A stretch of 64,000 bases of DNA from Phytophthora colocasiae. Lineage: Eukaryota > Oomycota > Peronosporomycetes > Peronosporales > Peronosporaceae. Position 1 is the stretch's first letter. Each line of letters opens with the position of its first letter. Positions 1 to 64,000 of the stretch are shown here, piece after piece. The position numbers and the translations under genes are program-made. The stretch is from contig JAGKQI010000061.1 in the NCBI GenBank assembly GCA_018806915.1, positions 558,001 through 622,000 on the forward strand, written 5' to 3'. The notes under the pieces were generated by a model. It saw nothing but the letters and a program-made list of their open reading frames with translations, did not search any database and was not told the DNA's origin.

Positions 1-2
1 GG

Positions 3-463
3 GCGATCCAAACTCAAGATCCGAGCTCAGAATCAGAAGAAATATCCGGATCGGATGGATCCGATTCTGAAGGCGATCTCCGGAGGATATATCTTGCCGC
101 GTCAGAAGACAAGCCGATCGGTGCTGGGGCGCTCCCCACCAACAGGATCAGTTGCGATCACACACGAACGTGCAGGACCGAGGCCGGACCACGGATCGCA
201 GACAACCAGATCACGATAGAGGTCGCTGTTCGCATTGTGGGTCGCGGAAGCACACGGATCTGGACTGCTGGAGACGTCTAACCTGTGACAAGTGCGGAAA
301 GAGGGGCCACCCAACGGATCGCTGTCTATATACATGCCGTGGTTGTGGGGAGATCCATGAAGCTGGAGAATGCCCCATGGAAGAATTCTACAACCAGATC
401 CGCAAGTGGTACGATCCGACCCGACATGCCGGACTGTTTCCCGAGAAGGTGGAAAGATGTTAA
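3..463 (+). pseudogene. gag: Gag C-terminus with three zinc knuckles (frameshifted)
   Basis: This is the nucleic-acid-binding tail of a retrotransposon Gag. The first ~145 bases read as a Ser/Glu/Asp-rich segment in one frame. The sequence then shifts to the frame open to 463. That frame carries two canonical CX2CX4HX4C knuckles (CSHCGSRKHTDLDC and CDKCGKRGHPTDRC) followed by a shortened CX2CX3HX4C knuckle. Three consecutive knuckles are more than most Ty3 Gag proteins have. The capsid region is upstream of the window. The frameshift near 148 suggests decay. Confidence 0.75.
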
Positions 464-464
464 A

Positions 465-2017
465 CTAGGACGCTCGCCGGTTTGGAAACCGGTACGAGCC
501 GAGCGTTCTGAGTACTGCATCTATGCATATGTGAACAAGAAATCGAGAGATCAAGATAGGGAGAATTCGGATCTGCGCGGTAATACATGTAAGTTGCATT
601 CGTATACTGCTAAGATCGCGAGTCTTCCCCGGATCGATGAGTTCTCGCGATCTGGTGCGGAAGTGGCCTTGGATCTCAAAGAAGGAGAATCCAGGGTTAC
701 TGGAAATACCACGCACCAGGAAAATGGTTCCGCCAAGCCAAGATCTCAGGCAAGATTAATCATGAAAGAGCGATCTTGCTCCTGGACACTGGCGCCGAGG
801 TATCCATCTTGGATACCACCTTTGCTCGTAAGGTTGGGTGCCACTTTGACACTAGTCAGAGACAGGAGTGTGTTGGGATCGGTGATAATGTGTACACCAC
901 CGAGGGAAGAACGAGGATCAAGATCACGCTTGCAGGATACCTGGTCTACTTTTTCGATATTTGGATCGGGGATCTATCCGGGCAAGATGCGATCCTGGGT
1001 ATGGATTTCATGATCCCGGCTGGGGTCCGGATGGATCTTGCGAAGGGATCGATGTGCTTACCTAATGAAGTGGGGATCCCACTTAGTGGTCGCAAGAGAT
1101 TATACGGGGAGAAGGTAAGATCGGTAAAATTGGAAGAAGATCTACATATCCCAGTTGGGGGATCCGAAGAGGCCGCATCGAGAGTGAAATTATCGGCGAC
1201 GGAGAAATTGTGGGTGAACAGGGGCGACCAATGGGTCCCCACCGTGGTAAATGGACCCGGCCGAACTCGGTACTTAGTGATCACGAATTTGAGCGAGAAG
1301 ATTTTACGACTGGATCACAGATTACATGTCGGGATGGTACTTGATCAAGAAAAAGTTCCTCGCTACCCCGGGTTTGTGTCGGTCGGGTCCCGGCGTTACA
1401 TGGAGTGGCAGAATCTAGCTCTAGAAGCGACAGTGGACGCAAGACCGGAACCTCAGGAAACCGTAGAGATCCCCTTACCGTCGGTCGAACGGCCGACCTA
1501 CGTTACGCCGCGATCTATACTCCGTCGAGGTGGGGCAATCAAGACCGATCCTGATCCTGCACCAATATCGACATTGGAACCGCGATCACCGACCGATACG
1601 GCCGAAGTCAAGGTCGCATTCATCGATCCCCAACCGGATCCCATGGATACCCCACCGATCACGATCAGTTCCGACAAGGCCCCGAGTGGCGAAGCTGGGG
1701 GCGGTGAGACTGAGACGAATGGTGAGACTGAGACGAATGAGAGCTTGCCAGATCAGGCCCCAGGTCGGACAGATCGGACATGTGAAGAGGAAATCGAGGT
1801 AAAAACAGAAAAACCAGATTTTCAAATCGAGATCCAACATGTATCCGACGCCGATGCCGCCGTCCCCATGGTTAAAGACACCCCGATCTTGACAGCCAAG
1901 GACGATAGGCTGCGTGATCAATCAACGGATGAACCGGATCCGACATCTCCTGAAGGGATCGAGAACGCTGATCAGACCCACTTACACGAAAGTGGCAATT
2001 TTCGGCCGAAGATCTAG
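465..2017 (+). pseudogene. Pol N-terminus with aspartic protease
   Basis: The frame open at 465 carries a linker. Near base 690 coding potential moves to the next frame, which runs to a TAG at 2015-2017. The second segment contains LLLDTGAEVSIL, the retropepsin active-site motif, at about 776-810, and a flap-like ILGMDF segment near 995-1010. Downstream is an acidic, low-complexity linker (about 1450-2000) containing a small direct duplication that encodes GETETN twice (about 1705-1738). The protease would mature the polyprotein in an active element. The frame break near 690 and the stop at 2015-2017 before RT indicate a defective copy, although one break could in principle be programmed. Confidence 0.75.
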
Positions 2018-3339
2018 CCGATAACCTCGCAGTAGTACCGGAGATCCAGATTTCCACCACTGAAGAAGTCAGGATCGAAGATCTGCAAGTAGGAAATCCG
2101 GGATCGGCTACCCCGGAGGAGATCGAGAAACTTCGACAGATTATTTGGAAGAAGCGACATCTCCTGATCGGAAAGGGAAACGCACTTCCTCCAGCGGCCA
2201 AGGGTGTTATATGCGATATCGACGTGGGTGATGCAAAGCCGATCGCACAACGAGTCCGAAAGGTGGCGCCACAGTTCCGCGAGAAAGTATCGGATCTCAT
2301 CAAAGGACTCCTAGCTGCCAAGATCATCCGGCCATCGACCTCGCCATGGGCATCGCCGATCGTGGTGATCATCAAGAAGAACGGTGTAGACATCCGACTA
2401 TGTATCGATTATCGGCTGGTGAACGGTCTCACGAGGCTGATGATCTACCCAATGCCTCTGATCAATGACCTGTTAGAAGATCTTGACAAAGTTCTGTGGT
2501 ACTGTTCATTAGACATGGCGAGTGGATTCTGGGTCGTATCAATGACCGATCGAGCTCGCGCGATCTCAGCTTTCATCACCCCGTTCGGCCTCTTCGAGTG
2601 GAATCGCATGCCGTTCGGGCTGAAGAACGCCCCTCAGATCTATCAACGTCTTGTGGACAACGCCCTATATGGATTTTTGAAGATCTCCCAGCCAAATGGG
2701 AATACGAAAGACTCTACAGATGTGTTTGAATCAGGGGTCCCGGAAGATCCTGGTCGCCCGTCGGTTCTAGGACGGAGATCTTACATCGACGATATCTTGA
2801 TCACGGCTGGAACATGGGATCAAATGTGCGATCGGGTGGAAGACCTATTGGAGGCCTGTGATAAGTGGAATCTCTCGATCAGTGTGGCGAAGAGCTTCTG
2901 GGGCATGGATAAGGTGGAATATCTCGGACACAAAGTGTCGATCGACGGATTGGAGGCAAACCCGAAAGACCTGAAGTCTCTGACGGATCTGCCATTCCCT
3001 GGGTCGCTCCGATCCATGCAATCGTTCCTGGGAAGTTTGAATTACTATAGTCGGTTCATCGAGGATTATGCGATCTATGCATCGGTCCTATATGAACTAC
3101 GTGAAGTGGAGTTCGCAGAACTGAAGAAGCGACCAGATCTTCGAAAGATCATGGATAGTACGGACCCGATCAATCGAGATCCCGTTGCGCTTAAGTCGAA
3201 TCAGAATGGATCACCCGACACCTTGACTCAAAAGGGGAATAGTACGCCGGATCTTAACTTGGGGGCGACGCCTCCCCCCTGTTCAAGCAAGGTCGGAGCC
3301 AATCTGGCCCAAAGAGCTGGCGACGAAAGGTGGGAGTAG
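2014..3339 (+). pseudogene. Reverse transcriptase domain of gypsy pol
   Basis: This segment encodes a Ty3-type reverse transcriptase. It begins in a frame open from about 2014, offset by one from the protease frame. Visible motifs are a SPWASPIVVIIKKNG stretch, RLCIDYRLVN, a SLDMASGFW block, the FGLKNAP block, and the catalytic YIDDIL at about 2785-2802. The thumb and connection region follows, with FLGSLNYYSRFI at about 3025-3060. After 3100 the connection is longer than usual and contains low-complexity polar sequence before a TAG at 3337-3339. Most catalytic residues remain, so the copy appears to have decayed recently. Confidence 0.85.
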
Positions 3340-3343
3340 GGCA

Positions 3344-3733
3344 CACAGGGCGTTTACAGCCTTGAAAACCAAGATCGCGTCGACCCCGATCCTTCGTCAC
3401 TTCGACATGACAAAGTTACCCGTGGTGATCGTGTATGCCAGTGACTGGGCGATTTCCGCCGCACTAATGCAGGAACACGACCAGATCTACCACCCGGTCG
3501 CGTTTGCCAGCCGAACCTTGAAGACGAACGAGTTAAACTATAATGTTGCCGAAAAGGAGGTGTTGGCTCTACTTCGGATCCTGGATCTACACTACACCCT
3601 GTTGGTGGGACGTCGGATCAAGGTCCTAACCAGACACTCCACGCTTGCCTGGCTGTTCAAGTCTGCCGGCCTTCAAGGGCGTCTGGGACAATGGTCTGCT
3701 CTCCTGTCCCCATGGACACTCGAGATCACGTAG
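3344..3733 (+). pseudogene. First (tether-like) RNase H domain of gypsy pol
   Basis: This is the RNase H domain normally fused to Ty3 RT, shifted one frame from the RT segment. It keeps the family landmarks VAFASRTLK, NYNVAEKEVLALL and the TRHSTLAWL block. The first catalytic Asp, normally in a TDAS context, is replaced: the sequence reads VYASDWAIS. That loss is typical of a domain kept as a structural tether. The segment ends at an in-frame TAG at 3731-3733. Beyond it the same frame continues with conserved sequence, so the TAG is a nonsense mutation within pol and not its natural end. Confidence 0.75.
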
Positions 3734-5302
3734 TGTACGAAGGGAGAGGATGAGATACTGGGGGCGATCGCAGCTAATATAACGCCTAGATCGGAGATCG
3801 ACGAAGCCCTGATCGCGATCGCGCCACAGAAGGAACCAAAACGTCGGATCCAGATGCCGATCCCCACCGTAGACCCAGATGAGGAGTTGTGGGTCATAAG
3901 TTTCGACGGTTCGGCACGCGTGAAACGAGGAGGAGGCGCTTTCAGCGCGATCGTGTGGAGTTTGCCGGAGTGGAAAGTGATCAAGGCTAGATCAGACTAT
4001 GCGGAGAGTCTTACTGTCAATGAAGCGGAATACCGTGGACTCTTGCTAGGTCTTGGCATGATCGGACAGTTAGAACGCCGCCGTTTGGTCATTTGTGGCG
4101 ATTCGAACCTAGTGATCCTACAAGTCCGGGGCGAGATCGACTGCAAGGCGCCAGGATTGACGTTACTGAAACAGAAGGTGCTAGATCACTTGCGGAATTG
4201 GGGAGATCATGAGCTAGTCCATGTGAAGAGAGACTGGAATGGGAGCGAAGACAGCTTGGCGAGTGCCGCGCTGCAGCGAGGAAGCGGGATCGAGGTCCAC
4301 GATGAAGCAGATCGGTGTGATCTGGTCACCCTAAATCGGCTTGATGAGGTGTTGATCCCTCGAGTTGAAGATCGAACGGTGCAAGTGTCGGCCGTAGCCA
4401 CGGGTGCAGCCCGAGCGCAACCCGATGCCGCCGTCCTGCGAGAGGAACTGATCCGGGAGATGCGAGTGGATCGGATCAGGCGAGCCCAGGACGAGGAGGT
4501 CTGGATCGCCGGACTAAAGAAGTACCTGGCTGGGCAGATCGCGGATCTTACTCGAGCCGAGTCTGGATCCTACGCCAAGATCGCTTCCGAGTACGAGGTA
4601 GATGAACAGGATCTGTTGTTTTACTGCCCACCAGGGCCGAGATCAAGAGGTGATCGCGACCGCCTGATGAAACTCGTGGTTCCAGAAACGCTACAGCAGG
4701 ATGTCCTCCACCACTACCATACGACTCTGGAAGGGGGACATCAAGGGATCGGACGCACTTATCAGCGGATCCGAGATCATTTCCACTGGAGGGGATTATA
4801 TCGGAGTGTGCAGCGATACGTAGGCGAGTGTGTAGACTGTGAGACCGGAAAGGGGAGACCCACGATCCGGGGCGAGTCACCTGGGAATCTGCAAGCTACA
4901 TACCCATTCCAGATCATAGCGATGGATCACATACCCTCTCTGCCCAGATCCAACAAAGGCAATACTGAACTGCTGATCTGGGTGGATCTGTTCACGGGAT
5001 ATGTGATCGCAAAGGCTAGTTCCTCCCGATCGGCTCAGACCGTCGCGGAATCTTATGAAGAATGCGTGTTCCGCAGATTTGGCGCTAGCGAGATGATCAG
5101 GCACGATCGAGAGCCGGGCTTCATGTCCGACTTCTTCAGATCGTTTAATAGGATCCTGGGGCAGCGACAACGGGCGACGATGGCCTACCGACCACAGGCC
5201 AATGGGACTGCGGAACGGATGGTGCAAACGGCCACTAGGGCAATCAAGATGTATGTTCAAGATCTCGATCAAAGGACTGGGATGAATATGCGGAGAGATT
5301 GA
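3734..5302 (+). pseudogene. Second RNase H plus integrase of gypsy pol
   Basis: Downstream of the TAG the same frame encodes a complete-looking RNase H. The acidic residues are visible in SFDGSARV, TVNEAEYRG, ICGDSNLV and the final NGSEDSLA block (about 3895-4265). An integrase follows: an H..H..C..C zinc-binding region (HHYHTTLEGGHQG to CVDC, about 4708-4845) and a catalytic core with D in AMDHI, D in RHDREPG and E in NGTAERM. A second RNase H of this kind occurs in some oomycete and plant LTR elements. The frame ends at TGA 5300-5302, with integrase continuing in another frame, so this is a frameshift. Confidence 0.8.
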
Positions 5303-6079
5303 CTTTCGCCATTAACACGGCTCACGATCGGGTCCGGGGAGATACCTCACTATTTGGTACACGGATGGGATCCAAGATCGACGTTGGAAGCAACGATCCC
5401 GATCGGGTCGACCAGACGCCACGATCGCGATCCAAGACGGTGGAGATATCGCGTTCAGAGATACTACCAGCAGTCGAGAGAACAGGTCAACGCTAAGCTG
5501 CGGGAGGCGATCGCGGACCGAGCTGATCGGCACAATGAGGATGTCGATCCGCATCAGATCGAAGCTGGATCACGAGTTTGGCTATACCTAGATCGTGTGA
5601 AGGAAGGGTATGCCCGTAAACTCGCCCACCTTTGGCATGGCCCGTTCCGTGTTGCAGAGAAGCTCAATGAATTCACGATCAAGCTGGAGATCGCGGGCTC
5701 TGATTACCATATCTTTCCGGTGGTTCATGTTTCTAAGCTAAAGCTGGTACGGAATTTCCCAGATCGACCGCGGATCGAGTTGACGGTAGATGAAGCAGAT
5801 CGGCTCGATTTCGATGAGATCCTCCTTCCGGAGGACAGTTGGGTTCCAGATCTGGATGCCGATGAGTACGAAGTCGAACGGATCTCGGACATGCGAAGTG
5901 GGAAACGAACTCGCTACGGCCGGATCTATCGTGAGTTCCTGGTGCACTGGGTCGGTTATGATGAGCCAACGTGGGTCGACGAAGCTGATCTTAACTGTGG
6001 GGCCATATTGAGCGCGTTCCTACGTGACCACGCTAATCGGAACCGGTTCGGCGTGATGCAGTCGCACGAAGAAGTGTAA
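5299..6079 (+). pseudogene. Integrase C-terminus and chromodomain
   Basis: This is the end of pol, in two frames: about 5285-5350 and then 5354-6079. It contains the GPFRV block typical of the integrase C-terminal domain (about 5641) and the HVSKLK segment (about 5727). A terminal chromodomain follows, with YEVERISDMR, EFLVHWVGY and EPTWVDEADL at about 5868-5990. In chromoviruses this domain directs integration toward particular histone marks. The two frame changes within 70 bases near 5283 and 5350 show decay. Confidence 0.8.
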
Positions 6080-6088
6080 GGGAAGCCA

Positions 6089-6113
6089 GGCGAGGTGACA
6101 GGGTTACCTCGCC
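6089..6113. repeat. Hairpin just downstream of pol
   Basis: GGCGAGGT and ACCTCGCC form an 8-bp perfect inverted repeat with a 9-base loop, 10 bases after the pol stop. It could act as a transcript-end or RNA structure between the sense pol gene and the converging antisense genes. The function is inferred from position only. Confidence 0.5.
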
Positions 6114-6431
6114 GGGATCGAAGAAGCTGATGTGGAGGAGAATCCAGATCAAAGCGAGAGTTTTATATTTGTGTATATGCATGTGCGTAGGGAATTTGAC
6201 GGTGGAAGATGGTGATCCGGGATGTCGAGATGGAGATGAAAGGGGATCACATTCCTAAAATGATAGAGTACGATGGAATGACTGTGAGAATGGAGATTAC
6301 GGATTACGAGTGGAGATTATGAGAATTACGAATGGAGATGGAAGAATGTAGAACGGCCCTGGAAGGGGTTCCGAATCCGAACTCGGGGAGAAGCCCCGAG
6401 CCTTGCTGCAAGTGATCGAAGTTCGCACGAC
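6114..6431. other. Non-coding spacer between convergent element genes
   Basis: No gene is visible. The stretch is purine-rich on the + strand, with repeated GGAGAT and ATTACGA words. At about 6291-6340 there are two imperfect direct copies of a roughly 21-base unit beginning TGGAGATTA. GATC is sparser here than in the flanking element sequence. Confidence 0.5.
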
Positions 6432-8201
6432 TTACGGAGAAGCGGCCCCAGCGGGAGGAGGATTGAACTTGCCGATAAGTCGGGGAATCCTGGTAGCGGG
6501 ATGGTTGACCGGGTCTTGCCGATACTGGTTACGCCACGGATCCGCCTCGTCACACTCCTCCAGAGCCTCGATCAGGTTCGCCGGCTCTGGGACGTTCGCG
6601 TTGGGATCCGCCAGGTTGGCACGCCGAGAGACCACGCCGGGATGCCAACGAACCACATCCACCGACGGAATGAGGAGGTGAAGGAAGAACGGATCCAGCA
6701 GGATGTCGAGATCGAACCACTGATTGCGCATTATGGCGGGGAAGGAGGCGAGGAATTGGCGCCAAGCAGACCCAGCCCGACTCCGCCGGGCCTTGCGAGC
6801 AGCGTAATACCGCTGCAGTTCAAGATCCGCATCCTGCATGGCAGAGGTGATCTCGAAGTTGTGGGTGGCCTCCCAAAATGCTTGACGGTGCCGTTCCTCC
6901 AGAACGCGATAGGTGGCGGCCACGGCCGCGAGGGGTGTTCCCTCCCTCTCATGCAGATCGAGGTCGAACGTAAGGGGACCCGGGTTCGCGAAGTCGTTCC
7001 ACGGCTCCAGAGCCAGCAGATCAAGCACGTTCACGCCCGTGATCAACTCGTGGAGGTATTCGGTGCGGGGGGTCGGTGCAGGCCCAGCCTGTATCTGGGA
7101 AGGGAACAGCCAACCCGAAGGGATCAACAACCGTTTGCCCAGAGAACTGGCGATCAGACCCACGATCGAATACTGCCCGATCACCTGCGGGTCCCACGGC
7201 ACGATGTCAGCGGCCGCGAAGGTACGCTGCCGATCGTACCCTGGAATGAAAGAGGCGACCGGGAACAGGGGTGGTCGGAGCCCGGGGGGCGAGGAACCGC
7301 CGGAAGGAGGTGGCGGCGGTGACGGGGAACCCGGAGGTGATCCTGGAGACGGCGGACCTGATCCATCTGGAGATGGGCTTGAGCCGCCCGGAGACCCCGA
7401 TCCACGGGTGCCAGAAGGTCCGGATCTCGGAACCTGACCGGACTCGCGCCGGTGCGTCGAGATAGACCGTTGGCGGCCCATGTGTAGAGTCTCGTCCTCC
7501 TCGGAGTCCTCCGCCTCGTTGGAACGTTCCGATTCGGCTTCAGAACTAGTTCCATTGCTGGGTTCTGGGCTTTCGTCCTCTTCGGACGGCGATGAGAATG
7601 GGTGCTGGGGATCGTAGTCGGAGTCTTCCTCGTCCTCATCCGGCGAATCACCCTCGGCGGGAAGCGATCCGGACTGATCCGTAGGCGCTGGGGTCAGATC
7701 AGGGGCTGGAGTGTCGGTTTCCTCCCCTCCGGCTTGCCCAGAAGCTTGATCCGCCAACAGATCCAGCGGACTCACCGTTGATCCTGCCGGGGTCGGGACC
7801 ACCGTGGGTGTGACAGGCTGGGTTGACCCGGGAGCTTCGGTAGCTGCAGGTTTTAGATCACGGGGAGCTGAGGTGCTCCGAGCCGGACGCTTGCGTGAGG
7901 AAGGAGGAACGGCCGGGAAGCGGAGGCGCTTCGAGATCTTTGGTGGCACGAGCCGCCCGTCGATCCGCGATCCACGAGGACAACCGAGCAGAGGAATCCT
8001 CGGCGTGGTGCAGCTGTTGCTCGGCTTCGGCATAATCAGCGTCCAGCTCTTGGTGAGCCTGTCGAAGCTCCGCGTTCTGTCGCTGGAGTTGGTCGAGTTC
8101 CTGTGTCGCCGCATCCCGGGCGGAACGAGCCACGTCAAGGTCTGCGAGGGCAGACAAACGATCTTGGGTGGCATCGTCCAGGTCGACCTGGATTCGATCA
8201 C
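6432..8201 (-). CDS. Antisense ORF B: acidic/proline-rich linker and capsid-like helical domain
   Basis: This is a large open frame antisense to the retrotransposon. Translation from its first possible codon up to about 7950 is probably a shadow of ORF A. The convincing part runs from about 7940 down to 6432. It has a basic NLS-like patch (SSRKRPAR), an acidic Asp/Glu/Ser tract (about 7500-7650), a Gly/Pro/Ser run (about 7270-7430), and a folded C-terminal region with many Trp residues (LEPWNDF, RQAFWEAT, NQWFDLD, VVRWHPG). No methionine starts the folded part, so it probably needs a +1 shift from ORF A, or ORF A and B were once a single frame. No enzymatic motif is recognised. It resembles a Gag or capsid-like architecture only by shape. 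Confidence 0.5.
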   Translation of the reverse strand: MIESRSTWTMPPKIVCLPSQTLTWLVPPGMRRHRNSTNSSDRTRSFDRLTKSWTLIMPKPSNSCTTPRIPLLGCPRGSRIDGRLVPPKISKRLRFPAVPPSSRKRPARSTSAPRDLKPAATEAPGSTQPVTPTVVPTPAGSTVSPLDLLADQASGQAGGEETDTPAPDLTPAPTDQSGSLPAEGDSPDEDEEDSDYDPQHPFSSPSEEDESPEPSNGTSSEAESERSNEAEDSEEDETLHMGRQRSISTHRRESGQVPRSGPSGTRGSGSPGGSSPSPDGSGPPSPGSPPGSPSPPPPPSGGSSPPGLRPPLFPVASFIPGYDRQRTFAAADIVPWDPQVIGQYSIVGLIASSLGKRLLIPSGWLFPSQIQAGPAPTPRTEYLHELITGVNVLDLLALEPWNDFANPGPLTFDLDLHEREGTPLAAVAATYRVLEERHRQAFWEATHNFEITSAMQDADLELQRYYAARKARRSRAGSAWRQFLASFPAIMRNQWFDLDILLDPFFLHLLIPSVDVVRWHPGVVSRRANLADPNANVPEPANLIEALEECDEADPWRNQYRQDPVNHPATRIPRLIGKFNPPPAGAASP

Positions 8202-9318
8202 GGTCTACCGTTACTCGATTGAGATCTTGCATTGCCTGATCCCGGTCGAGGCGGGCCTGATCCAGGTCTGCGACGGCCTGATCCCGCTCGGCAATGGCGG
8301 CACGATGCTGGACGGAGAGCTGGTCCCGGTCGTGCTGGATTATTTCCAGATTTCCCAAGGCGTCTGCCAGATCTTGCTCCAGGCTGGATACGGCGGCGGC
8401 ATCGGCGGTTGCACCCAGAGGCGGAGCGCGAGAATCCGGGGCGGATACGTCCTCCAAGGCGAGGTGTGCCCGAGCCAGTTCAACCTGGTGATCCTCTGCC
8501 TCGCGTTCCAGATACGCGACTTCGGCTCGAGCGGCGAGCAACTCCGCTTGGGTCCGCGTCAACTCCAACCTCAACCGAGCTTCCTCTGCCGTCGGGCGAG
8601 TCTGATCAGCAGGCATGGCCATAGCCGCTTGTGGACCTTGGGAGGAATCGTTCCTCTGCCAGCGATCAAGGCTACGCTGAGTGAGGGTCAGGTCATGACG
8701 CACGGCGGCGAGCTCCCGTTCGCGATCCTGAAGCTCATCCCGGAGTTCAATCTCAGTCTCCCCGGCTATGCGAAGTTCGGCCAGCCGGAAGTCGAGATCC
8801 TCGAGCGCAGAGTCTAGCCGCGCCTGGATCCGGGCCAGTCGCGGCTCAGACTCCCGTCGTTCGGCGTCGTGCTGGGCCCGCTGATCCTGCAAGGCAGCGA
8901 TCGCGTCCCCACCGATAGCATCTCCGGTTCCCGATCGCAGATGAGCGATTTCGGCGTTCAGCCGCAAAATCTCCTCCGCTTGGTCGTCCCGGAAGCGCTC
9001 CATATCCTCCATGTCGGATCGCAACCGGCGAACGGTGTCGTCCAGGTGGTCCCGATCGCGACTCAAGGTCTCGCGTATCCGTTGGCTATGGGCCAGCCTC
9101 GCTTGCAAGGTGACCAGCTCAGGGTTTACCCCGGGGGTTGAGAAGCGGGAGGCCGTGGATCGGGCGGATCGGATCGAGTGCTCGCTCGAGGGCGTTCTTG
9201 GCGTCAAGGGGGGCGAGGAAGGCGGATCGGACATTTCGAGGGAGTGGTGGCGCTTGAACGACTTGTGTTCCAGGTGGTGAATATGGAAATAAACCCGAAG
9301 TGAGCTGCGGCAGCTCAA
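7858..9318 (-). CDS. Antisense ORF A: long coiled-coil protein
   Basis: This open frame encodes 486 residues, with a Ser/Pro-rich N-terminus (about residues 28-65) followed by nearly continuous heptad-like helix rich in Asp, Arg, Glu, Leu and Ala (about 70-450). Within it is a short repetitive section of DRDQA and DLDQARLDRDQ-type heptads (about residues 340-410). A methionine at residue 29 (MSDPPSS) is an alternative start. No catalytic motif is recognised. It lies antisense between the chromodomain and the probable 3' LTR and has the same GATC richness as pol. It is therefore probably part of the element rather than a host gene. Its C-terminal ~30 residues overlap ORF B in another frame. 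Confidence 0.55.
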   Translation of the reverse strand: MSCRSSLRVYFHIHHLEHKSFKRHHSLEMSDPPSSPPLTPRTPSSEHSIRSARSTASRFSTPGVNPELVTLQARLAHSQRIRETLSRDRDHLDDTVRRLRSDMEDMERFRDDQAEEILRLNAEIAHLRSGTGDAIGGDAIAALQDQRAQHDAERRESEPRLARIQARLDSALEDLDFRLAELRIAGETEIELRDELQDRERELAAVRHDLTLTQRSLDRWQRNDSSQGPQAAMAMPADQTRPTAEEARLRLELTRTQAELLAARAEVAYLEREAEDHQVELARAHLALEDVSAPDSRAPPLGATADAAAVSSLEQDLADALGNLEIIQHDRDQLSVQHRAAIAERDQAVADLDQARLDRDQAMQDLNRVTVDRDRIQVDLDDATQDRLSALADLDVARSARDAATQELDQLQRQNAELRQAHQELDADYAEAEQQLHHAEDSSARLSSWIADRRAARATKDLEAPPLPGRSSFLTQASGSEHLSSP

Positions 9319-9518
9319 CTTACGTGGTGGGGGCGGATGTGGTGAAGCGGACGAAAAAATTTTCCCGGAGAGGCGATGTCAGCCACGAACCCGAATAGAG
9401 TCGGAACGAGCGACAGGGGGGACCTGTGATCGCCAGATCTGGGTCGAATCAGACGAAGGTACGATGGGTCCCGCCGGGAACAGGCAACGGAGACACCGGC
9501 GAAGAAGCAAGTGGAGCG

Positions 9519-9578
9519 GTGTTCGTGGGTGATCCGAACCCTGCCGTGGTGTTCGTGGGTGATCCGAATCCTGCCGGA
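9519..9578. repeat. Two tandem copies of a 30-bp unit in the LTR region
   Basis: Two adjacent 30-base units begin GTGTTCGTGGGTGATCCGAA. They differ at one or two bases, and each contains one GATC. Confidence 0.8.
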
Positions 9579-9864
9579 GGAAGAATGGGGAAATCAAGGA
9601 TGTTCTCGCGCGATCAACGATGACGGGGCCCCAAGCGAGCACGATCAGCTTACCCTGGCGCCCCGAAGCCTCTAACAGCACGATCCAACTTCCCCGGGCG
9701 GCGACGAAGCGAGATCACGCAGGATCGCGCAATGATCCTCTCCCGTGTAAGTACGAGATCAGCTCCGGATCAAGGTCAACCACAGGCGCGACGCAGACTC
9801 TTCTGGTGGCCTGATCCGGATTCTTTGAAGGATCACCAAGCGGGATCAGGCAGCGATCGAGTCC

Positions 9865-9990
9865 CGATTAAGTGCGAGATCAAGCTTCGGTTAAGTGCGA
9901 GATCAAGCTTCGGTTAAGTGCGAGATCAAGCTTCGGTTAAGTGCGAGATCAAGCTTCGGTTAAGTACGAGATCAAGCTTCGGTTAAGTAC
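9865..9990. repeat. 23-bp tandem repeat, five full copies plus a partial
   Basis: Units start at 9865, 9888, 9911, 9934 and 9957, with a partial copy from 9980. Each full unit contains TTAAGT, GCGAGATC or ACGAGATC, and AAGCTT. Later copies carry a G-to-A change (AAGTGCG to AAGTACG). Each full copy carries one GATC. In an LTR such arrays may be enhancer-like or recombination products. Confidence 0.9.
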
Positions 9991-10749
9991 GGAATCGGCT
10001 CAAGATCAGGGTTAGGGGAACCAAGCTAGGGATCAGCTCTGTAGCCAGTGTCATGTGATCGAAGGATAGTAAATCAGGATGGGATTAGTAGGCATAGGAA
10101 TAACCATAAACAGACTCGAATTTGCCCTGAACCACTCAAGTGTCTTCGCTACGCCTGGAACCGGGAACTACATTGGCCCTACAAGCGTCAGGAAGGTAAG
10201 GATACGTGACCTAGTATAGCGGTTAAGTCTGGATAATATATTGGCCAGCTTTGCCCTATCTAGTGAACTATCCTTTAAGTGCATACATCGGATCGGAAGG
10301 AATTGGTTGTTTAGCCTAAGGATCCCGTCGAATCTCACCCCCTCAAGACCCCCGCTATCGGAAGCGGAAAACAACGAAAGGAAGGGACTGAATCCCGAAC
10401 ATTGGACTATTGGAAGACCTGGATCAAGAACCAGGCACCCGGATCAAGGCTCGAGAACTCGCCTACGACCGGGATCAAGTACCCCGAGGTGGAGTGAAGA
10501 ACTTCCACGCCGCCTCAAACCCCTGCGTCACCCAAGACCTTCTTCTCGTCCCAAGACATCTTCAGAAGTTACCTGGAAGAGCGTAACCCGCCTACCGACG
10601 GGTACACAAGGTGAACACTACACGTAGCAAGATCACGGATCATCGGGGGACCCCCTCCGTTAGTCGGTGTCTGGGCGCAAGTGGCGATCGCGATCGGCCT
10701 CAACCAGATTTTGGCCAGATCCGCTCCACCACAGCAGCACAAGAATATC

Positions 10750-11240
10750 ATGCCAACCTACCAGTTTCGTCTGGATGTCCTGCACTACTACGATAGCCAC
10801 GGCATGACTTATACGCTCGAGCGTTTCTTTTCTGACGTCGAGGGGAAACAGCGTGCCAACAGACGAAAAAGCATCAACTACTGGAAAAAGTGCGAGGCGA
10901 AAACCGCAAAGGCCGACGGAAGCAGCTCTACCTGCCGCCTGAGAAGGCTTCGAGCGCCTGCGAGAAGCGCCTAGTGGCGTGGATCAACGACTACCGCGAC
11001 AAAGCCCTGGAAATAGCGGAGGATGCTGGGCTCTCTCGTGCGGTATTTGCAGCAGGTTGGGATTGGAGGAGGAGCTTTTTGGCGCGCTGTAAGATGAGAT
11101 TTCGTGTTAAGACTCGGCAGGGACAGAAGACACCTGAAGATAGATTAAAGGCCGTGCAAGATTTTAACGCGACGATGCATGCAGAAATGGAGAAGTTGAT
11201 CGACGAAGACGCTGCATCAGAGAACGACATCATCGATTAG
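10750..11240 (+). pseudogene. Pogo/Tigger-like transposase N-terminus, truncated
   Basis: The frame from ATG 10750 begins MPTYQFRLDVLHYYDSHG, a helix-turn-helix N-terminus typical of pogo-type transposases. At about 10890-10930 coding moves to a second frame open to 11240. That frame encodes a CENP-B-type HTH half (GLSRAVFAAGWDWRRSFLAR) and ends in an acidic tail and stop. The DDE catalytic domain is absent. The sequence starts 17 bases after the proposed LTR end, so the gypsy element probably inserted in or next to this transposon. A TIR-like segment downstream (about 11310-11368) may be its right end. Confidence 0.6.
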
Positions 11241-11539
11241 ATTCTGTGCTAAATATAGGTTCAGCTAGTCATAATTCGTTTGCAATTCTTACCTGTGACA
11301 TGTGAACACCAGTATACCCGTCGGAATTGACACCGGTTATACGGTATTCAAAAAAAATTGGCGGGAACATTGTGTAACTTGAATGTCTTCCGAAGGTAAC
11401 TTTAACGTTGGGTTAGGTGTAGTGATCTCTACACCTACTCCTTATTGTAGGGTGACGCGTAGTGCGTCAGATGTCTGTAGTTTGAAAGCCCTCGTTTTAG
11501 TGCCTATACAAACTTCAAAATCAATCACCATTTCGCAGA
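11241..11539. other. Spacer with TIR-like segment and two hairpins upstream of the bZIP gene
   Basis: About 11310-11368 includes CGGTATTCAAAAAAAATTGG, which looks like a pogo-type terminal inverted repeat, although the other end is not in view. At 11414-11437 TAGGTGTAG and CTACACCTA form a 9-bp inverted repeat around TGATCT. At 11454-11468 GACGC and GCGTC flank a 5-base loop. These two could be regulatory sites for the bZIP gene beginning at 11540. Confidence 0.4.
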
Positions 11540-13052
11540 ATGCAGAGCCAAGGTGGCAATGCTCAAGGCGGCGAAGGCGACCTGCCCTCGTCGCTGCCCT
11601 CCTACATACCTCCTTCGTCTCAGAGTGTGTCTGCAGGCCTCCCCTTTGGCTACAACCTATTAAACCAGTCTAAGACCGATCCAGACGCAGCTCAGCGCCA
11701 ATGGAAAAGCCCAGGACCGCAGAACCAGTTCATGTTCATGGGCAACAACGCTCGACCCGCAGGTGCAGAGGCCTCCAAAGGCCACGTATCCAACGCAGCA
11801 CAGCCAAGTCCGTCCGAAGGGATGCGCGGCATGTCGTTCCAGGACGGAGGCGCGTCTGCAGGCTTTCAAATGATGGCAGACGGCAAAGCGGGGGCTCCGA
11901 CGGCTGCTGGGATGCCTGTAGCGCTAAAACTGGGGCGCCAGGACGCTTCCTCAGCCTCTCAGATCTCCGCAGCTCAGTTCTCAGCAGGAACAGGCGGTTT
12001 ATCGATGGATACGGCGCTATTGGCGCGTGTTAGTGGCACAGATCCGTCACTTATGGGCACAGAGGAGATCAAACAGATCATGCGAACCCCTGACCTGCTT
12101 TCCATTTATCAGAAGCTACAGGAGGAGGATGACCGGAGACAGAGGAGATTGGAGCGCAACAGAGCGTCGGCTCGTGTGCGACGGGAGAAAAAGAAGGGGA
12201 TGGTGGAGACGTACGAGGGAGAAGTGTCGAAGCTCGAGAGCTCACTGAATATGCTCAAGAACCACGAGTTTGGCACAGGCAATGCAGATGAATTAGCCAC
12301 AGCATTGGGTACAGCACTTAAGTGTGATTGCACCAATTCGATAGCGTCTGACTGTGGTTTTATTGTGCAGAATACAGCTCGGGGGAACACTTGCGGCATG
12401 CGCTGATGTCGAAGGAGGCCAAGATGGAACTGATGGCCAGGATTCTCGGCCAACACTCACGGGACACGGACGCGGTCAGTTTTCAGATGGAAATCTTGTC
12501 TACGTGTTTGTGTGCTGACAGTTTTGTCCTCAGATTCGCCGCGCTAACGCTGAGAACCAAGCTTTGATCGCAGTAGCAACAGACAACTCAGAGCTGTTCC
12601 GGTCTTTAAGAGCGCAACTGGGTCTCACGCCTGAACAGTGCCAACACCTTGCAAGACTGGCGATCCCCGCCAGCGACGAAGCGCGCAAGCTAGACGCTAT
12701 CCGGAAGTGCTTTTCTGCCCTCCGAGCCCACGATTGGCTTTACGTGCCTGGCATTGAGGTAAGTTGCACAGACTGCGGCCTTCACGTTTGTCCTTGTGCT
12801 CATCTACTGTTATACTCTAGACGATCCTGCACCAATCGCGGAATACAATGACTCCGCATCAATTTCAAAAGTTCCTGTCCTGGTCCGTTGAGAACCGGCC
12901 GTCGATCGACAGACTACAGGTACGTGTGCAGCAGAGTCGTGAAGGAAGATGCTCTCGCATGTCTTAACTTTTTGTTCTCTGTGCAGTTTGTTCCGACACC
13001 GTCAGCCCCGCAGTCCGAGAAGGATCTTACATTTATTTTCTCGGAGGACTAA
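11540..13052 (+). CDS. bZIP transcription factor (five exons)
   Basis: Proposed exons are 11540-12308, 12371-12474, 12534-12758, 12821-12919 and 12987-13052. All are in phase and give 420 residues ending at TAA. The N-terminal ~190 residues are Gln/Ser/Gly-rich and probably disordered. The basic region is around residues 198-216 (RLERNRASARVRREKKK), with the invariant N207 and the Arg eight residues later. A short leucine zipper follows. In the core NxxAAxx(S/C)R pattern, the first Ala is Ser and the Ser/Cys is Arg. Residues after the zipper form a conserved-looking helical tail (about 290-420) of unknown function. It should bind DNA as a dimer in the nucleus. The gene is on the + strand, convergent with the TrpG gene. 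Confidence 0.8.
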
Positions 13053-13330
13053 TCCATGTTAATGGTGTTGTCAAGTCAAGTCTCAAGTTTCATTGAAGCA
13101 GGGCGCTGGATGAACGAGCTTTGTGGTAAAATGGTTATTCGCCAGAGAAGCATCCTTGCGCACACATACATGTATAGCAGACGACGTCTTCAGTTGTTCA
13201 GCCCGGCCTTCTGAATACTCGCCCGAGGCTTTGTGTGTAATAGAAGGCGAGAAAGAACAAGCAGGGCAAGAAGTACATGAAATTTGCTCGTGCTCGTACT
13301 GTATTTCACGGAATGACATCTCGCTGAGAT

Positions 13331-13983
13331 TCACATGTCGAGGAAGTTCTGGATGAGCTTGAGGCCATCCTCGGTGAGGATGCTCTCGGGGTGGAACTGC
13401 CAGCCCTCGACCTTGTGCTGCTTGTGCCGCACGCCCATGATCATGTTGGTTCCCTTCACAGTGGCCGTCACCTCGAGCGCATCGGGCAGCGTCTCTGGCA
13501 GCCCCACAAGCGAGTGGTAGCGGATGGCCTTGAACTCAGGCGACATGCCCTTGAACAGGCCCTTGCCATCATTCACCATAACGGATGCTTTGCCGTGCAC
13601 GATCTCTCCAGCGTGGTCCACTTTGCCGCCGAAGACCTCGAACATGCACTGGTGACCCAAGCACACGCCGGCAATGGGGATTTTGCCGGCGAATTCACGA
13701 ATGACGTCGCATGACACACCCGCGTCCTTAGGGTAGCCTGGTCCAGGTGAAATCATGATGCGGTCCGGGTTCATTTGGCGGATCTCGTCCAATGTAATCT
13801 GGTCGTTACGCTTCACCTCCACATGAGCTCCGAGTTGGGCCATGTACTGCAACGTCAACGAGAAGTTAGCGCTATGTGGAGCACACAAGACAAAGAAGAG
13901 GAACACGTTACTGTACGCACCTGGAAGATGTTGTACGTGAACGAGTCGTAGTTGTCGATGAGCAGCACACGCGTGTTCGTCAT
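13331..13983 (-). CDS. trpG: Anthranilate synthase component II / glutamine amidotransferase (two exons)
   Basis: Exon 1 is 13921-13983 and exon 2 is 13331-13846, joined across a 74-nt intron (GTGCGT..TTGCAG) to give 192 residues. This matches the usual length of TrpG/PabA. The N-terminus has LLIDNYDSFTYNI. The oxyanion block SPGPGYPKDAG, the nucleophile in GVCLGHQ (C83) and the His/Glu pair in HPES (H173, E175) are all present. The enzyme hydrolyses glutamine and passes ammonia to a TrpE- or PabB-type synthase. It cannot be told from sequence alone whether it serves tryptophan, folate or both. It is a stand-alone domain here. It is transcribed divergently from the PRPP synthetase gene, with 222 bases between start codons. 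Confidence 0.9.
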
Positions 13984-14166
13984 GTTGGTCAACGTGCGGA
14001 TGTCCGAATGGCTGCGCAATTGCAGCAAAGAGTGTCATATTCTTGTGGAGTGTACGTAAATTGGTGTGTTATACCCCATCTATATGTGCAACACATCATT
14101 TGTGTACAACCACACGAAATAATGTGGCGAGGTCATTGTCGCGTCCAGCCAGCCATCCTTCATGCC

Positions 14167-14182
14167 GGTTCATTTCTCAAGT
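14167..14182 (+). promoter_or_regulatory. Oomycete-type initiator of the PRPP synthetase gene
   Basis: GGTTCATTTCTCAAGT matches the oomycete initiator (CATTYYNCA core) and lies about 25-35 bases before the ATG at 14205. This implies a very short 5' UTR, as is usual in these organisms. Confidence 0.55.
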
Positions 14183-14204
14183 CCCTCCCGACTAGCAGGC
14201 CGCA

Positions 14205-15335
14205 ATGTTCCGCCAACTGGTCGCTCGCCACGGCAAGTTCTCCTCAGCCGCTCTGGCCACAGGCTTCGCGGCTGCGGGCGCCTTCCTTGGTGCGCAGCAG
14301 CAGCAGCAGTCGCCGGCATTGGCGGAGGATTCGTTCCCGCGGGCCGCGCCCGTTGCCAAGCAGCCCAAGATCAACGGGCTCAAGATCTTCAGTGGCAACG
14401 CCAACCACGAGCTCGCGGCCAACGTAGCGAAGCTGGTGGGCGTGCAGCTAGGAAAGATCACTGTGGAGCGCTTCGCGGACGGAGAAGTCAACCTCATGGT
14501 GCACGAGAACGTGCGTGGCAAGGACGTGTACATTGTGCAGCCCACGTGCGTGCCCGTGAACGAGAACCTCATGGAGCTGCTGCTTATGGTTAGCACCATG
14601 CGTCGCTCCTCTGCGCGTCGTATCACCGCTGTCATCCCGTACTATGGCTACGCGCGTCAGGACCGCAAGATGGCGGCTCGTGTGCCCATTTCGGCTGCTG
14701 ACGTCGCCCGTTTGCTGGAAGCGATGGGTGTGGACCGTGTCATTGCTGTGGATCTTCACTGCGGTCAGATCCAGGGCTTCTTCGGTCCTCACGTGCCTGT
14801 GGACAACCTGGACGGCGGCCTTGTGGGTGTGTCGTATTTTGGCAACCACGAGCTTGTGAACCCTGTTGTCGTGTCTCCGGATGCCGGTGGTGTCGCTCGT
14901 GCCAAGAAGTTCCGTGAGTGGCTCGTAGGTAAGTACGGTCTGCCCAACACGGGTCTGGCCATGATCATCAAGCAGCGCATCAAGGCCGGAGAGATCGACC
15001 GCATGGACCTCGTGGGCCAGGTCGAGGGCTCGGACTGTATCATTGTCGATGACATGATCGACACGGCCGGCACTTTGTGCAAGGCCGCGCAGCACTTGGC
15101 CGACCACGGCGCTCGTAACGTGTACGCCTTCGCGTCCCACGGTTTGTTCAACGGTGCTGCCAACGAACGCATCAAGAAGTCGGCACTCAAGGAGGTCGTG
15201 GTCGTCAACACCACGCCGCTGCCCAAGAGCTGTGAGGGCAACGAGAAGATCGTGCAGCTGGACATCGCTCCGCTCCTGGCGCAGGCCATTCAGAACATCC
15301 ACAGCAAGAAATCGGTGTCCCAGCTATTCCACTAG
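14205..15335 (+). CDS. Ribose-phosphate pyrophosphokinase (PRPP synthetase)
   Basis: This intronless gene encodes 376 residues. The enzyme makes PRPP from ribose 5-phosphate and ATP, for nucleotide, histidine and tryptophan synthesis. Visible motifs are RRSSARRITAVIPYYGYARQ with the following RK, the PRPP synthetase signature DLHCGQIQGFF starting at D183, and the PRPP-binding loop DDMIDTAGT starting at D282. The first ~58 residues are an extension with little acidic character, Ala-rich stretches and a poly-Gln run (five CAG/CAA codons near 14298). It could be an organelle-targeting sequence. The gene shares a 222-base divergent promoter region with trpG. Long antisense frames across it are shadows. 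Confidence 0.95.
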   Translation: MFRQLVARHGKFSSAALATGFAAAGAFLGAQQQQQSPALAEDSFPRAAPVAKQPKINGLKIFSGNANHELAANVAKLVGVQLGKITVERFADGEVNLMVHENVRGKDVYIVQPTCVPVNENLMELLLMVSTMRRSSARRITAVIPYYGYARQDRKMAARVPISAADVARLLEAMGVDRVIAVDLHCGQIQGFFGPHVPVDNLDGGLVGVSYFGNHELVNPVVVSPDAGGVARAKKFREWLVGKYGLPNTGLAMIIKQRIKAGEIDRMDLVGQVEGSDCIIVDDMIDTAGTLCKAAQHLADHGARNVYAFASHGLFNGAANERIKKSALKEVVVVNTTPLPKSCEGNEKIVQLDIAPLLAQAIQNIHSKKSVSQLFH

Positions 15336-15956
15336 ACTCAAGAGCGACGAGTAAAGCTCACTGACAGGCAGACAGATGCGCAGACGCTGATACGAGGTGA
15401 AGCATGAGAAGCACGAGGAGGTAATCGTTCGACGGGCTCCATGGCTGAACCCCGTACCATGCACATAGTATGTAATTTCGACAAGGTTTCATGAGCCTTC
15501 CCCCTCCCTAACGCCCTGCTTGTCATGCGAGATCGTCATATTCAAATGCTCAAGTGTATTTATGCAGTTAGGTCCTTGACGAACGTCCTTAACGACCGAC
15601 ATTAGCTACAGGTCAGATGTGTTCAAAACCTGTCTCACTCCTTGCAGTCGAACAGTGTGGCATTCGTCTTGTACATGTAGCGTTCACTTGGATGTGGACT
15701 TGGGCTTGGTTGGCTGTTGAAGTGCGTTTGTCTTCACAAACGTCTCACTAAGTTGCCTCAGCGGTAGAGATAGCGACAAGAAACTGGCCCGAATCTTACT
15801 TGTTGCCTTACCTTTCAGCGTGGACGACGGGTATTAGGCCTGGACGCATGCTGTTCGGACATTGTCCTTCGCACTCATGTTGAAGTGAGTGCCTCGTCTC
15901 AAAAGTCGCTTTTCAGCGTGTTTAGGAATTACAACAGAGATGGGGTGAGCAATCGA
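15336..15956. other. Intergenic region without visible gene
   Basis: This stretch separates the convergent PRPP synthetase and EST1-NYN genes. I see no conserved frame, repeat or RNA gene in it. It is of mixed composition and presumably holds both 3' UTRs. Confidence 0.5.
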
Positions 15957-18793
15957 TTAGAAAGCAGCACCTCCTGCATCGGGAAACCTGGAACCAAGTG
16001 AGTACATGTACAGCAAGTTGGTCGGATAGAAAGATACCAGGTGTACATGGTTGCCTTACCTGAAGTTTGGATTCGGAAGAAACTCGTTTTTCACCCACGA
16101 GTACGAGATTTGGTGGGCTCTCAGCCACGCTCGCATAGCCACTTTGCGCTCTCGTGGACCCACCATATTGACAATGTGGTCACGGAAGAGGTCGTTTGTA
16201 ACGACATAGCCGTCATGCAGGCCAGCGTACTGAATGGAGTACGAGTCATCGTAGTCTTGTGGTGGGGTTGGAACCAACACACCCTTGTGCATCAAACGCT
16301 CCAGCAATGCAACGTCATCAGGGATTTTTGCCGCAGTAAGAATTTCACCCTGCTCTTCGCGTTCGGCACGTTCTTCATCGGACTGCAGCATATAGTCAGG
16401 GATGAAGGCAACCACTCGGTGGCCCAATTCTTGAAAATAGTGAACCGCTAGCTCAATCCCCGCACAGGAAAAGACTTTGCCCTTACCATGCCGCATAGCA
16501 ACATTCGGAGCATCAATTACGATCAAGCGCTGCTGGTCTTTCCCGGCCGTCAGGCTGTCTTGAAAGTCAGTATTCTCGGAACCAATGCACATGATAGTCT
16601 TGAAATCAGTGTCGATTGTCTGTTGAGGCGACAACGGTGATTCTGACTGAGGAGACGACACTGGTGTTGACGAGGCTGAACTAGTTGGAGATCGGCGAGC
16701 GGGTGGTGAACGGAGCAATCCCGCGCTCGAGCTTTTCTGTGGACTCCCGTTGATGTTGTTGTATGCAAGGTCGTAATCCTGGATCCACGAAGGATTGCTT
16801 ACGCTTCCTTTGCCATCGTCTGTAGTATCCACTTCATCTTCATACCCACAAAATTCGCATTCGCCATCCGGGAAAGTGCTCGTGTTGCTGCACAAAATGC
16901 ACAAGCGCCCAGTAACAACAGGATTGATCGCAAGTGGGTCTGCCGAGGTTACTTCCTTCGCGGGCTTCGATGGAGTTTTTGGTTTGCTGCTCTTGGAAGT
17001 GCAATGCACACGTGAACCGCCATCTGATGCGGATGTGACCGGAGCCGGCGGCCCCCCAGCAAAAACAAACTTCTCGCTCGAAGCCATGAATCGCGTCGTA
17101 CGCAGCACCAAGAGCTCTTCCTCTGACAACGGTTGAGACGCACTCTTCTCTACGGCAGACTTTTCCGGAAATCGCGCGAGGAGAACATTCTCATAAGGCA
17201 GAAACCCGCTCAACTCGCGATCTTCTGGCAAACTGGCATCGGATAGATTGTTCTTACCTCTCTGTGCACAGCATAGCCCGCGCTCAATGAATCCATTTGC
17301 AGACAATACTTGGAACAGGTCAACACATTGCCCCTGTAGCGCCTTGGAAAACAGATTCGACTCATGCAGCCACTCTACGTAAATGTTGAGAGCTGGCAAC
17401 AAAGCATTGGCAAAATACTTGGTTCGAGTGGATTCGGCTGAGGAAGATAGCACCGTAGTAAGCTTCATCAGCAAACTTGATGCAGTAGCGTAACCGATCG
17501 TTAACGCCTTCTTTGTCGATTCACTTCCTGTCAGCTTTTCAACATCTGCACCGATCATCTGGCAATCTGGTGCGTTCTTGTTGGTGTGAACCGCGCCACA
17601 AGCGACAACGATGGACAAGCAGACCGTTTGAGTCAGTGTCTTCGACAACACTTCTAGCATAGGCCCATCAATTGGCTTCAATGTGTCCTGTTGATCACAT
17701 GCATCGAGAAGGTGGAGAAGTGCAGTCCTTGTGCGCTCAACAGCACCGTTCCACTCTGCCGCAGTAGTGTTGGTAGACAGAATCATGTGCATACACGCTA
17801 GCACGCGCGCAGAGTACGTCTCCGATTCACTCGACGTTTCCTGCTGGGTTTGAAGTTGCTTCTTTCCGCGATGCAGAATATGGAGCAAATTACCACTAGA
17901 GGCAAAAGAGCTTTCGCACACAAGGCTGCGCGCGTACAGGTACGCCCCCTGAAGCAGTTTCCCCTCCAGCACAGCGAGCAGTCCAAGTTGGTTATACACC
18001 TTACCACTGGACGGAGCCACTTCCAAAGCTTGCTGGTAGTACTTCTTTGCTGAGCTCCAATCGTGTTGTTCATCTTTTGGAACAATGTTTTGCTCGTATC
18101 TCGCCACATCTCCCAGTGCTACAAGCGATTGTTGTAGGGAATGGTTGAGTCCCTCAAGATGGCCCGGCAGTCGATCTGGTCGCCGCAACGAGTTCTGTAA
18201 CTGATCCACCAGTTTTGAGTAAAATGACGAGCAATTCTTCAACACTGACGGTGTTTGAGCCTCGATTTCCCTGTACCAGCTCCTCCACAGCCGCTCATTG
18301 ACGGTCTAAACGCAATTCCACTAATAATTAAATCTTCAAAACTTGTGCGTCTACCTCATCCCAAACGTACCTGCGTTTTAGCAGTCCGCGGATATGCGTT
18401 GATAAGCTCCACACACGTGCATCGTAACGCTGTACGTGCCGTTTCAGCCTCGTCCTGGTTTTCCTTGCAGCTTTTAACCTGTTTTTCGCACGCTTTAAGC
18501 TTTTGCAATAAAACTCGGACATCCTCCACGGGCGGACGAGGTGGGTTTGGTACTGGAGGAGCAGTCACAGGAAGTGGTGGTGGTGTTTTGCGGTTGTTGG
18601 CGTCAGTCTGCTTGGGTCTGTACAGAGTTTTGGGGCTGTTATTATGGCGTGAATTGGGGCTTTTCGTCCGATACACCGCGGATTTTGTCTTCTGGGTAGA
18701 CACCAGCAGCGCTTCGTGGTCTCCTTGACGGTCTAACAGCCGCGTAGGCGCAGCAACGGAGCTCGCAGCGCGCTGCTTAGGGCGATACATCAT
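15957..18793 (-). CDS. EST1/SMG7-like TPR protein fused to Regnase-type NYN ribonuclease (three exons)
   Basis: Proposed exons are 18371-18793, 16060-18305 and 15957-15987, giving 899 residues; a start at 18874 would add 27. Residues 1-140 are basic, with two YRPKQ motifs and a coiled segment. Exon 2 opens with RLWRSWYREIEAQ, the EST1/SMG5-7 start, and continues with TPR-like helices (ALEVAPSSGKVYNQLGLL) and an EST1-like helical domain. A CX2C..CX2C zinc ribbon (CILC..CEFC) is near residue 610. The C-terminus is a NYN/PIN-like nuclease of the Zc3h12a type, with DAPNVAMRHG (D739), YDDSY and TNDLFRD carrying all four catalytic acidic positions. It is probably a cytoplasmic mRNA-decay endonuclease. 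The small last exon is supported by a consensus donor (AG/GTAAGG). Without it the protein stops at 16056. Confidence 0.75.
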
Positions 18794-18905
18794 CCCTTGG
18801 CTGTTTCCTTCTGAGAAACCTTCGACATCAGTAGTATGATTCTGATTGGCTGTAAATGAATTTTCATTCCGCACTGAGTATTGCCCACTCCCCTTTGACC
18901 CCCTA
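18794..18905. promoter_or_regulatory. Bidirectional promoter with CCAAT box and initiator
   Basis: Only 112 bases separate the two divergent start codons. The region has an inverted CCAAT box (CTGATTGGCT, about 18842-18851). It also has an initiator-like TTTTCATTCCGCACTG at 18861-18876 for the rightward SR gene, and a reverse-strand AATTCATTTACAG for the leftward gene. The initiator argues that the SR protein starts at 18906 and not at the upstream ATG 18846. Confidence 0.55.
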
Positions 18906-20459
18906 ATGGATCGACGTCGATCGCGTCGAAGCGGCAGTCGCTCCCCTCGGCGTCGACGTCGCAGTCGCAGCTACAGCCGCAGTCCGAGCTACAGCAAAAG
19001 CCGCAGTCGAAGTCGCAGCGTCTTGGAGCATTCGACGCAGTCCTCAGGCGCCAGAGACCGACGCTACCAGCACCAATACCAGTATAAAAAACACAATGAT
19101 CATCGCGTGTACTTAGAAGAAAAGAGGGAAAGGGTGTTCCGTAGTAGTAGCAGGAGGAGCAGAAGCCGCAGTATCGATAGGAGTCGCGGAGATGAAGTAA
19201 GGTACAGGAACTCAAGCCGAAGACGCAGCCCCAGTCCGCAGTATCAAACTTCCAACGCCCGTCAGCGCAGCCCCAGCCCAAGACGCTCAAGCCCCAGCCC
19301 ACCAACGTACAAGAAACACTATTCTAGACAGCGGAGCCCCAGTCCACGTCGCCCAAGCTCCAGTCCGCCAAGATACAAGAAGAAGAGCTCTTTTGGCTCG
19401 TATCAACGCAGCCGAAGTCCTCGACACAGTAGCCCAAGCCCAAGAAGACGCAGTCCAAGCCCAAGAAGACGGAGTCCAAGCCCTAGACGTCGTAGCCCAA
19501 GTCCGCACCGAAGCACCAGTGCACGTCGCCGTAGTGTCAGCTCATGGCATCGCAGTCCTTCCGATACTAACCGACGCAACTTAACTCCAAAACACTGGCA
19601 TCGTCGCAGCCCTCAGCGCAGCCCAAGCCCACGCCGTTATAGCCCCAGCCCACGTGAGCATAGCTTGAGTCCACGTAGGCGCAGTGTCAGTCCCCAGCGT
19701 CGCAGCACTAGTGTTCACCGCCGTGGTCGAAGCCCGCGTCGTGAGTGGAGAAGCCGCTCACGCTCTGATTCCCGTCGACGCCGAAGTGAAGATGAATCGA
19801 GATCAGGGTCCTCTCGTGATCGCAGCAATAGCCACGGCAGACGGTCAGTGGATCCACCACCCAGGAAGTCGCCAATTTCGTCGGCAGGTACTTTACCAAA
19901 GTCAAAGATTGACGACAACCAGGAAGTGAAGGAAGCTGCTATGGAGGAAAGAAATGTCGATGAGCGTCACACATCAGCCACAGGAAACAGCCATAGGCAC
20001 AGCAACTCTTACGGCTACAACCATCAGCATTTCCACAGTCGTCGTCCCCTCCAGCATGACGCTCGTGCATTATCATCCTCTCCGGCTCCCCAGGGATCGT
20101 CAACGCCAGCGAAATCGGTAGTTGCCTCCGACCATGTGACCATTTCATCTCCACGTGGTGGTATCAGCAGTACTTCGACACCCCCAAAGTCAAGTAGTAA
20201 CGGGAATCACCACACCTTCTCCCCTGTTGTAAACCCAGTTCTGGAGAAGAAACGTGAGGCACACCGCGCTTATCTGAAGAGCAAGAGCGACTACAATTGT
20301 GCTGAACAAAAGTATATATCGATTGAGGCCGAGCTTCGCCTGGCCGAATTCTGGTTAGACGTCATGACGAAGAACCTGGAGGACGTGGGCAAGCGTATCG
20401 AGGTGCACGACTGGAACTTTCAGAAGATTGTTAACGAGGAGGAATCTGATGATGCCTGA
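18906..20459 (+). CDS. SR-rich (RS domain) protein with C-terminal coiled coil
   Basis: This intronless gene encodes 517 residues. About residues 1-320 are dominated by Arg/Ser: runs of RSRSRS, and many SPSPRR and RRRSPSPR repeats that are likely SR-kinase targets. The central part is Ser/His-rich and low complexity. The last ~75 residues form a charged helix (EKKREAHRAYLKSKSDY to KRIEVHDWNFQKIV), probably a dimerisation or protein-binding coil. No RRM is visible, so it is not a classical SR splicing factor. It looks more like an SRRM- or CWC-type splicing cofactor. A nuclear-speckle role is inferred. It is transcribed divergently from the EST1-NYN RNA-decay gene. Confidence 0.7.
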   Translation: MDRRRSRRSGSRSPRRRRRSRSYSRSPSYSKSRSRSRSVLEHSTQSSGARDRRYQHQYQYKKHNDHRVYLEEKRERVFRSSSRRSRSRSIDRSRGDEVRYRNSSRRRSPSPQYQTSNARQRSPSPRRSSPSPPTYKKHYSRQRSPSPRRPSSSPPRYKKKSSFGSYQRSRSPRHSSPSPRRRSPSPRRRSPSPRRRSPSPHRSTSARRRSVSSWHRSPSDTNRRNLTPKHWHRRSPQRSPSPRRYSPSPREHSLSPRRRSVSPQRRSTSVHRRGRSPRREWRSRSRSDSRRRRSEDESRSGSSRDRSNSHGRRSVDPPPRKSPISSAGTLPKSKIDDNQEVKEAAMEERNVDERHTSATGNSHRHSNSYGYNHQHFHSRRPLQHDARALSSSPAPQGSSTPAKSVVASDHVTISSPRGGISSTSTPPKSSSNGNHHTFSPVVNPVLEKKREAHRAYLKSKSDYNCAEQKYISIEAELRLAEFWLDVMTKNLEDVGKRIEVHDWNFQKIVNEEESDDA

Positions 20460-20607
20460 GATAACGTTTAATAATGATAGCTGCTTGTTCGTATACATTA
20501 GGAGGAAACTCTCCTCTGGGAGTGGCTAAATGCAAGGACACGAATCCAAAAGTTCGGGGTTTGCTTCGTCTTGGCCTCCGTGGGTCGTTGCCATCTGCTT
20601 GTATTTT

Positions 20608-22318
20608 CTACCGGTTCTGCAGCACCTCTAGGATGAGATCACGGGAAAGACTCGAGAAGCCGTCAGATTTTGTGACCATGTCAAAGTTCTGCACCATGTA
20701 TGACAAGCAGATCTCGCGCAGGCGGTAGGAATGCAGGTCGTCTGCGGACTGGAACAGTGTGGCTGCGTTTTCAACGTTGATGTTCTTCTGCACGATAATC
20801 TCGCAGAGGCCCTTGAGGCGGTCCAGCGTGTACAAGTCAGCTGCAGCATATAATTCCAACGCCATCTCGGCACCCACATTGATCGAATCCACGTAAATAT
20901 ACTCCAGCAGTGCAAGGAAAACTGGCACTCGGGTATGCATCAGTGGGATCTCCTGCTCATGCGATTCCCGCATTCCAGACGAAAACATGGCGCGGAAGTG
21001 GTCACTGCGAGCGGCTAGAATGGCTCGATGTGAGTGAACGGCGCGACCTTCAATGAGAAAGGTGACATCTGAGAACTCTGAACTATCGATGAGTTGGCGC
21101 ATATCTCCAACGTACGAAGACGTTAGCATGGAGGCACGTAGCATCGCCACGGGATCCACGAGTGCGACTGTGTGCTCGTTGTACGACGCTACACTGATCA
21201 CTCGCTTTCCTTCTAGTACGTCCACCAGCTTCGGCAATGTGACCTTGGTCGTATCATTGTGGCCCAGCTTGCCGTGATCTCCATTTCCCCACGTAAATAC
21301 CTCACCCGTGTCTGTGAGCGCTACAGTATGACTCCAACCACACGTGATCTGTACGATGAGTTTCTCCACAAGGCTTTCAACACGTGTAGGTACAGTTTTG
21401 TTCACCTTGTCGCCATGTCCGAGCTGTCCATGCTCACCTCCACCCCAAGTATATACCTCTCCTGTTTCCGTAACTGCCGCGGTGTGGAAGCCGCCACACG
21501 CGACCTGCTTGACGCGTTTGCCTGCCAACGCTTCAACAAAGCGTGCCACAGGTTGATTCCGTTCTGAATTATGTCCAAGGCGTCCGAATTTGCCTTCTCC
21601 AAACGTGAAGACCTCCCCGAATTCACTCAGAGCTGCTGTATGGAAGCCACAGGCCGAGATTTGGACAATGGACTTGCCTCGCAGTTCCTCCACCGGGCAA
21701 GGCAAGTACTGGTGGCCCTCAGTGTCTCCGTGACCTGAGACGCCGTTTTCTTTGTCTCCCCATGTGTAGACGTCCTTGTTTTCCAATAGAACGACAGTAT
21801 GGCGACTCCCACAGGCCACCTGCCTTACTTGCATGCTCTTGAGTGTTTCCACCAGGAATGGTGTCGAGTGGCCCGTCTCATTACCGTGACCCAGTTTGCC
21901 ATACATGCCGCCACCCCAAGTGTACAGGTCCCCTGAGACTGTGACGGCTGCTGTGTGGTAGCTTCCACACGTGACCTGGCGGATATTCTTGCCTCGTAGC
22001 TCCTCTACTAAGCGCGGAACGAACTTCCAGCCGTTGTCTCCGTGGCCTAAGCGTCCGTCGTCTCCTCTTCCCCATGTGTAGACTTCTCCCTCTTCTGCAC
22101 AAGCCACAGTATAGTTAGTTAGCTAGGTAAGTTATTGTATGGGGATACAGCAACTTTCTTGTCTTACCAGTGAGCACGACAGTGTGGCCGCTGCCGCATG
22201 CGATCTGCACGATGCGGCGCTCAGCCAACGCGTCGATGGGCACAGGGCGGTGCTGGTCGCTGGTGTCCCCGAGCCCCAACTGGCCGTCCTCACCGCGTCC
22301 CCAGCTATAGACGGTCAT
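20608..22318 (-). CDS. RCC1-repeat and BTB domain protein (two exons)
   Basis: Exons are 22168-22318 and 20608-22094, joined over a 73-nt intron in phase, to encode 545 residues. The N-terminal ~370 residues hold seven RCC1 blades, each with a VYTWG or similar and an LGHG motif, forming a beta-propeller. A BTB/POZ domain follows (SEFSDVTFLIEGRAVHSHRA), and then a BACK-like helical tail. The order is that of the RCBTB1/RCBTB2 family, whose members can act as CUL3 substrate adaptors. The propeller would recruit the substrate. Direct evidence for guanine exchange activity is lacking. Confidence 0.9.
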
Positions 22319-22557
22319 GGGTCAAAAGGAAGCGATCGGCTTGGAGACTGATGAGGCGCCGCCGCTTCCTTTCCTCGCACGTTCGCCTGCTTCTTTTATG
22401 TGAAGGCGTTGTGGCACCGAAAAGCACCTTTAAATCAGTATAAATAAATCAGAACTATCCTACAACAGTATATAGTGTAAACGATGTATGCACTACTTAA
22501 CATCAATGTATTGGATCTAGATAATTAGTCAAACTCAGATCTACATAGCGAAAGTAA

Positions 22558-22571
22558 GTCATTTGCAATCT
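22558..22571 (+). promoter_or_regulatory. Initiator-like element before the TPR-glycosyltransferase gene
   Basis: GTCATTTGCAATCT fits the oomycete initiator core and lies about 45-55 bases upstream of the ATG at 22615. Nothing else is visible in the 296 bases between the divergent starts. Confidence 0.45.
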
Positions 22572-22614
22572 GAAGTGCACCACATCACACAAACTGTAAA
22601 ACCGCTTCAACTTC

Positions 22615-23937
22615 ATGGTGGGCACTCGGATCGCGAGTAGCTCCTCCACGGACGCTCGCTGGCACGCGCGACTGGCAGCGCTACTGACGGCTTCAGGCAA
22701 GCACGATAGCGCTGCTTCTCACTACCGACGGGCGCTTTGTGGGCTGGAAGAGGCAGCAGCGGACGATAACCCGGAGGATGAAGTGCATCTTCGAAAGCGA
22801 CGGCTCCAGTGGCAGTTCGAACTCGCAGCGGTGGAGGCCAAGCGTGGTCGTCGCCAAGAGGCCATTGGTCTATATGAAGAGATCCTGGCTGTGACTCCAG
22901 AATGTGTTGAAGCGCAGGTCAATTTAGCTGCACAACTGGCCATTGCGGATGTGAGTAGACTGGAGGAGGCCCTTTCGCTGTGCCTGCGTGCGTTAACATT
23001 GCGTCCAGACCTTGTGGAAGCCCACTACAACCGCAACATGCTGCTAAGGAGGTTAGGACGACAGAGTGAGGCTGTTCACGTCTATTGGGAGTATTTTGCA
23101 AGGGATATTGGTGCGGAGACCCTTCGAGAATCGATGCCTAACGAGCTAGCAAGGGCTGTGCTGTTTGCTGAAGGGGTACCACAGATATACAAGAGAAGCA
23201 GTTCTGTTGGCGCTGAAGATACTCTGAGTAATCAGTCAAGTGAAGAGGGTGGTGTCACAGTAGTGTGTGTCAAATGTGGCGCGAAGTACGGCCCCGAGTA
23301 CGTGAATAAGCTCTACAATTCGGTCATGCGGAACAGCGCAGGCCTCCAGGTGGCATTTGCATGCCTGACAGATAATGCCGAAGGGATCGACCTCCACGAG
23401 AACTTGGATATTCTAGAATTGGATGATGGTTGGAAGGGGTGGTGGAACAAGTGCCAGCTATTTTCCAGTGCGACGACGACAAAACTACGTGAACTTGGCC
23501 ATGACAAATGCTTTTATCTGGATCTTGATACGGTGGTTGTTGGCAGCATGATTGATCTGCTAGCGTGGTCACCCCCAGTTGGTGTACTAGCGCTGCTGAA
23601 GACGGACCAAATGACAAATGAGCAGCGAAAAGGGGGGTTCAACAGCAGTATAGTGGTCTGGCGTATCGGTGGAGAAACAATCTTACTTCAATTTATCTAC
23701 GATTTCCTGCGCATGCATTTTGCTACTGTCAGCAAGTACATCTACAAGTTCGACCACTGGCTGGAGATGGCTCACTTAGACGCGTGCTTTCTTGAGGACG
23801 TTTTTGTCGACCAGATAGTTGAGTATCGTAGCCTCGGTGGGGTATTACCTCCACCAAACGCAGCCATTGTATGCTTTCCACTACTCCCAAAGCCGCATCA
23901 GGCTACTGAACCCTGGGTAACACAGCACTGGGTATAG
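22615..23937 (+). CDS. TPR protein fused to a GT-A-like glycosyltransferase domain
   Basis: This gene encodes 440 residues without an intron. Residues ~15-190 carry TPR-like helix pairs (AASHYRRALCGLEEA, AIGLYEEILAVTPECVEAQVNL, LRPDLVEAHYNRNMLL). After a short linker, residues ~215-440 resemble a nucleotide-sugar transferase. VCVKCGAKYGPEYVNKLY opens the first strand, and a DxD motif, FYLDLDTVVVG, lies at D303-D305. A later acidic site is in the HLDACFLEDVFVDQ segment. There is no signal peptide or membrane helix, so it would act in the cytosol or nucleus. TPR-linked cytosolic glycosyltransferases such as OGT are known, but this catalytic domain is a different fold. The substrate is unknown. 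Confidence 0.65.
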   Translation: MVGTRIASSSSTDARWHARLAALLTASGKHDSAASHYRRALCGLEEAAADDNPEDEVHLRKRRLQWQFELAAVEAKRGRRQEAIGLYEEILAVTPECVEAQVNLAAQLAIADVSRLEEALSLCLRALTLRPDLVEAHYNRNMLLRRLGRQSEAVHVYWEYFARDIGAETLRESMPNELARAVLFAEGVPQIYKRSSSVGAEDTLSNQSSEEGGVTVVCVKCGAKYGPEYVNKLYNSVMRNSAGLQVAFACLTDNAEGIDLHENLDILELDDGWKGWWNKCQLFSSATTTKLRELGHDKCFYLDLDTVVVGSMIDLLAWSPPVGVLALLKTDQMTNEQRKGGFNSSIVVWRIGGETILLQFIYDFLRMHFATVSKYIYKFDHWLEMAHLDACFLEDVFVDQIVEYRSLGGVLPPPNAAIVCFPLLPKPHQATEPWVTQHWV

Positions 23938-24053
23938 GAAGGTTGTACATTTCATTAACCGATACGTGCACCAAGCACTCCGAACCTACTGATTTTTTTT
24001 TCTATCGACGGTGTTGTGGTCCAGCTTTTGACAATCACGGATCCGTGGTTGAC

Positions 24054-25497
24054 TTACTCGTCATCGTCGCGAACTTCCACAGACAATAGCGACGAAGATC
24101 CGTTGTCGTCTCGTGAATGGGCAAGTTTTGCCAGCTTTTCGTCTAGAGCCTTCATTGCACGAGCCCTATGAATACAAACAACAAGGTTGGTCTTAGTAAA
24201 AAAAAACGAAGATCAAATAAAAGTGTCATGGGTAAATAAACTTACTTTCGGCGCTCTGCAATGGGGTCGTTCTTTATCTCCTGTAGCATTTAGACACAAA
24301 CACTCTCTTTAGAGCGCACACTTGCAGAGTCTACTGCTGTTACCCGTACCGTTAAAATCGGAAGCATCTTGGGCTTCTGTGTTGCACGCTTCTTAAAGAA
24401 CCCACAAAGCTTGACTACGCTAAAGCAAAAATTAGCGAGCGGTCCAACAAGCGGTCTGGTCAAGCATACATACACAACATTTCGTAGCGTTAATACAACC
24501 AACGGTATCGAGAATACGCAGTTCGGGCAATACATACGTGCAGAAGTCTGGAAGCAACACGACCAACGCGAATTCATCCGACACATCACCAACAGTCTGA
24601 TCTCTGTTCTTGTTGAGGAAACGGAGGTAGTACCAGCCAAAGTAGCCTCCAAGCACCGAGAACGGGCCAGCACTCACAAGCATCAAACTAAGCGCTGGGG
24701 AAGCGCTAAAGGCCATACCGACCATCGTGCAGAAGCAGAAGATACTACTCGCAACCAGGGGGTAGTACTAAAAAGAGATAAAAACAGAATTAGTAGCGTA
24801 GTCAATAGCGATAAGCACCATCGTTAAAACTTACACGAAGTGGGACACCAGGGAACATGGGGGCAGCGGCAAACGGCGTCGGCTTCATGTAGGCCACCAA
24901 CAACGCTGTGATTCCTCCCGTAAAACCTGAAAAACTCGCTTCCCTACATAATGCCAGAAACACACGTTAGCATGGGAAGCATTTCACACAAGTTTGCCCA
25001 GTAGGAGTCACCGTACAGATACACGGGATTACGGAAGATGATATAGAACACAAAGAGGTTCACAAACAGCACCACCGCCGCCGCCGTATTGGCAAATAGC
25101 AGTAGACGCACGAGGTTTAGCGCTCCAAGTTCTGGTTCCACACGCTTTGCCAGACCAAAGGCTAACGGTAGCACAAATAGCAGCTGCACAATGTACGGGT
25201 GGTAAAAGCCTGCCGTGACGTAAACCCAAGGGCGAATATGGCGCAGGATCACACTAAATATCAGCACAAAAACTGTTAGTTCCCACTTACGTCCCAGTCG
25301 AATGCAGTAGAGCTCACTCACTCTGCAACAGACAGTGCCAAGACACCTCCTTTCTCTTCAGCAGGTGTGAAGACGACACCCACAAGCCACAGCAACAGCA
25401 GACACAGCACCAAACCAATGGAGACCGGAAGCTACAGAAAAACCATCAGTTCCTTCGTCTCCTCGTTCCCTAGAGCAGACAAAACACCCACCCGCAT
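24054..25497 (-). CDS. TMEM115-like (DUF1751) Golgi membrane protein (eight exons)
   Basis: Proposed exons are 25492-25497, 25322-25431, 25012-25253, 24835-24938, 24538-24767, 24350-24419, 24246-24280 and 24054-24165. All phases agree and give 302 residues. The first coding exon is only six bases (Met-Arg). The protein has a signal-anchor-like helix (GLVLCLLLLWLVGVVF), then the family core RPWVYVTAGFYHP and LAFGLAKRVEPELG, the SGFTGGITALLVAYM helix, several further membrane helices and a soluble charged tail ending DDDE. TMEM115 is a rhomboid-fold Golgi protein involved in retrograde traffic. It lacks the rhomboid Ser-His catalytic pair. The gene is divergent from GCP2. Confidence 0.75.
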
Positions 25498-25625
25498 GAG
25501 TAGCGTCGCCACGTAACAGTATGCGCTTCTTTCTCTCAACAATTATGGCTTCAAAGAGCCAAGGCTCTCCCTTAAGTACGACTACCATCACTCTTCACTT
25601 CCGATTCCGCACTCCACAAGACAAG

Positions 25626-28600
25626 ATGCCGCATCAGGACGAGCCACCGCCACCGCCGCCGCCACCGCCTGTGGACCCTCGCAGTCATTCGCCGTCCTCT
25701 AAACCTGCAGCTCCAGGTCCTCTACGCGCTGGCGGTCGTGCTCCGACCTTCACTGAATTGCGCTCCGGTGGCTTCTCGTCTCGTTCAACGTCTCTCCATG
25801 TGTCCACCAGCGCATCTAGCCCCATACGGATGAAAGATGACGATCCTCTATCGCCTAGGACGCGTCTGGAGATGGAAAAGCAGCGTCAAGCACTGGAAAA
25901 GAATACTACGTCGGCGTTCAACACCAGCGCTGCCAATACCAGCAATACGACGCCCACGAACCACAGCAGCACACGCAGCACTCCTCGATCCTCCTCCTTC
26001 TACAGCGTCAGCAGCACACGGATGCAGCATTTGAATCCAAGTGTTCAACTGTCGCCACATAGAGCTATGCTCAGTCGTGTGGACAGCCTTTTGGGTTCGC
26101 AGCCTTCCAACGGCCTCTCGTCCGCTGCGTCGTCGCAGTACGGAGCGAACTACTCTGCTGCTCATTCAGTATATTCAGCATCCTCAAGCACATCGCCATC
26201 TGTGACATCAACTATGAGGCCATTTTTTAAGGAACGGGGCGAGGAACAGAGAGAGCCGTCGAGCTGTGGCGCTGAGATACTGTACAATTCGCCCATCAGG
26301 TTGCGGTTGAGCAGTCGTCAGTGCCTGAGGATCTCAGCAGTGAGAGATACCACCCACCACCACCAGACAGCGTCGCACTTGCCGCCGAGACCAGGAGGAA
26401 CCGGAGCAGGGGTTTCAGGATTATCGGGCATTGTAAGGACTTCACGGCCGTCGACAATCGTGCAGATTGATGTAAGTGGCGATGGATTAGAGGGGGACAG
26501 TGACCAGATTTTTGTGCTGCAGAACACTACGCTGCGCTCAGACTGTGGAGAGGTTCATTATTCGGATATTGTGTCGTTATACTGTGTTGCCGGCAGCTGC
26601 AAAGGGCAGTTTTTGTCTGTGGATCTTGCTACCCAGACTCTTACGACGAAGAAGGGACCAGTAATTTCGAACAATGAAAAGTGGAGACTGGTGAACCCGG
26701 ATGCGGAAAGACGTGAGGATTACGCTGACAGTAAGCAAGACTCATTCGCTTCCGTCGATGCTGCTAGCAGACTGTGGGGGCAGCAGAAAGCGGTTGCTAC
26801 GAGTGATAGTGTGATGATCAAGATGAATACGGCTGATGTTTATCTTTCTGTACGGCCCGATCGGTATGGGCACGATGATTCGACAAGTAGTCACGGTCCG
26901 ATGGTCGTGCTGAGCAAAGAGAACGATGGTATCAATGATACAATGCAGGTCTGGAAGGTAACAAAGTCAAATCTGCCTTACGATCCGGAATGGAATCGCG
27001 AGCGACCTTATTTGACTGGTGAAGCGCTTGTGCAGCCGCAAGCCAAGCGACACCACGCTACTGATGATGGCGACTTGAATCTAGCCCCAGTATCCACATA
27101 CCCTCCTTCTGTACAAGAGTCCATAATTGTGGACGACCTGCTGTACGTTTTGCTTGGTGTGGAAGGAAGCTACATTAAACTATCGGTCACTGAGACCCGT
27201 GGTGTAGATGCTGCCAAATCAACGCGCTTATTCAAGTTTGGGCTAAACCAACCTGGTATGGACCCGTCCCTTTTGACTTTAGCGTCGCGATGCTTATCTC
27301 TTGGCGAGTTCTATCTGAAGATTACACTCTACATTGAGCAATTTTCACGATATGAATACGGCCAAGTAAGCCACGCACTTTGCGCAGCACTGAAAACACT
27401 GGTGAAGGAATACAAGATCATGGTTGGACAGCTGGAATATCAAATGCGAAATGCTGAGCGAACTGCTCCTTTTACCATCCAGAAGTTGTGGTATAATGTG
27501 CAACCAAGCTTGCGGACGTTAGAGATGCTGAGTTTGCTTGTGGACGCTTGCCGTAAAACGATTGGTGGTGGATCATTGCTGACTGAGATTCAGCGGATAA
27601 TGTCATCCCTTGCGGGGGATTCAAACGCACGCAAAGTGTTCTCGTTCCTTATGGAGCGTGCCAGCGTGCCATATTTAAAGATGGTTGAGAGATGGATTTA
27701 CCATGGAGACCTGGTGGATCCGTATGACGAGTTTATGATTCGGCGAGACGACCAAATCAGCAAAGAAGATGTCCAAGACAACCCATACTCGACGTACTGG
27801 CAAAGTCGCTACACTATTCGTGCCACACAAGTCCCTCTGTTCCTTTCCCGAGTAGCCCAGAAAATCCTTACTGCAGGCAAGTATCTGAACGTCTTCCGCA
27901 CTTGCAATCGTCAGGTGGATTGCCCGTTTGCAGGCGAAATTGTATTCTCATCAAGCGAATCCGTTTACGAGGAACTTATCGACAAGGCACACGGGTTTGC
28001 AAGTCGGATACTTTTGGACCTTTTCATGCGCGAGAACGACTTGCAGAGCCGATTGATCTCACTGAAACACTATTTTCTGATGGACCAAGGAGATTTCTTT
28101 GTTGACTTTATGGACGTTGCTGAAGTGGAACTGAAGTTACGTGCTGACAAACTGTCGTTGCCTCGCTTGGAATCACTTCTCCACTTGTCGCTCCAAACGT
28201 CAACGTGCTCGTCGGACCCGTACAAGGATGACCTACAGTGTTTTCTTTCACCGCACAATCTCATCTCCCACATGGAGGCAATCCACCAGCGCGCTCAGAA
28301 GGGCCCCAGAGATTCGTTGACAACCTTTGAGTTTTCGTCCATTGGCCACCCAGGTTACAAGGTCATTGATGCATTCACACTTGACTACAAAGTAAAATGG
28401 CCTCTGTCTCTGGTGATCTCGTGCGGCGCACTGACCAAGTATCAGATGATCTTCCGACATATTTTCTTTTGCAAGCACGTGGAGCGCCAGCTTTGTGATG
28501 CTTGGATGAATCATCAGGCGACAAAAGAACTATCGTTGCGTGCTGCACTTGGACCGTCGTTCTGTCTACGACAGCGAATGCTTCACTTTCAGCAAAACTT

Positions 28601-29311
28601 CGTGTATTATATGATGTTTGAAGTCATTTCGCCCCGATGGCACGACTTCCAGCAACAACTAGCGGCAGCCGGCACTGTAGACGACATTCTAGAGTTCCAG
28701 GGCGAGTTTCTCGACATTTGTCTGAAGGAGTGCTTGCTGACTGACCCAGAACTGTTGCGGGTTCTCACGAGGCTTATGATGGTGTGCATGACCTTTGCAA
28801 ACAGCATCGAGAGTTTTACGCGTCCTTACTTTCTAGACGAAGAGACTATTAAGGCTGAGCGCGAGGCCGAGCGTGATAGACGAGCTGAGAAGAAGGCGCG
28901 TGAAGAGGCAGAAGTCGCTCTGGCGAGCTACCAACGCCAGAAAGGCACTCTTGGCAAGAAAAAAGGTGGGGTGCTACGGCGCAGGCAGTCCTCGCAGGTT
29001 GACATGCGGCGTACTCGTATTAAGGAACTATCGGACGACGTGAAGCGAGCGTTGACGGAGCGTGAAGGCGATGATGAAAATCCATTTGTGCGAATGACCA
29101 ACGATTTAGAAAACCAGTTTGACTCGCTCCTGGGCGAGTTCATGCAGCAATTGTTGCGGCGGTCGCTGTTGCAGGTATGGCATAGAGGCGCCAGGTCTTA
29201 CTACGTGCTTATCCTCTTCGTCACTAACTTCTGCTTTGTGTTGTGCAGCAAAATTCACACCTATCGAATCTATGTACGAGGCTCGACTACAATGGCTTCT
29301 ACACGAGGTAG
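25626..29311 (+). CDS. Gamma-tubulin complex component 2 (GCP2, Spc97 family; two exons)
   Basis: Exon 1 runs from the chosen ATG 25626 to 29174. A 74-nt intron with a CACTAAC branch site precedes exon 2 (29249-29311), giving 1203 residues. ATGs at 25521 and 25545 are in frame but lie almost on the divergent TMEM115 start. Residues 1-250 are Ser/Pro-rich, with a poly-Pro run, and probably disordered. The conserved part starts near residue 500 with the GCP N-terminal domain (IIVDDLLYVLLGVEGSYI, HALCAALKTLVKEY). The C-terminal gamma-tubulin-binding half includes YFLMDQGDFFVDFMD, LDYKVKWPLSLVIS and FVYYMMFEVISPRW. The spliced end LDYNGFYTR is typical of GCP2. With GCP3 and gamma-tubulin it nucleates microtubules. 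Confidence 0.9.
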
Positions 29312-29457
29312 CACTTCAATTACACTGTGGTCCACATGACAATGAAAGGTCGCGCCTGAAGATCCTGGAATTGAGTTTGATTTGCAGCGCAATTGTTGTT
29401 TGGATGTACGAGTGACTGACTTTGATATTGTCCGGATCTTGTGTGCTGTTGGTTGTG

Positions 29458-32400
29458 ATGACAAGATGGAGATATGCCCGGTACACATGGGTTGGGCTGC
29501 TAGTTATGCTTTTGTTTGCGCTTGGAGCAATTGCCAAGCAATTGACGGTGCTTGTGCAGCCGCTGGTATCCGTTGCTGGGGAACCTCTTTCAGTGCAACC
29601 GGTTCTGGCACTAACCGACGATAGCGGCAACATTATCACTACTGAGAATAATGGCTCTGTGTCTGTAAGCATCGGCAACAACCCGTCTCGATTCGCAGTT
29701 GTCTACCCGCTTGGAAGCACTTTTGCATTTGAGAGCGGCATTGCGCGTTGTTCGGGGCTGTATATTAACGAGGCAAATGTGGCCTTTACGCTCGTATTTT
29801 CATCCTACTACCATGGGGTCCGAGCAGAAACGTCTTCTTTCGATGTCATCGTAGGTCCAAGGTACAGACTGGCAATTGTCACTGATATCAGTACGGCGTA
29901 TGGTGGCACACCGTTCTTGCCCCAACCAACAGCAGGAGTGGTGGATAAAGGAGGAAATCTCGTGACAACAGTAACGGAAGGCTCTGTGCGCATTGCGATC
30001 GAAGCTAACCCCATAGGTGGATTGCTGTTACCGGCGGCATATCTTAACGTGTCAATTGTCAGTGGTATTGCTCGATTTCGCGGGACGTTTATCGATGTCG
30101 CTGGATCACCGTACACAATGCGCTATACAACGGATTTAGTACTGACTGGCGGAAGCACGGTGGTCACAAATCCGTTTACCGTCGCGGCAGGTGTTTGCAA
30201 CAGACTTGAGTTCAATAGTACACCTGGAGAATCTACCGGTGGCAAAGCGTTCCTTACTCAGCCTGTGCTCAAACTTCTTGATTCAGGAGGAAATCTTTTA
30301 GAGGCAGACAGCTCAAGCAAGATTCGCGTGAGTATCGCTGCGAATCCGTCGCATGGAGGGCTCTCTCCAAAGGATGCACTCACAGTCACCGTGCAGAAGG
30401 GCGTGGCTGTTTTCCGCAGCCTAAAGATCGACAAAGCTGGAAATGGGTATTCGCTGCAATTCACGCTGTACACTAAAGTAGAAGGCAAGAATGCGTGGAA
30501 AAAGTCGGACATCTCTCAAGTTTCGAAGACTTTCGACGTGCTTAGGGGGGCTCCTGTCTCTCTATTGCTGCAGCGCAATCTTTCAGATGGTGTTCTAGAT
30601 GGCCAACCGAATGAGATACAGCCCGTGGTTGCGCTCTTGGATTCCGGTGGCAATGTGGTGTCATCGCTTGAGACAGGAACCGTCGCAGCTTCCGTGGTTT
30701 CAAGCGCCTCTGTGAGCTCCAGTATTGTTGTCGACACGTCTGATGCCCCTCTGCTAAAGGTTGTCAACGTCCGCGCATTGATTAACCCGTCCTATCCGAT
30801 GCCCTACGGTGTTGGTGCCCGTGTCTTCGTGCAAGTTACGTTCTCAGATGAAGTGGCAATGAAAGGTGCTCCAACACTGGAGTTAGCAACGTCTGTTAAT
30901 AATGTTGGACCCAACGGTAAGGCCGTGGCAGTCGCAACGACTACTGTATGGTCCAGTACGTATACTTTCGAGTATGACGTCGTGGCGACGGATGTCACTA
31001 CCGATCTGGAGTATGTCTCGACGATGGCTCTTTCGCTGAATGGAGGAACGATCACGGATCGAAATCGTAAGACTCCAATTCTTACCCTCCCAGATCTCGG
31101 TAGTGTAAACTCTCTCGCTGGGACCAGTGCTGTGGTGATTGACACGACAGCACCAACGATCACAGCCGTGTCATGTACAACCCCAGGAGACGGCGAATAC
31201 GGAACAGGGCAACTGATCTATTTGCTGGTTCAGTTTTCACAGCCAGTGTCAGTGTATGGTAGTCCGCTGTTACCCGTGGCTCTCACTGCGGTCGGCGGCG
31301 CCGGAGGGGCACGCAGCGCAGTATTTTCTAGTGGAAACAACACCAACATCTTGACCTTTGTGTACACCGTTCAGAGTGGGGACGCAACCACAAAACTTGA
31401 TGTGACAGCAAATATCAACGTCAACGGTGGATTCATCAAGCATTTCTCCCAACGTCCAACCACGGATGCTGTTGTGACAATGTCAACGGTCCCAAGCAAA
31501 CTTTCCAGTACAAGTAACATTGTTATTGACACTGCTATCCCTATCATTGATGCAACCGTGGGCGTGACCAGTGGCACTACAAATGGTATGTACGCCCCCG
31601 GTGACGAGATCAAGATCCTGGTTACTTTTACAAAGCCCGTAACAGTGACAGGATATCCACGTCTTTTTCTTGAGACTGGTCCTATTAAGCGTCCAGCGGG
31701 CTATTCGTCAGGCAGTGGCTCGAAGGTATTAATGTTTGTATATCGGGTTTCAGCTGGAGATACCGCAGGGAGTGGGTTTCTAAACTACCGTGATGATCAA
31801 GCACTTAGTCTGAATGGCGGCACCATCACACGCTTTCTCGCAGGCTCCACGACGACTTTTGGAGCTTCAGCGGTGTTAACATTGACAACCACTACCCTTG
31901 CAAGCAAGGACCTGGCGAACAATGCCCAATTGACCATCGATGGGCTCCCCCCTACTGTTACAAGGGTTTTTGTAGCATCGGCACCCTCTACAACTGTTAC
32001 ACGCGGCGACGAAGTTGTGATCGGTATTAGTTTCTCACAGCTCGTTATGTTGGATACGACGAAGGGCGCGCCAACGTTGCAAATGGATGTGGGAGACTAC
32101 AACCGTCAGGCCGTATACAAATCAGGGAATGGAAGTCAATCTTTAATTTTCGTTTACACCGTGAGCCTGGGAGACAGAGCCCCCGCTGGAGCAAATTACC
32201 GTTCAAGGTCAGCTCTACTACTGAATGGTGCAACCATCCGTCGAGCTTCCATGTCACCGACGTTGGATGCATTTTTGACGTTGCCAGATCCTCCATCGCT
32301 TAGCCCCCAGATTATCGTAGACCGGGCATGGGCATCAGTGACAAAAATCACGGGGTTGACGGCCGACGTTGCGACTGGGACGTACGGAACCAAGCAGGTT

Positions 32401-35400
32401 ATCACTTTGTCCCTCAAATTCTCCGAAGAGGTGGCTATTGCTGGAATAAAAGCTCCAGCCTTGAAGATCAGCACCGGCACTGCCGTGCTGTATGCTTCTG
32501 GTAGCTCCACTTCAACGCTAGTTTTTATCCACATTGTGCAAGATGGAGAAGCTACATCATGGCTGGACAAGTTCGATAACAATGCTGTTGTATGCGTTGC
32601 ACCAGACTGCCAAATCATCAACTACAACGCACAAGACGCAGATCTGTCGCTTACTGGCATCGCTCTAACGCCTGCGAATATTGTGATTGATACAAGTGCC
32701 CCACAAGTATTAAGTGTGTACGCACTTACGGTAGCCCCCATCGTTAATGATGGCTCATTCGTTGTTGGTGATGTGATTGAAATTGTGGTCAAAATGGATT
32801 TGGAAGTGTTTATCGACCCCCCACCCAGTGCATACCCAGACAAGGCACCACTGCTATTACTAAACACAGCCAAGGGTGGGAAACCAGTTCTGTGTCGAGG
32901 CTACTCGAACAATGACCGACATCTTCTGCTGTTTAAATATGTCGTTGAAAGCGGCGATGCGGCAACTGATTTCAAGTACATCGATCAAAACGCTTTAACT
33001 CTGAATAGTGGCCAATCGACCATTAAACGGTTCTCAACTACGCCCACTACAGATGCAATACTCACACTTCCTGCACCAGTACCTCTTGGAGTGTCGTTAA
33101 ATGTGGACGGACGCAAAATCCCTACCGTCCTGAAGGTGTCATCACCAACCGCAAATGGGCTCTATCGATGTGGTGACCAAATCGATTTGACGGTGACTTT
33201 CAGCTTACATGTCATCGTGAAAGGGTCTCCCTTCATCTGGTTGGATATGGGTGCAGCCTCACGCAAAGCGCTATACACCAGTGGCAATGCCACCAAGGAA
33301 CTCACATTCACATACACGGTCCAGGAAGGAGATTACTCTGTGGACATGGAATATATTGACCACCACTCCCTTGACTCGACCACTCCTGTAAACGACACGA
33401 CCCCGACTGCTATCCTGCATCTGTCTACAAACCCAACAACAGTGGCAGATGTCAACCTTCCATATCCGTCCACTCAAGGCAGTCTCAGCTATAACAAGAA
33501 CCTTCAAGTGAATGGCCGGAAACCCAGCATTGTGTCGACCCGCTTTGTCTCTGGTGATGGTCTCTACAAATTCTCTGATACCGTGGTAATGGAAGTGGAG
33601 TTTAGTGCTTGCGTTGTGATTGATCGAGGTCCGTTGGGATCTCAAGGTCCTACGCCAAGGCTACGCTTCCAGCCTAGTCCAGTATCATCGTTTTCAACTT
33701 CGGCAGCTACTACGATAACGCGATATGGAGTTTATGTGGGTGGCAGTCCCGGGACGACACTACGATTTCAGTACATGATTAAAACAGGGGACACCGCGTT
33801 GGATCTGGATTATGCCGATACGACAGCGTTGGAACTTAACGGTGCTCGTATTCTAACGTGTACCGCTAACGCGAATGTATCCCCAACGCAAAGTGTTGAT
33901 CTGCATTTAAATCCACCTGGAGGACGACTACTTGGTGCTACAGTTAAGCCTATTATCTTTGGGGTAGCCACTTTCGTGGACCTTGTGGTGGATCGACTTG
34001 GATTTGATTACCGGGTCAAGTTTAGTACGTTGTACGACCAAACGCTGCTGGAAACTAGTGCAAATTTCGACGTCCTATCCTCTGCTGTTTACGGACTACG
34101 TAGTTCGCCCTATGCCAGCGGCGATCAGTTGGGTGCTAGTGTTGATGTCGATGGTGACACACTCGTGTTTGGAGGCCCTGGTGCCAGTCAACCTGTTGCG
34201 GCAGTTCAAATTGTGACGGCTCTAGGTGACGCAGCGACCTATGTGAATGAAATTCAAGTTCTTCAGACTAGTGCACAACAACAACCAGCAGTGCAAGTAC
34301 TAACCAGTACGGCTGCCCCAGGGGAATCTATCGGCGGCTTTTTCTACCTGAAACTTGGCTTTGTTGGACCCACGCGCCGACTAGCGTACAATACGGATCC
34401 GATTCAAATGAGTGTTGCGCTAGAGATGGACTTGGGCTTTGGTCTTCAGACTATCAGCGTGACACGGGAACCAAACACGTATTGTGCCTGCAGTAATGGG
34501 TATGTATGGTTCATCACGTTCCTGTATGCTGAAGGACCCCTTGAAACACTCACAGTGGTCAGCAGTCAATTAACAGGACGACAAGCATCTATTGGCGATG
34601 GAAGAGGAGGACTAGCAGCGGTGGTTTCTGTCCCATCCACAACATTAGGCGGCACTATGTCGCTACAACTCGGCAATTCTTTCGCAACCATCAAGTATGA
34701 CGCGGATGAAGCGGAGCTAATGACCATCTTGACGCGGGAGCTGTCCCTGAATATCTGGAGTGTGTCGCGATCTTCGCCTAGCCCGATGGGTGCCTACACG
34801 TGGAGCATTACGTTTACAGCAAGCGGTACGCTCTACGACGTGCCTCAGCTCTTGCCTCACGGTGTGCTGCTGACTGGAAATGGCGCGGCTGTGACTGTAC
34901 GAACGGAGCGGGACGGACAGGGACGCTTGTCTGGTTTTTTCAGGCTTCGGTTCCGCACTGATATCTTCCCAAATGACGAGACAGCTGATATCCCGGTTGG
35001 TGCAAGTGGCCACGATCTTGAGGTCGCTCTGGAGAACCTGGTGTCAGTGAATGACGTCACGGTAGATCGCACGACAGCAATGAACGCCTACGGTGGATAC
35101 TCGTGGACCATCACGTTTGTGCAAGTTAACACCAAGAACGACTACGGCCCCATAGTTGATACGTCAGGCAATCTACCAGCACTTGTACCTGTCATTACGA
35201 AGCTGAAAGGTACAAATGCGCGCGTTGCCATTCAAGTTGGCGGGTATCAGCCGTCTTCACTGACCTCTGATGGCTTAGGCACAAATGCTGGTCTACCGGG
35301 CGGGTCAGCTGGCATGGTAGCAGTATTCATTCGAGGTAACAACGACTGGAAGCAACAAGGCAGCACCATTGAAGGACATGATACACATGGCGGTGATTTA

Positions 35401-38400
35401 TTTGGCTCCAGTGTTAGTCTGCAAGGTAACACGTTACTCGTTGGAGCTCCTGCTGCCGCGATCTTTGGTGACTTTGAGCAGCAGTCGCTTTTGTGTGACG
35501 CCGACGGGGGATATTTTCGATTTCTTTTAAATGGGAAAGCATCGAATCCAGTTGCTTTTGACGCGAACATACAAGATCTACAGTCGGCCATCGCTGCGGT
35601 GATGTCGGTAGATTACGGCGAGGTTCAAATCGACACTTCGTTCAACACTTTGTGTGCGGGAGTCGAGATTAAACTTACGTTACGGGCAGGGGACCATGGA
35701 GACGATTTTGGCAACATCCCTGACCTGGTCGTTGACTCGAGCATGTTGACAAAAGGTTCTGGGCCTGGAACTGCTCAAATGCACGAATACTTGGCTGGTA
35801 CATTTCGTAATGATGGGCCCAGCGCCAAAGGTCTGCAATGTGGTGCCGCCTACATCTTCACACGGGATAAAATCCTCAAAACGTGGTCAGAGTTCACGAA
35901 ATTTGCTCCTCCAGCTGATCAAATTGCGACCTCGCGTGAATTCGGTGCAGCAGTTGCACTCTCGGATCCATTTGCTGTTGTGGGGGCACCTGGAGCTTTT
36001 GATGAACAAGGCCGTGTGTTCGTTTATCAATTCAATGGAGTGGATACGTGGCTTCTCTTCCAGACCCTCAGTGCTGCGCCCAATGTGATGACAAGCGGCG
36101 ATCGATTTGGAGAATCCGTGGCCATTTCAGGGACTGTATCTACAACCATAGTAGTTGGGGCCCCAGGATATGCCTCAAACGCCGGTGCTGTGTTTGTGTT
36201 TGACCTTGTTGGCGGCTATTTCCTGAGCAGGCAGCTGTTAGTGACGGTGACTGCAGATATGGTCTCAGGGGATTGCTTTGGAAATGCGGTAGCTCTGGAC
36301 ATGGTTTCCACATACACATTAGTTGTTGGTGCTCACAGACATGCACATCTCAGCGATGGAGCTGTCAGTGGAACAGACAGTGGTGCAGCGCTCGTATTTG
36401 TTCGACGCAGTAGCAACGACATTCTCTTCGTTCTCCAACAAGTTCTCTACGGTACAGATACTCGTGCGTTCGACCGGTTTGGAATTAGCGTTGCTGTTGC
36501 GAAAGATACAGTCATAGTTGGTGCCCACGAGCTATACAGGGGTGAGCGCACAATTCGAAAGGCAGTGCAATCTATCGTTGCTAGTGTACTACGTAGTTCC
36601 ACTACGGCCACCATTGCTGGCGGGTCATTCACGCTGAGTTTTCTGCGTTCTAACGCCGGAGAAGATCCCACGAAGGTAACAACGGCAAGGCGACTGGAAA
36701 CAAGGCCGATAGCATTTGACATCAGCCCACCAGGGCTCCAGGCAATTCTGGAAACGGACTTTAAGCTGACCAATGTCGTTGTGAATCGAGAGGGACCCAG
36801 CGCGTCACAGGGCTACGCATGGTACGTCACTTTTGCTGGAAGTTCGGGCGAAGTGCCGCTCCTAGAAGTGGACGACAGAAAACTCAAAGGTGGCGAAGTG
36901 ACTGTAAAGTGGGTAAATCGTCTGGCACCGGTTCTTCGTGGCAATGCATACATTTTCACCCGTGATTCAAGCGGGAGATGGACCGAGCAGGCGTCATTTT
37001 TCCCTCGAGGGAAACAGTATTTCTCTTGGTTCGGATCTGCTGTTGCCGTTGACAAACGTACCGCAGCTATTGGAGCTCCGAACCGGGACACATACGTCTC
37101 AGGAACAAATTCAGGAGGTGGTTTTGCGGCTGATCTTGGGATTATCTCTCTGCGTTTCTCGTCCAAGATATATACCGTGCTCGAAGGTGACAGTCTTGAT
37201 GTGACGGTCGAGCGCTGTAGCCGTTTCGGAGGCTTTTGTGCGGTGGATGTGTATGTTGCTCCTCAACTTTACATCAATTACGACACAGGCGACGCTTTCT
37301 CTGACCGGCAGTCCACATCCACGTACGTCTCCTATATTCCTCATATCGGGCCATACAGAAAGCTTTCGAGCCTTAACGCTGCTGGAAGAGAAGGCTCAAC
37401 TTCAGTATTCTTTGCGAAGGATGTCATGGGTCAAGAGCCGTTCCCACAGGTAGGCGCCGGGCGATGGCTTACAGCGAACTCTGTTGGGACGGCTAATGGT
37501 CGGGACCAGTTTTACGGCAGTAGCGAGCGTCGGTCTCTCTGGGTTGATGCAGTATTTGACTATGCTGGCACGTCGGACTATTCATCCAGCTCTGGAGAAC
37601 TCTTTTTTGACGGTGTGGACGACCTGATGCATACGTTTACCGTACAAACGACAAGTGACTACGTAGTGGAGAACCCTGATGAGACTGTGATGATGCGCTT
37701 ATCACTGCCTGGTATCTGGCCTAGCGTCACTGGAGATCTTTGGTCGACGCTTGTAATCAAAGACAATGGCGACGGTGGAAGTGGGGCACGCTCCTATTTG
37801 TCTCACTTGAATCCAGATCCGTCTTTGATTCAGGTTCAATGCGACTACAGCAAGTCAGTTAGCATTTTTAACGCTGGGAATGTTGCTGCTGTCGGAGCAC
37901 CTTTGGAGAACGCAAATACCGGTGTTAAATGCGGAGCCGTGCACTTCTTCGTGCGTCGTAGTGGCTTTTGGGAGCGGGACGCCACCGTTTTCCCTTCTGA
38001 TTGCTCCCCAGACATGAGGTTTGGCACTTCTGTGGCGCTTGATGGGAGTCTCGGCCCAGTTCGTGCTATCGTTGGAGCTCCTGGGGCTGATGCGGCTTAC
38101 ATTTACATTTACAATAGGGAAGGCTTGACCCCAGCAGTTCGATGGCAACAGGAGACTCGACTTGATGAACCTTCAGCAGCAACGGACGATATCAATCATA
38201 ACTATGGAGGCCCAAACGCTGTGACAATATATGGGGATATAGCAGTCGTTGGTGCGTCCGGCCTGGAGAGTGTTTATGTCTACCATCGACGTGTAGATGG
38301 CGTGTGGACGCTTATATCGACGCTACGTGCCAGTGACCGGGTGCAATTCCGAATACTGGAACGCACTGTGGAACAATCTTACGCATTTGGGCACGCGCTG

Positions 38401-40785
38401 GATATGGATAAGCGGACAATTATTGTGGGCGCTCCGTTCTCGGATGCAGGAACTTTTACGCCTCAGCAATACCACAGCGCAAATTTCGATCGTCGGTTCT
38501 TCGCCAAAGGGTCAGCCTACATCTTCCATCTCCAGGCACAAGAGCAAAGAATTATGCTCCGGACAAGTAATCCGCTTACGAGTGGATCATTCCGCTTAAC
38601 AGCAACTCGACGAGGTATTACAGGTATAACACGGGCTATCAGCTACAGCGCCACTGCTGCTGACGTCAAGGCGGCACTTGAAGGCACCAATGGTCAAGAT
38701 GGCGATGGATCGACTATTGAGGCTTTAGGGTTTCGTCTTCTCGAAGTTGGTCGTACTGGTTCGATCGATCAAGGTTTCACGTGGAGTGTGACGTTCATTG
38801 GAGAAATCATGACGGTGCCAGTGATGATCGCTTCATGGTTGGACTATGGTTGCCCCACATGTAAAATTTTCAGCAGTAGCTTCATCGCTGACCCAAGCCG
38901 CCAGATCCTGATTTCAGAAACCCTTGCTATCGGCAGCGGATGGCAGCAGCAAACTCGAGTGACGGCCCCGGACGGCAACGCTGGAGACCAGTTTGGTATT
39001 AGTGTTGGGATTAGTGGGGAGCAGGCGATCGTAGGGGCTGCTGGTTCCAGTGCGCTCACTACAACGACGTGGAATTTTGAGACTGGAGACCTGACAGGTT
39101 GGCTGACTACAGGCACAGCTTTCGACCAACAACCCACTTTCGGAGATAATAGCTACGGTCGGATCAATACTTATCGCCCAGTTCCATTCGTAGGAGCTTC
39201 TCCCCCAGGTCAACGCGCCAACCACGAAGGCCGCTACTGGGTGGGCACATTTGAGGCTCGTCCTGGAGCAGGAAAAGCTATGACAGCGGCTCAAGTGGCA
39301 GCTCAAATGTGCTCTTTCGCTAATGACGAGTTGTGTCGTGCGCCAAACTACAAGCTACCGAGCGCTAGTGTCTCGATGGGCACCAGTCAAGGGGATGGTC
39401 CGCAAGGAACCCTGACTTCCCTACCTTTTACAATTGAGGGGCAATGGATGTCGTTTCGTGTTGGAGGAGGTTGCGATGTTCGAGTGGTGTATGTGGAGCT
39501 CTTGATTGATGGTCAACCCGCAGCAGTTCCAGAGTCGGTGGCTGCTGAACAAGTCGCAGTTGAAGTCACATCAGATGGTACTACCAGTTCCTCATCGAAT
39601 ACGGTTCGACCAGTGACGGCCACATCAAAACTTCGCGCTACTGGCCGATGCCGAGAAACGATGCAAAAAACTACCTGGGACTTGAGCGCTTTCCGGAACC
39701 GAACAGCTCAGATTCGAGTGGTGGATGCATCGAGCAACCCTGTTTGGGGTCACATTAATTTCGACGACGTGCGCTTTTCATGGGGAGCTACACGTGTGGC
39801 TCAAACGTCGACGTCGAAAGCTGGTGCTGCTTACACATTTCGTCGTCGCGCACCAGGAACTCAATTCCCCACTGCCAAATGTGAAGGAGTGAATCGACGG
39901 ACATGTGAATGGGAGTTCCAAGCACGCCTAGCTGCCAGTGATAAACGAAGTGAAGACCTGTTCGGATCCAGCGTGGCGGTTGACGACGTACTGGGTGTCG
40001 CAGTAGTGGCTGCACCTGGCCAGCGTGGAATCGACGCTAACAACACGATCGATCGTTTATTGATTGATGGTCTTGACGTGAAGAAGGAAGGACTCACCGC
40101 GATGGAGGAAGTGGGGAGTCTGTACGTGTTCCGACGGTCCGACGAAATTCGCGATGGTGCTGGTGTATTGCTCCGCACGCCCAAATGGACGTCCAAAGAG
40201 GTGCTGAAGATGCAGTATCCACAGAAACAGCGCCAATCTCACTATGGAGCAGCACTCGACTTGGATGGCAGTGATTTGATTGTTGGTGCGCCAGGAATAT
40301 CGATCTCCCCAGTGTTGCCACAATCTGGTCGAGCTTTTGCGTACGATTTGGACGTTGCTGGTGTCAAGTTCACTAATCCGTGGTTCTCATGTATCGAAAG
40401 CAATGCCGACGGTCTGGTGGGGTTAACACTTTCGCGCTCATCAGCTACTAGCAACTTAACTCGAGCCCTCACTATTGGCTATGCTACTGAAGACCGCTCA
40501 GCTATTGGGGTGGACGCGTCGAAGTTTGCAGCCTGTATGAAAGTGCCATCAACCCAACGCAAGGACTGCGGAGATTACCAGCAGACTGTGGGTGAAGTGA
40601 CGTTTGCTGCCGGAGAGACTTCCAAATTGGTGACCGTCCCAGTGATGGAGGACAATTGCTTAGAGCAGTGGGAGGAACATTTCGTTGTTCGGCTGCACGT
40701 CCCTGGTGGGGAGCCATTACTGGGCGAGGATTTTATCGCCCGAGTGCGAATCGACGACGACGACTTCAACAGCGAGACATGTTGA
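29458..40785 (+). CDS. Giant secreted FG-GAP/Calx-beta repeat protein, ~3775 residues
   Basis: This is a single uninterrupted frame; ATG 29458 is chosen because it begins a clean signal peptide (GLLVMLLFALGAIA). Residues ~30-420 have four filamin-like sandwich repeats recognised by QPVLALLDSGGNLV-like motifs. Residues ~420-1540 have about eight Ig-like repeats, each with a VVIDTTAPTI-type strand, a TFSDEV strand and an LSLNGGTI strand. From ~1550 on there are at least thirteen FG-GAP blades (GDQFGISVGISGEQAIVGA-type), as in integrin alpha propellers, interleaved with GYxWxVTF sandwich units. Calx-beta-like units are near 37140-37700 and at the C-terminus. No transmembrane helix or GPI signal ends the protein. 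It is probably a wall, cyst-coat or adhesive matrix protein. Confidence 0.85.
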   Translation: MTRWRYARYTWVGLLVMLLFALGAIAKQLTVLVQPLVSVAGEPLSVQPVLALTDDSGNIITTENNGSVSVSIGNNPSRFAVVYPLGSTFAFESGIARCSGLYINEANVAFTLVFSSYYHGVRAETSSFDVIVGPRYRLAIVTDISTAYGGTPFLPQPTAGVVDKGGNLVTTVTEGSVRIAIEANPIGGLLLPAAYLNVSIVSGIARFRGTFIDVAGSPYTMRYTTDLVLTGGSTVVTNPFTVAAGVCNRLEFNSTPGESTGGKAFLTQPVLKLLDSGGNLLEADSSSKIRVSIAANPSHGGLSPKDALTVTVQKGVAVFRSLKIDKAGNGYSLQFTLYTKVEGKNAWKKSDISQVSKTFDVLRGAPVSLLLQRNLSDGVLDGQPNEIQPVVALLDSGGNVVSSLETGTVAASVVSSASVSSSIVVDTSDAPLLKVVNVRALINPSYPMPYGVGARVFVQVTFSDEVAMKGAPTLELATSVNNVGPNGKAVAVATTTVWSSTYTFEYDVVATDVTTDLEYVSTMALSLNGGTITDRNRKTPILTLPDLGSVNSLAGTSAVVIDTTAPTITAVSCTTPGDGEYGTGQLIYLLVQFSQPVSVYGSPLLPVALTAVGGAGGARSAVFSSGNNTNILTFVYTVQSGDATTKLDVTANINVNGGFIKHFSQRPTTDAVVTMSTVPSKLSSTSNIVIDTAIPIIDATVGVTSGTTNGMYAPGDEIKILVTFTKPVTVTGYPRLFLETGPIKRPAGYSSGSGSKVLMFVYRVSAGDTAGSGFLNYRDDQALSLNGGTITRFLAGSTTTFGASAVLTLTTTTLASKDLANNAQLTIDGLPPTVTRVFVASAPSTTVTRGDEVVIGISFSQLVMLDTTKGAPTLQMDVGDYNRQAVYKSGNGSQSLIFVYTVSLGDRAPAGANYRSRSALLLNGATIRRASMSPTLDAFLTLPDPPSLSPQIIVDRAWASVTKITGLTADVATGTYGTKQVITLSLKFSEEVAIAGIKAPALKISTGTAVLYASGSSTSTLVFIHIVQDGEATSWLDKFDNNAVVCVAPDCQIINYNAQDADLSLTGIALTPANIVIDTSAPQVLSVYALTVAPIVNDGSFVVGDVIEIVVKMDLEVFIDPPPSAYPDKAPLLLLNTAKGGKPVLCRGYSNNDRHLLLFKYVVESGDAATDFKYIDQNALTLNSGQSTIKRFSTTPTTDAILTLPAPVPLGVSLNVDGRKIPTVLKVSSPTANGLYRCGDQIDLTVTFSLHVIVKGSPFIWLDMGAASRKALYTSGNATKELTFTYTVQEGDYSVDMEYIDHHSLDSTTPVNDTTPTAILHLSTNPTTVADVNLPYPSTQGSLSYNKNLQVNGRKPSIVSTRFVSGDGLYKFSDTVVMEVEFSACVVIDRGPLGSQGPTPRLRFQPSPVSSFSTSAATTITRYGVYVGGSPGTTLRFQYMIKTGDTALDLDYADTTALELNGARILTCTANANVSPTQSVDLHLNPPGGRLLGATVKPIIFGVATFVDLVVDRLGFDYRVKFSTLYDQTLLETSANFDVLSSAVYGLRSSPYASGDQLGASVDVDGDTLVFGGPGASQPVAAVQIVTALGDAATYVNEIQVLQTSAQQQPAVQVLTSTAAPGESIGGFFYLKLGFVGPTRRLAYNTDPIQMSVALEMDLGFGLQTISVTREPNTYCACSNGYVWFITFLYAEGPLETLTVVSSQLTGRQASIGDGRGGLAAVVSVPSTTLGGTMSLQLGNSFATIKYDADEAELMTILTRELSLNIWSVSRSSPSPMGAYTWSITFTASGTLYDVPQLLPHGVLLTGNGAAVTVRTERDGQGRLSGFFRLRFRTDIFPNDETADIPVGASGHDLEVALENLVSVNDVTVDRTTAMNAYGGYSWTITFVQVNTKNDYGPIVDTSGNLPALVPVITKLKGTNARVAIQVGGYQPSSLTSDGLGTNAGLPGGSAGMVAVFIRGNNDWKQQGSTIEGHDTHGGDLFGSSVSLQGNTLLVGAPAAAIFGDFEQQSLLCDADGGYFRFLLNGKASNPVAFDANIQDLQSAIAAVMSVDYGEVQIDTSFNTLCAGVEIKLTLRAGDHGDDFGNIPDLVVDSSMLTKGSGPGTAQMHEYLAGTFRNDGPSAKGLQCGAAYIFTRDKILKTWSEFTKFAPPADQIATSREFGAAVALSDPFAVVGAPGAFDEQGRVFVYQFNGVDTWLLFQTLSAAPNVMTSGDRFGESVAISGTVSTTIVVGAPGYASNAGAVFVFDLVGGYFLSRQLLVTVTADMVSGDCFGNAVALDMVSTYTLVVGAHRHAHLSDGAVSGTDSGAALVFVRRSSNDILFVLQQVLYGTDTRAFDRFGISVAVAKDTVIVGAHELYRGERTIRKAVQSIVASVLRSSTTATIAGGSFTLSFLRSNAGEDPTKVTTARRLETRPIAFDISPPGLQAILETDFKLTNVVVNREGPSASQGYAWYVTFAGSSGEVPLLEVDDRKLKGGEVTVKWVNRLAPVLRGNAYIFTRDSSGRWTEQASFFPRGKQYFSWFGSAVAVDKRTAAIGAPNRDTYVSGTNSGGGFAADLGIISLRFSSKIYTVLEGDSLDVTVERCSRFGGFCAVDVYVAPQLYINYDTGDAFSDRQSTSTYVSYIPHIGPYRKLSSLNAAGREGSTSVFFAKDVMGQEPFPQVGAGRWLTANSVGTANGRDQFYGSSERRSLWVDAVFDYAGTSDYSSSSGELFFDGVDDLMHTFTVQTTSDYVVENPDETVMMRLSLPGIWPSVTGDLWSTLVIKDNGDGGSGARSYLSHLNPDPSLIQVQCDYSKSVSIFNAGNVAAVGAPLENANTGVKCGAVHFFVRRSGFWERDATVFPSDCSPDMRFGTSVALDGSLGPVRAIVGAPGADAAYIYIYNREGLTPAVRWQQETRLDEPSAATDDINHNYGGPNAVTIYGDIAVVGASGLESVYVYHRRVDGVWTLISTLRASDRVQFRILERTVEQSYAFGHALDMDKRTIIVGAPFSDAGTFTPQQYHSANFDRRFFAKGSAYIFHLQAQEQRIMLRTSNPLTSGSFRLTATRRGITGITRAISYSATAADVKAALEGTNGQDGDGSTIEALGFRLLEVGRTGSIDQGFTWSVTFIGEIMTVPVMIASWLDYGCPTCKIFSSSFIADPSRQILISETLAIGSGWQQQTRVTAPDGNAGDQFGISVGISGEQAIVGAAGSSALTTTTWNFETGDLTGWLTTGTAFDQQPTFGDNSYGRINTYRPVPFVGASPPGQRANHEGRYWVGTFEARPGAGKAMTAAQVAAQMCSFANDELCRAPNYKLPSASVSMGTSQGDGPQGTLTSLPFTIEGQWMSFRVGGGCDVRVVYVELLIDGQPAAVPESVAAEQVAVEVTSDGTTSSSSNTVRPVTATSKLRATGRCRETMQKTTWDLSAFRNRTAQIRVVDASSNPVWGHINFDDVRFSWGATRVAQTSTSKAGAAYTFRRRAPGTQFPTAKCEGVNRRTCEWEFQARLAASDKRSEDLFGSSVAVDDVLGVAVVAAPGQRGIDANNTIDRLLIDGLDVKKEGLTAMEEVGSLYVFRRSDEIRDGAGVLLRTPKWTSKEVLKMQYPQKQRQSHYGAALDLDGSDLIVGAPGISISPVLPQSGRAFAYDLDVAGVKFTNPWFSCIESNADGLVGLTLSRSSATSNLTRALTIGYATEDRSAIGVDASKFAACMKVPSTQRKDCGDYQQTVGEVTFAAGETSKLVTVPVMEDNCLEQWEEHFVVRLHVPGGEPLLGEDFIARVRIDDDDFNSETC

Positions 40786-41087
40786 CGGATTAATCAAGGA
40801 TGCAGCGAGTGTAAACATTGGAAATGAATGGCGTTGACGCGGTGAAACCCTCCCAGCGTAGCCAAGTCTGTCACTGACCATCCGACTGTAGTCTGTGTTG
40901 CACAGCTCAAGGTGAGCCAGCAGTTATGGAGAATCAATTCGAGTCGAAAGCCAGTGCTGCTTCGGTCCAGAACAGCAGAGCACAGAGAGAATCGTATGGC
41001 GTCCTAGGAAAGCCACACGACGCTCATTTCGAGATCACCCACCCCGTCGATCAGTGAAAGCAGGAGCCGAGCCGAAGCTTTGCCATC
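40786..41087. other. Intergenic region with initiator for the short DEP gene
   Basis: No coding frame is visible. GCTCATTTCGAGATC at about 41022-41036 resembles the oomycete initiator, about 55 bases before the ATG at 41088. Confidence 0.4.
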
Positions 41088-41417
41088 ATGGGCTCGCAGT
41101 GCTCCAAGACGTCGGCGTCAACGGACATGGCGGTCAACTCGAGTGACGAACCAGAAAAGGAGCTTGGCCCGGCCGAGCTGTGCACCCGTTTGAAGACGAG
41201 TCTGCCCATTGGCACTCGACACCGGACTCCGCTCAAGAAATTCCCCAACTGCTTTTCGAGCGTCGAGGCTGTGAACTGGCTGCTCGAGCACAAGCAGGCG
41301 AGGGACAACAGTGAGGCCGTGCGCAAGTGCCAGACCTTACTCGACCGAGGTCTCATCAAGCAAGTGGACGGTCCATCCGAGTTCAACCTCGACGCCAAGA
41401 GGTTCTACCGCTTTTGA
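41088..41417 (+). CDS. Short DEP-domain protein, probably N-myristoylated
   Basis: The product has 109 residues and starts MGSQCSKT. It has Gly at 2, Ser at 6 and Cys at 5, which suits N-myristoylation plus palmitoylation and hence membrane attachment. A DEP domain fills about residues 28-109, with FPNCFSSVEAVNWLLEHKQA and CQTLLDRGLIKQVDG. It ends at RFYRF, exactly where the downstream paralogue (43739-46012) has KRFYRF before continuing into a second domain. It is thus a DEP-only paralogue. DEP domains bind acidic lipids or partners in G-protein and Rho signalling. Whether the end is original or due to loss of the 3' part is unknown. Confidence 0.7.
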   Translation: MGSQCSKTSASTDMAVNSSDEPEKELGPAELCTRLKTSLPIGTRHRTPLKKFPNCFSSVEAVNWLLEHKQARDNSEAVRKCQTLLDRGLIKQVDGPSEFNLDAKRFYRF

Positions 41418-41998
41418 GCTCAAGTGTTTTAAAAGAGTGAGAGATTATAATTCATGTAATCCGACGTATCAAACGAGCGTGAGATCGGCTCGACTCGCTG
41501 ATGTTGTCCTTGTTGAAGTTGTCGCGTTCGTTGCTGTCACGTCGCCTCTTTGGGTGGGACCAACCGACAAAGCGGCGATGTCAGCAAGGGTGGAAAGTAG
41601 GTCTCAACACGGTGTAGCTAATGAATAACGCTCGGCCTTGGCAATGGCGCGATGCAGTATCGCTGATCACGATGTAGAGGAACTTGGGGCGTTGCCACCC
41701 TACGAGTAACACGAGTAACCTGATGCATGTGTCCTTATCAGTAGATTAGTGTTGGTTTTGTCGATGAAGAAAATAATATTAAATGATTTTAAATGATTTT
41801 AAATGGTATTATATTGTGAACAAAACCCACCGGTGAAAATCGAAACAAAAGCAGTTAACGAATCGCTTTCAATGGAACCACGTTAATTTGTTGGAGGGGA
41901 GATTCATAGGTGATCGCCCGAGTAGTCGAAGCTCATATCGAGAAAATAAAGGGAGGTGTAGATATCTGCAGGCCTTCGTCATCCTCCTGTGCAGGGAC
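41418..41998. other. AT-rich spacer next to the hAT relic
   Basis: I see no gene here. From about 41770 the sequence is very AT-rich, with AAATGATTTT twice in tandem (41781-41800). This forms the left inverted repeat described separately. Confidence 0.4.
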
Positions 41999-42751
41999 TC
42001 ATCCTTCGTCTTCGTCACTTGAGCTGGAGGACATCCTGTCGTATTGTTCGTCGTCATCACTTGAATCACTATCCGCCGGGTAGTAAATTCCTGGTCCGTC
42101 TGCTTCGTCGGAGTTTTCATCGCCCGTACCAGTCTTGCGTAGGTTCAGCGCATCGTACACGATCATGGGAGTATACTTGGCACCCACACGATTGGAGTAC
42201 AGGAAAACAAGCTTGAGCACCTGAAACAATCCTAGCCTGTTTCTCTGATCTGAGTGGATAAAGCTGTGGACACTCCAGTTTCGCTCAGTAGCAGCCGACG
42301 ATGTCGGCATCGTAAATATGCGCCGGCCGATACGATAAAGAATTGGAAACAAGTCGCGGTTGTTCGCCCACCACTCCAAAACTTCCAGTGTGTATTCACC
42401 GCACTTCGATATGTGTCTTTCAAGCTTGGCTACTGAGGGCTTGGTTGTATGTACGCGGCAGCGCTTGCACGAGCAATCTGCTCCATTTTCGTCGAACAGC
42501 TCCCAAACGTCTAGTCTATGCGTCCAGGTGGCATTTCTACCGTGATAGCGGGGACTGAAAGCTGAAAAATGCACTGCGGTATGTTAGTGTCGTCGCAGAG
42601 GTGTCGCTAGCTTCCCTACTTGCCGCGGATTCGACGTGTTCGAGGCCTTCTTGCTCGCCGGACGCGGAAGTTGAAGATGAATGCAAATGGCGGGCAATTT
42701 AAAATGATATTAAATCATTTTATTTGATATAAAATCGAAATGAATAATATT
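41771..42751. mobile_element. hAT-like relic bounded by AT-rich inverted repeats
   Basis: About 40 bases at 41771-41817 are an imperfect inverted match to 42695-42737. The left reverse complement contains CATTTAAAATCATTTAAAAT; the right contains CAATTTAAAATGATATTAAA. Between them is one partial hAT transposase frame on the minus strand. The approximately 980-bp length suggests an internally deleted, non-autonomous copy. Target-site duplications were not identified. Confidence 0.5.
41999..42574 (-). pseudogene. hAT transposase C-terminal dimerisation fragment
   Basis: This frame of 191 residues contains the hAT dimerisation signature: LEWWANNRDLFPILY followed by SSAATERNWSVHSFIH and RNRLGLFQVLKLVFLYSN. 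A Ser/Asp-rich tail follows (SDSSDDDEQYDRMSSSSSD). The zinc finger and the catalytic RNase H-like region are missing upstream. It is most likely a transposon relic. Domestication cannot be excluded, because the frame is intact and the C-terminal acidic tail is regular. Confidence 0.7.
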
Positions 42752-43738
42752 CGTGGACAAAATTAAACCAACACTACAGTAGATACTCCTGCGCAGCCCG
42801 TGAACAACGTAAAAATATGGCTTAAAGCCTCAAAAAGAGGGCAAGAGGCAACTTGTGGAGAGGGATAGCCCCACGATTGCCGAAACGCTGCGGCAGATCT
42901 CGCAGCCATATTCATGCGATCTTATCTTTTAGGTGTAGTTCTTGGACCCAACGCAGAGTGATCGCAATCCCGTAGGTAAAGCTTTTGCCCGAAGTCGGAA
43001 GGCGCCAGCGAGCCCTGCCCACTTGAGTTAAAAAGGCAAGAACTCTTTGGCTGCAAACACTCGGCGTTTGCAGCCCTCCGGCTGGGCTGGTGGAAAAGGT
43101 GGCAAACGCTACATTGAGGCAACGTTGAAGCCGCTGGGCTCGTCTCTCTCCAGGTACAAAGCGCGTTGGCAAAATGGACCTCGAGAGAGCATGAGGCTGC
43201 GGTCCTTTGCCGTCACTTGCCTATCCAAAACGGCAACTCCGTAGGCAACTGGAGCAACAGTCTCTTATGCAAAGTTTCTCCTTCAGAGAGAATTTTGCAA
43301 TTGCTTAAAGTGTGGCAAAAAGCTAATTGATACGTTGCCCTTTATGAGCCCAAAGAGTTTTGTATGCAACTCGCTCGTATGCAACTCGCGTTGACGGCAA
43401 CAGATCACTTTCTCTGTTACCTGTTACCTAATCAACGAAAACGAGTCGGTCCAGAAGAGCCGGTGCCTATAGTGAAGCCAAGTGAAAGTGATCTTTGCTT
43501 GTTTAGGCACTCGCCTCCGCCGCGCACATGTTTAAGCCTAACAACCGGACGCCATGCTCTGCAACTGGACGGCGGCCAGCTCTTCCCCACTCTCCTCTTT
43601 GCAGCTCACCGCACAGACGTCTGTCGCCAACTCGCATTGGTGCTAAACTCGCTCCTGCCTGTTGTTGCATTTCCACTTCGGGGACGGATTCACTAGCTCT
43701 TTGGTGCTCAATTGCCAGCCAACAGCTACGTATACAAA
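42752..43738. other. Intergenic region upstream of the DEP-ADPRGH gene
   Basis: No recognisable gene is present. Short frames on both strands (42912-43172 minus, 43047-43244 plus) match no family I know. GCAAAC and GTTTGC form a small hairpin near 43052-43070. An initiator-like GCATTTCCACTTC at about 43668-43680 sits 60-70 bases before the ATG at 43739. Confidence 0.4.
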
Positions 43739-46012
43739 ATGCCTGCAATGCAGTTCTCCATGCCCACAGCAGTGGAGCGTGTACCCGAGACGTCAGCCGC
43801 CAATGGCGACCAGGAACAGGAGCAGGAGGAGGCGCTGCTGCTTCTGGCCGCACGGATGAAGCAGAACGTCGCGACCGGAGACCGTCGTCGCCACATCTTC
43901 AAGAAGTACAGAGACTGCTTCACCGGCATGGAAGCGGTGGACTGGATGCTCGAGCAGATGGAAGCCAAAAGTGTCGCCGAAGCTGTGCGCAAAGGCCAAG
44001 GTCTACTGTCCCACCAGTACATTGAAAAGGTCGAGAAGGAGACCAAGTTCGAGTACAATAAGAAACGCTTCTACCGCTTCACAGCCACAACACCAGAGTT
44101 TGTGCAGGCGGTGGAGCGTCCGTTGCCCAGTGCCACGCTCGACTTGCCTCTCAGTGCTGCAGCTCGACGACGCGCTCTTGCAGCGTTGATCGGCGGCTTC
44201 GTGGCCGACGCAGCTTCCACGTCGCTCAACGGTGTCTCGCACCCTGAAAAAACCATCCCCAATCTGCTTCGACTGGACTTTGACCCGGCCTTCTGCGGTC
44301 TTTATGACACTGCTGACGGCAACGACAAGAAAAGCCGAACTCGGATGGAATCATCCACGGGCTTCGAGGCCCGCATCTTGCTACAGTGCATCGCTCGGCG
44401 AGGACATATTCACGGCTCGCAGCTGGCTAAGGACGCGTACTGGGGCTTCAAGAACGACCACCGACTGCTCAGTGCATCGTCCAGAGCTTTCATTAAACGC
44501 GTGCACTCTGGCAAGGGCTGGCCACACTGTGCAGTCAAGTGTCGGTCCATTGACGTGCTGTCGTTAATTCCCATTGTCGTCGCGCTGTACGCCGGTACCA
44601 ACCAGTTGTTCACCAAAGTGGACGAACTGGTCAAAGTCTTCTACGTCGGCACGCGCGTGCGTGATGCAGCTCTGGTGGCTGCGTTTGTTCTCGAACAGGT
44701 GATTCTCGGTGCTTCCGTGCTGCAGGCCATGCGCATGAGCATCCGAACTGAGCGTCTAAGTGTCAAGCAACGGAAGGTCATCTTCAAGGCCTTCACCAAG
44801 TCGCAGCTACCGAGTTATGAAGCAATTCAGAAATTCGGCAACCGCGGATCTCTTCCCGGTGGCTTTCACGCGGTGCTGCAACCGCTTTTTGTGTTGAACG
44901 ACTACCCCACAGCTGTGCGTGAGAACATCATCGGAGGAGGACGCACTTGCCGTCGCGCCATGTTTATCGGCGCGTGCTTTGCCGCTCAGGACGGATTGGA
45001 GGTGATTCCTGAAGGATGGATCCAGAAGACGCAGTACTTCGACTTCATCGAGGCGGATGCCAGCTCTCTGGTGGGTCGCCGTGAAGTCCAGGGCTCTTTC
45101 ACTGAGGAAGACGAGGAAGACCGTCTGGCTGCCTACGTGGACTACGTGCCGAGATCGTCCATGTCTTCCGCTTCTCGCCACATTGAACGTCCTGAGTCGT
45201 CTCGCCGCAGCAGTAACAACCTCGGCGCGTCCTCTTCGAACGTCAATGGTGAAGCCGTCGACATCCCAACCGAATTGCCACCTGAGAGCTTGCCGACTTC
45301 GTCCCGCCGTTCATCTGGCCCCATTCGTCGTCGCTCAAACAGCTACGCATCTTCGGGCGGCCTCTCTTCGCCCCGTTCGTGCGCTTCCAACTTATCCTAC
45401 AACTCCCAAACCACCACAGCCTCGAGCGTGCGCTCGGTCATTGACCTGGGCGACATGGACAAGTTCTACCAGAGCGGCGTGGGCAATTCACTCCCAACGT
45501 CGACCACGCCGCGTTCCAGCGGCGGCACCGACGGTCGTCTGAGCTTCGAGATGCAAAAGTTCTTCCAGGCGTACGGCGCAGCGGCTGCTGCCCGAGGCTC
45601 CCGTGGTTCTCACGGTTCATTCGGCGAGAATGGTTCGTACGGCAGTGGCTCGTCAACTGTGCGCTCCAGCGACCTGAACCAGCTTCGTCCGAGCGACATG
45701 GCCCCATATCTTCGCCGTAGCTCCGCGTCTGCACGTCGCAGTGACCCACGTAGTGGCGACCCTCGTGGCGACCTCCGCCACAGCTACATCGCCAGCTCGC
45801 GTCGCAGCGACACCAACCTCATGTACGGCGGCGGTCATCAGCCTCGGTACTCAGGCAAAGTGGCTCGCGTCAGCGACCCGAACGCTTTCTACCGCCGGTC
45901 GTCGTCAACACCCTCGTACGTGCCCGAAGCAGAGCGATCTGAAGACGTCGTGCTAGCACACCGTGTTTCACTGGACGACGAACAGCGCGTGAGTCTGCAC
46001 GCCATCCTTTAA
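43739..46012 (+). CDS. DEP domain fused to ADP-ribosylglycohydrolase-like domain
   Basis: This intronless gene encodes 757 residues from ATG 43739. The DEP domain is at about residues 38-115 (RHIFKKYRDCFTGMEAVDWML to KKRFYRF). Residues ~143-440 resemble the all-helical ADP-ribosylglycohydrolase/crystallin-J1 fold: RRALAALIGGFVADAAST, LIPIVVALYAG, and DAALVAAFVLEQVILGASVLQA. The usual GDAxG metal-binding start reads VADAAST. I see no clear TDDT or DxxD motif, so the domain is probably catalytically dead. Residues ~450-757 are Ser/Arg-rich and disordered. The gene is a paralogue of the short DEP gene upstream. A role as a signalling scaffold that binds ADP-ribose or lipids is inferred. Confidence 0.65.
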   Translation: MPAMQFSMPTAVERVPETSAANGDQEQEQEEALLLLAARMKQNVATGDRRRHIFKKYRDCFTGMEAVDWMLEQMEAKSVAEAVRKGQGLLSHQYIEKVEKETKFEYNKKRFYRFTATTPEFVQAVERPLPSATLDLPLSAAARRRALAALIGGFVADAASTSLNGVSHPEKTIPNLLRLDFDPAFCGLYDTADGNDKKSRTRMESSTGFEARILLQCIARRGHIHGSQLAKDAYWGFKNDHRLLSASSRAFIKRVHSGKGWPHCAVKCRSIDVLSLIPIVVALYAGTNQLFTKVDELVKVFYVGTRVRDAALVAAFVLEQVILGASVLQAMRMSIRTERLSVKQRKVIFKAFTKSQLPSYEAIQKFGNRGSLPGGFHAVLQPLFVLNDYPTAVRENIIGGGRTCRRAMFIGACFAAQDGLEVIPEGWIQKTQYFDFIEADASSLVGRREVQGSFTEEDEEDRLAAYVDYVPRSSMSSASRHIERPESSRRSSNNLGASSSNVNGEAVDIPTELPPESLPTSSRRSSGPIRRRSNSYASSGGLSSPRSCASNLSYNSQTTTASSVRSVIDLGDMDKFYQSGVGNSLPTSTTPRSSGGTDGRLSFEMQKFFQAYGAAAAARGSRGSHGSFGENGSYGSGSSTVRSSDLNQLRPSDMAPYLRRSSASARRSDPRSGDPRGDLRHSYIASSRRSDTNLMYGGGHQPRYSGKVARVSDPNAFYRRSSSTPSYVPEAERSEDVVLAHRVSLDDEQRVSLHAIL

Positions 46013-46368
46013 GACTTCATCGACAGACACGTACCCGGACATTGGGCCGTGTAGTGAATGAGTACATACACCTCGTCAATTCGAGCAGCCATGACCAAGA
46101 GAGCACGGAAGCAGCAGAACGAAGACGACGGTGAGTTGTTTTAATTTATTTGATATGAGCGCAGCGAAAACCGGAGAGAGAAACCAGCAGAAACATTCGA
46201 GCGTCAATATGGACAGCAACGTAGGCATTAAGGAGGTAGAGCGTAGATTCTAGATAGGCACGAGGAAGCCGTGCAATAATGATGTTTGTTTTACTCAAAG
46301 TTGGTTTCTTGGCCATTATTATCTTGCGTACTGAAATATTGGTTCCATGTCGAGAAGCTCAAAAGTAT
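46013..46368. other. Intergenic region with a possible tiny spliced ORF
   Basis: ATG 46091 begins MTKRARKQQNEDD, and a GTGAGT donor follows at 46131. If the 34-nt segment 46131-46164 were spliced, the frame would continue to TAG 46251-46253 and give 42 residues. The segment is shorter than usual introns in this window, so support is weak. Nothing else is visible. Confidence 0.2.
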
Positions 46369-46449
46369 CGGCAGCTGTGAGGTTTGAACTCACGCGGGTT
46401 ACCCCAATGGATTTCAAGTCCATCGCCTTAACCACTCGGCCAAGCTGTC
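46369..46449 (-). tRNA. tRNA-Ser(UGA)
   Basis: Read on the minus strand, the 81-nt sequence has the A box TGGCCGAGTGG, an anticodon arm ATGGA-CTTGAAA-TCCAT with anticodon TGA, an extended variable arm (Ser class II) and a T arm GTGAG-TTCAAAC-CTCAC. The acceptor stem GACAGCT pairs with AGCTGCC with one A-C mismatch at position 2. There is no intron. The mismatch leaves a small chance that it is a pseudo-tRNA. Confidence 0.9.
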
Positions 46450-46743
46450 GGTGTGGTAAAATGAACAAGCCCAAGTGCATAAAAATTAACAATAATATGA
46501 CCTGCAAATTGATTTGCTCTGAGCCAACCTTGGTTGTCCTCCTGTTCATTAGTCCGCAAAAAAAGTTATCTGGTTACTCGAAAGTATACCATCCCAACGA
46601 AAAGAACTGCGTACCATTCAAACGACTCGATAACATATATTGCAATTTTCAAAACTCGAATCAACTGGGTTCATTACAGCTGATATCTACAATCTGTCGC
46701 GAGATCAGTGAACTCGTCATGTACTGTGCACATCGGCAGTAAG
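46450..46743. other. Spacer between tRNA-Ser and the Harbinger-type gene
   Basis: No gene is visible. The sequence is moderately AT-rich, and no clear terminal inverted repeat for the adjacent element was found. Confidence 0.4.
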
Positions 46744-48231
46744 CTAGTCTCCCGACATACGGGTCGTGTCGGAGTCTGCGTCGCTGAAGTTGTCGCTGAA
46801 GTGGTCACTGAAGCCGTCGTGGCTGTCGTGTACCGGGTGGTCGCCTAGCTCTATTAGATGACGGAGCTTCTGCTTACATCGGTACTTCTCTTGGCTCTGA
46901 CGGCGCTTCTTCTTGATGTCGTTGCCGATCGAGACAAGCCGGTTTTGGTACTGGTGGTAGGTCAAGCCGTGTTCATCCCGAAGAGGGTGCATTGTAACGT
47001 GGTAGTTCGTCAGAGCAGCACAGATATGGAAGATGTCGTCGTACAGTGACTCGTTTCAGCGGTATTTTTCAGCGCATATCCGCCACAGTAACCCCAAACG
47101 TCCGCAATAATTCTCAACAATGACCCTGTCACTGGAGATACGGCGATTTTGAAGCTGCTCTTCGCTGGTTAGAACGTTGCCCTTTTTAGGGTGAATGCAC
47201 CTGATATGATCAGCGAGCCCTTGGTATCCTTTGTCAGCTAAGACAGCCCATTCATCAGGATACTCTGTACTCAGAGGGCCGTGATCCGGGAGACGCTGAT
47301 CTCCGTCAGCTTTTTGCCGCTGCGACCTGTGAAAGGCCTCGTTGTCCCTGCACATCGTGATATCCGCAGTGTTACCACGCGCATGACGGGTGCAATAAAT
47401 GGAAAGCCCTCGGGAGTTCACTGAGACTTCAACCTTGAAGCCATACAGTTTATGTTTGGCACTATAAAACGGCATGGCCTCCGCCATATTGCCTGCTGGA
47501 CGGTTTGTTTGCTGGAAGGTGACGTCTGTGGCGTACATCGCACACGGGAAGTTTGCAAACGTGTGACCAGAAGTCACTAGCGCTCTCATGTTGGACTCGT
47601 CGGCTTGTGAAGCTACCCACTCTTCATAGAGCTTGGATGCAACGACTTCGATGAACCCGGTGATGGTCTTGATGAATGTGGGCGTCTTAATCCTGAAGAT
47701 TCTTGCGAGCATTTCCCATGTACCGCCGTTTTTCATTACCACCAGCATCATAAAGAACACGTCCTTGGCTGCAAACGTAGAACGACGTCCACGCCCGACG
47801 TTCCAGTAGCGAAGTACATGTCCGCGTACAGAATACCACAACGTATTCAGCTCACGAGGAGAGAAGTTAGACATCCGTGTGATCGCAGCAGCACCACCAT
47901 CTCGAAACACCCCATCCAGGATTGGGCACGGCGACGCAGCATCACCTCCTCCGTTTCCTTCTTCTTCAATGGGGTCGACGGGGAATCGCTCGATTTCCGC
48001 CTGTCGCTCTTCTTCTCGCTCCTCCAACATTGCTAGCACGGCTTGAAAGTGCGCAGCACGAGCCGTACGAGCATGAGCTGAAGCCGCTTGAGCACGGTCT
48101 CGATCTCCTTGTAATCGGGGCGAGCCATTTCGAGCAGCCCCACGACGAGAGCTACGTCTCGCACTTGCAGGGGTACGGGAAGGCGATCTACGCGGTGTGC
48201 GACTGAGCGGAGAGGAGTGGCGGGACGACAT
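46744..48231 (-). pseudogene. PIF/Harbinger (HARBI1/DDE_4) nuclease with one in-frame TGA
   Basis: A frame of 496 codons is interrupted only by TGA at 47056-47058. The upstream part (391 residues) has a basic Ser/Arg-rich N-terminus, the core FSPRELNTLWY, and the catalytic triad regions MYATDVTFQ, VLADKGYQGL and VIVENYCGRL. After the TGA the same frame continues with ESLYDDIFHICAALTNYHV, which fits the family C-terminus, and ends in an acidic Asp/Ser tail. The TGA sits where relatives usually have Trp (KYR-W), so a TGG-to-TGA change is likely. It may be a transposon pseudogene or a domesticated gene with a truncated product. No TIRs or TSDs were seen. Confidence 0.75.
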
Positions 48232-48947
48232 CGCAGATCTTGCTGGCTTGGAGTAGGCTTAGTGGGCGCGCCGGAAGTTGAGAAGTGATCGAGTATGATC
48301 AAGTAAATGAAGCAGCACAGCACAGACTGTGTCACACAGGGTAGACGCTCGAGTTTTCGGTAGAGACAGGAACTGAAAGGAGATCTAGCAGATGATCATC
48401 TATGGGATAGATTCTCTACCGATTGCTCAAATACATTAAAGCGACCGTAACACCAAACATGTGGCTCAGTTCTTGCTCTGCTGTATGACTTACGACAGTA
48501 CAGCTAACTTTTATAAAGGTCTATTCATTTGAAAGAGGATAAAGGTATCGACAGCATCGCAGTTTAAACGTGTAGAACGGGAAGGAAGAGCGACTAAGAT
48601 GGGTCCTCGCAAGTCCGCGACAAGTTTTGGTTGCAAAATGAAACTTGCCAAAATAGCTTTTATGAAGGTATTGTCTGTACAACGACAACGTTTATCAGGG
48701 AAAACTCACAACCATCACGGACCAGCGACGATAGATATCCTGTCAGCATTATTGACTCGCAAATACGTCTCTAAGCACAGACAGCGAGAACACTGGTATG
48801 AGTCAACATCCTAAAGATCGGGTAGTCAATTTGACTATCCAAAGTCGGGGGCCTATCGCGTTACGCTCCAAGCTCCATAGCATTTACACAGCCCGTCTCA
48901 ATCTCTGCTTCTCTTTCTTCTCCTCAGCCCCTCACAGCCCACAAAGA
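48232..48947. other. Intergenic region upstream of the GH131 gene
   Basis: I see no supported gene in this stretch. Short frames around 48599-48814 show no known motif. The 100 bases before the GH131 start are CT-rich (about 48899-48932), as is common at oomycete promoters. Confidence 0.4.
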
Positions 48948-48963
48948 CTTCATTCTCCAATTT
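48948..48963 (+). promoter_or_regulatory. Initiator plus flanking promoter element of the GH131 gene
   Basis: CTTCATTCTCCAATTT matches the oomycete consensus CATTYYNCA(A/T)TTT at every core position and lies about 30-45 bases before the ATG at 48994. It is the clearest promoter element in the window. Confidence 0.7.
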
Positions 48964-48993
48964 GCGATCGACTTCACGCGTTTCACCAAGCCA

Positions 48994-49875
48994 ATGTACA
49001 TTTCAACAGCTCTTCTTGGCTTGTTGGCACTGTCGTCGTCAACATTCTCAGCTATAGCCGAGCCTCTTCCATGGGATGGCCGTGCTGAGGGGTTAACAGT
49101 CGACTCTCTATCGACCAAGTACGTCACGAAGGTTCTGACCCAGCGCCCCGGAGAATCCAAGGGCTCTCCAGCCGACTATGTGACGATCAAGGACGACGTT
49201 AGATCACCTGCCTACAACGGGGACAAGGGCGTGATCGACATTGGCGTTAACGATAAGGCCATGTGGGGAGTTGAGACGTACTCACGCCGTTCGGAACTGG
49301 TGCAGAATATCAGCACCAATTCAACTGGATCCACATTCTTCCGTGCCAGTATCTCTAAGAACAACACCTTCTTCTACCCATACAACTGGAAAGTGGTCTT
49401 TCCAAAGTCGCAGCTCTTTGAGATCCACGTGGATGCGAGATCCGATTTTCCCTCGATTCTCTTCAAGACGAACGGCACGAAAGATGCCCAGTGGAAGGTT
49501 CCGTTCAAACTTGATACTTGGTACAACTTCGGCATCGGGATGAAGGCTGCTGACGGAGGGAAGGGCACCGAGTTGGAGTTCTACACGAGCACGGGAGACA
49601 AAGACCTGGTGCTGAACACGACAACGAAGTTCGCATCCGCCCTTCCGTCTTCAATTGAGATGCACTGGGGTCTCCTGACACAAGTGAAGCAGTCCAAGAC
49701 GGCTACAGGTCCGCAGATGACTGAAAAGCAGGAAATCTTCTCGTTCAGTGGCGTTTCAGCTGAAGGCCAAGTGCAGACGGCAGCAGTGGTTAAAACCCCA
49801 GGAAAATCGGCCAGTTCTGTTGCTGGAGAAGCGAAAGAGTTTCACCAGACCGGCCAAAAATCGTTTACGTTTTAG
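48994..49875 (+). CDS. Secreted glycoside hydrolase family 131 (beta-glucanase)
   Basis: The gene encodes 293 residues without an intron. Residues 1-22 are a signal peptide (ALLGLLALSSSTFSAIAEP). The mature part carries GH131 landmarks: VETYSRRSELVQNIS, TFFRASISKN, PYNWKVVFPKSQLFEIHVDA, and KLDTWYNFGIGM. GH131 enzymes from fungi and oomycetes cleave beta-1,3-, 1,6- or 1,4-glucans. In this organism the target may be plant cell walls or its own wall glucan. Several N-glycosylation sequons are present (NIST, NSTG, NNTF, NGTK, NTTT). The C-terminal ~40 residues are polar and low complexity. The protein is probably apoplastic. Confidence 0.85.
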   Translation: MYISTALLGLLALSSSTFSAIAEPLPWDGRAEGLTVDSLSTKYVTKVLTQRPGESKGSPADYVTIKDDVRSPAYNGDKGVIDIGVNDKAMWGVETYSRRSELVQNISTNSTGSTFFRASISKNNTFFYPYNWKVVFPKSQLFEIHVDARSDFPSILFKTNGTKDAQWKVPFKLDTWYNFGIGMKAADGGKGTELEFYTSTGDKDLVLNTTTKFASALPSSIEMHWGLLTQVKQSKTATGPQMTEKQEIFSFSGVSAEGQVQTAAVVKTPGKSASSVAGEAKEFHQTGQKSFTF

Positions 49876-50138
49876 AGCTACTGCATCAGCTTCATGTCCA
49901 ATACTCGAAAGGATACCGTTTCTTGGCCTGTTTGACTCTATTGAATAAGACAAGATCTTCCTCGTTTTACTTCACCTCGTGGCCGTCATCTTGCATTCTG
50001 TTTTCATGCTTTAAACCTTGAGAAGGCATAAACCATCATGAGCAGGTGAGTTTGCTATCCATCCGGCACAGCAGACAACGCCATACATGCTTGCTTGCGA
50101 ACGCAAAAGCTCTGGAGAACGTTCGCTACATGTACCCT
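49876..50138. other. Short spacer between GH131 and the inverted duplication
   Basis: No gene is visible. The region ends where sequence similarity to 55078 begins. Confidence 0.4.
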
Positions 50139-50723
50139 AACGTGCACAATCTCACGCGCGTGAAAATGAATGCGGCGTACTGATGTGCTACCAGATTCAA
50201 CGGCCACTTCAATGTGATCCAACAACTCGAGAACCATCTCGAATGCATCGCAGAGAGTACACGTATAAGAGCCTCACAGGACATCCCCGAAATCGAGTAA
50301 CGGATGGCATGCCGCCACGTAGAAGAAACCACAGAGACACCCAACGCATTTCAGCGATCGAGCCGCAGACAGCTCACTCACCAATTCGCCCCAAAGTCCG
50401 AACGCGACTACTGAGTAGCGCGCCCAGTTCTCACCGAAGAGGACAGACGACGTGGCTTCTAGTGCTCCAAACACGGCAACGAAGCAGCCGAAACACGCAC
50501 AAAAGTCATCTGCACGCGACCAGCTGGATCGTCCGCCGCCTATCTCGATCTCGCCGCTCGATCCCCACTTTGCCAACCAGCTGTAGCAGCCTGAGGTGGT
50601 TGGTCTCCTCGGTGCAACTTGCAGCGCCGTCAGCTCAGTGATCACTTACAGTTGGACGAGCCACATCGCACACGGTCAATTCTTCCGTCCGTCGTCCTCT
50701 TCACACATCGCGCGACGGTCTCT

Positions 50724-50738
50724 TTTCATTTCGCAACC
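50724..50738 (+). promoter_or_regulatory. Initiator of kinase copy 1
   Basis: TTCATTTCGCAACCAG fits the oomycete initiator, about 75-80 bases before ATG 50809. The same element is kept in copy 2 at 54489-54505 on the other strand. Confidence 0.5.
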
Positions 50739-50808
50739 AGCTCTTCACAGTCCAAGTCCACTCCCTCAATATATGATAACACCAAGTGCCACATCCACTT
50801 CAACAGCC

Positions 50809-51888
50809 ATGTGCTCAGGTCGCTACGAGACGGAGACGTCACTACGCACGGCTATCTTCGGCGAGATCTTGCTTTGTCGCGACCGCCTCTCGGGCGAGCG
50901 CGTAGTAGTGAAGACTGTGGACCTGCAACTGGCACTGCAGCAGACGTCGCGCTCGGAAGGACCCGTACAGGAGAATGTGCTGCACGAGGTGGAGGTGCTG
51001 AACCGCGTGCGCTCACTGGGCGGACACCCGAACGTCATCAACATGCACAGCTACTTCGTGACGAAGGACGGCGGCGTGCTGCACATGGTGCTGGACTATT
51101 GCGAGGGCGGAGACCTGCTGGACGCGTGCGTGCAGCCTCCCGTGGCGGAGGACCAAGACGGCAAAACCAGCAACCGTAGCAGCAGTGGCAGTGGCAACAG
51201 TCAGGATAACCAGAAAGAGGACGCGGTGGTGGCAAGAGCGGCTGAGGTGCTGGACGAACACGGCCCCGAAGCGGACGACTGCAATAACGGACCCTTCCTG
51301 AACGGCGTGGACGGGTCCAAACGTCTGCAGGAAAACATAGCGCACGCGTACCTAGTTGACATTCTCTCAGGTCTGCGTTTCCTCCACAGCCACGGAATCG
51401 CACACCGGGACGTGAGTCTTGAGAACATCCTGTTGCGAGACGGACGCGCCGTGATCGCGGACTTCGGGTTATGCGTGCAGAACGCCTCGCTGTCCGGTAG
51501 TCCAACAGGTAGTGTGTTCCTGTGCGAGGAGACAGTGGGTAAGAACTACTACATGGCGCCGGAGGTCGTGGCGCGCGAACGGTACGACCCGCGGCAAGCG
51601 GACATTTGGTCAGCGGGAATCGCCGTTTTCATCCTGCTGACGTCGTCACCGCCGTTCGAGCGCGCGGAGCCGTCCGACCCGGGTTTCCGGTACGTGGTCA
51701 AGCGCGGTATCAAAGCGGTGTTCGCGGCGTGGGGGTTGGGCCAGGAGGTGTCGGAATCCATGCAGGACCTGCTGGCGCGTATGCTTTGCGTGGATCCGGA
51801 GGAGCGTATTACGATGGAGGAGATCTGGCAGCACCCGGTGTTGCAACGACAGCGGTGCGAGTTGGCTGTGGCGGTCGGCAGTACTTGA
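50809..51888 (+). CDS. Protein kinase (copy 1, intact)
   Basis: This gene encodes 359 residues from ATG 50809, the start shared with copy 2. An upstream ATG at 50773 is absent from copy 2. The kinase core has Lys35 (VVVKTV), HRD at 199-201 in the context IAHRDVSLENILL, DFG at 218-220, an APE-type MAPEV and DIWSAGIAVFIL. The glycine-rich loop is degenerate (RTAIFGEI), and the catalytic-loop Lys of HRDLKPEN is replaced by Ser203. A polar insert of about 75 residues, rich in Ser, Asp and Asn, lies before the catalytic loop (about residues 108-180). It is probably a Ser/Thr kinase of an oomycete-expanded group. The substrate is unknown. Confidence 0.85.
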   Translation: MCSGRYETETSLRTAIFGEILLCRDRLSGERVVVKTVDLQLALQQTSRSEGPVQENVLHEVEVLNRVRSLGGHPNVINMHSYFVTKDGGVLHMVLDYCEGGDLLDACVQPPVAEDQDGKTSNRSSSGSGNSQDNQKEDAVVARAAEVLDEHGPEADDCNNGPFLNGVDGSKRLQENIAHAYLVDILSGLRFLHSHGIAHRDVSLENILLRDGRAVIADFGLCVQNASLSGSPTGSVFLCEETVGKNYYMAPEVVARERYDPRQADIWSAGIAVFILLTSSPPFERAEPSDPGFRYVVKRGIKAVFAAWGLGQEVSESMQDLLARMLCVDPEERITMEEIWQHPVLQRQRCELAVAVGST

Positions 51889-52302
51889 AGTGATTGCGAG
51901 TGAGTTGTTTGGGGACGGCAATGGTGGTGGGTTGCCAATGGTAAAAGGTGTGTATCAAGAAATGTATTGTACATGTAGTTGTATGGACGGTGAAGGAGGA
52001 CAAGAAGAGTAGAGAAGATGGAGACTTGATGCCAAGTAGTATAAGGCGAAACATTTTATATATTATCTCAACCACGAGCTTCAGCATTTGCTTGGTAACC
52101 AAAACTGCCTTTGACGAAGCATGTTCTACCTGAATGCGGCCGGGGATCTGCTACACCGGTAGAACGATACCTTTACGGATGTTGTGGCAGGACAAGGGTA
52201 CCGCAACCATCTAAAAGCTGACGGTTTCGGCGAAAACTGCTCTGCGTAGATCACGACGTATCTTTCGGCTTCGCTTGCTTCAACCCAAGCTGAGGATCAA
52301 CT
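51889..52302. other. Spacer between kinase copy 1 and the GNAT gene
   Basis: The first ~200 bases belong to the duplicated arm and hold the kinase 3' UTR. The rest, up to the convergent GNAT stop, has no visible feature. Confidence 0.4.
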
Positions 52303-53107
52303 CTACAGCTGCAATTCCAGAAGCAGCGCGTCGCGGCCAGGCTTGTAGTAGTCGACGCGAACCGAAGTGCGCTCGAAGCCCTGCGACTCGTATAGTGCGA
52401 TGGCACCGACATTGGCGGTGTCCGCCTCCAACACCAGCTTCGCCGCCCTGCTCACGCATAAGATCAGGGATCCGATCCACATCCAGCAGCGATCTAAAAC
52501 CGACCTGTTCGTTCGCAAGGCCGCGATTGCGGCCTGCAGTAGATGGCGCCCCACACCCTGTCGCCGGTGGTTCTCGGCTACAGCAATGCGGTCAATGTGT
52601 CCCTCAGCCTGTAAAACATGCACCAAGCAGTCAGAGCAGTTCTGCCTTCCTTCTCAATCGAACGTACGCCATTGCGCCTGAATAGGATGTAGCCGTGGAC
52701 AGTAGCGTCCTGTGCACCAACGGCCAACACCAGCGTATTGTGCCTGTCCACAGCAAGACCACGAACAATAAACAAAAACAACGTCAGCCATCGCGTGTAT
52801 CGTTAGCGACCGGAATCCCTACGGCTTTATGCCCTCCTCCACCAAACGTTGGCCGAGGCTGTCGCTCTTGGAGAAGCTCCTACACGAATAATAAGCAGAC
52901 GGGAAGCACGTGAGGATGAGGCAAAGCACAGCAGCGTCTTAGACGCCCAGCTGTGATGATGGCCACCACCGCTCACTTTTTCTCCAGACGCACGGCCTGC
53001 ACCAGCCACTCTACCCGAGTCTTCTTGGTCGCCTCCACCAGCTCCATCGATGCTGTAGTCGAAGCAATTTGTTGATTTGAATTCGTGGCGCTAAAACGAG
53101 ACGGCAT
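52303..53107 (-). CDS. GNAT N-acetyltransferase, Naa30/RimI-like (five exons)
   Basis: Exons are 52977-53107, 52823-52879, 52668-52743, 52505-52608 and 52303-52447, all in phase, giving 170 residues. The GNAT core shows VHGYILF (strand 4), IDRIAVAENHRRQGVG with the acetyl-CoA loop RRQGVG, LLQAAIAAL, KLVLEADTANVGAIALYESQGF and the closing VDYYKPGRDALLLEL. The last motif (YY..G.DAL) resembles Naa30, the NatC catalytic subunit that acetylates protein N-termini. The fourth intron is 57 nt and in frame, so an unspliced isoform would insert 19 residues. The gene lies between the arms of the inverted duplication, and its start is only ~20 bases from the right arm. Confidence 0.75.
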
Positions 53108-53126
53108 TGGAATTTCTTCAGATGCT

Positions 53127-55078
53127 GAATAAATTTTATTGATACGAGATATACACGTTTCGTCTTATACTACTTGGCTGGCCGATAGGACAGAACATCA
53201 AGTCTCCATCTTCTCTACTCTTCGTCGCTGGCCTTGTCCTCCTTCATCGACTCCATACAACTACAATACAATTCTTGACACACACCTTTTACTGTTGGCA
53301 ACCCACCACCATTGCCGTCCCCAAACAACTCACTCGCAATCACTTCAAGTACTGCCGACCGCCACAGCCAACTCGCACCGCTGTCGTTGCAACACCGGGT
53401 GCTGCCAGATCTCCTCCATCGTAATACGCTCCTCCGGATCCACGCAAAGCATACGCGCCAGCAGGTCCTGCATGGATTCCGACATCTCCTGGCCCAACCC
53501 CCCACGCCGCGAACACCGCTTTGATACCGCGCTTGACCACGTACCGGAAACCTGGGTCGGACGGCTCCGCGCGCTCGAACGGCGGTGACGACGTCAGCAG
53601 GATGAAAACGGCGATTCCCGCTGACCAAATGTCCGCTTGCCGCGGGTCGTACCGTTCGCGCGCCACGACCTCCGGCGCCATGTAGTAGTTCTTACCGACT
53701 GTTTCCTCGCACAGGAACACACTACCTGTTGGACTACCGGACAGCGAGGCGTCCTGCACGCATAACCCAAAGTCCGCGATCACGGCGCGTCCGTCTCGCA
53801 ACAGGATGTTCTCAAGACTCACGTCCCGGTGTGCGATTCCGTGGCTGTGGAGGAAACGCAGACCTGAGAGAATGTCAACTAGGTACGCGTGCGCTATGTT
53901 TTCCTGCAGACGTTTGGACCCGTCCACGCCGTTCAGGAAGGGTCCGTTGTTGCAGTCGTCCGCTTCGGGGCCGTGTTCGTCCAGCACCTCAGCCGCTCTT
54001 GCCACCACCGCGTCCTCTTTCTGGTTATCCTGGCTGTTGCCACTGCCACTGCTGCTACGGTTGCTGGTTTTGCCGTCTTGGTTCTCCGCCACGGGGGGCT
54101 GCACGCACGCGTCCAGCAGGTCTCCGCCCTCGCAATAGTCCAGCACCATGTGCAGCACGCCGCCGTCCTTCGCCACGAAATAGCTGTGCATGTTGATGAC
54201 GTTCGGGTGTCCTCCCAGTGAGCGCACGCGGTTCAGCACCTCCACCTCGTGCAGCACGTTCTCCTGTACAGGTCCTTCCGAGCGCGACGTCTGCTGCAGT
54301 GCCAGTTGCAGGTCCACAGTCTTCACTACTACGCGCTCGCCCGAGAGGCGGTCGCGACAAAGCAAGACCTCGCCGAAGATAGCCGTGCGTAGTGACGTCT
54401 CCGTCTCGTAGCGACCTGAGCACATGGCTGTTGAAGTGGATGTGGCACTTATCTCTATTGAGGGAGTGGGCTTGGACTGTGAAGAGCTGGTTGCGAAATG
54501 AAAAGAGACCGTCGCGCGATGTGTGAAGAGGCCGACGGACGGAAGAATTGACCGTGTGCGATGTGGCTCGTCCAACTGTAAGTGATCACTGAGCTGACGG
54601 CGCTGCAAGTTGCAACGAGGAGACCAACCACCTCAGACTGCTGCAGCTGGTTGACGAAGTGGAGATCGAGCATGCGAGATCGAGATAGGCGGCGGACGAT
54701 CCAGCTGGTCGCGTGCAGATGTGCGTGTTTCGGCTGCTTCGTTGCCGTGTTTGGAGCACTAAGCAGCCACGTCGTCTGTCCTCTTCGGCACTACTACCTG
54801 TGCGGACTTTGGGACGAATTGGCGAGTGAGCTGCCAGCAATTCGATCGCTGAAATTCGTCGGGTGTCTCGGCGTGGCATGTCATCCGTTACTCGGTCGGT
54901 CGATTGGGAATATCCTCCGAGAATCTTATACTCTCTGCGATGCCTTCGAGATGGTTCTCTTCTCGAGTCGTTTCTTGGATTGGATCGTTTTCTTGGATTG
55001 CATTGAAGTGGCCGTTGAACCTGACAACACATCGGTGCGGTACATTCGTTTTCGCGTGCGTGAGATTGTTCACGTAAC
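53127..55078 (-). repeat. Right arm of the inverted duplication
   Basis: This is the inverted copy of 50139-52090. The kinase region differs by only four amino-acid changes before a one-base insertion; the upstream flank (54600-55050) is more diverged, with several small indels. The spacer between arms is about 1.04 kb and holds the GNAT gene. Confidence 0.85.
53345..54425 (-). pseudogene. Protein kinase (copy 2, one-base frameshift)
   Basis: This is the inverted paralogue of 50809-51888. Its length is 1081 bases against 1080, because a run of five G in copy 1 (GTGGGGGTT) is six G here, near 53508 on the minus strand. Translation is normal through HRD, DFG and APE. It then shifts after AVFAAWG, replacing the last ~50 residues of the C-lobe with an unrelated tail that ends in the stop at 53340. 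The four earlier substitutions are conservative (for example FGEI to FGEV). The difference is in a homopolymer, so a sequencing error is possible. If real, the kinase has lost its final helices and is probably non-functional. Confidence 0.75.
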
Positions 55079-55782
55079 GTGAATCAATCACGTTAGAGCT
55101 ACGAATGATTGTGAGGCCTTAAGAGCTTTGCTTTCATAAGGTTGAGAGCGCATTGCTTGCTTTGTTTCGGGTCGGATGGCTGTGCAGGATGGAAAACTCA
55201 GGAAAATGGCCGTTAAGGAGAGAGAGAGTGAGCTTGATTTATGACTTCTACAACGCCAGGGGTTTGAAAAATGCAGTTTAAGCGAGTGCTTCTAGGAGGA
55301 TAGGAGATCGCTCTCACATGGATGCAGTCGGACGGGCAAAGCAGGTTGGTGTTGGCACTAATAAACTTGATTTGGTGCTGACCAAGCAGTGAGTTGAAGT
55401 CGCCTCTGCTAAGGGATGCTGCAAGGTGCCGTGGTTGAAGTGTGCAACATCAACGGCACTTGCAGCCGTTGAAGGACAGGCTACCGCTCATATTTGCGCT
55501 CATTTCGTCAGGGAATCTTCTGCGGGAAGACAAACGTAACGAGATTGAGATGCAATTGCTGCAGAGGTTATTGGCAGCCAAGTTATCGATGCTCCAGATC
55601 ATTGCGTTCGGGTCTATGACCAGCGAACTATGACCAGCGATTTTTTGCTGAGGATGCTAGATGTCGAATGCGCAAGACAACGATGAACGCCAATCTGATA
55701 ACCTGCGTGTAACACACTTGAAGGTCTCATTTAACCCAGGCAACAACTTCGGTTGTATTGACAGAGTTCAACGCAGTCGCTT
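54426..55782. other. Duplicated promoter region and gene-free spacer
   Basis: Up to 55078 this is the upstream part of the duplicated arm. It carries an open + strand frame of 166 residues (54582-55082) whose C-terminal residues (IEVAVEPDNTSVRYIRF) are echoed in the other arm (about 50055-50237, minus), although the frames are broken there. From 55079 to 55782 I see nothing. Confidence 0.35.
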
Positions 55783-57157
55783 CTAGTCCTCCGGAGTCAC
55801 TTCAATGACCTTCGAGTCTGGCGTAATGTACGCGTCTTTCGACCCAGCAACAACACGGCCCACTACCCATGCGGGCTTGCCGTCCAGATCACGCAGTTCC
55901 TTGATGTATGCGTCGGCGTTCTCCGCAGGCAAGCAAAGAAGCAGTCCGCCTGAAGTTTCGGCTGCAAACCCATCCAGCAGCTTAAACGAGTTGCCGATCG
56001 CCTCGTTCACCTTGGCCATGTTTTTAATGATCGGTAGCGTGTGGATCTCGAACGAGACATCGCCCAGCTGCGACTTGGCTTGGTTACGAGCATGAGCGAC
56101 GATTCCGAAACCCGTCACATCCGTTGCCGAGTGTGCCCCATACTAATGTTGCAATAATGGAAGTCAGTACCGAACACAAGGCGACAAGCACAAAACATAG
56201 CGAACCTTGTGCATCATCTTGGCTGCGTTGAGGTTAAGGCGGCTCATGGACTCGGACGCCATCTGGAAGGCAACATCAGCGTCCTCAGGTGTCACAATGC
56301 TCTCCACACGCTGCCAGCGTTCAGGTTTCTTCTTCCACTGGAACAAGTTCACAGCCACCTGCGTGCCAAGTGGTTTGGTGAGAATGATGACGTCCCCAAC
56401 CACAGCGTTTTCCGGTCGAATGATTTGGCTCTCTACAGAAACACTCGTGAGTCCTATGTGAACTAGAATTGTTAAATGAAAGCTCTCACTAACCGCTTCG
56501 AACGCTCATGGCTACACCACCGACAATGGGCCACGGGTTCATGACGGTTTGGCCACCGGTGACGTTGGTGTGTGCTTGACGCGCCAAGTCATTGAATCCG
56601 CGGATCATCTGTGTGGTGACGACGTCGCGCTGCTTCTCGCTCATGTCTCGACAAACACCGAGGATCATGAGCATCGTGTCCACCTCCGTGACGCCCATGG
56701 CGTAGGCGTCCGAGAGCACATTGGCACAGGCGATTTTGCCCTGCACGTACGGGTCCTCCACACTGGGGAAGAAGAAGTCGGTGGTAGACACCAGGTACAG
56801 ATCTGTACCATGTGAGATCTTGACGACACTCGAGTCCATTCCTGGCGTCTCGTTCGGCTTGAGGTCATTGGCCAAGTCGTCCAGATATCCCAGTAGCTTC
56901 GCCTGGGGTAGTTTGCACCCGCAGCCCTTCAGAGCACTGAAATTGGTTAGAACGAAGTCCGCTTCGAGCCCAAGAGCAGTAGGGTCGAAGGCTGCTGCAT
57001 TGGCGACTACGTTGGCCTCCGATGGTGTCGAGAACTCCCGCCCGATGATGTTTTTCGTCTGCTGAGCTGCTGCCTCCATTGCTGCTGCTTGGATACATGT
57101 AATGTGATGATGGATACGTCTGACAAGCTTGGCGATCGACTCTGATTGGCTATCCAA
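55783..57157 (-). CDS. Selenophosphate synthetase, Cys form (three exons)
   Basis: Exons are 56494-57157, 56206-56432 and 55783-56142, in phase, giving 416 residues; the ATG at 57079 would give 390 and has the better context. The active-site loop reads SALKGCGCKLPQ, with Cys79 at the position that is Sec in many eukaryotic SPS2 proteins. The ATP/metal residues are in STTDFFFPSVEDPYVQGKIACANVLSDAYAMG, and the later TGGQTVMNPWPIVGGVA and TDVTGFG motifs fit. The enzyme makes selenophosphate from selenide and ATP, for Sec-tRNA synthesis, and so implies selenoproteins in this organism. No SECIS is needed for the Cys form. A CCAAT box (57139-57148) overlaps the longer start. Confidence 0.9.
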
Positions 57158-58388
57158 TTTTAGTGTTCAACACACCATTCAAAACATCCTGATACATAAT
57201 ATGTAGATCGTAAAATACATGTATTCTACGATCTATTAATACATATAAAGTCGAGTCCCTGCGGAGTCTTTGCTCAAGGTCATTCTGACGGAGCCCGGAG
57301 TGAAAGGCGACCGACGGAAAATATTAAGCAAAAGAAGAAGAGCATCGGTGTGCGTATGAGCATTTGGTAATATTACTGCTTTAAAGTCTTGGTAGAGAAC
57401 GAATATTGTTTATGGTAGCTTCGTGCGTTCTCCAGCGCGTTGAAACGTTGCAAGTCCGCTCCTTCCAGTCGCAAGCCTTTTGCTCTTGCGGCGCCCTCGG
57501 CCAGGGAGGGGTGTTGTCGGACAGAGCTCGCAAAGTGCGGGCTGAAGATCGTCGAGGCTGGTAATTAAATATATGTCTGAGGAACCAAGTTGGGTTGGAG
57601 AGGGTTCAAAAGGCGGCGACATCTCACTCGCGGAGACTCTTGGGAGTCAGAATTCCGTCATTCTGGGCTGTCTTAAAGGAGGGGGAAAGTCCCTGCGAGG
57701 AGCGCCGGCCGCCGGCGATCGACCCACCGACCAGTACACTGGGCGCCTTGCGGCACCTGTTATCATTTTTCCTCTTGTCGTCGGGCGAGATGCTTGCTGC
57801 TTCGTTCAGTGCGGGCGAAGCGCGTGGGCGCGGCTTCAGGCTCTGCGCTCACTGCTGCCTGCGACAGCAAGTCTCGGCGACGACGTCCAACTTGGCTCTC
57901 AGCTGCAGAGCGGGGCGGCCGCGGCTCCCCAAGCCGCGCGCTGCCTCTGCGCTCGCAGGATTCCTAGTTTCGTGTCTTAACAGTTGGAGTGACGGAGGGG
58001 GCATCGTAGTAGTTCTTGGTCCGGCGAGCATCTTTGGAAATGAAGCCTTGACTGCCAGGTCAACCCACACTATCGCCACGACTGTACCGTAAAGAACGCG
58101 CGGAGAAAAATCCAACCTCGCTGAATGGTGGTTATCAGACGTGAGTGATGGTGCTGTTAAATGCCAGATGTGTAGCCATCTTCATGTACGTTACACCGGA
58201 AAATCGATACAGCAGCACAAAGTAATATCGTGCGTTGAGGATGAATCAAAAAGTTATATATTTCTTCGTCAAAGTAGAGTGTAGCCCTGCCATGCTGTCT
58301 TGAGGCGGCGTGCAGTGATAGTGATACCTTTAGCTTGCTGCAATCTGCCGCTGCCGCGCCTTAAGTCTGCTGTCAAAACTTGGCTGGC
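57158..58388. other. Gene-free stretch with a long palindrome
   Basis: No supported gene is visible. The 57573-57980 frame (135 residues, Gly/Ala-rich) matches no family. The first ~80 bases are AT-rich and carry a 32-bp palindrome. Bases ~57440-57980 are GC-rich and may belong to a relic repeat, but no TIR, LTR or tRNA-like box is convincing. Confidence 0.4.
57204..57235. repeat. Near-perfect 32-bp palindrome upstream of the SPS gene
   Basis: The two 16-base halves are reverse complements except at one position: TAGATCGTAAAATACA versus TAGATCGTAGAATACA. It lies 47 bases before the outermost SPS start (57157), in AT-rich sequence. It may be an operator-like site or a cruciform. Confidence 0.8.
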
Positions 58389-59337
58389 TTATTTGACCGC
58401 CATCAGGATTGCGATAATAGCCACGACCACCACCAGCGCGAAGATACCGATGCAGATGAGCTTCGTCTTGGAACACTTGCAGAAACCGCGCTTGAGGTTG
58501 GCCTCCCGCACGTTGCGAAGGGCGCCCTGCGTGTTTTCCTGCGCTGCGTCTGTGTTCTCCTCAATGTCCACTTTATAAAACGACAATAGAATCACGTTAA
58601 ACTACGACAACAAACCCAATGACATCTACAGCGATAATCAACGCACCAACGATCTCGCCTTGGTCCTGCACGAGCCCGTCGACTTCCTGGAAAGCTGCGT
58701 TCACCTCGTGTAGCTGTTTGTTAATCTTCAGAATATCCTCCTCTCGTCGTACCAGGTCTACAGTTCAAGAAACAAGCACCAGATCGTCAGTTAACCACCC
58801 CGTCGTAACCTCTTCCCCAACAGTTTTCGGCCGTCACGCACCATCTTCGTTGTATCTCGTGACGTTTGCCTGGGCGTAAATCTGGTCTTCATTGTACCCG
58901 TCAAAGCCTTCAGGTTTGTTGTCATCATCCGACCGGAAGGACAGCGAAGACTGACGCAAATTGGACACAGCAGCCCGCTCAGCCGCCAACAGCTTCTGGC
59001 ACGTCTCCTCGAAGCTTTTCAGTTGGTTCTTGTAGTCTGTCGACAGCTTCGCCACCTGCGTCTTACGCGCACGGCCCCCAGCGGCCTTCGCTCCCTTGTC
59101 CAGCTCCTGCAGGCGACGATTGATCTTGGCCACCAGCTTATTACCGCGGTCCGTTAGCTCCGTCAGCTGCTGGTGGTTTGCTCGCGAGTCCTGCGGCGTG
59201 CCGAACAGCGTCATCTTCTGCGCAATGTTGCGCGTGACCTGGTTGAACTGGCCCACGGCCTTGGACGTCTCCTGCACGAGGGCATTGTAGTGCTCCTCCT
59301 CACCCATTTTGGGTGAATCGGCCGACATATAGCTCAT
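58389..59337 (-). CDS. Syntaxin, Qa-SNARE (three exons)
   Basis: Exons are 58842-59337, 58647-58757 and 58389-58570, in phase, giving 262 residues. The N-terminal part has the three-helix Habc-like region (YNALVQETSKAVGQFNQVTRNI, LTELTDRGNKLVAKINRRLQEL). The SNARE motif follows (LVRREEDILKINKQLHEVNAAF), with the ionic-layer Gln in LVQDQGEIV, ending before NVREANLKR. A C-terminal membrane anchor follows (LICIGIFALVVVVAIIAILM). It would drive vesicle fusion at an endosomal or Golgi membrane. Its layout is closest to the Pep12/syntaxin-7/12 type, but the compartment cannot be set from sequence alone. A Cys pair before the anchor (FCKC) could be palmitoylated. Confidence 0.85.
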
Positions 59338-59788
59338 TGTGAAGGCAGCGAGGGCGAGAAGACTGCAGCAGGAGGAGTTGGGCTATTTATTCCTTTGTGC
59401 TGAATGAACTGTATTTATACGGTGGGAGTGGGCAGTTTATGCTACACTTGGAATTTGTATGCTGTTCTAAAAATAGACGTATGAAATCCAGCCTACACCG
59501 GATGCTATGAGACAGACATTGTGAAGCTACAATCACTTCCTAATCGCAGGTACCAACTTCTCTTTCCGACCAAAGTGCCGGGCCGTTGCGGAGAATGCAA
59601 TTCCGGACGGCAACAGAGCCGAGAATAAGCCTTTAAAGGTGAGGCCAAGAGGCTGAAGGCGTCTTTGTGATTACGTCGCTGAGACATGCCAATAGTCGTG
59701 ATTGGTCTAAAATGCGTGCCCTTTCATGACAAACGTCACGCCCGCATTTAATATTTCGATTAGATAGCACCAGCGCTGCAGGAATCGC
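59338..59788. other. Spacer between syntaxin and GH35 genes
   Basis: Both neighbours are on the minus strand; this stretch holds the syntaxin promoter and the GH35 3' UTR. No conserved frame or repeat is seen. Confidence 0.4.
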
Positions 59789-62448
59789 CTAACGACCGAC
59801 TGTAACGACGCTGGATTCATTCGTAGATGCGGCCGTACCCGTCCCAATTGCTGCTGCCTCTATCACCATCGTAGAACAGACCAGCTGGACGTTGATGATG
59901 GAACCGCCGAGCTCGTCGAACACCACCAGCAAATTCTTTCGATCCTTCACCAGCCAGTCTTGCGGTACGTGGTAATAACGCTGGACGAACTCTCCCTCGT
60001 CGTTGATGAGCCAGTAGCGCCCCAGATTGTGGCCGTTAATATACGCGCGGCCACGGGTGAGTCCGAGGAAATCCAACAGGATGGATGATTGCTGCTCTGT
60101 AGTCTGCATGAGCTCTGCTGGGTACTGGAAAGACGTCGCGAACCAACTCATTAGCTGCCGTCCACCGCTGACAGACATTTTGGACGTACGAGGGACAGGA
60201 GTCCACGGTACTGAGTTTATCCACTGCGGGTGGTAAATCTCGAGCTGCTCGCCAAGAAGACTCGGATACATTTCCCACTGCTGGTCATGGGCTAGGTCCT
60301 TGCGTCCAATTCGAACGTTTCCTGTCACTCCCTTGCTATGGTTGCTTCCCAGCGAATGAACCCCCAAGCTAACCGACACGAGCTTCAGATGGTGCTGACG
60401 ATCAAAGTCAATGTTAGCTGGTAGATGAAAGCTGAACTCCTTGGAGCAGTTGTCTCCAGGGTAACCAAGGCTCCTTTCACCAATGAGATAGTCATCGACA
60501 AATGCAATGATGCTGCTACCCTCACACGATGTCACCTTCACCGTCGACGCATGGCCATCAATGTCACTCGTCAAAGAAAACGTAGTTTCGTACGTCATGT
60601 AGTCAGATCGGTCTTCTGTCAATCGGAGCTGCTCAATGGGGTAGTCAGCAACCACGCGCCTCCTTAAGATCGATGGAGACACATTCAACTCGCTCCAGGT
60701 TTTCCACTCGAGGGCTGCAGCTTTCACTACTGGTGCGTACAATCGATGCTGGTGGCCTGGAAATGACTTTAAAACGTCTGCAGTATCGAAAAGGAGAACT
60801 CCAGCCTTTAAAATGAGCATCGAGGAGGCTGCAAGATCATACTTCGTGCCTGCAAAAGTCACAGTGACACCCTTTTTCGCCATATTCTCCAAGAACACGA
60901 CACGTTCGGCGCCTTCTGAGCCGTAGATAAAAGCGCGTTGCTGGGATGAGGTCTCGAAAGTTTGTCCGTCCGTAATAGGCAAGTCTTGGGGGTTCAACGT
61001 TTGTCGCTCGATACGTAGCAAGATGTCGTTGCATGCAATGATAGCTTCGTGAAGCTTGCGTAAGTGAGATCGCTTGGGTTCGTTACTGAGACCATCGGAG
61101 TGGAGATTAACTCCATCCGCATACATCGTCGTCACTCCAGCTGAAGCAGCTCTTCCGTAGTTGTTTCCTCCGTGGTACATCTATCAAGAGCACGATACGA
61201 GGGTTGAATATCAGTGAAATATCCTCAAAGCCTTGCAGAACACAGCGACGTACGTAGTAATTGTGAGCAGCACCACCGACCGCGAACCAGCGAGCAACAG
61301 CATACGCCACATCTTCAGGAGTCCGCTGGTCATCTGATGGTGGGTCTTTTTTATCTATCTGCCAAGACTGAAACCAGCCTTCGTCCTCTGTCCATACGAG
61401 CGGATCGGAAGGTCGTTCCTGCACCTGTTTCACAGCGAAGTCCACACAGTCGTTGGCATTGCATGAGAGGATCGTGTTCTCCGCTGCATTGGCGTGGCAC
61501 CTAGCCATCAGCACTTGAGTTAATACTCAATACTTGCAGGAACCAGTTCTCACTCTAACACTTACATGACCCATGGAATGGACGTGTCCAGCTCCTTCAC
61601 AAGGTTCCCACACCACTCGACGTACTCAGGATCATGTCCTCCGAACTCGTTCTCGATCTGTGCCATAATAATTGGTCCACCATTTTTGGCCAAGAACGGC
61701 CTTGAGAGCTCCACCATGTACCTGACAAATCTCTCCATCTCGCTCTGCCAGGGAGCGTTACTCGACCTCGCTTTCATACCCGGGATCCAATTGAGCCACA
61801 CAGGCAGACCCCCATTACTCCACTCAGCGCAGACGTAGGGACCGAATCGCACATGCAAAAACATGCCGACTTCTGCAGCTAACTCGTAAAACCTCGTGAT
61901 GTTGGCGTTCCCAGCGAAGTTAAACACACCTCGCTCTTGTTCGTGCACATTCCAGAACACATCTGCAACAGAACAACTCGTCAGCACCTGTTACTCGTAC
62001 GTCATTGCAATATATCAAATGCTGTAATTGGCCTACACATCTCAACGTGGTTCAATCCGTCTCGCTTGGCCTCTCTCAGTAGCTGTTCCCATTGGCCAGG
62101 AGTGCTACGTGGGTAGTGAATAGATCCACCAAGTAGAAGCGTCTGCTTGCCGTCAATCTCGAAGCCTCTAGGTGAGTACGATACACTATAGCCTGATTGG
62201 CGCTTAGCTGCGTCGATGGCGTCATACGTCAGGTACTGGAAGCTCTTTGTGTCGTCCGAGGAGATCAAAAGAGGGTTAGATGTCCGCATTGCAGGCGGTC
62301 GAACACCCACATAGCTGGCAACAAAGAGAATAACAGCCAATAAAGCCACATCCATGCGCTGAAGACGTCGGCGGGTCTTAGGCGCCGCTTGGGGCGCGTC
62401 CACAGGCAGCAAAGCCTCATAGTCCGACATGGCGTCCTCCTCGATCAT
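59789..62448 (-). CDS. Beta-galactosidase, GH35, type II membrane-anchored (four exons)
   Basis: Exons are 62037-62448, 61566-61962, 61254-61500 and 59789-61180, in phase, giving 815 residues. There is no cleavable signal peptide. A cytoplasmic N-terminus of ~35 residues with two acidic clusters precedes a single membrane helix (MDVALLAVILFVASYVGV, residues ~32-50), so it is probably a type II protein with the catalytic domain in the lumen or outside. GH35 landmarks follow: LLLGGSIHYPRSTPGQW, YVFWNVHEQERG, the acid/base Glu243 in IENEFGG, Glu308 in WTEDEGWF, and MYHGGNNYGR. The rest is C-terminal jelly-roll domains. It removes beta-galactose from galactans or glycans. A shorter start at Met7 (MSDYEALL) would not change the domains. 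Confidence 0.9.
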
Positions 62449-62576
62449 CTTCTCTGGGTTATGGGGGCGTCTCAGATTGAAGGGGGTATACTGAAAGCAA
62501 GTGAGTTGAAGTCTGATTCGTGATTATGATCGGTGGTACACTGTACCAATGACATAATGGCTACATTTCTCACACG

Positions 62577-64000
62577 TCACATGTTGAAGTGATTTCGCTG
62601 GTCGACACTTGCGAGCTTCCAGCGCTGCAGCACTTGGACTAGAAAAGGTCGGTGGTGCTCAAGGAAGAAGCTTTTACGTTTCAGACGCTCGTGACGAGCA
62701 GGTAGTTGGGATTTCAGAGTTTTGATGCCAAAGCGCAGTCTTCGTTGCTTCTGCGCGTGGCGTTGATGATGCGCAATGAGTTGCTTGTCGATCCACTGGT
62801 CCGTGCAGACGCTTTCCCAGTGATTGAACCAGTGCAAGAGCTCCCGATGGTGACGACGTACTTCTAGTTGCTGTATTTCTTCTCGAAGACGTGCATTCTC
62901 CTTAGCAATGCGATGCCATTGGTGGAGACGCTGGTGACGTTGGGACTGTAGCGATTTCCGTCTTATCGTCTTCAGCTTCAGCTTAAACGCAGTGAACGAT
63001 CTCCACTTGTAGAAACAATCGTCAGCCACACTCCGGAAGAACCGACATCGGAAGGCGTCCACTTTCGCTTTGAGTTGCTTTGAATGGCAGATGTGGTTTT
63101 TTAGAGCGACGACGTGTCGTTGTAGGAGGTGCGTTCGAGCAAAGAATTCTGCTTGAACGCGCTGCTGTTTACGGAACTGAGCGGCCTTAAACCACTGCAA
63201 GATGCAACCCCAGTACTTTTCCTGGTGATACAATTGCCAGTGGCGGCAAGCGCATTTGATCAGACCCCGGTTCCGCTCCCTCTCTGCACACAGATCTCGC
63301 AGTCTTGAAATGGCTCGACGTTTGCGTTTTTCGATCAACTGATTTGACAATGCGCTCTGCAACTGAACTAATCTCCGTCTTGAGTGCATATAACCAGCTA
63401 AGAGTTGAAAACCTTGACTCAACAAGGACGTCTGGTAGTGAAGTTGTGCCTGACTCGTAAGTTTCCGCTGCCATTTCCAGTTCCCAGCTCTTGCTCTCCA
63501 CACTGCAAAAGTTTTTCGATTGGAAAAGCGAAGCCGGAATCCTACTGCCAGATCAATTGTTAGTCGCTCTTGTTTTCGAGCTAGTACAAAATCTCTCCAC
63601 ATGCGCCATACATCGAATTTCTGCAGGTTGTTCTTAAACTTCATCGCTTTCTGAAGCTTTTCATCTTTCATCTTTCTGGCCACTACGAACCTCTTCCACG
63701 CGTCAAAATGTGTGAGAGCTCGGAATGATTCTTGGGTTGTGAGCATCTTCCTCATCTTTCGTAGCACGTGAGCTCGATGTCTCCAGTAGACGAATGTCCT
63801 ACGTAAAATCTTTGCTGTGTTGAAAGAAATGGCCCCTTTCTTCTGCTTTCGAAGAAGAACAAACGTTCTCCACAATCGCAGCATCTTCTGCTCTGTTTGA
63901 ACACAGTGGAAAATCCTAGCTTTAAGCCGCTTATCGTTGCTGGATTGGCGCTTCTTCCAGTATAGTTTCCACCGTGTGAAAATATCCTCTTTCTGGTTGC
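62577..64000 (-). CDS. Sfi1-like centrin-binding repeat protein (partial)
   Basis: The frame is open to the right window edge, so the N-terminus is missing; 474 residues are visible, ending at TGA 62579. It consists of repeated ~20-35-residue helices with a Trp core and basic residues. Examples are LRLWRTFVLLRKQ, FVYWRHRAHVLRK, FDAWKRFVVARKM, FAVWRARAGNWKW and LHQWHRIAKENA. These are the features of Sfi1-type repeats that wrap a long helix with centrins at basal bodies and centrosomes. It might serve flagellated zoospores, although this is inference. No Pfam-style check was possible. The gene is close to GH35 (128 bases). Confidence 0.7.
   Translation of the reverse strand, partial: NQKEDIFTRWKLYWKKRQSSNDKRLKARIFHCVQTEQKMLRLWRTFVLLRKQKKGAISFNTAKILRRTFVYWRHRAHVLRKMRKMLTTQESFRALTHFDAWKRFVVARKMKDEKLQKAMKFKNNLQKFDVWRMWRDFVLARKQERLTIDLAVGFRLRFSNRKTFAVWRARAGNWKWQRKLTSQAQLHYQTSLLSQGFQLLAGYMHSRRRLVQLQSALSNQLIEKRKRRAISRLRDLCAERERNRGLIKCACRHWQLYHQEKYWGCILQWFKAAQFRKQQRVQAEFFARTHLLQRHVVALKNHICHSKQLKAKVDAFRCRFFRSVADDCFYKWRSFTAFKLKLKTIRRKSLQSQRHQRLHQWHRIAKENARLREEIQQLEVRRHHRELLHWFNHWESVCTDQWIDKQLIAHHQRHAQKQRRLRFGIKTLKSQLPARHERLKRKSFFLEHHRPFLVQVLQRWKLASVDQRNHFNM

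What the first reader, a model, noticed from the sequence alone, without database searches (positions are those of the whole stretch)
15957..18793. EST1/SMG7-like domain fused to a Regnase-type ribonuclease
The N-terminal half has the EST1/SMG5-7 start (RLWRSWYREIEA), TPR-like helices and a zinc ribbon. The C-terminus is a NYN domain in which DAPNVAMRHG, YDDSY and TNDLFRD align with the Zc3h12a (Regnase-1) active site. SMG6 pairs EST1 helices with a PIN nuclease, and mammalian Regnase-1 works with UPF1. A single protein joining the SMG7-like module to the Regnase nuclease could be an oomycete solution to nonsense-mediated or stress-linked mRNA decay. I know of no description of this fusion.
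Basis: partly seen in the sequence, partly recalled or inferred. Interest (0 to 1): 0.8.

Follow-up and report, generated by a model that had tools for sequence, protein, structure and literature searches.

The report
SMG6-like decay nuclease in Phytophthora
This is a real gene joining a scaffold used in the cell's faulty-mRNA disposal system to a Regnase-type RNA-cutting enzyme; it looks like a member of a nuclease family already described in ciliates, which turns out to occur also in oomycetes, brown and green algae, a haptophyte and a rhizarian.

The parts
18371..18793 (-). exon 1: ATG, disordered N-terminus, first helices of the 14-3-3-like/EST1 fold (residues 1-141)
   Evidence: helices
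18306..18370 (-). intron 1 (GTACGT..TTTAG, 65 bases)
   Evidence: inferred from frame and splice sites; no RNA data
16060..18305 (-). exon 2: one open frame coding residues 142-889 and part of 890: most of the EST1 half, the linker and the whole Pfam NYN match
17049..18532 (-). EST1/SMG5-6-7 fold (14-3-3-like plus helical hairpins), about residues 88-560; spans intron 1
   Evidence: on the orthologue P0001, residues 96-571, shifted to window numbering
17190..18050 (-). Pfam EST1_DNA_bind match (residues 227-513)
16848..16901 (-). C2C2 zinc ribbon CILCSN..CEFC (residues 610-627)
   Evidence: pattern in 25 of 28 rows of A1
16071..16532 (-). Zc3h12a-type NYN nuclease (residues 733-886); D739, N742, D827, D828, D846, D850
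15988..16059 (-). intron 2 (GTAAGG..TTCCAG, 72 bases)
   Evidence: several relatives continue with FRFP after the junction
15957..15987 (-). exon 3: last residues and stop

Best explanation
The gene encodes the Phytophthora SMG6L: an EST1/SMG5-6-7-family scaffold carrying a Zc3h12a-type NYN endonuclease at its C-terminus. SHOWN by computation: the gene, both folds, the intact metal site, conservation across oomycetes and other lineages, an SMG7-like paralogue without nuclease in its frame, and UPF1-3 genes. INFERRED: the 14-3-3-like surface docks on UPF1 at a premature stop, probably on phosphorylated S/TQ sites of UPF1; a disordered linker with a zinc ribbon presents the NYN domain, which cuts the mRNA near the stop in a metal-dependent way, as SMG6's PIN domain does in animals; the separate SMG7-like protein would serve the exonucleolytic branch.
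Against: No oomycete NMD experiment was listed in the held library. The Tetrahymena sequence was not in hand, so orthology to it rests on architecture and on spirotrich/ciliate-like proxies. The deep backbone of both trees is unresolved. The residue matching SMG7 K66 is ambiguous by one position and is not basic in 3 of 25 fusion rows; in the 13 ciliate-like rows the R163 place holds K or R but without the RY motif. K66E knock-in human cells keep robust NMD, so a pocket alone proves little. The review itself says it is unclear whether SMG6L binds UPF1 directly. SMG1 did not complete. No transcript data for the introns.
Confidence: 0.78

Rival explanations
1. A Regnase-like regulator of particular (stress or developmental) mRNAs that uses the EST1 fold as a general docking module, not an NMD factor.
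For: The nuclease type is Zc3h12a; related NYN domains occur in amoebozoan-type proteins with no EST1 half called by Pfam.
Against: No CCCH finger by Pfam; NYN separated from ZC3H12A/C; the EST1 half goes with NYN across the aligned relatives; the ciliate counterpart appears to act with UPF1 in NMD.
Confidence: 0.12
2. A telomere/telomerase factor (EST1 function) with a nuclease added.
Confidence: 0.04
3. Two neighbouring genes fused by annotation, or a pseudogene.
For: No transcript data here; one P. ramorum entry (P0015, 522 residues) has the EST1 part alone, though another P. ramorum entry (P0009) has both.
Against: Both domains in one exon frame; both Pfam domains in 11 of the 12 entries named Phytophthora and in other oomycetes; two records from transcript collections elsewhere (P0181, P0184, mmetsp).
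Confidence: 0.01
4. The halves were joined separately in several lineages (convergent fusions), so oomycete and ciliate proteins are analogues.
For: Backbones unresolved; NYN rows without EST1 sit with the two green algae (93/83); EST1 split fusion versus non-fusion only 67/87; the ciliate-like profile does not find the own SMG7-like protein.
Against: NYN rows all on one side of a 100/100 branch against ZC3H12A/C; same domain order; all 25 fusion rows of the EST1 set lack one residue after LW that the 3 non-fusion rows have (ciliate-like rows not in that set).
Confidence: 0.25

Closest known systems
Tetrahymena thermophila SMG6L (Tian et al. 2017, not read: not held; described in PMC6173133, passages)
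   Same: SMG5/6/7-family N-terminus plus C-terminal NYN nuclease.
   Different: The review says Tetrahymena has no SMG1 and no classical UPF1 phosphorylation sites; here UPF1 is rich in S/TQ at both ends, an SMG7-like paralogue without nuclease exists, and a zinc ribbon sits between the halves. Whether Tetrahymena has these last two was not checked.
Animal SMG6 (EST1A)
   Same: EST1 fold followed by a C-terminal PIN-fold endonuclease (C-terminal PIN: review and recall).
   Different: Nuclease is Zc3h12a/NYN, no PIN_4 match.
Yeast Upf1-Nmd4-Ebs1
   Different: Two separate proteins in yeast; one here.
Regnase-1 / ZC3H12A-C, KHNYN
   Different: No CCCH finger found; attached to an EST1 scaffold; separate in the NYN tree.
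SMG7 (human; own-genome C73 gene)
   Same: 14-3-3-like plus helical hairpin fold.
   Different: No nuclease domain.

Membership tests
SMG6L (EST1-NYN NMD nuclease) | SMG5/6/7-type N-terminal half | tested here: met
SMG6L (EST1-NYN NMD nuclease) | C-terminal NYN nuclease with intact metal site | tested here: met
SMG6L (EST1-NYN NMD nuclease) | descent from the same fusion as the Tetrahymena protein | tested here: inconclusive
   Tetrahymena sequence not in hand; the ciliate-like set aligns over helical and NYN parts (E 1.8e-50 for both together) but backbones are open
SMG6L (EST1-NYN NMD nuclease) | required for NMD with UPF1 | not testable with these tools
   needs genetics; only presence of UPF1-3 shown
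Animal SMG6 | C-terminal PIN (PIN_4) domain | tested here: not met
   no PIN_4 among the families listed at E<=1
Regnase/ZC3H12 | CCCH zinc finger after the NYN domain (recalled) | tested here: not met
   no zf-CCCH; the protein ends 13 residues after the Pfam NYN match
Regnase/ZC3H12 | NYN domain grouping with ZC3H12A-C | tested here: not met
   39 rows against 2, 100/100; only two ZC3H12 rows used
SMG7 | EST1 fold without nuclease | tested here: not met
   carries NYN; the separate C73 gene fits SMG7

The most novel reading that the evidence does not exclude
The EST1-NYN endonuclease is not 'protozoa-specific' but an ancestral NMD nuclease shared by stramenopiles, ciliates, Rhizaria, haptophytes and green algae including the streptophyte Mesostigma. 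It would predate land plants, whose SMG5/6/7 homologues are described as SMG7 without a PIN domain (whether any carries NYN was not tested), so animals' SMG6 (EST1-PIN) and SMG6L (EST1-NYN) would be two independent joinings of a PIN-fold nuclease to one scaffold. Oomycetes would keep both SMG6L and SMG7 beside a phosphorylation-ready UPF1, letting the endo- and exonucleolytic branches be separated genetically.
Probability: 0.5. Interest if true: 0.65.

Novelty: new member of a known kind. Interest (0 to 1): 0.42.

Why it matters
It points to the probable endonuclease of NMD in a major group of plant pathogens and shows that an enzyme named from ciliates is widespread, including in a streptophyte alga. 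That makes testable when plants lost an NMD endonuclease, if they did, and whether phosphorylation-dependent recruitment goes with this nuclease as with animal SMG6. It also corrects a label: the closest orthologue is annotated 'putative ribonuclease ZC3H12C'.

Tried and rejected
Two-gene or annotation artefact: rejected (one exon frame). Degenerate nuclease: rejected (six residues in 41 of 41 rows). An earlier count (39 rows) showed misses at P0179, P0169 and P0041. The first two were anchored on a wrong YDD (one search shows the motifs are there) and re-cut. P0041's gene model lacks the TND stretch, and it was dropped.

Own second NYN gene (C28) in the NYN tree: end branch 6.47, joined to P0018, taken as long-branch attraction; dropped.

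Absence of an animal-type SMG6: PIN_4 gave 0 candidates in the own genome. As a check I scanned the two best DIS3-like frames: neither shows PIN_4 in the part held, so the check cannot say whether the search would have seen one, and I draw nothing from it.

SMG1 (PF15785): 14 requests unanswered; presence unknown. PF10220 (SMG8/9): one request unanswered.

A2 against the own SMG7-like protein by hhalign: no match (E 0.43). The ciliate-like EST1 half is recognised by the comparison with A1, by fold and, in P0132 of A2, by precomputed Pfam.

SMG7 K66 equivalent: register ambiguous between HMMER and MAFFT; left open. Rfam around the gene (12000-23000): 0 matches.

Rows chosen by hand: A1 used 28 of the 41 proteins; A2 12 of the 120 listed plus P0038; the final NYN tree 39 of 197 fetched proteins plus 2 ZC3H12 rows; the EST1 tree 25 fusion rows plus 3. 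One search scored only the 7985 candidates sharing most words; searches list only the best 120 of 195 and of 194. Absence from land plants was not tested.

Full report
OBSERVATION. The finding holds. On the minus strand a gene runs from ATG 18793 to a stop ending at 15957, with GT..AG introns at 18370-18306 and 16059-15988, giving 899 residues. Exon 2 is one 749-codon open frame; base composition gives about 4e-15 for one given frame. Pfam finds RNase_Zc3h12a (90.8 bits, residues 733-886) and EST1_DNA_bind (85 bits, 227-513); the PF10374 EST1 model stays below its cut-off (18 against 25 bits). Exon 2 (residues 142-889 and part of 890) holds both matches, so the fusion does not depend on splicing. 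The best protein match is a 97% identical Phytophthora citrophthora entry named 'putative ribonuclease ZC3H12C', so the window is very probably from a close Phytophthora.

ORIGIN. The 39 NYN rows lie on one side of a 100/100 branch against ZC3H12A/C, but the order within is open. Five NYN rows without an EST1 half (amoebozoan or of that type) fall with the two green algae (93/83). In the EST1 tree the 25 fusion rows lie on one side of a branch against human SMG6, human SMG7 and the own SMG7-like protein, with weak support 67/87. All 25 fusion rows lack one residue after the conserved LW that the 3 others have; only three outgroups were available and ciliate-like rows were not in this set. A single origin is favoured, not shown.

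SETTING. The own genome has one more EST1 gene (C73, 149.7 bits, 860-codon frame, no nuclease by Pfam), so this gene is the only EST1-family nuclease that led to. UPF1, UPF2 and UPF3 are present. The own UPF1 (1055 residues) has 24 S/TQ against 9.5 in shuffles, with 8 in the first 110 residues (p 0.006) and 8 in the last 70 (p 0.0002). SMG1 could not be searched: 14 requests did not complete. A published survey found SMG1 absent from 12 of 19 stramenopile genomes (PMC5709506, passages). The arginine that aligns with SMG7 R163 is kept in 28 of 28 rows; a basic residue at or next to the place of K66 is kept in 22 of 25 fusion rows (not in P0172, P0178, P0181), with a one-position ambiguity. In the 13 ciliate-like rows the R163 place reads K or R within GD.KKLK-like motifs, without the RY. 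K66 and R163 of SMG7 are critical for binding S1096-phosphorylated UPF1 (PMC6739308, passages); the same paper reports that K66E knock-in cells keep robust NMD, which limits what the pocket alone can prove.

PRIOR ART. [quoted passage not shown] The original paper (Tian et al. 2017) is not held, so I cannot say whether it already names oomycetes or algae. In the held library only that review contains 'Smg6L'. Searches for NYN with EST1 and SMG6, NMD with oomycete and SMG7, Phytophthora with NMD and UPF1, SMG6-like with ciliate and NYN and Zc3h12a-like with EST1 listed no paper whose title or abstract start describes the oomycete protein; of those lists I opened only PMC6173133 and PMC5709506 (passages). 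A Plasmodium NMD paper (PMC10449492, passages) has no mention of NYN in its main text.

MECHANISM. Shown: gene, folds, catalytic residues, conservation, partner genes. Inferred: docking on UPF1 at a terminating ribosome through the 14-3-3-like surface, cleavage of the mRNA by NYN, and a division of labour with the SMG7-like paralogue. Unlike Tetrahymena, where the review notes no SMG1 and no classical UPF1 sites, this genome's UPF1 looks built for phospho-dependent recruitment.

VERDICT. A correct and exact first reading of the gene; the protein is real and conserved, but it is a member of a known kind. The interest lies in the breadth of the family and in the phylogenetic question it opens.

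Noticed in passing
18794-18905 and 18846-20459 (+): An RS-rich, SR-protein-like gene (no Pfam hit) has its first ATG (18906) 112 bases from this gene's ATG, head to head. The P. aleatoria record P0005 has an N-terminal extension resembling the antisense of that gene (blastp E 5e-9): probably a gene-model error that suggests the arrangement is conserved.
   Followed up: partly
L002/L009 (own genome C28:452825-453205): A second, divergent Zc3h12a-type NYN gene (53.7 bits, HDD instead of YDD); a following frame contains FVGNEFMPNP. Its other parts were not worked out.
   Followed up: partly
L003 (own genome C73:342799-343782): An SMG7-like gene with a PPGF motif near the end of its 860-codon frame and no nuclease.
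   Followed up: yes
P0040, P0041, P0032, P0188: Proteins (Planoprotostelium and others) with the same NYN subfamily but, in place of EST1, two copies of a stretch with a motif like VPRSRGGF; Pfam names nothing there in the three scanned (P0040, P0041; P0188).
   Followed up: no
P0147: A protein filed under an 'archaeon' metagenome bin that aligns with the ciliate-like set (63% identity to P0132): probably a misbinned eukaryotic contig.
   Followed up: no
P0193: A metagenomic EST1-NYN protein that also carries an N-terminal CCCH zinc finger, a Regnase-like accessory in a different position.
   Followed up: no
13331-14068 (-), 14196-15335 (+), 20608-22122 (-): Neighbours: glutamine amidotransferase, ribose-phosphate pyrophosphokinase, RCC1-BTB protein; no evident link to RNA decay.
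   Followed up: yes
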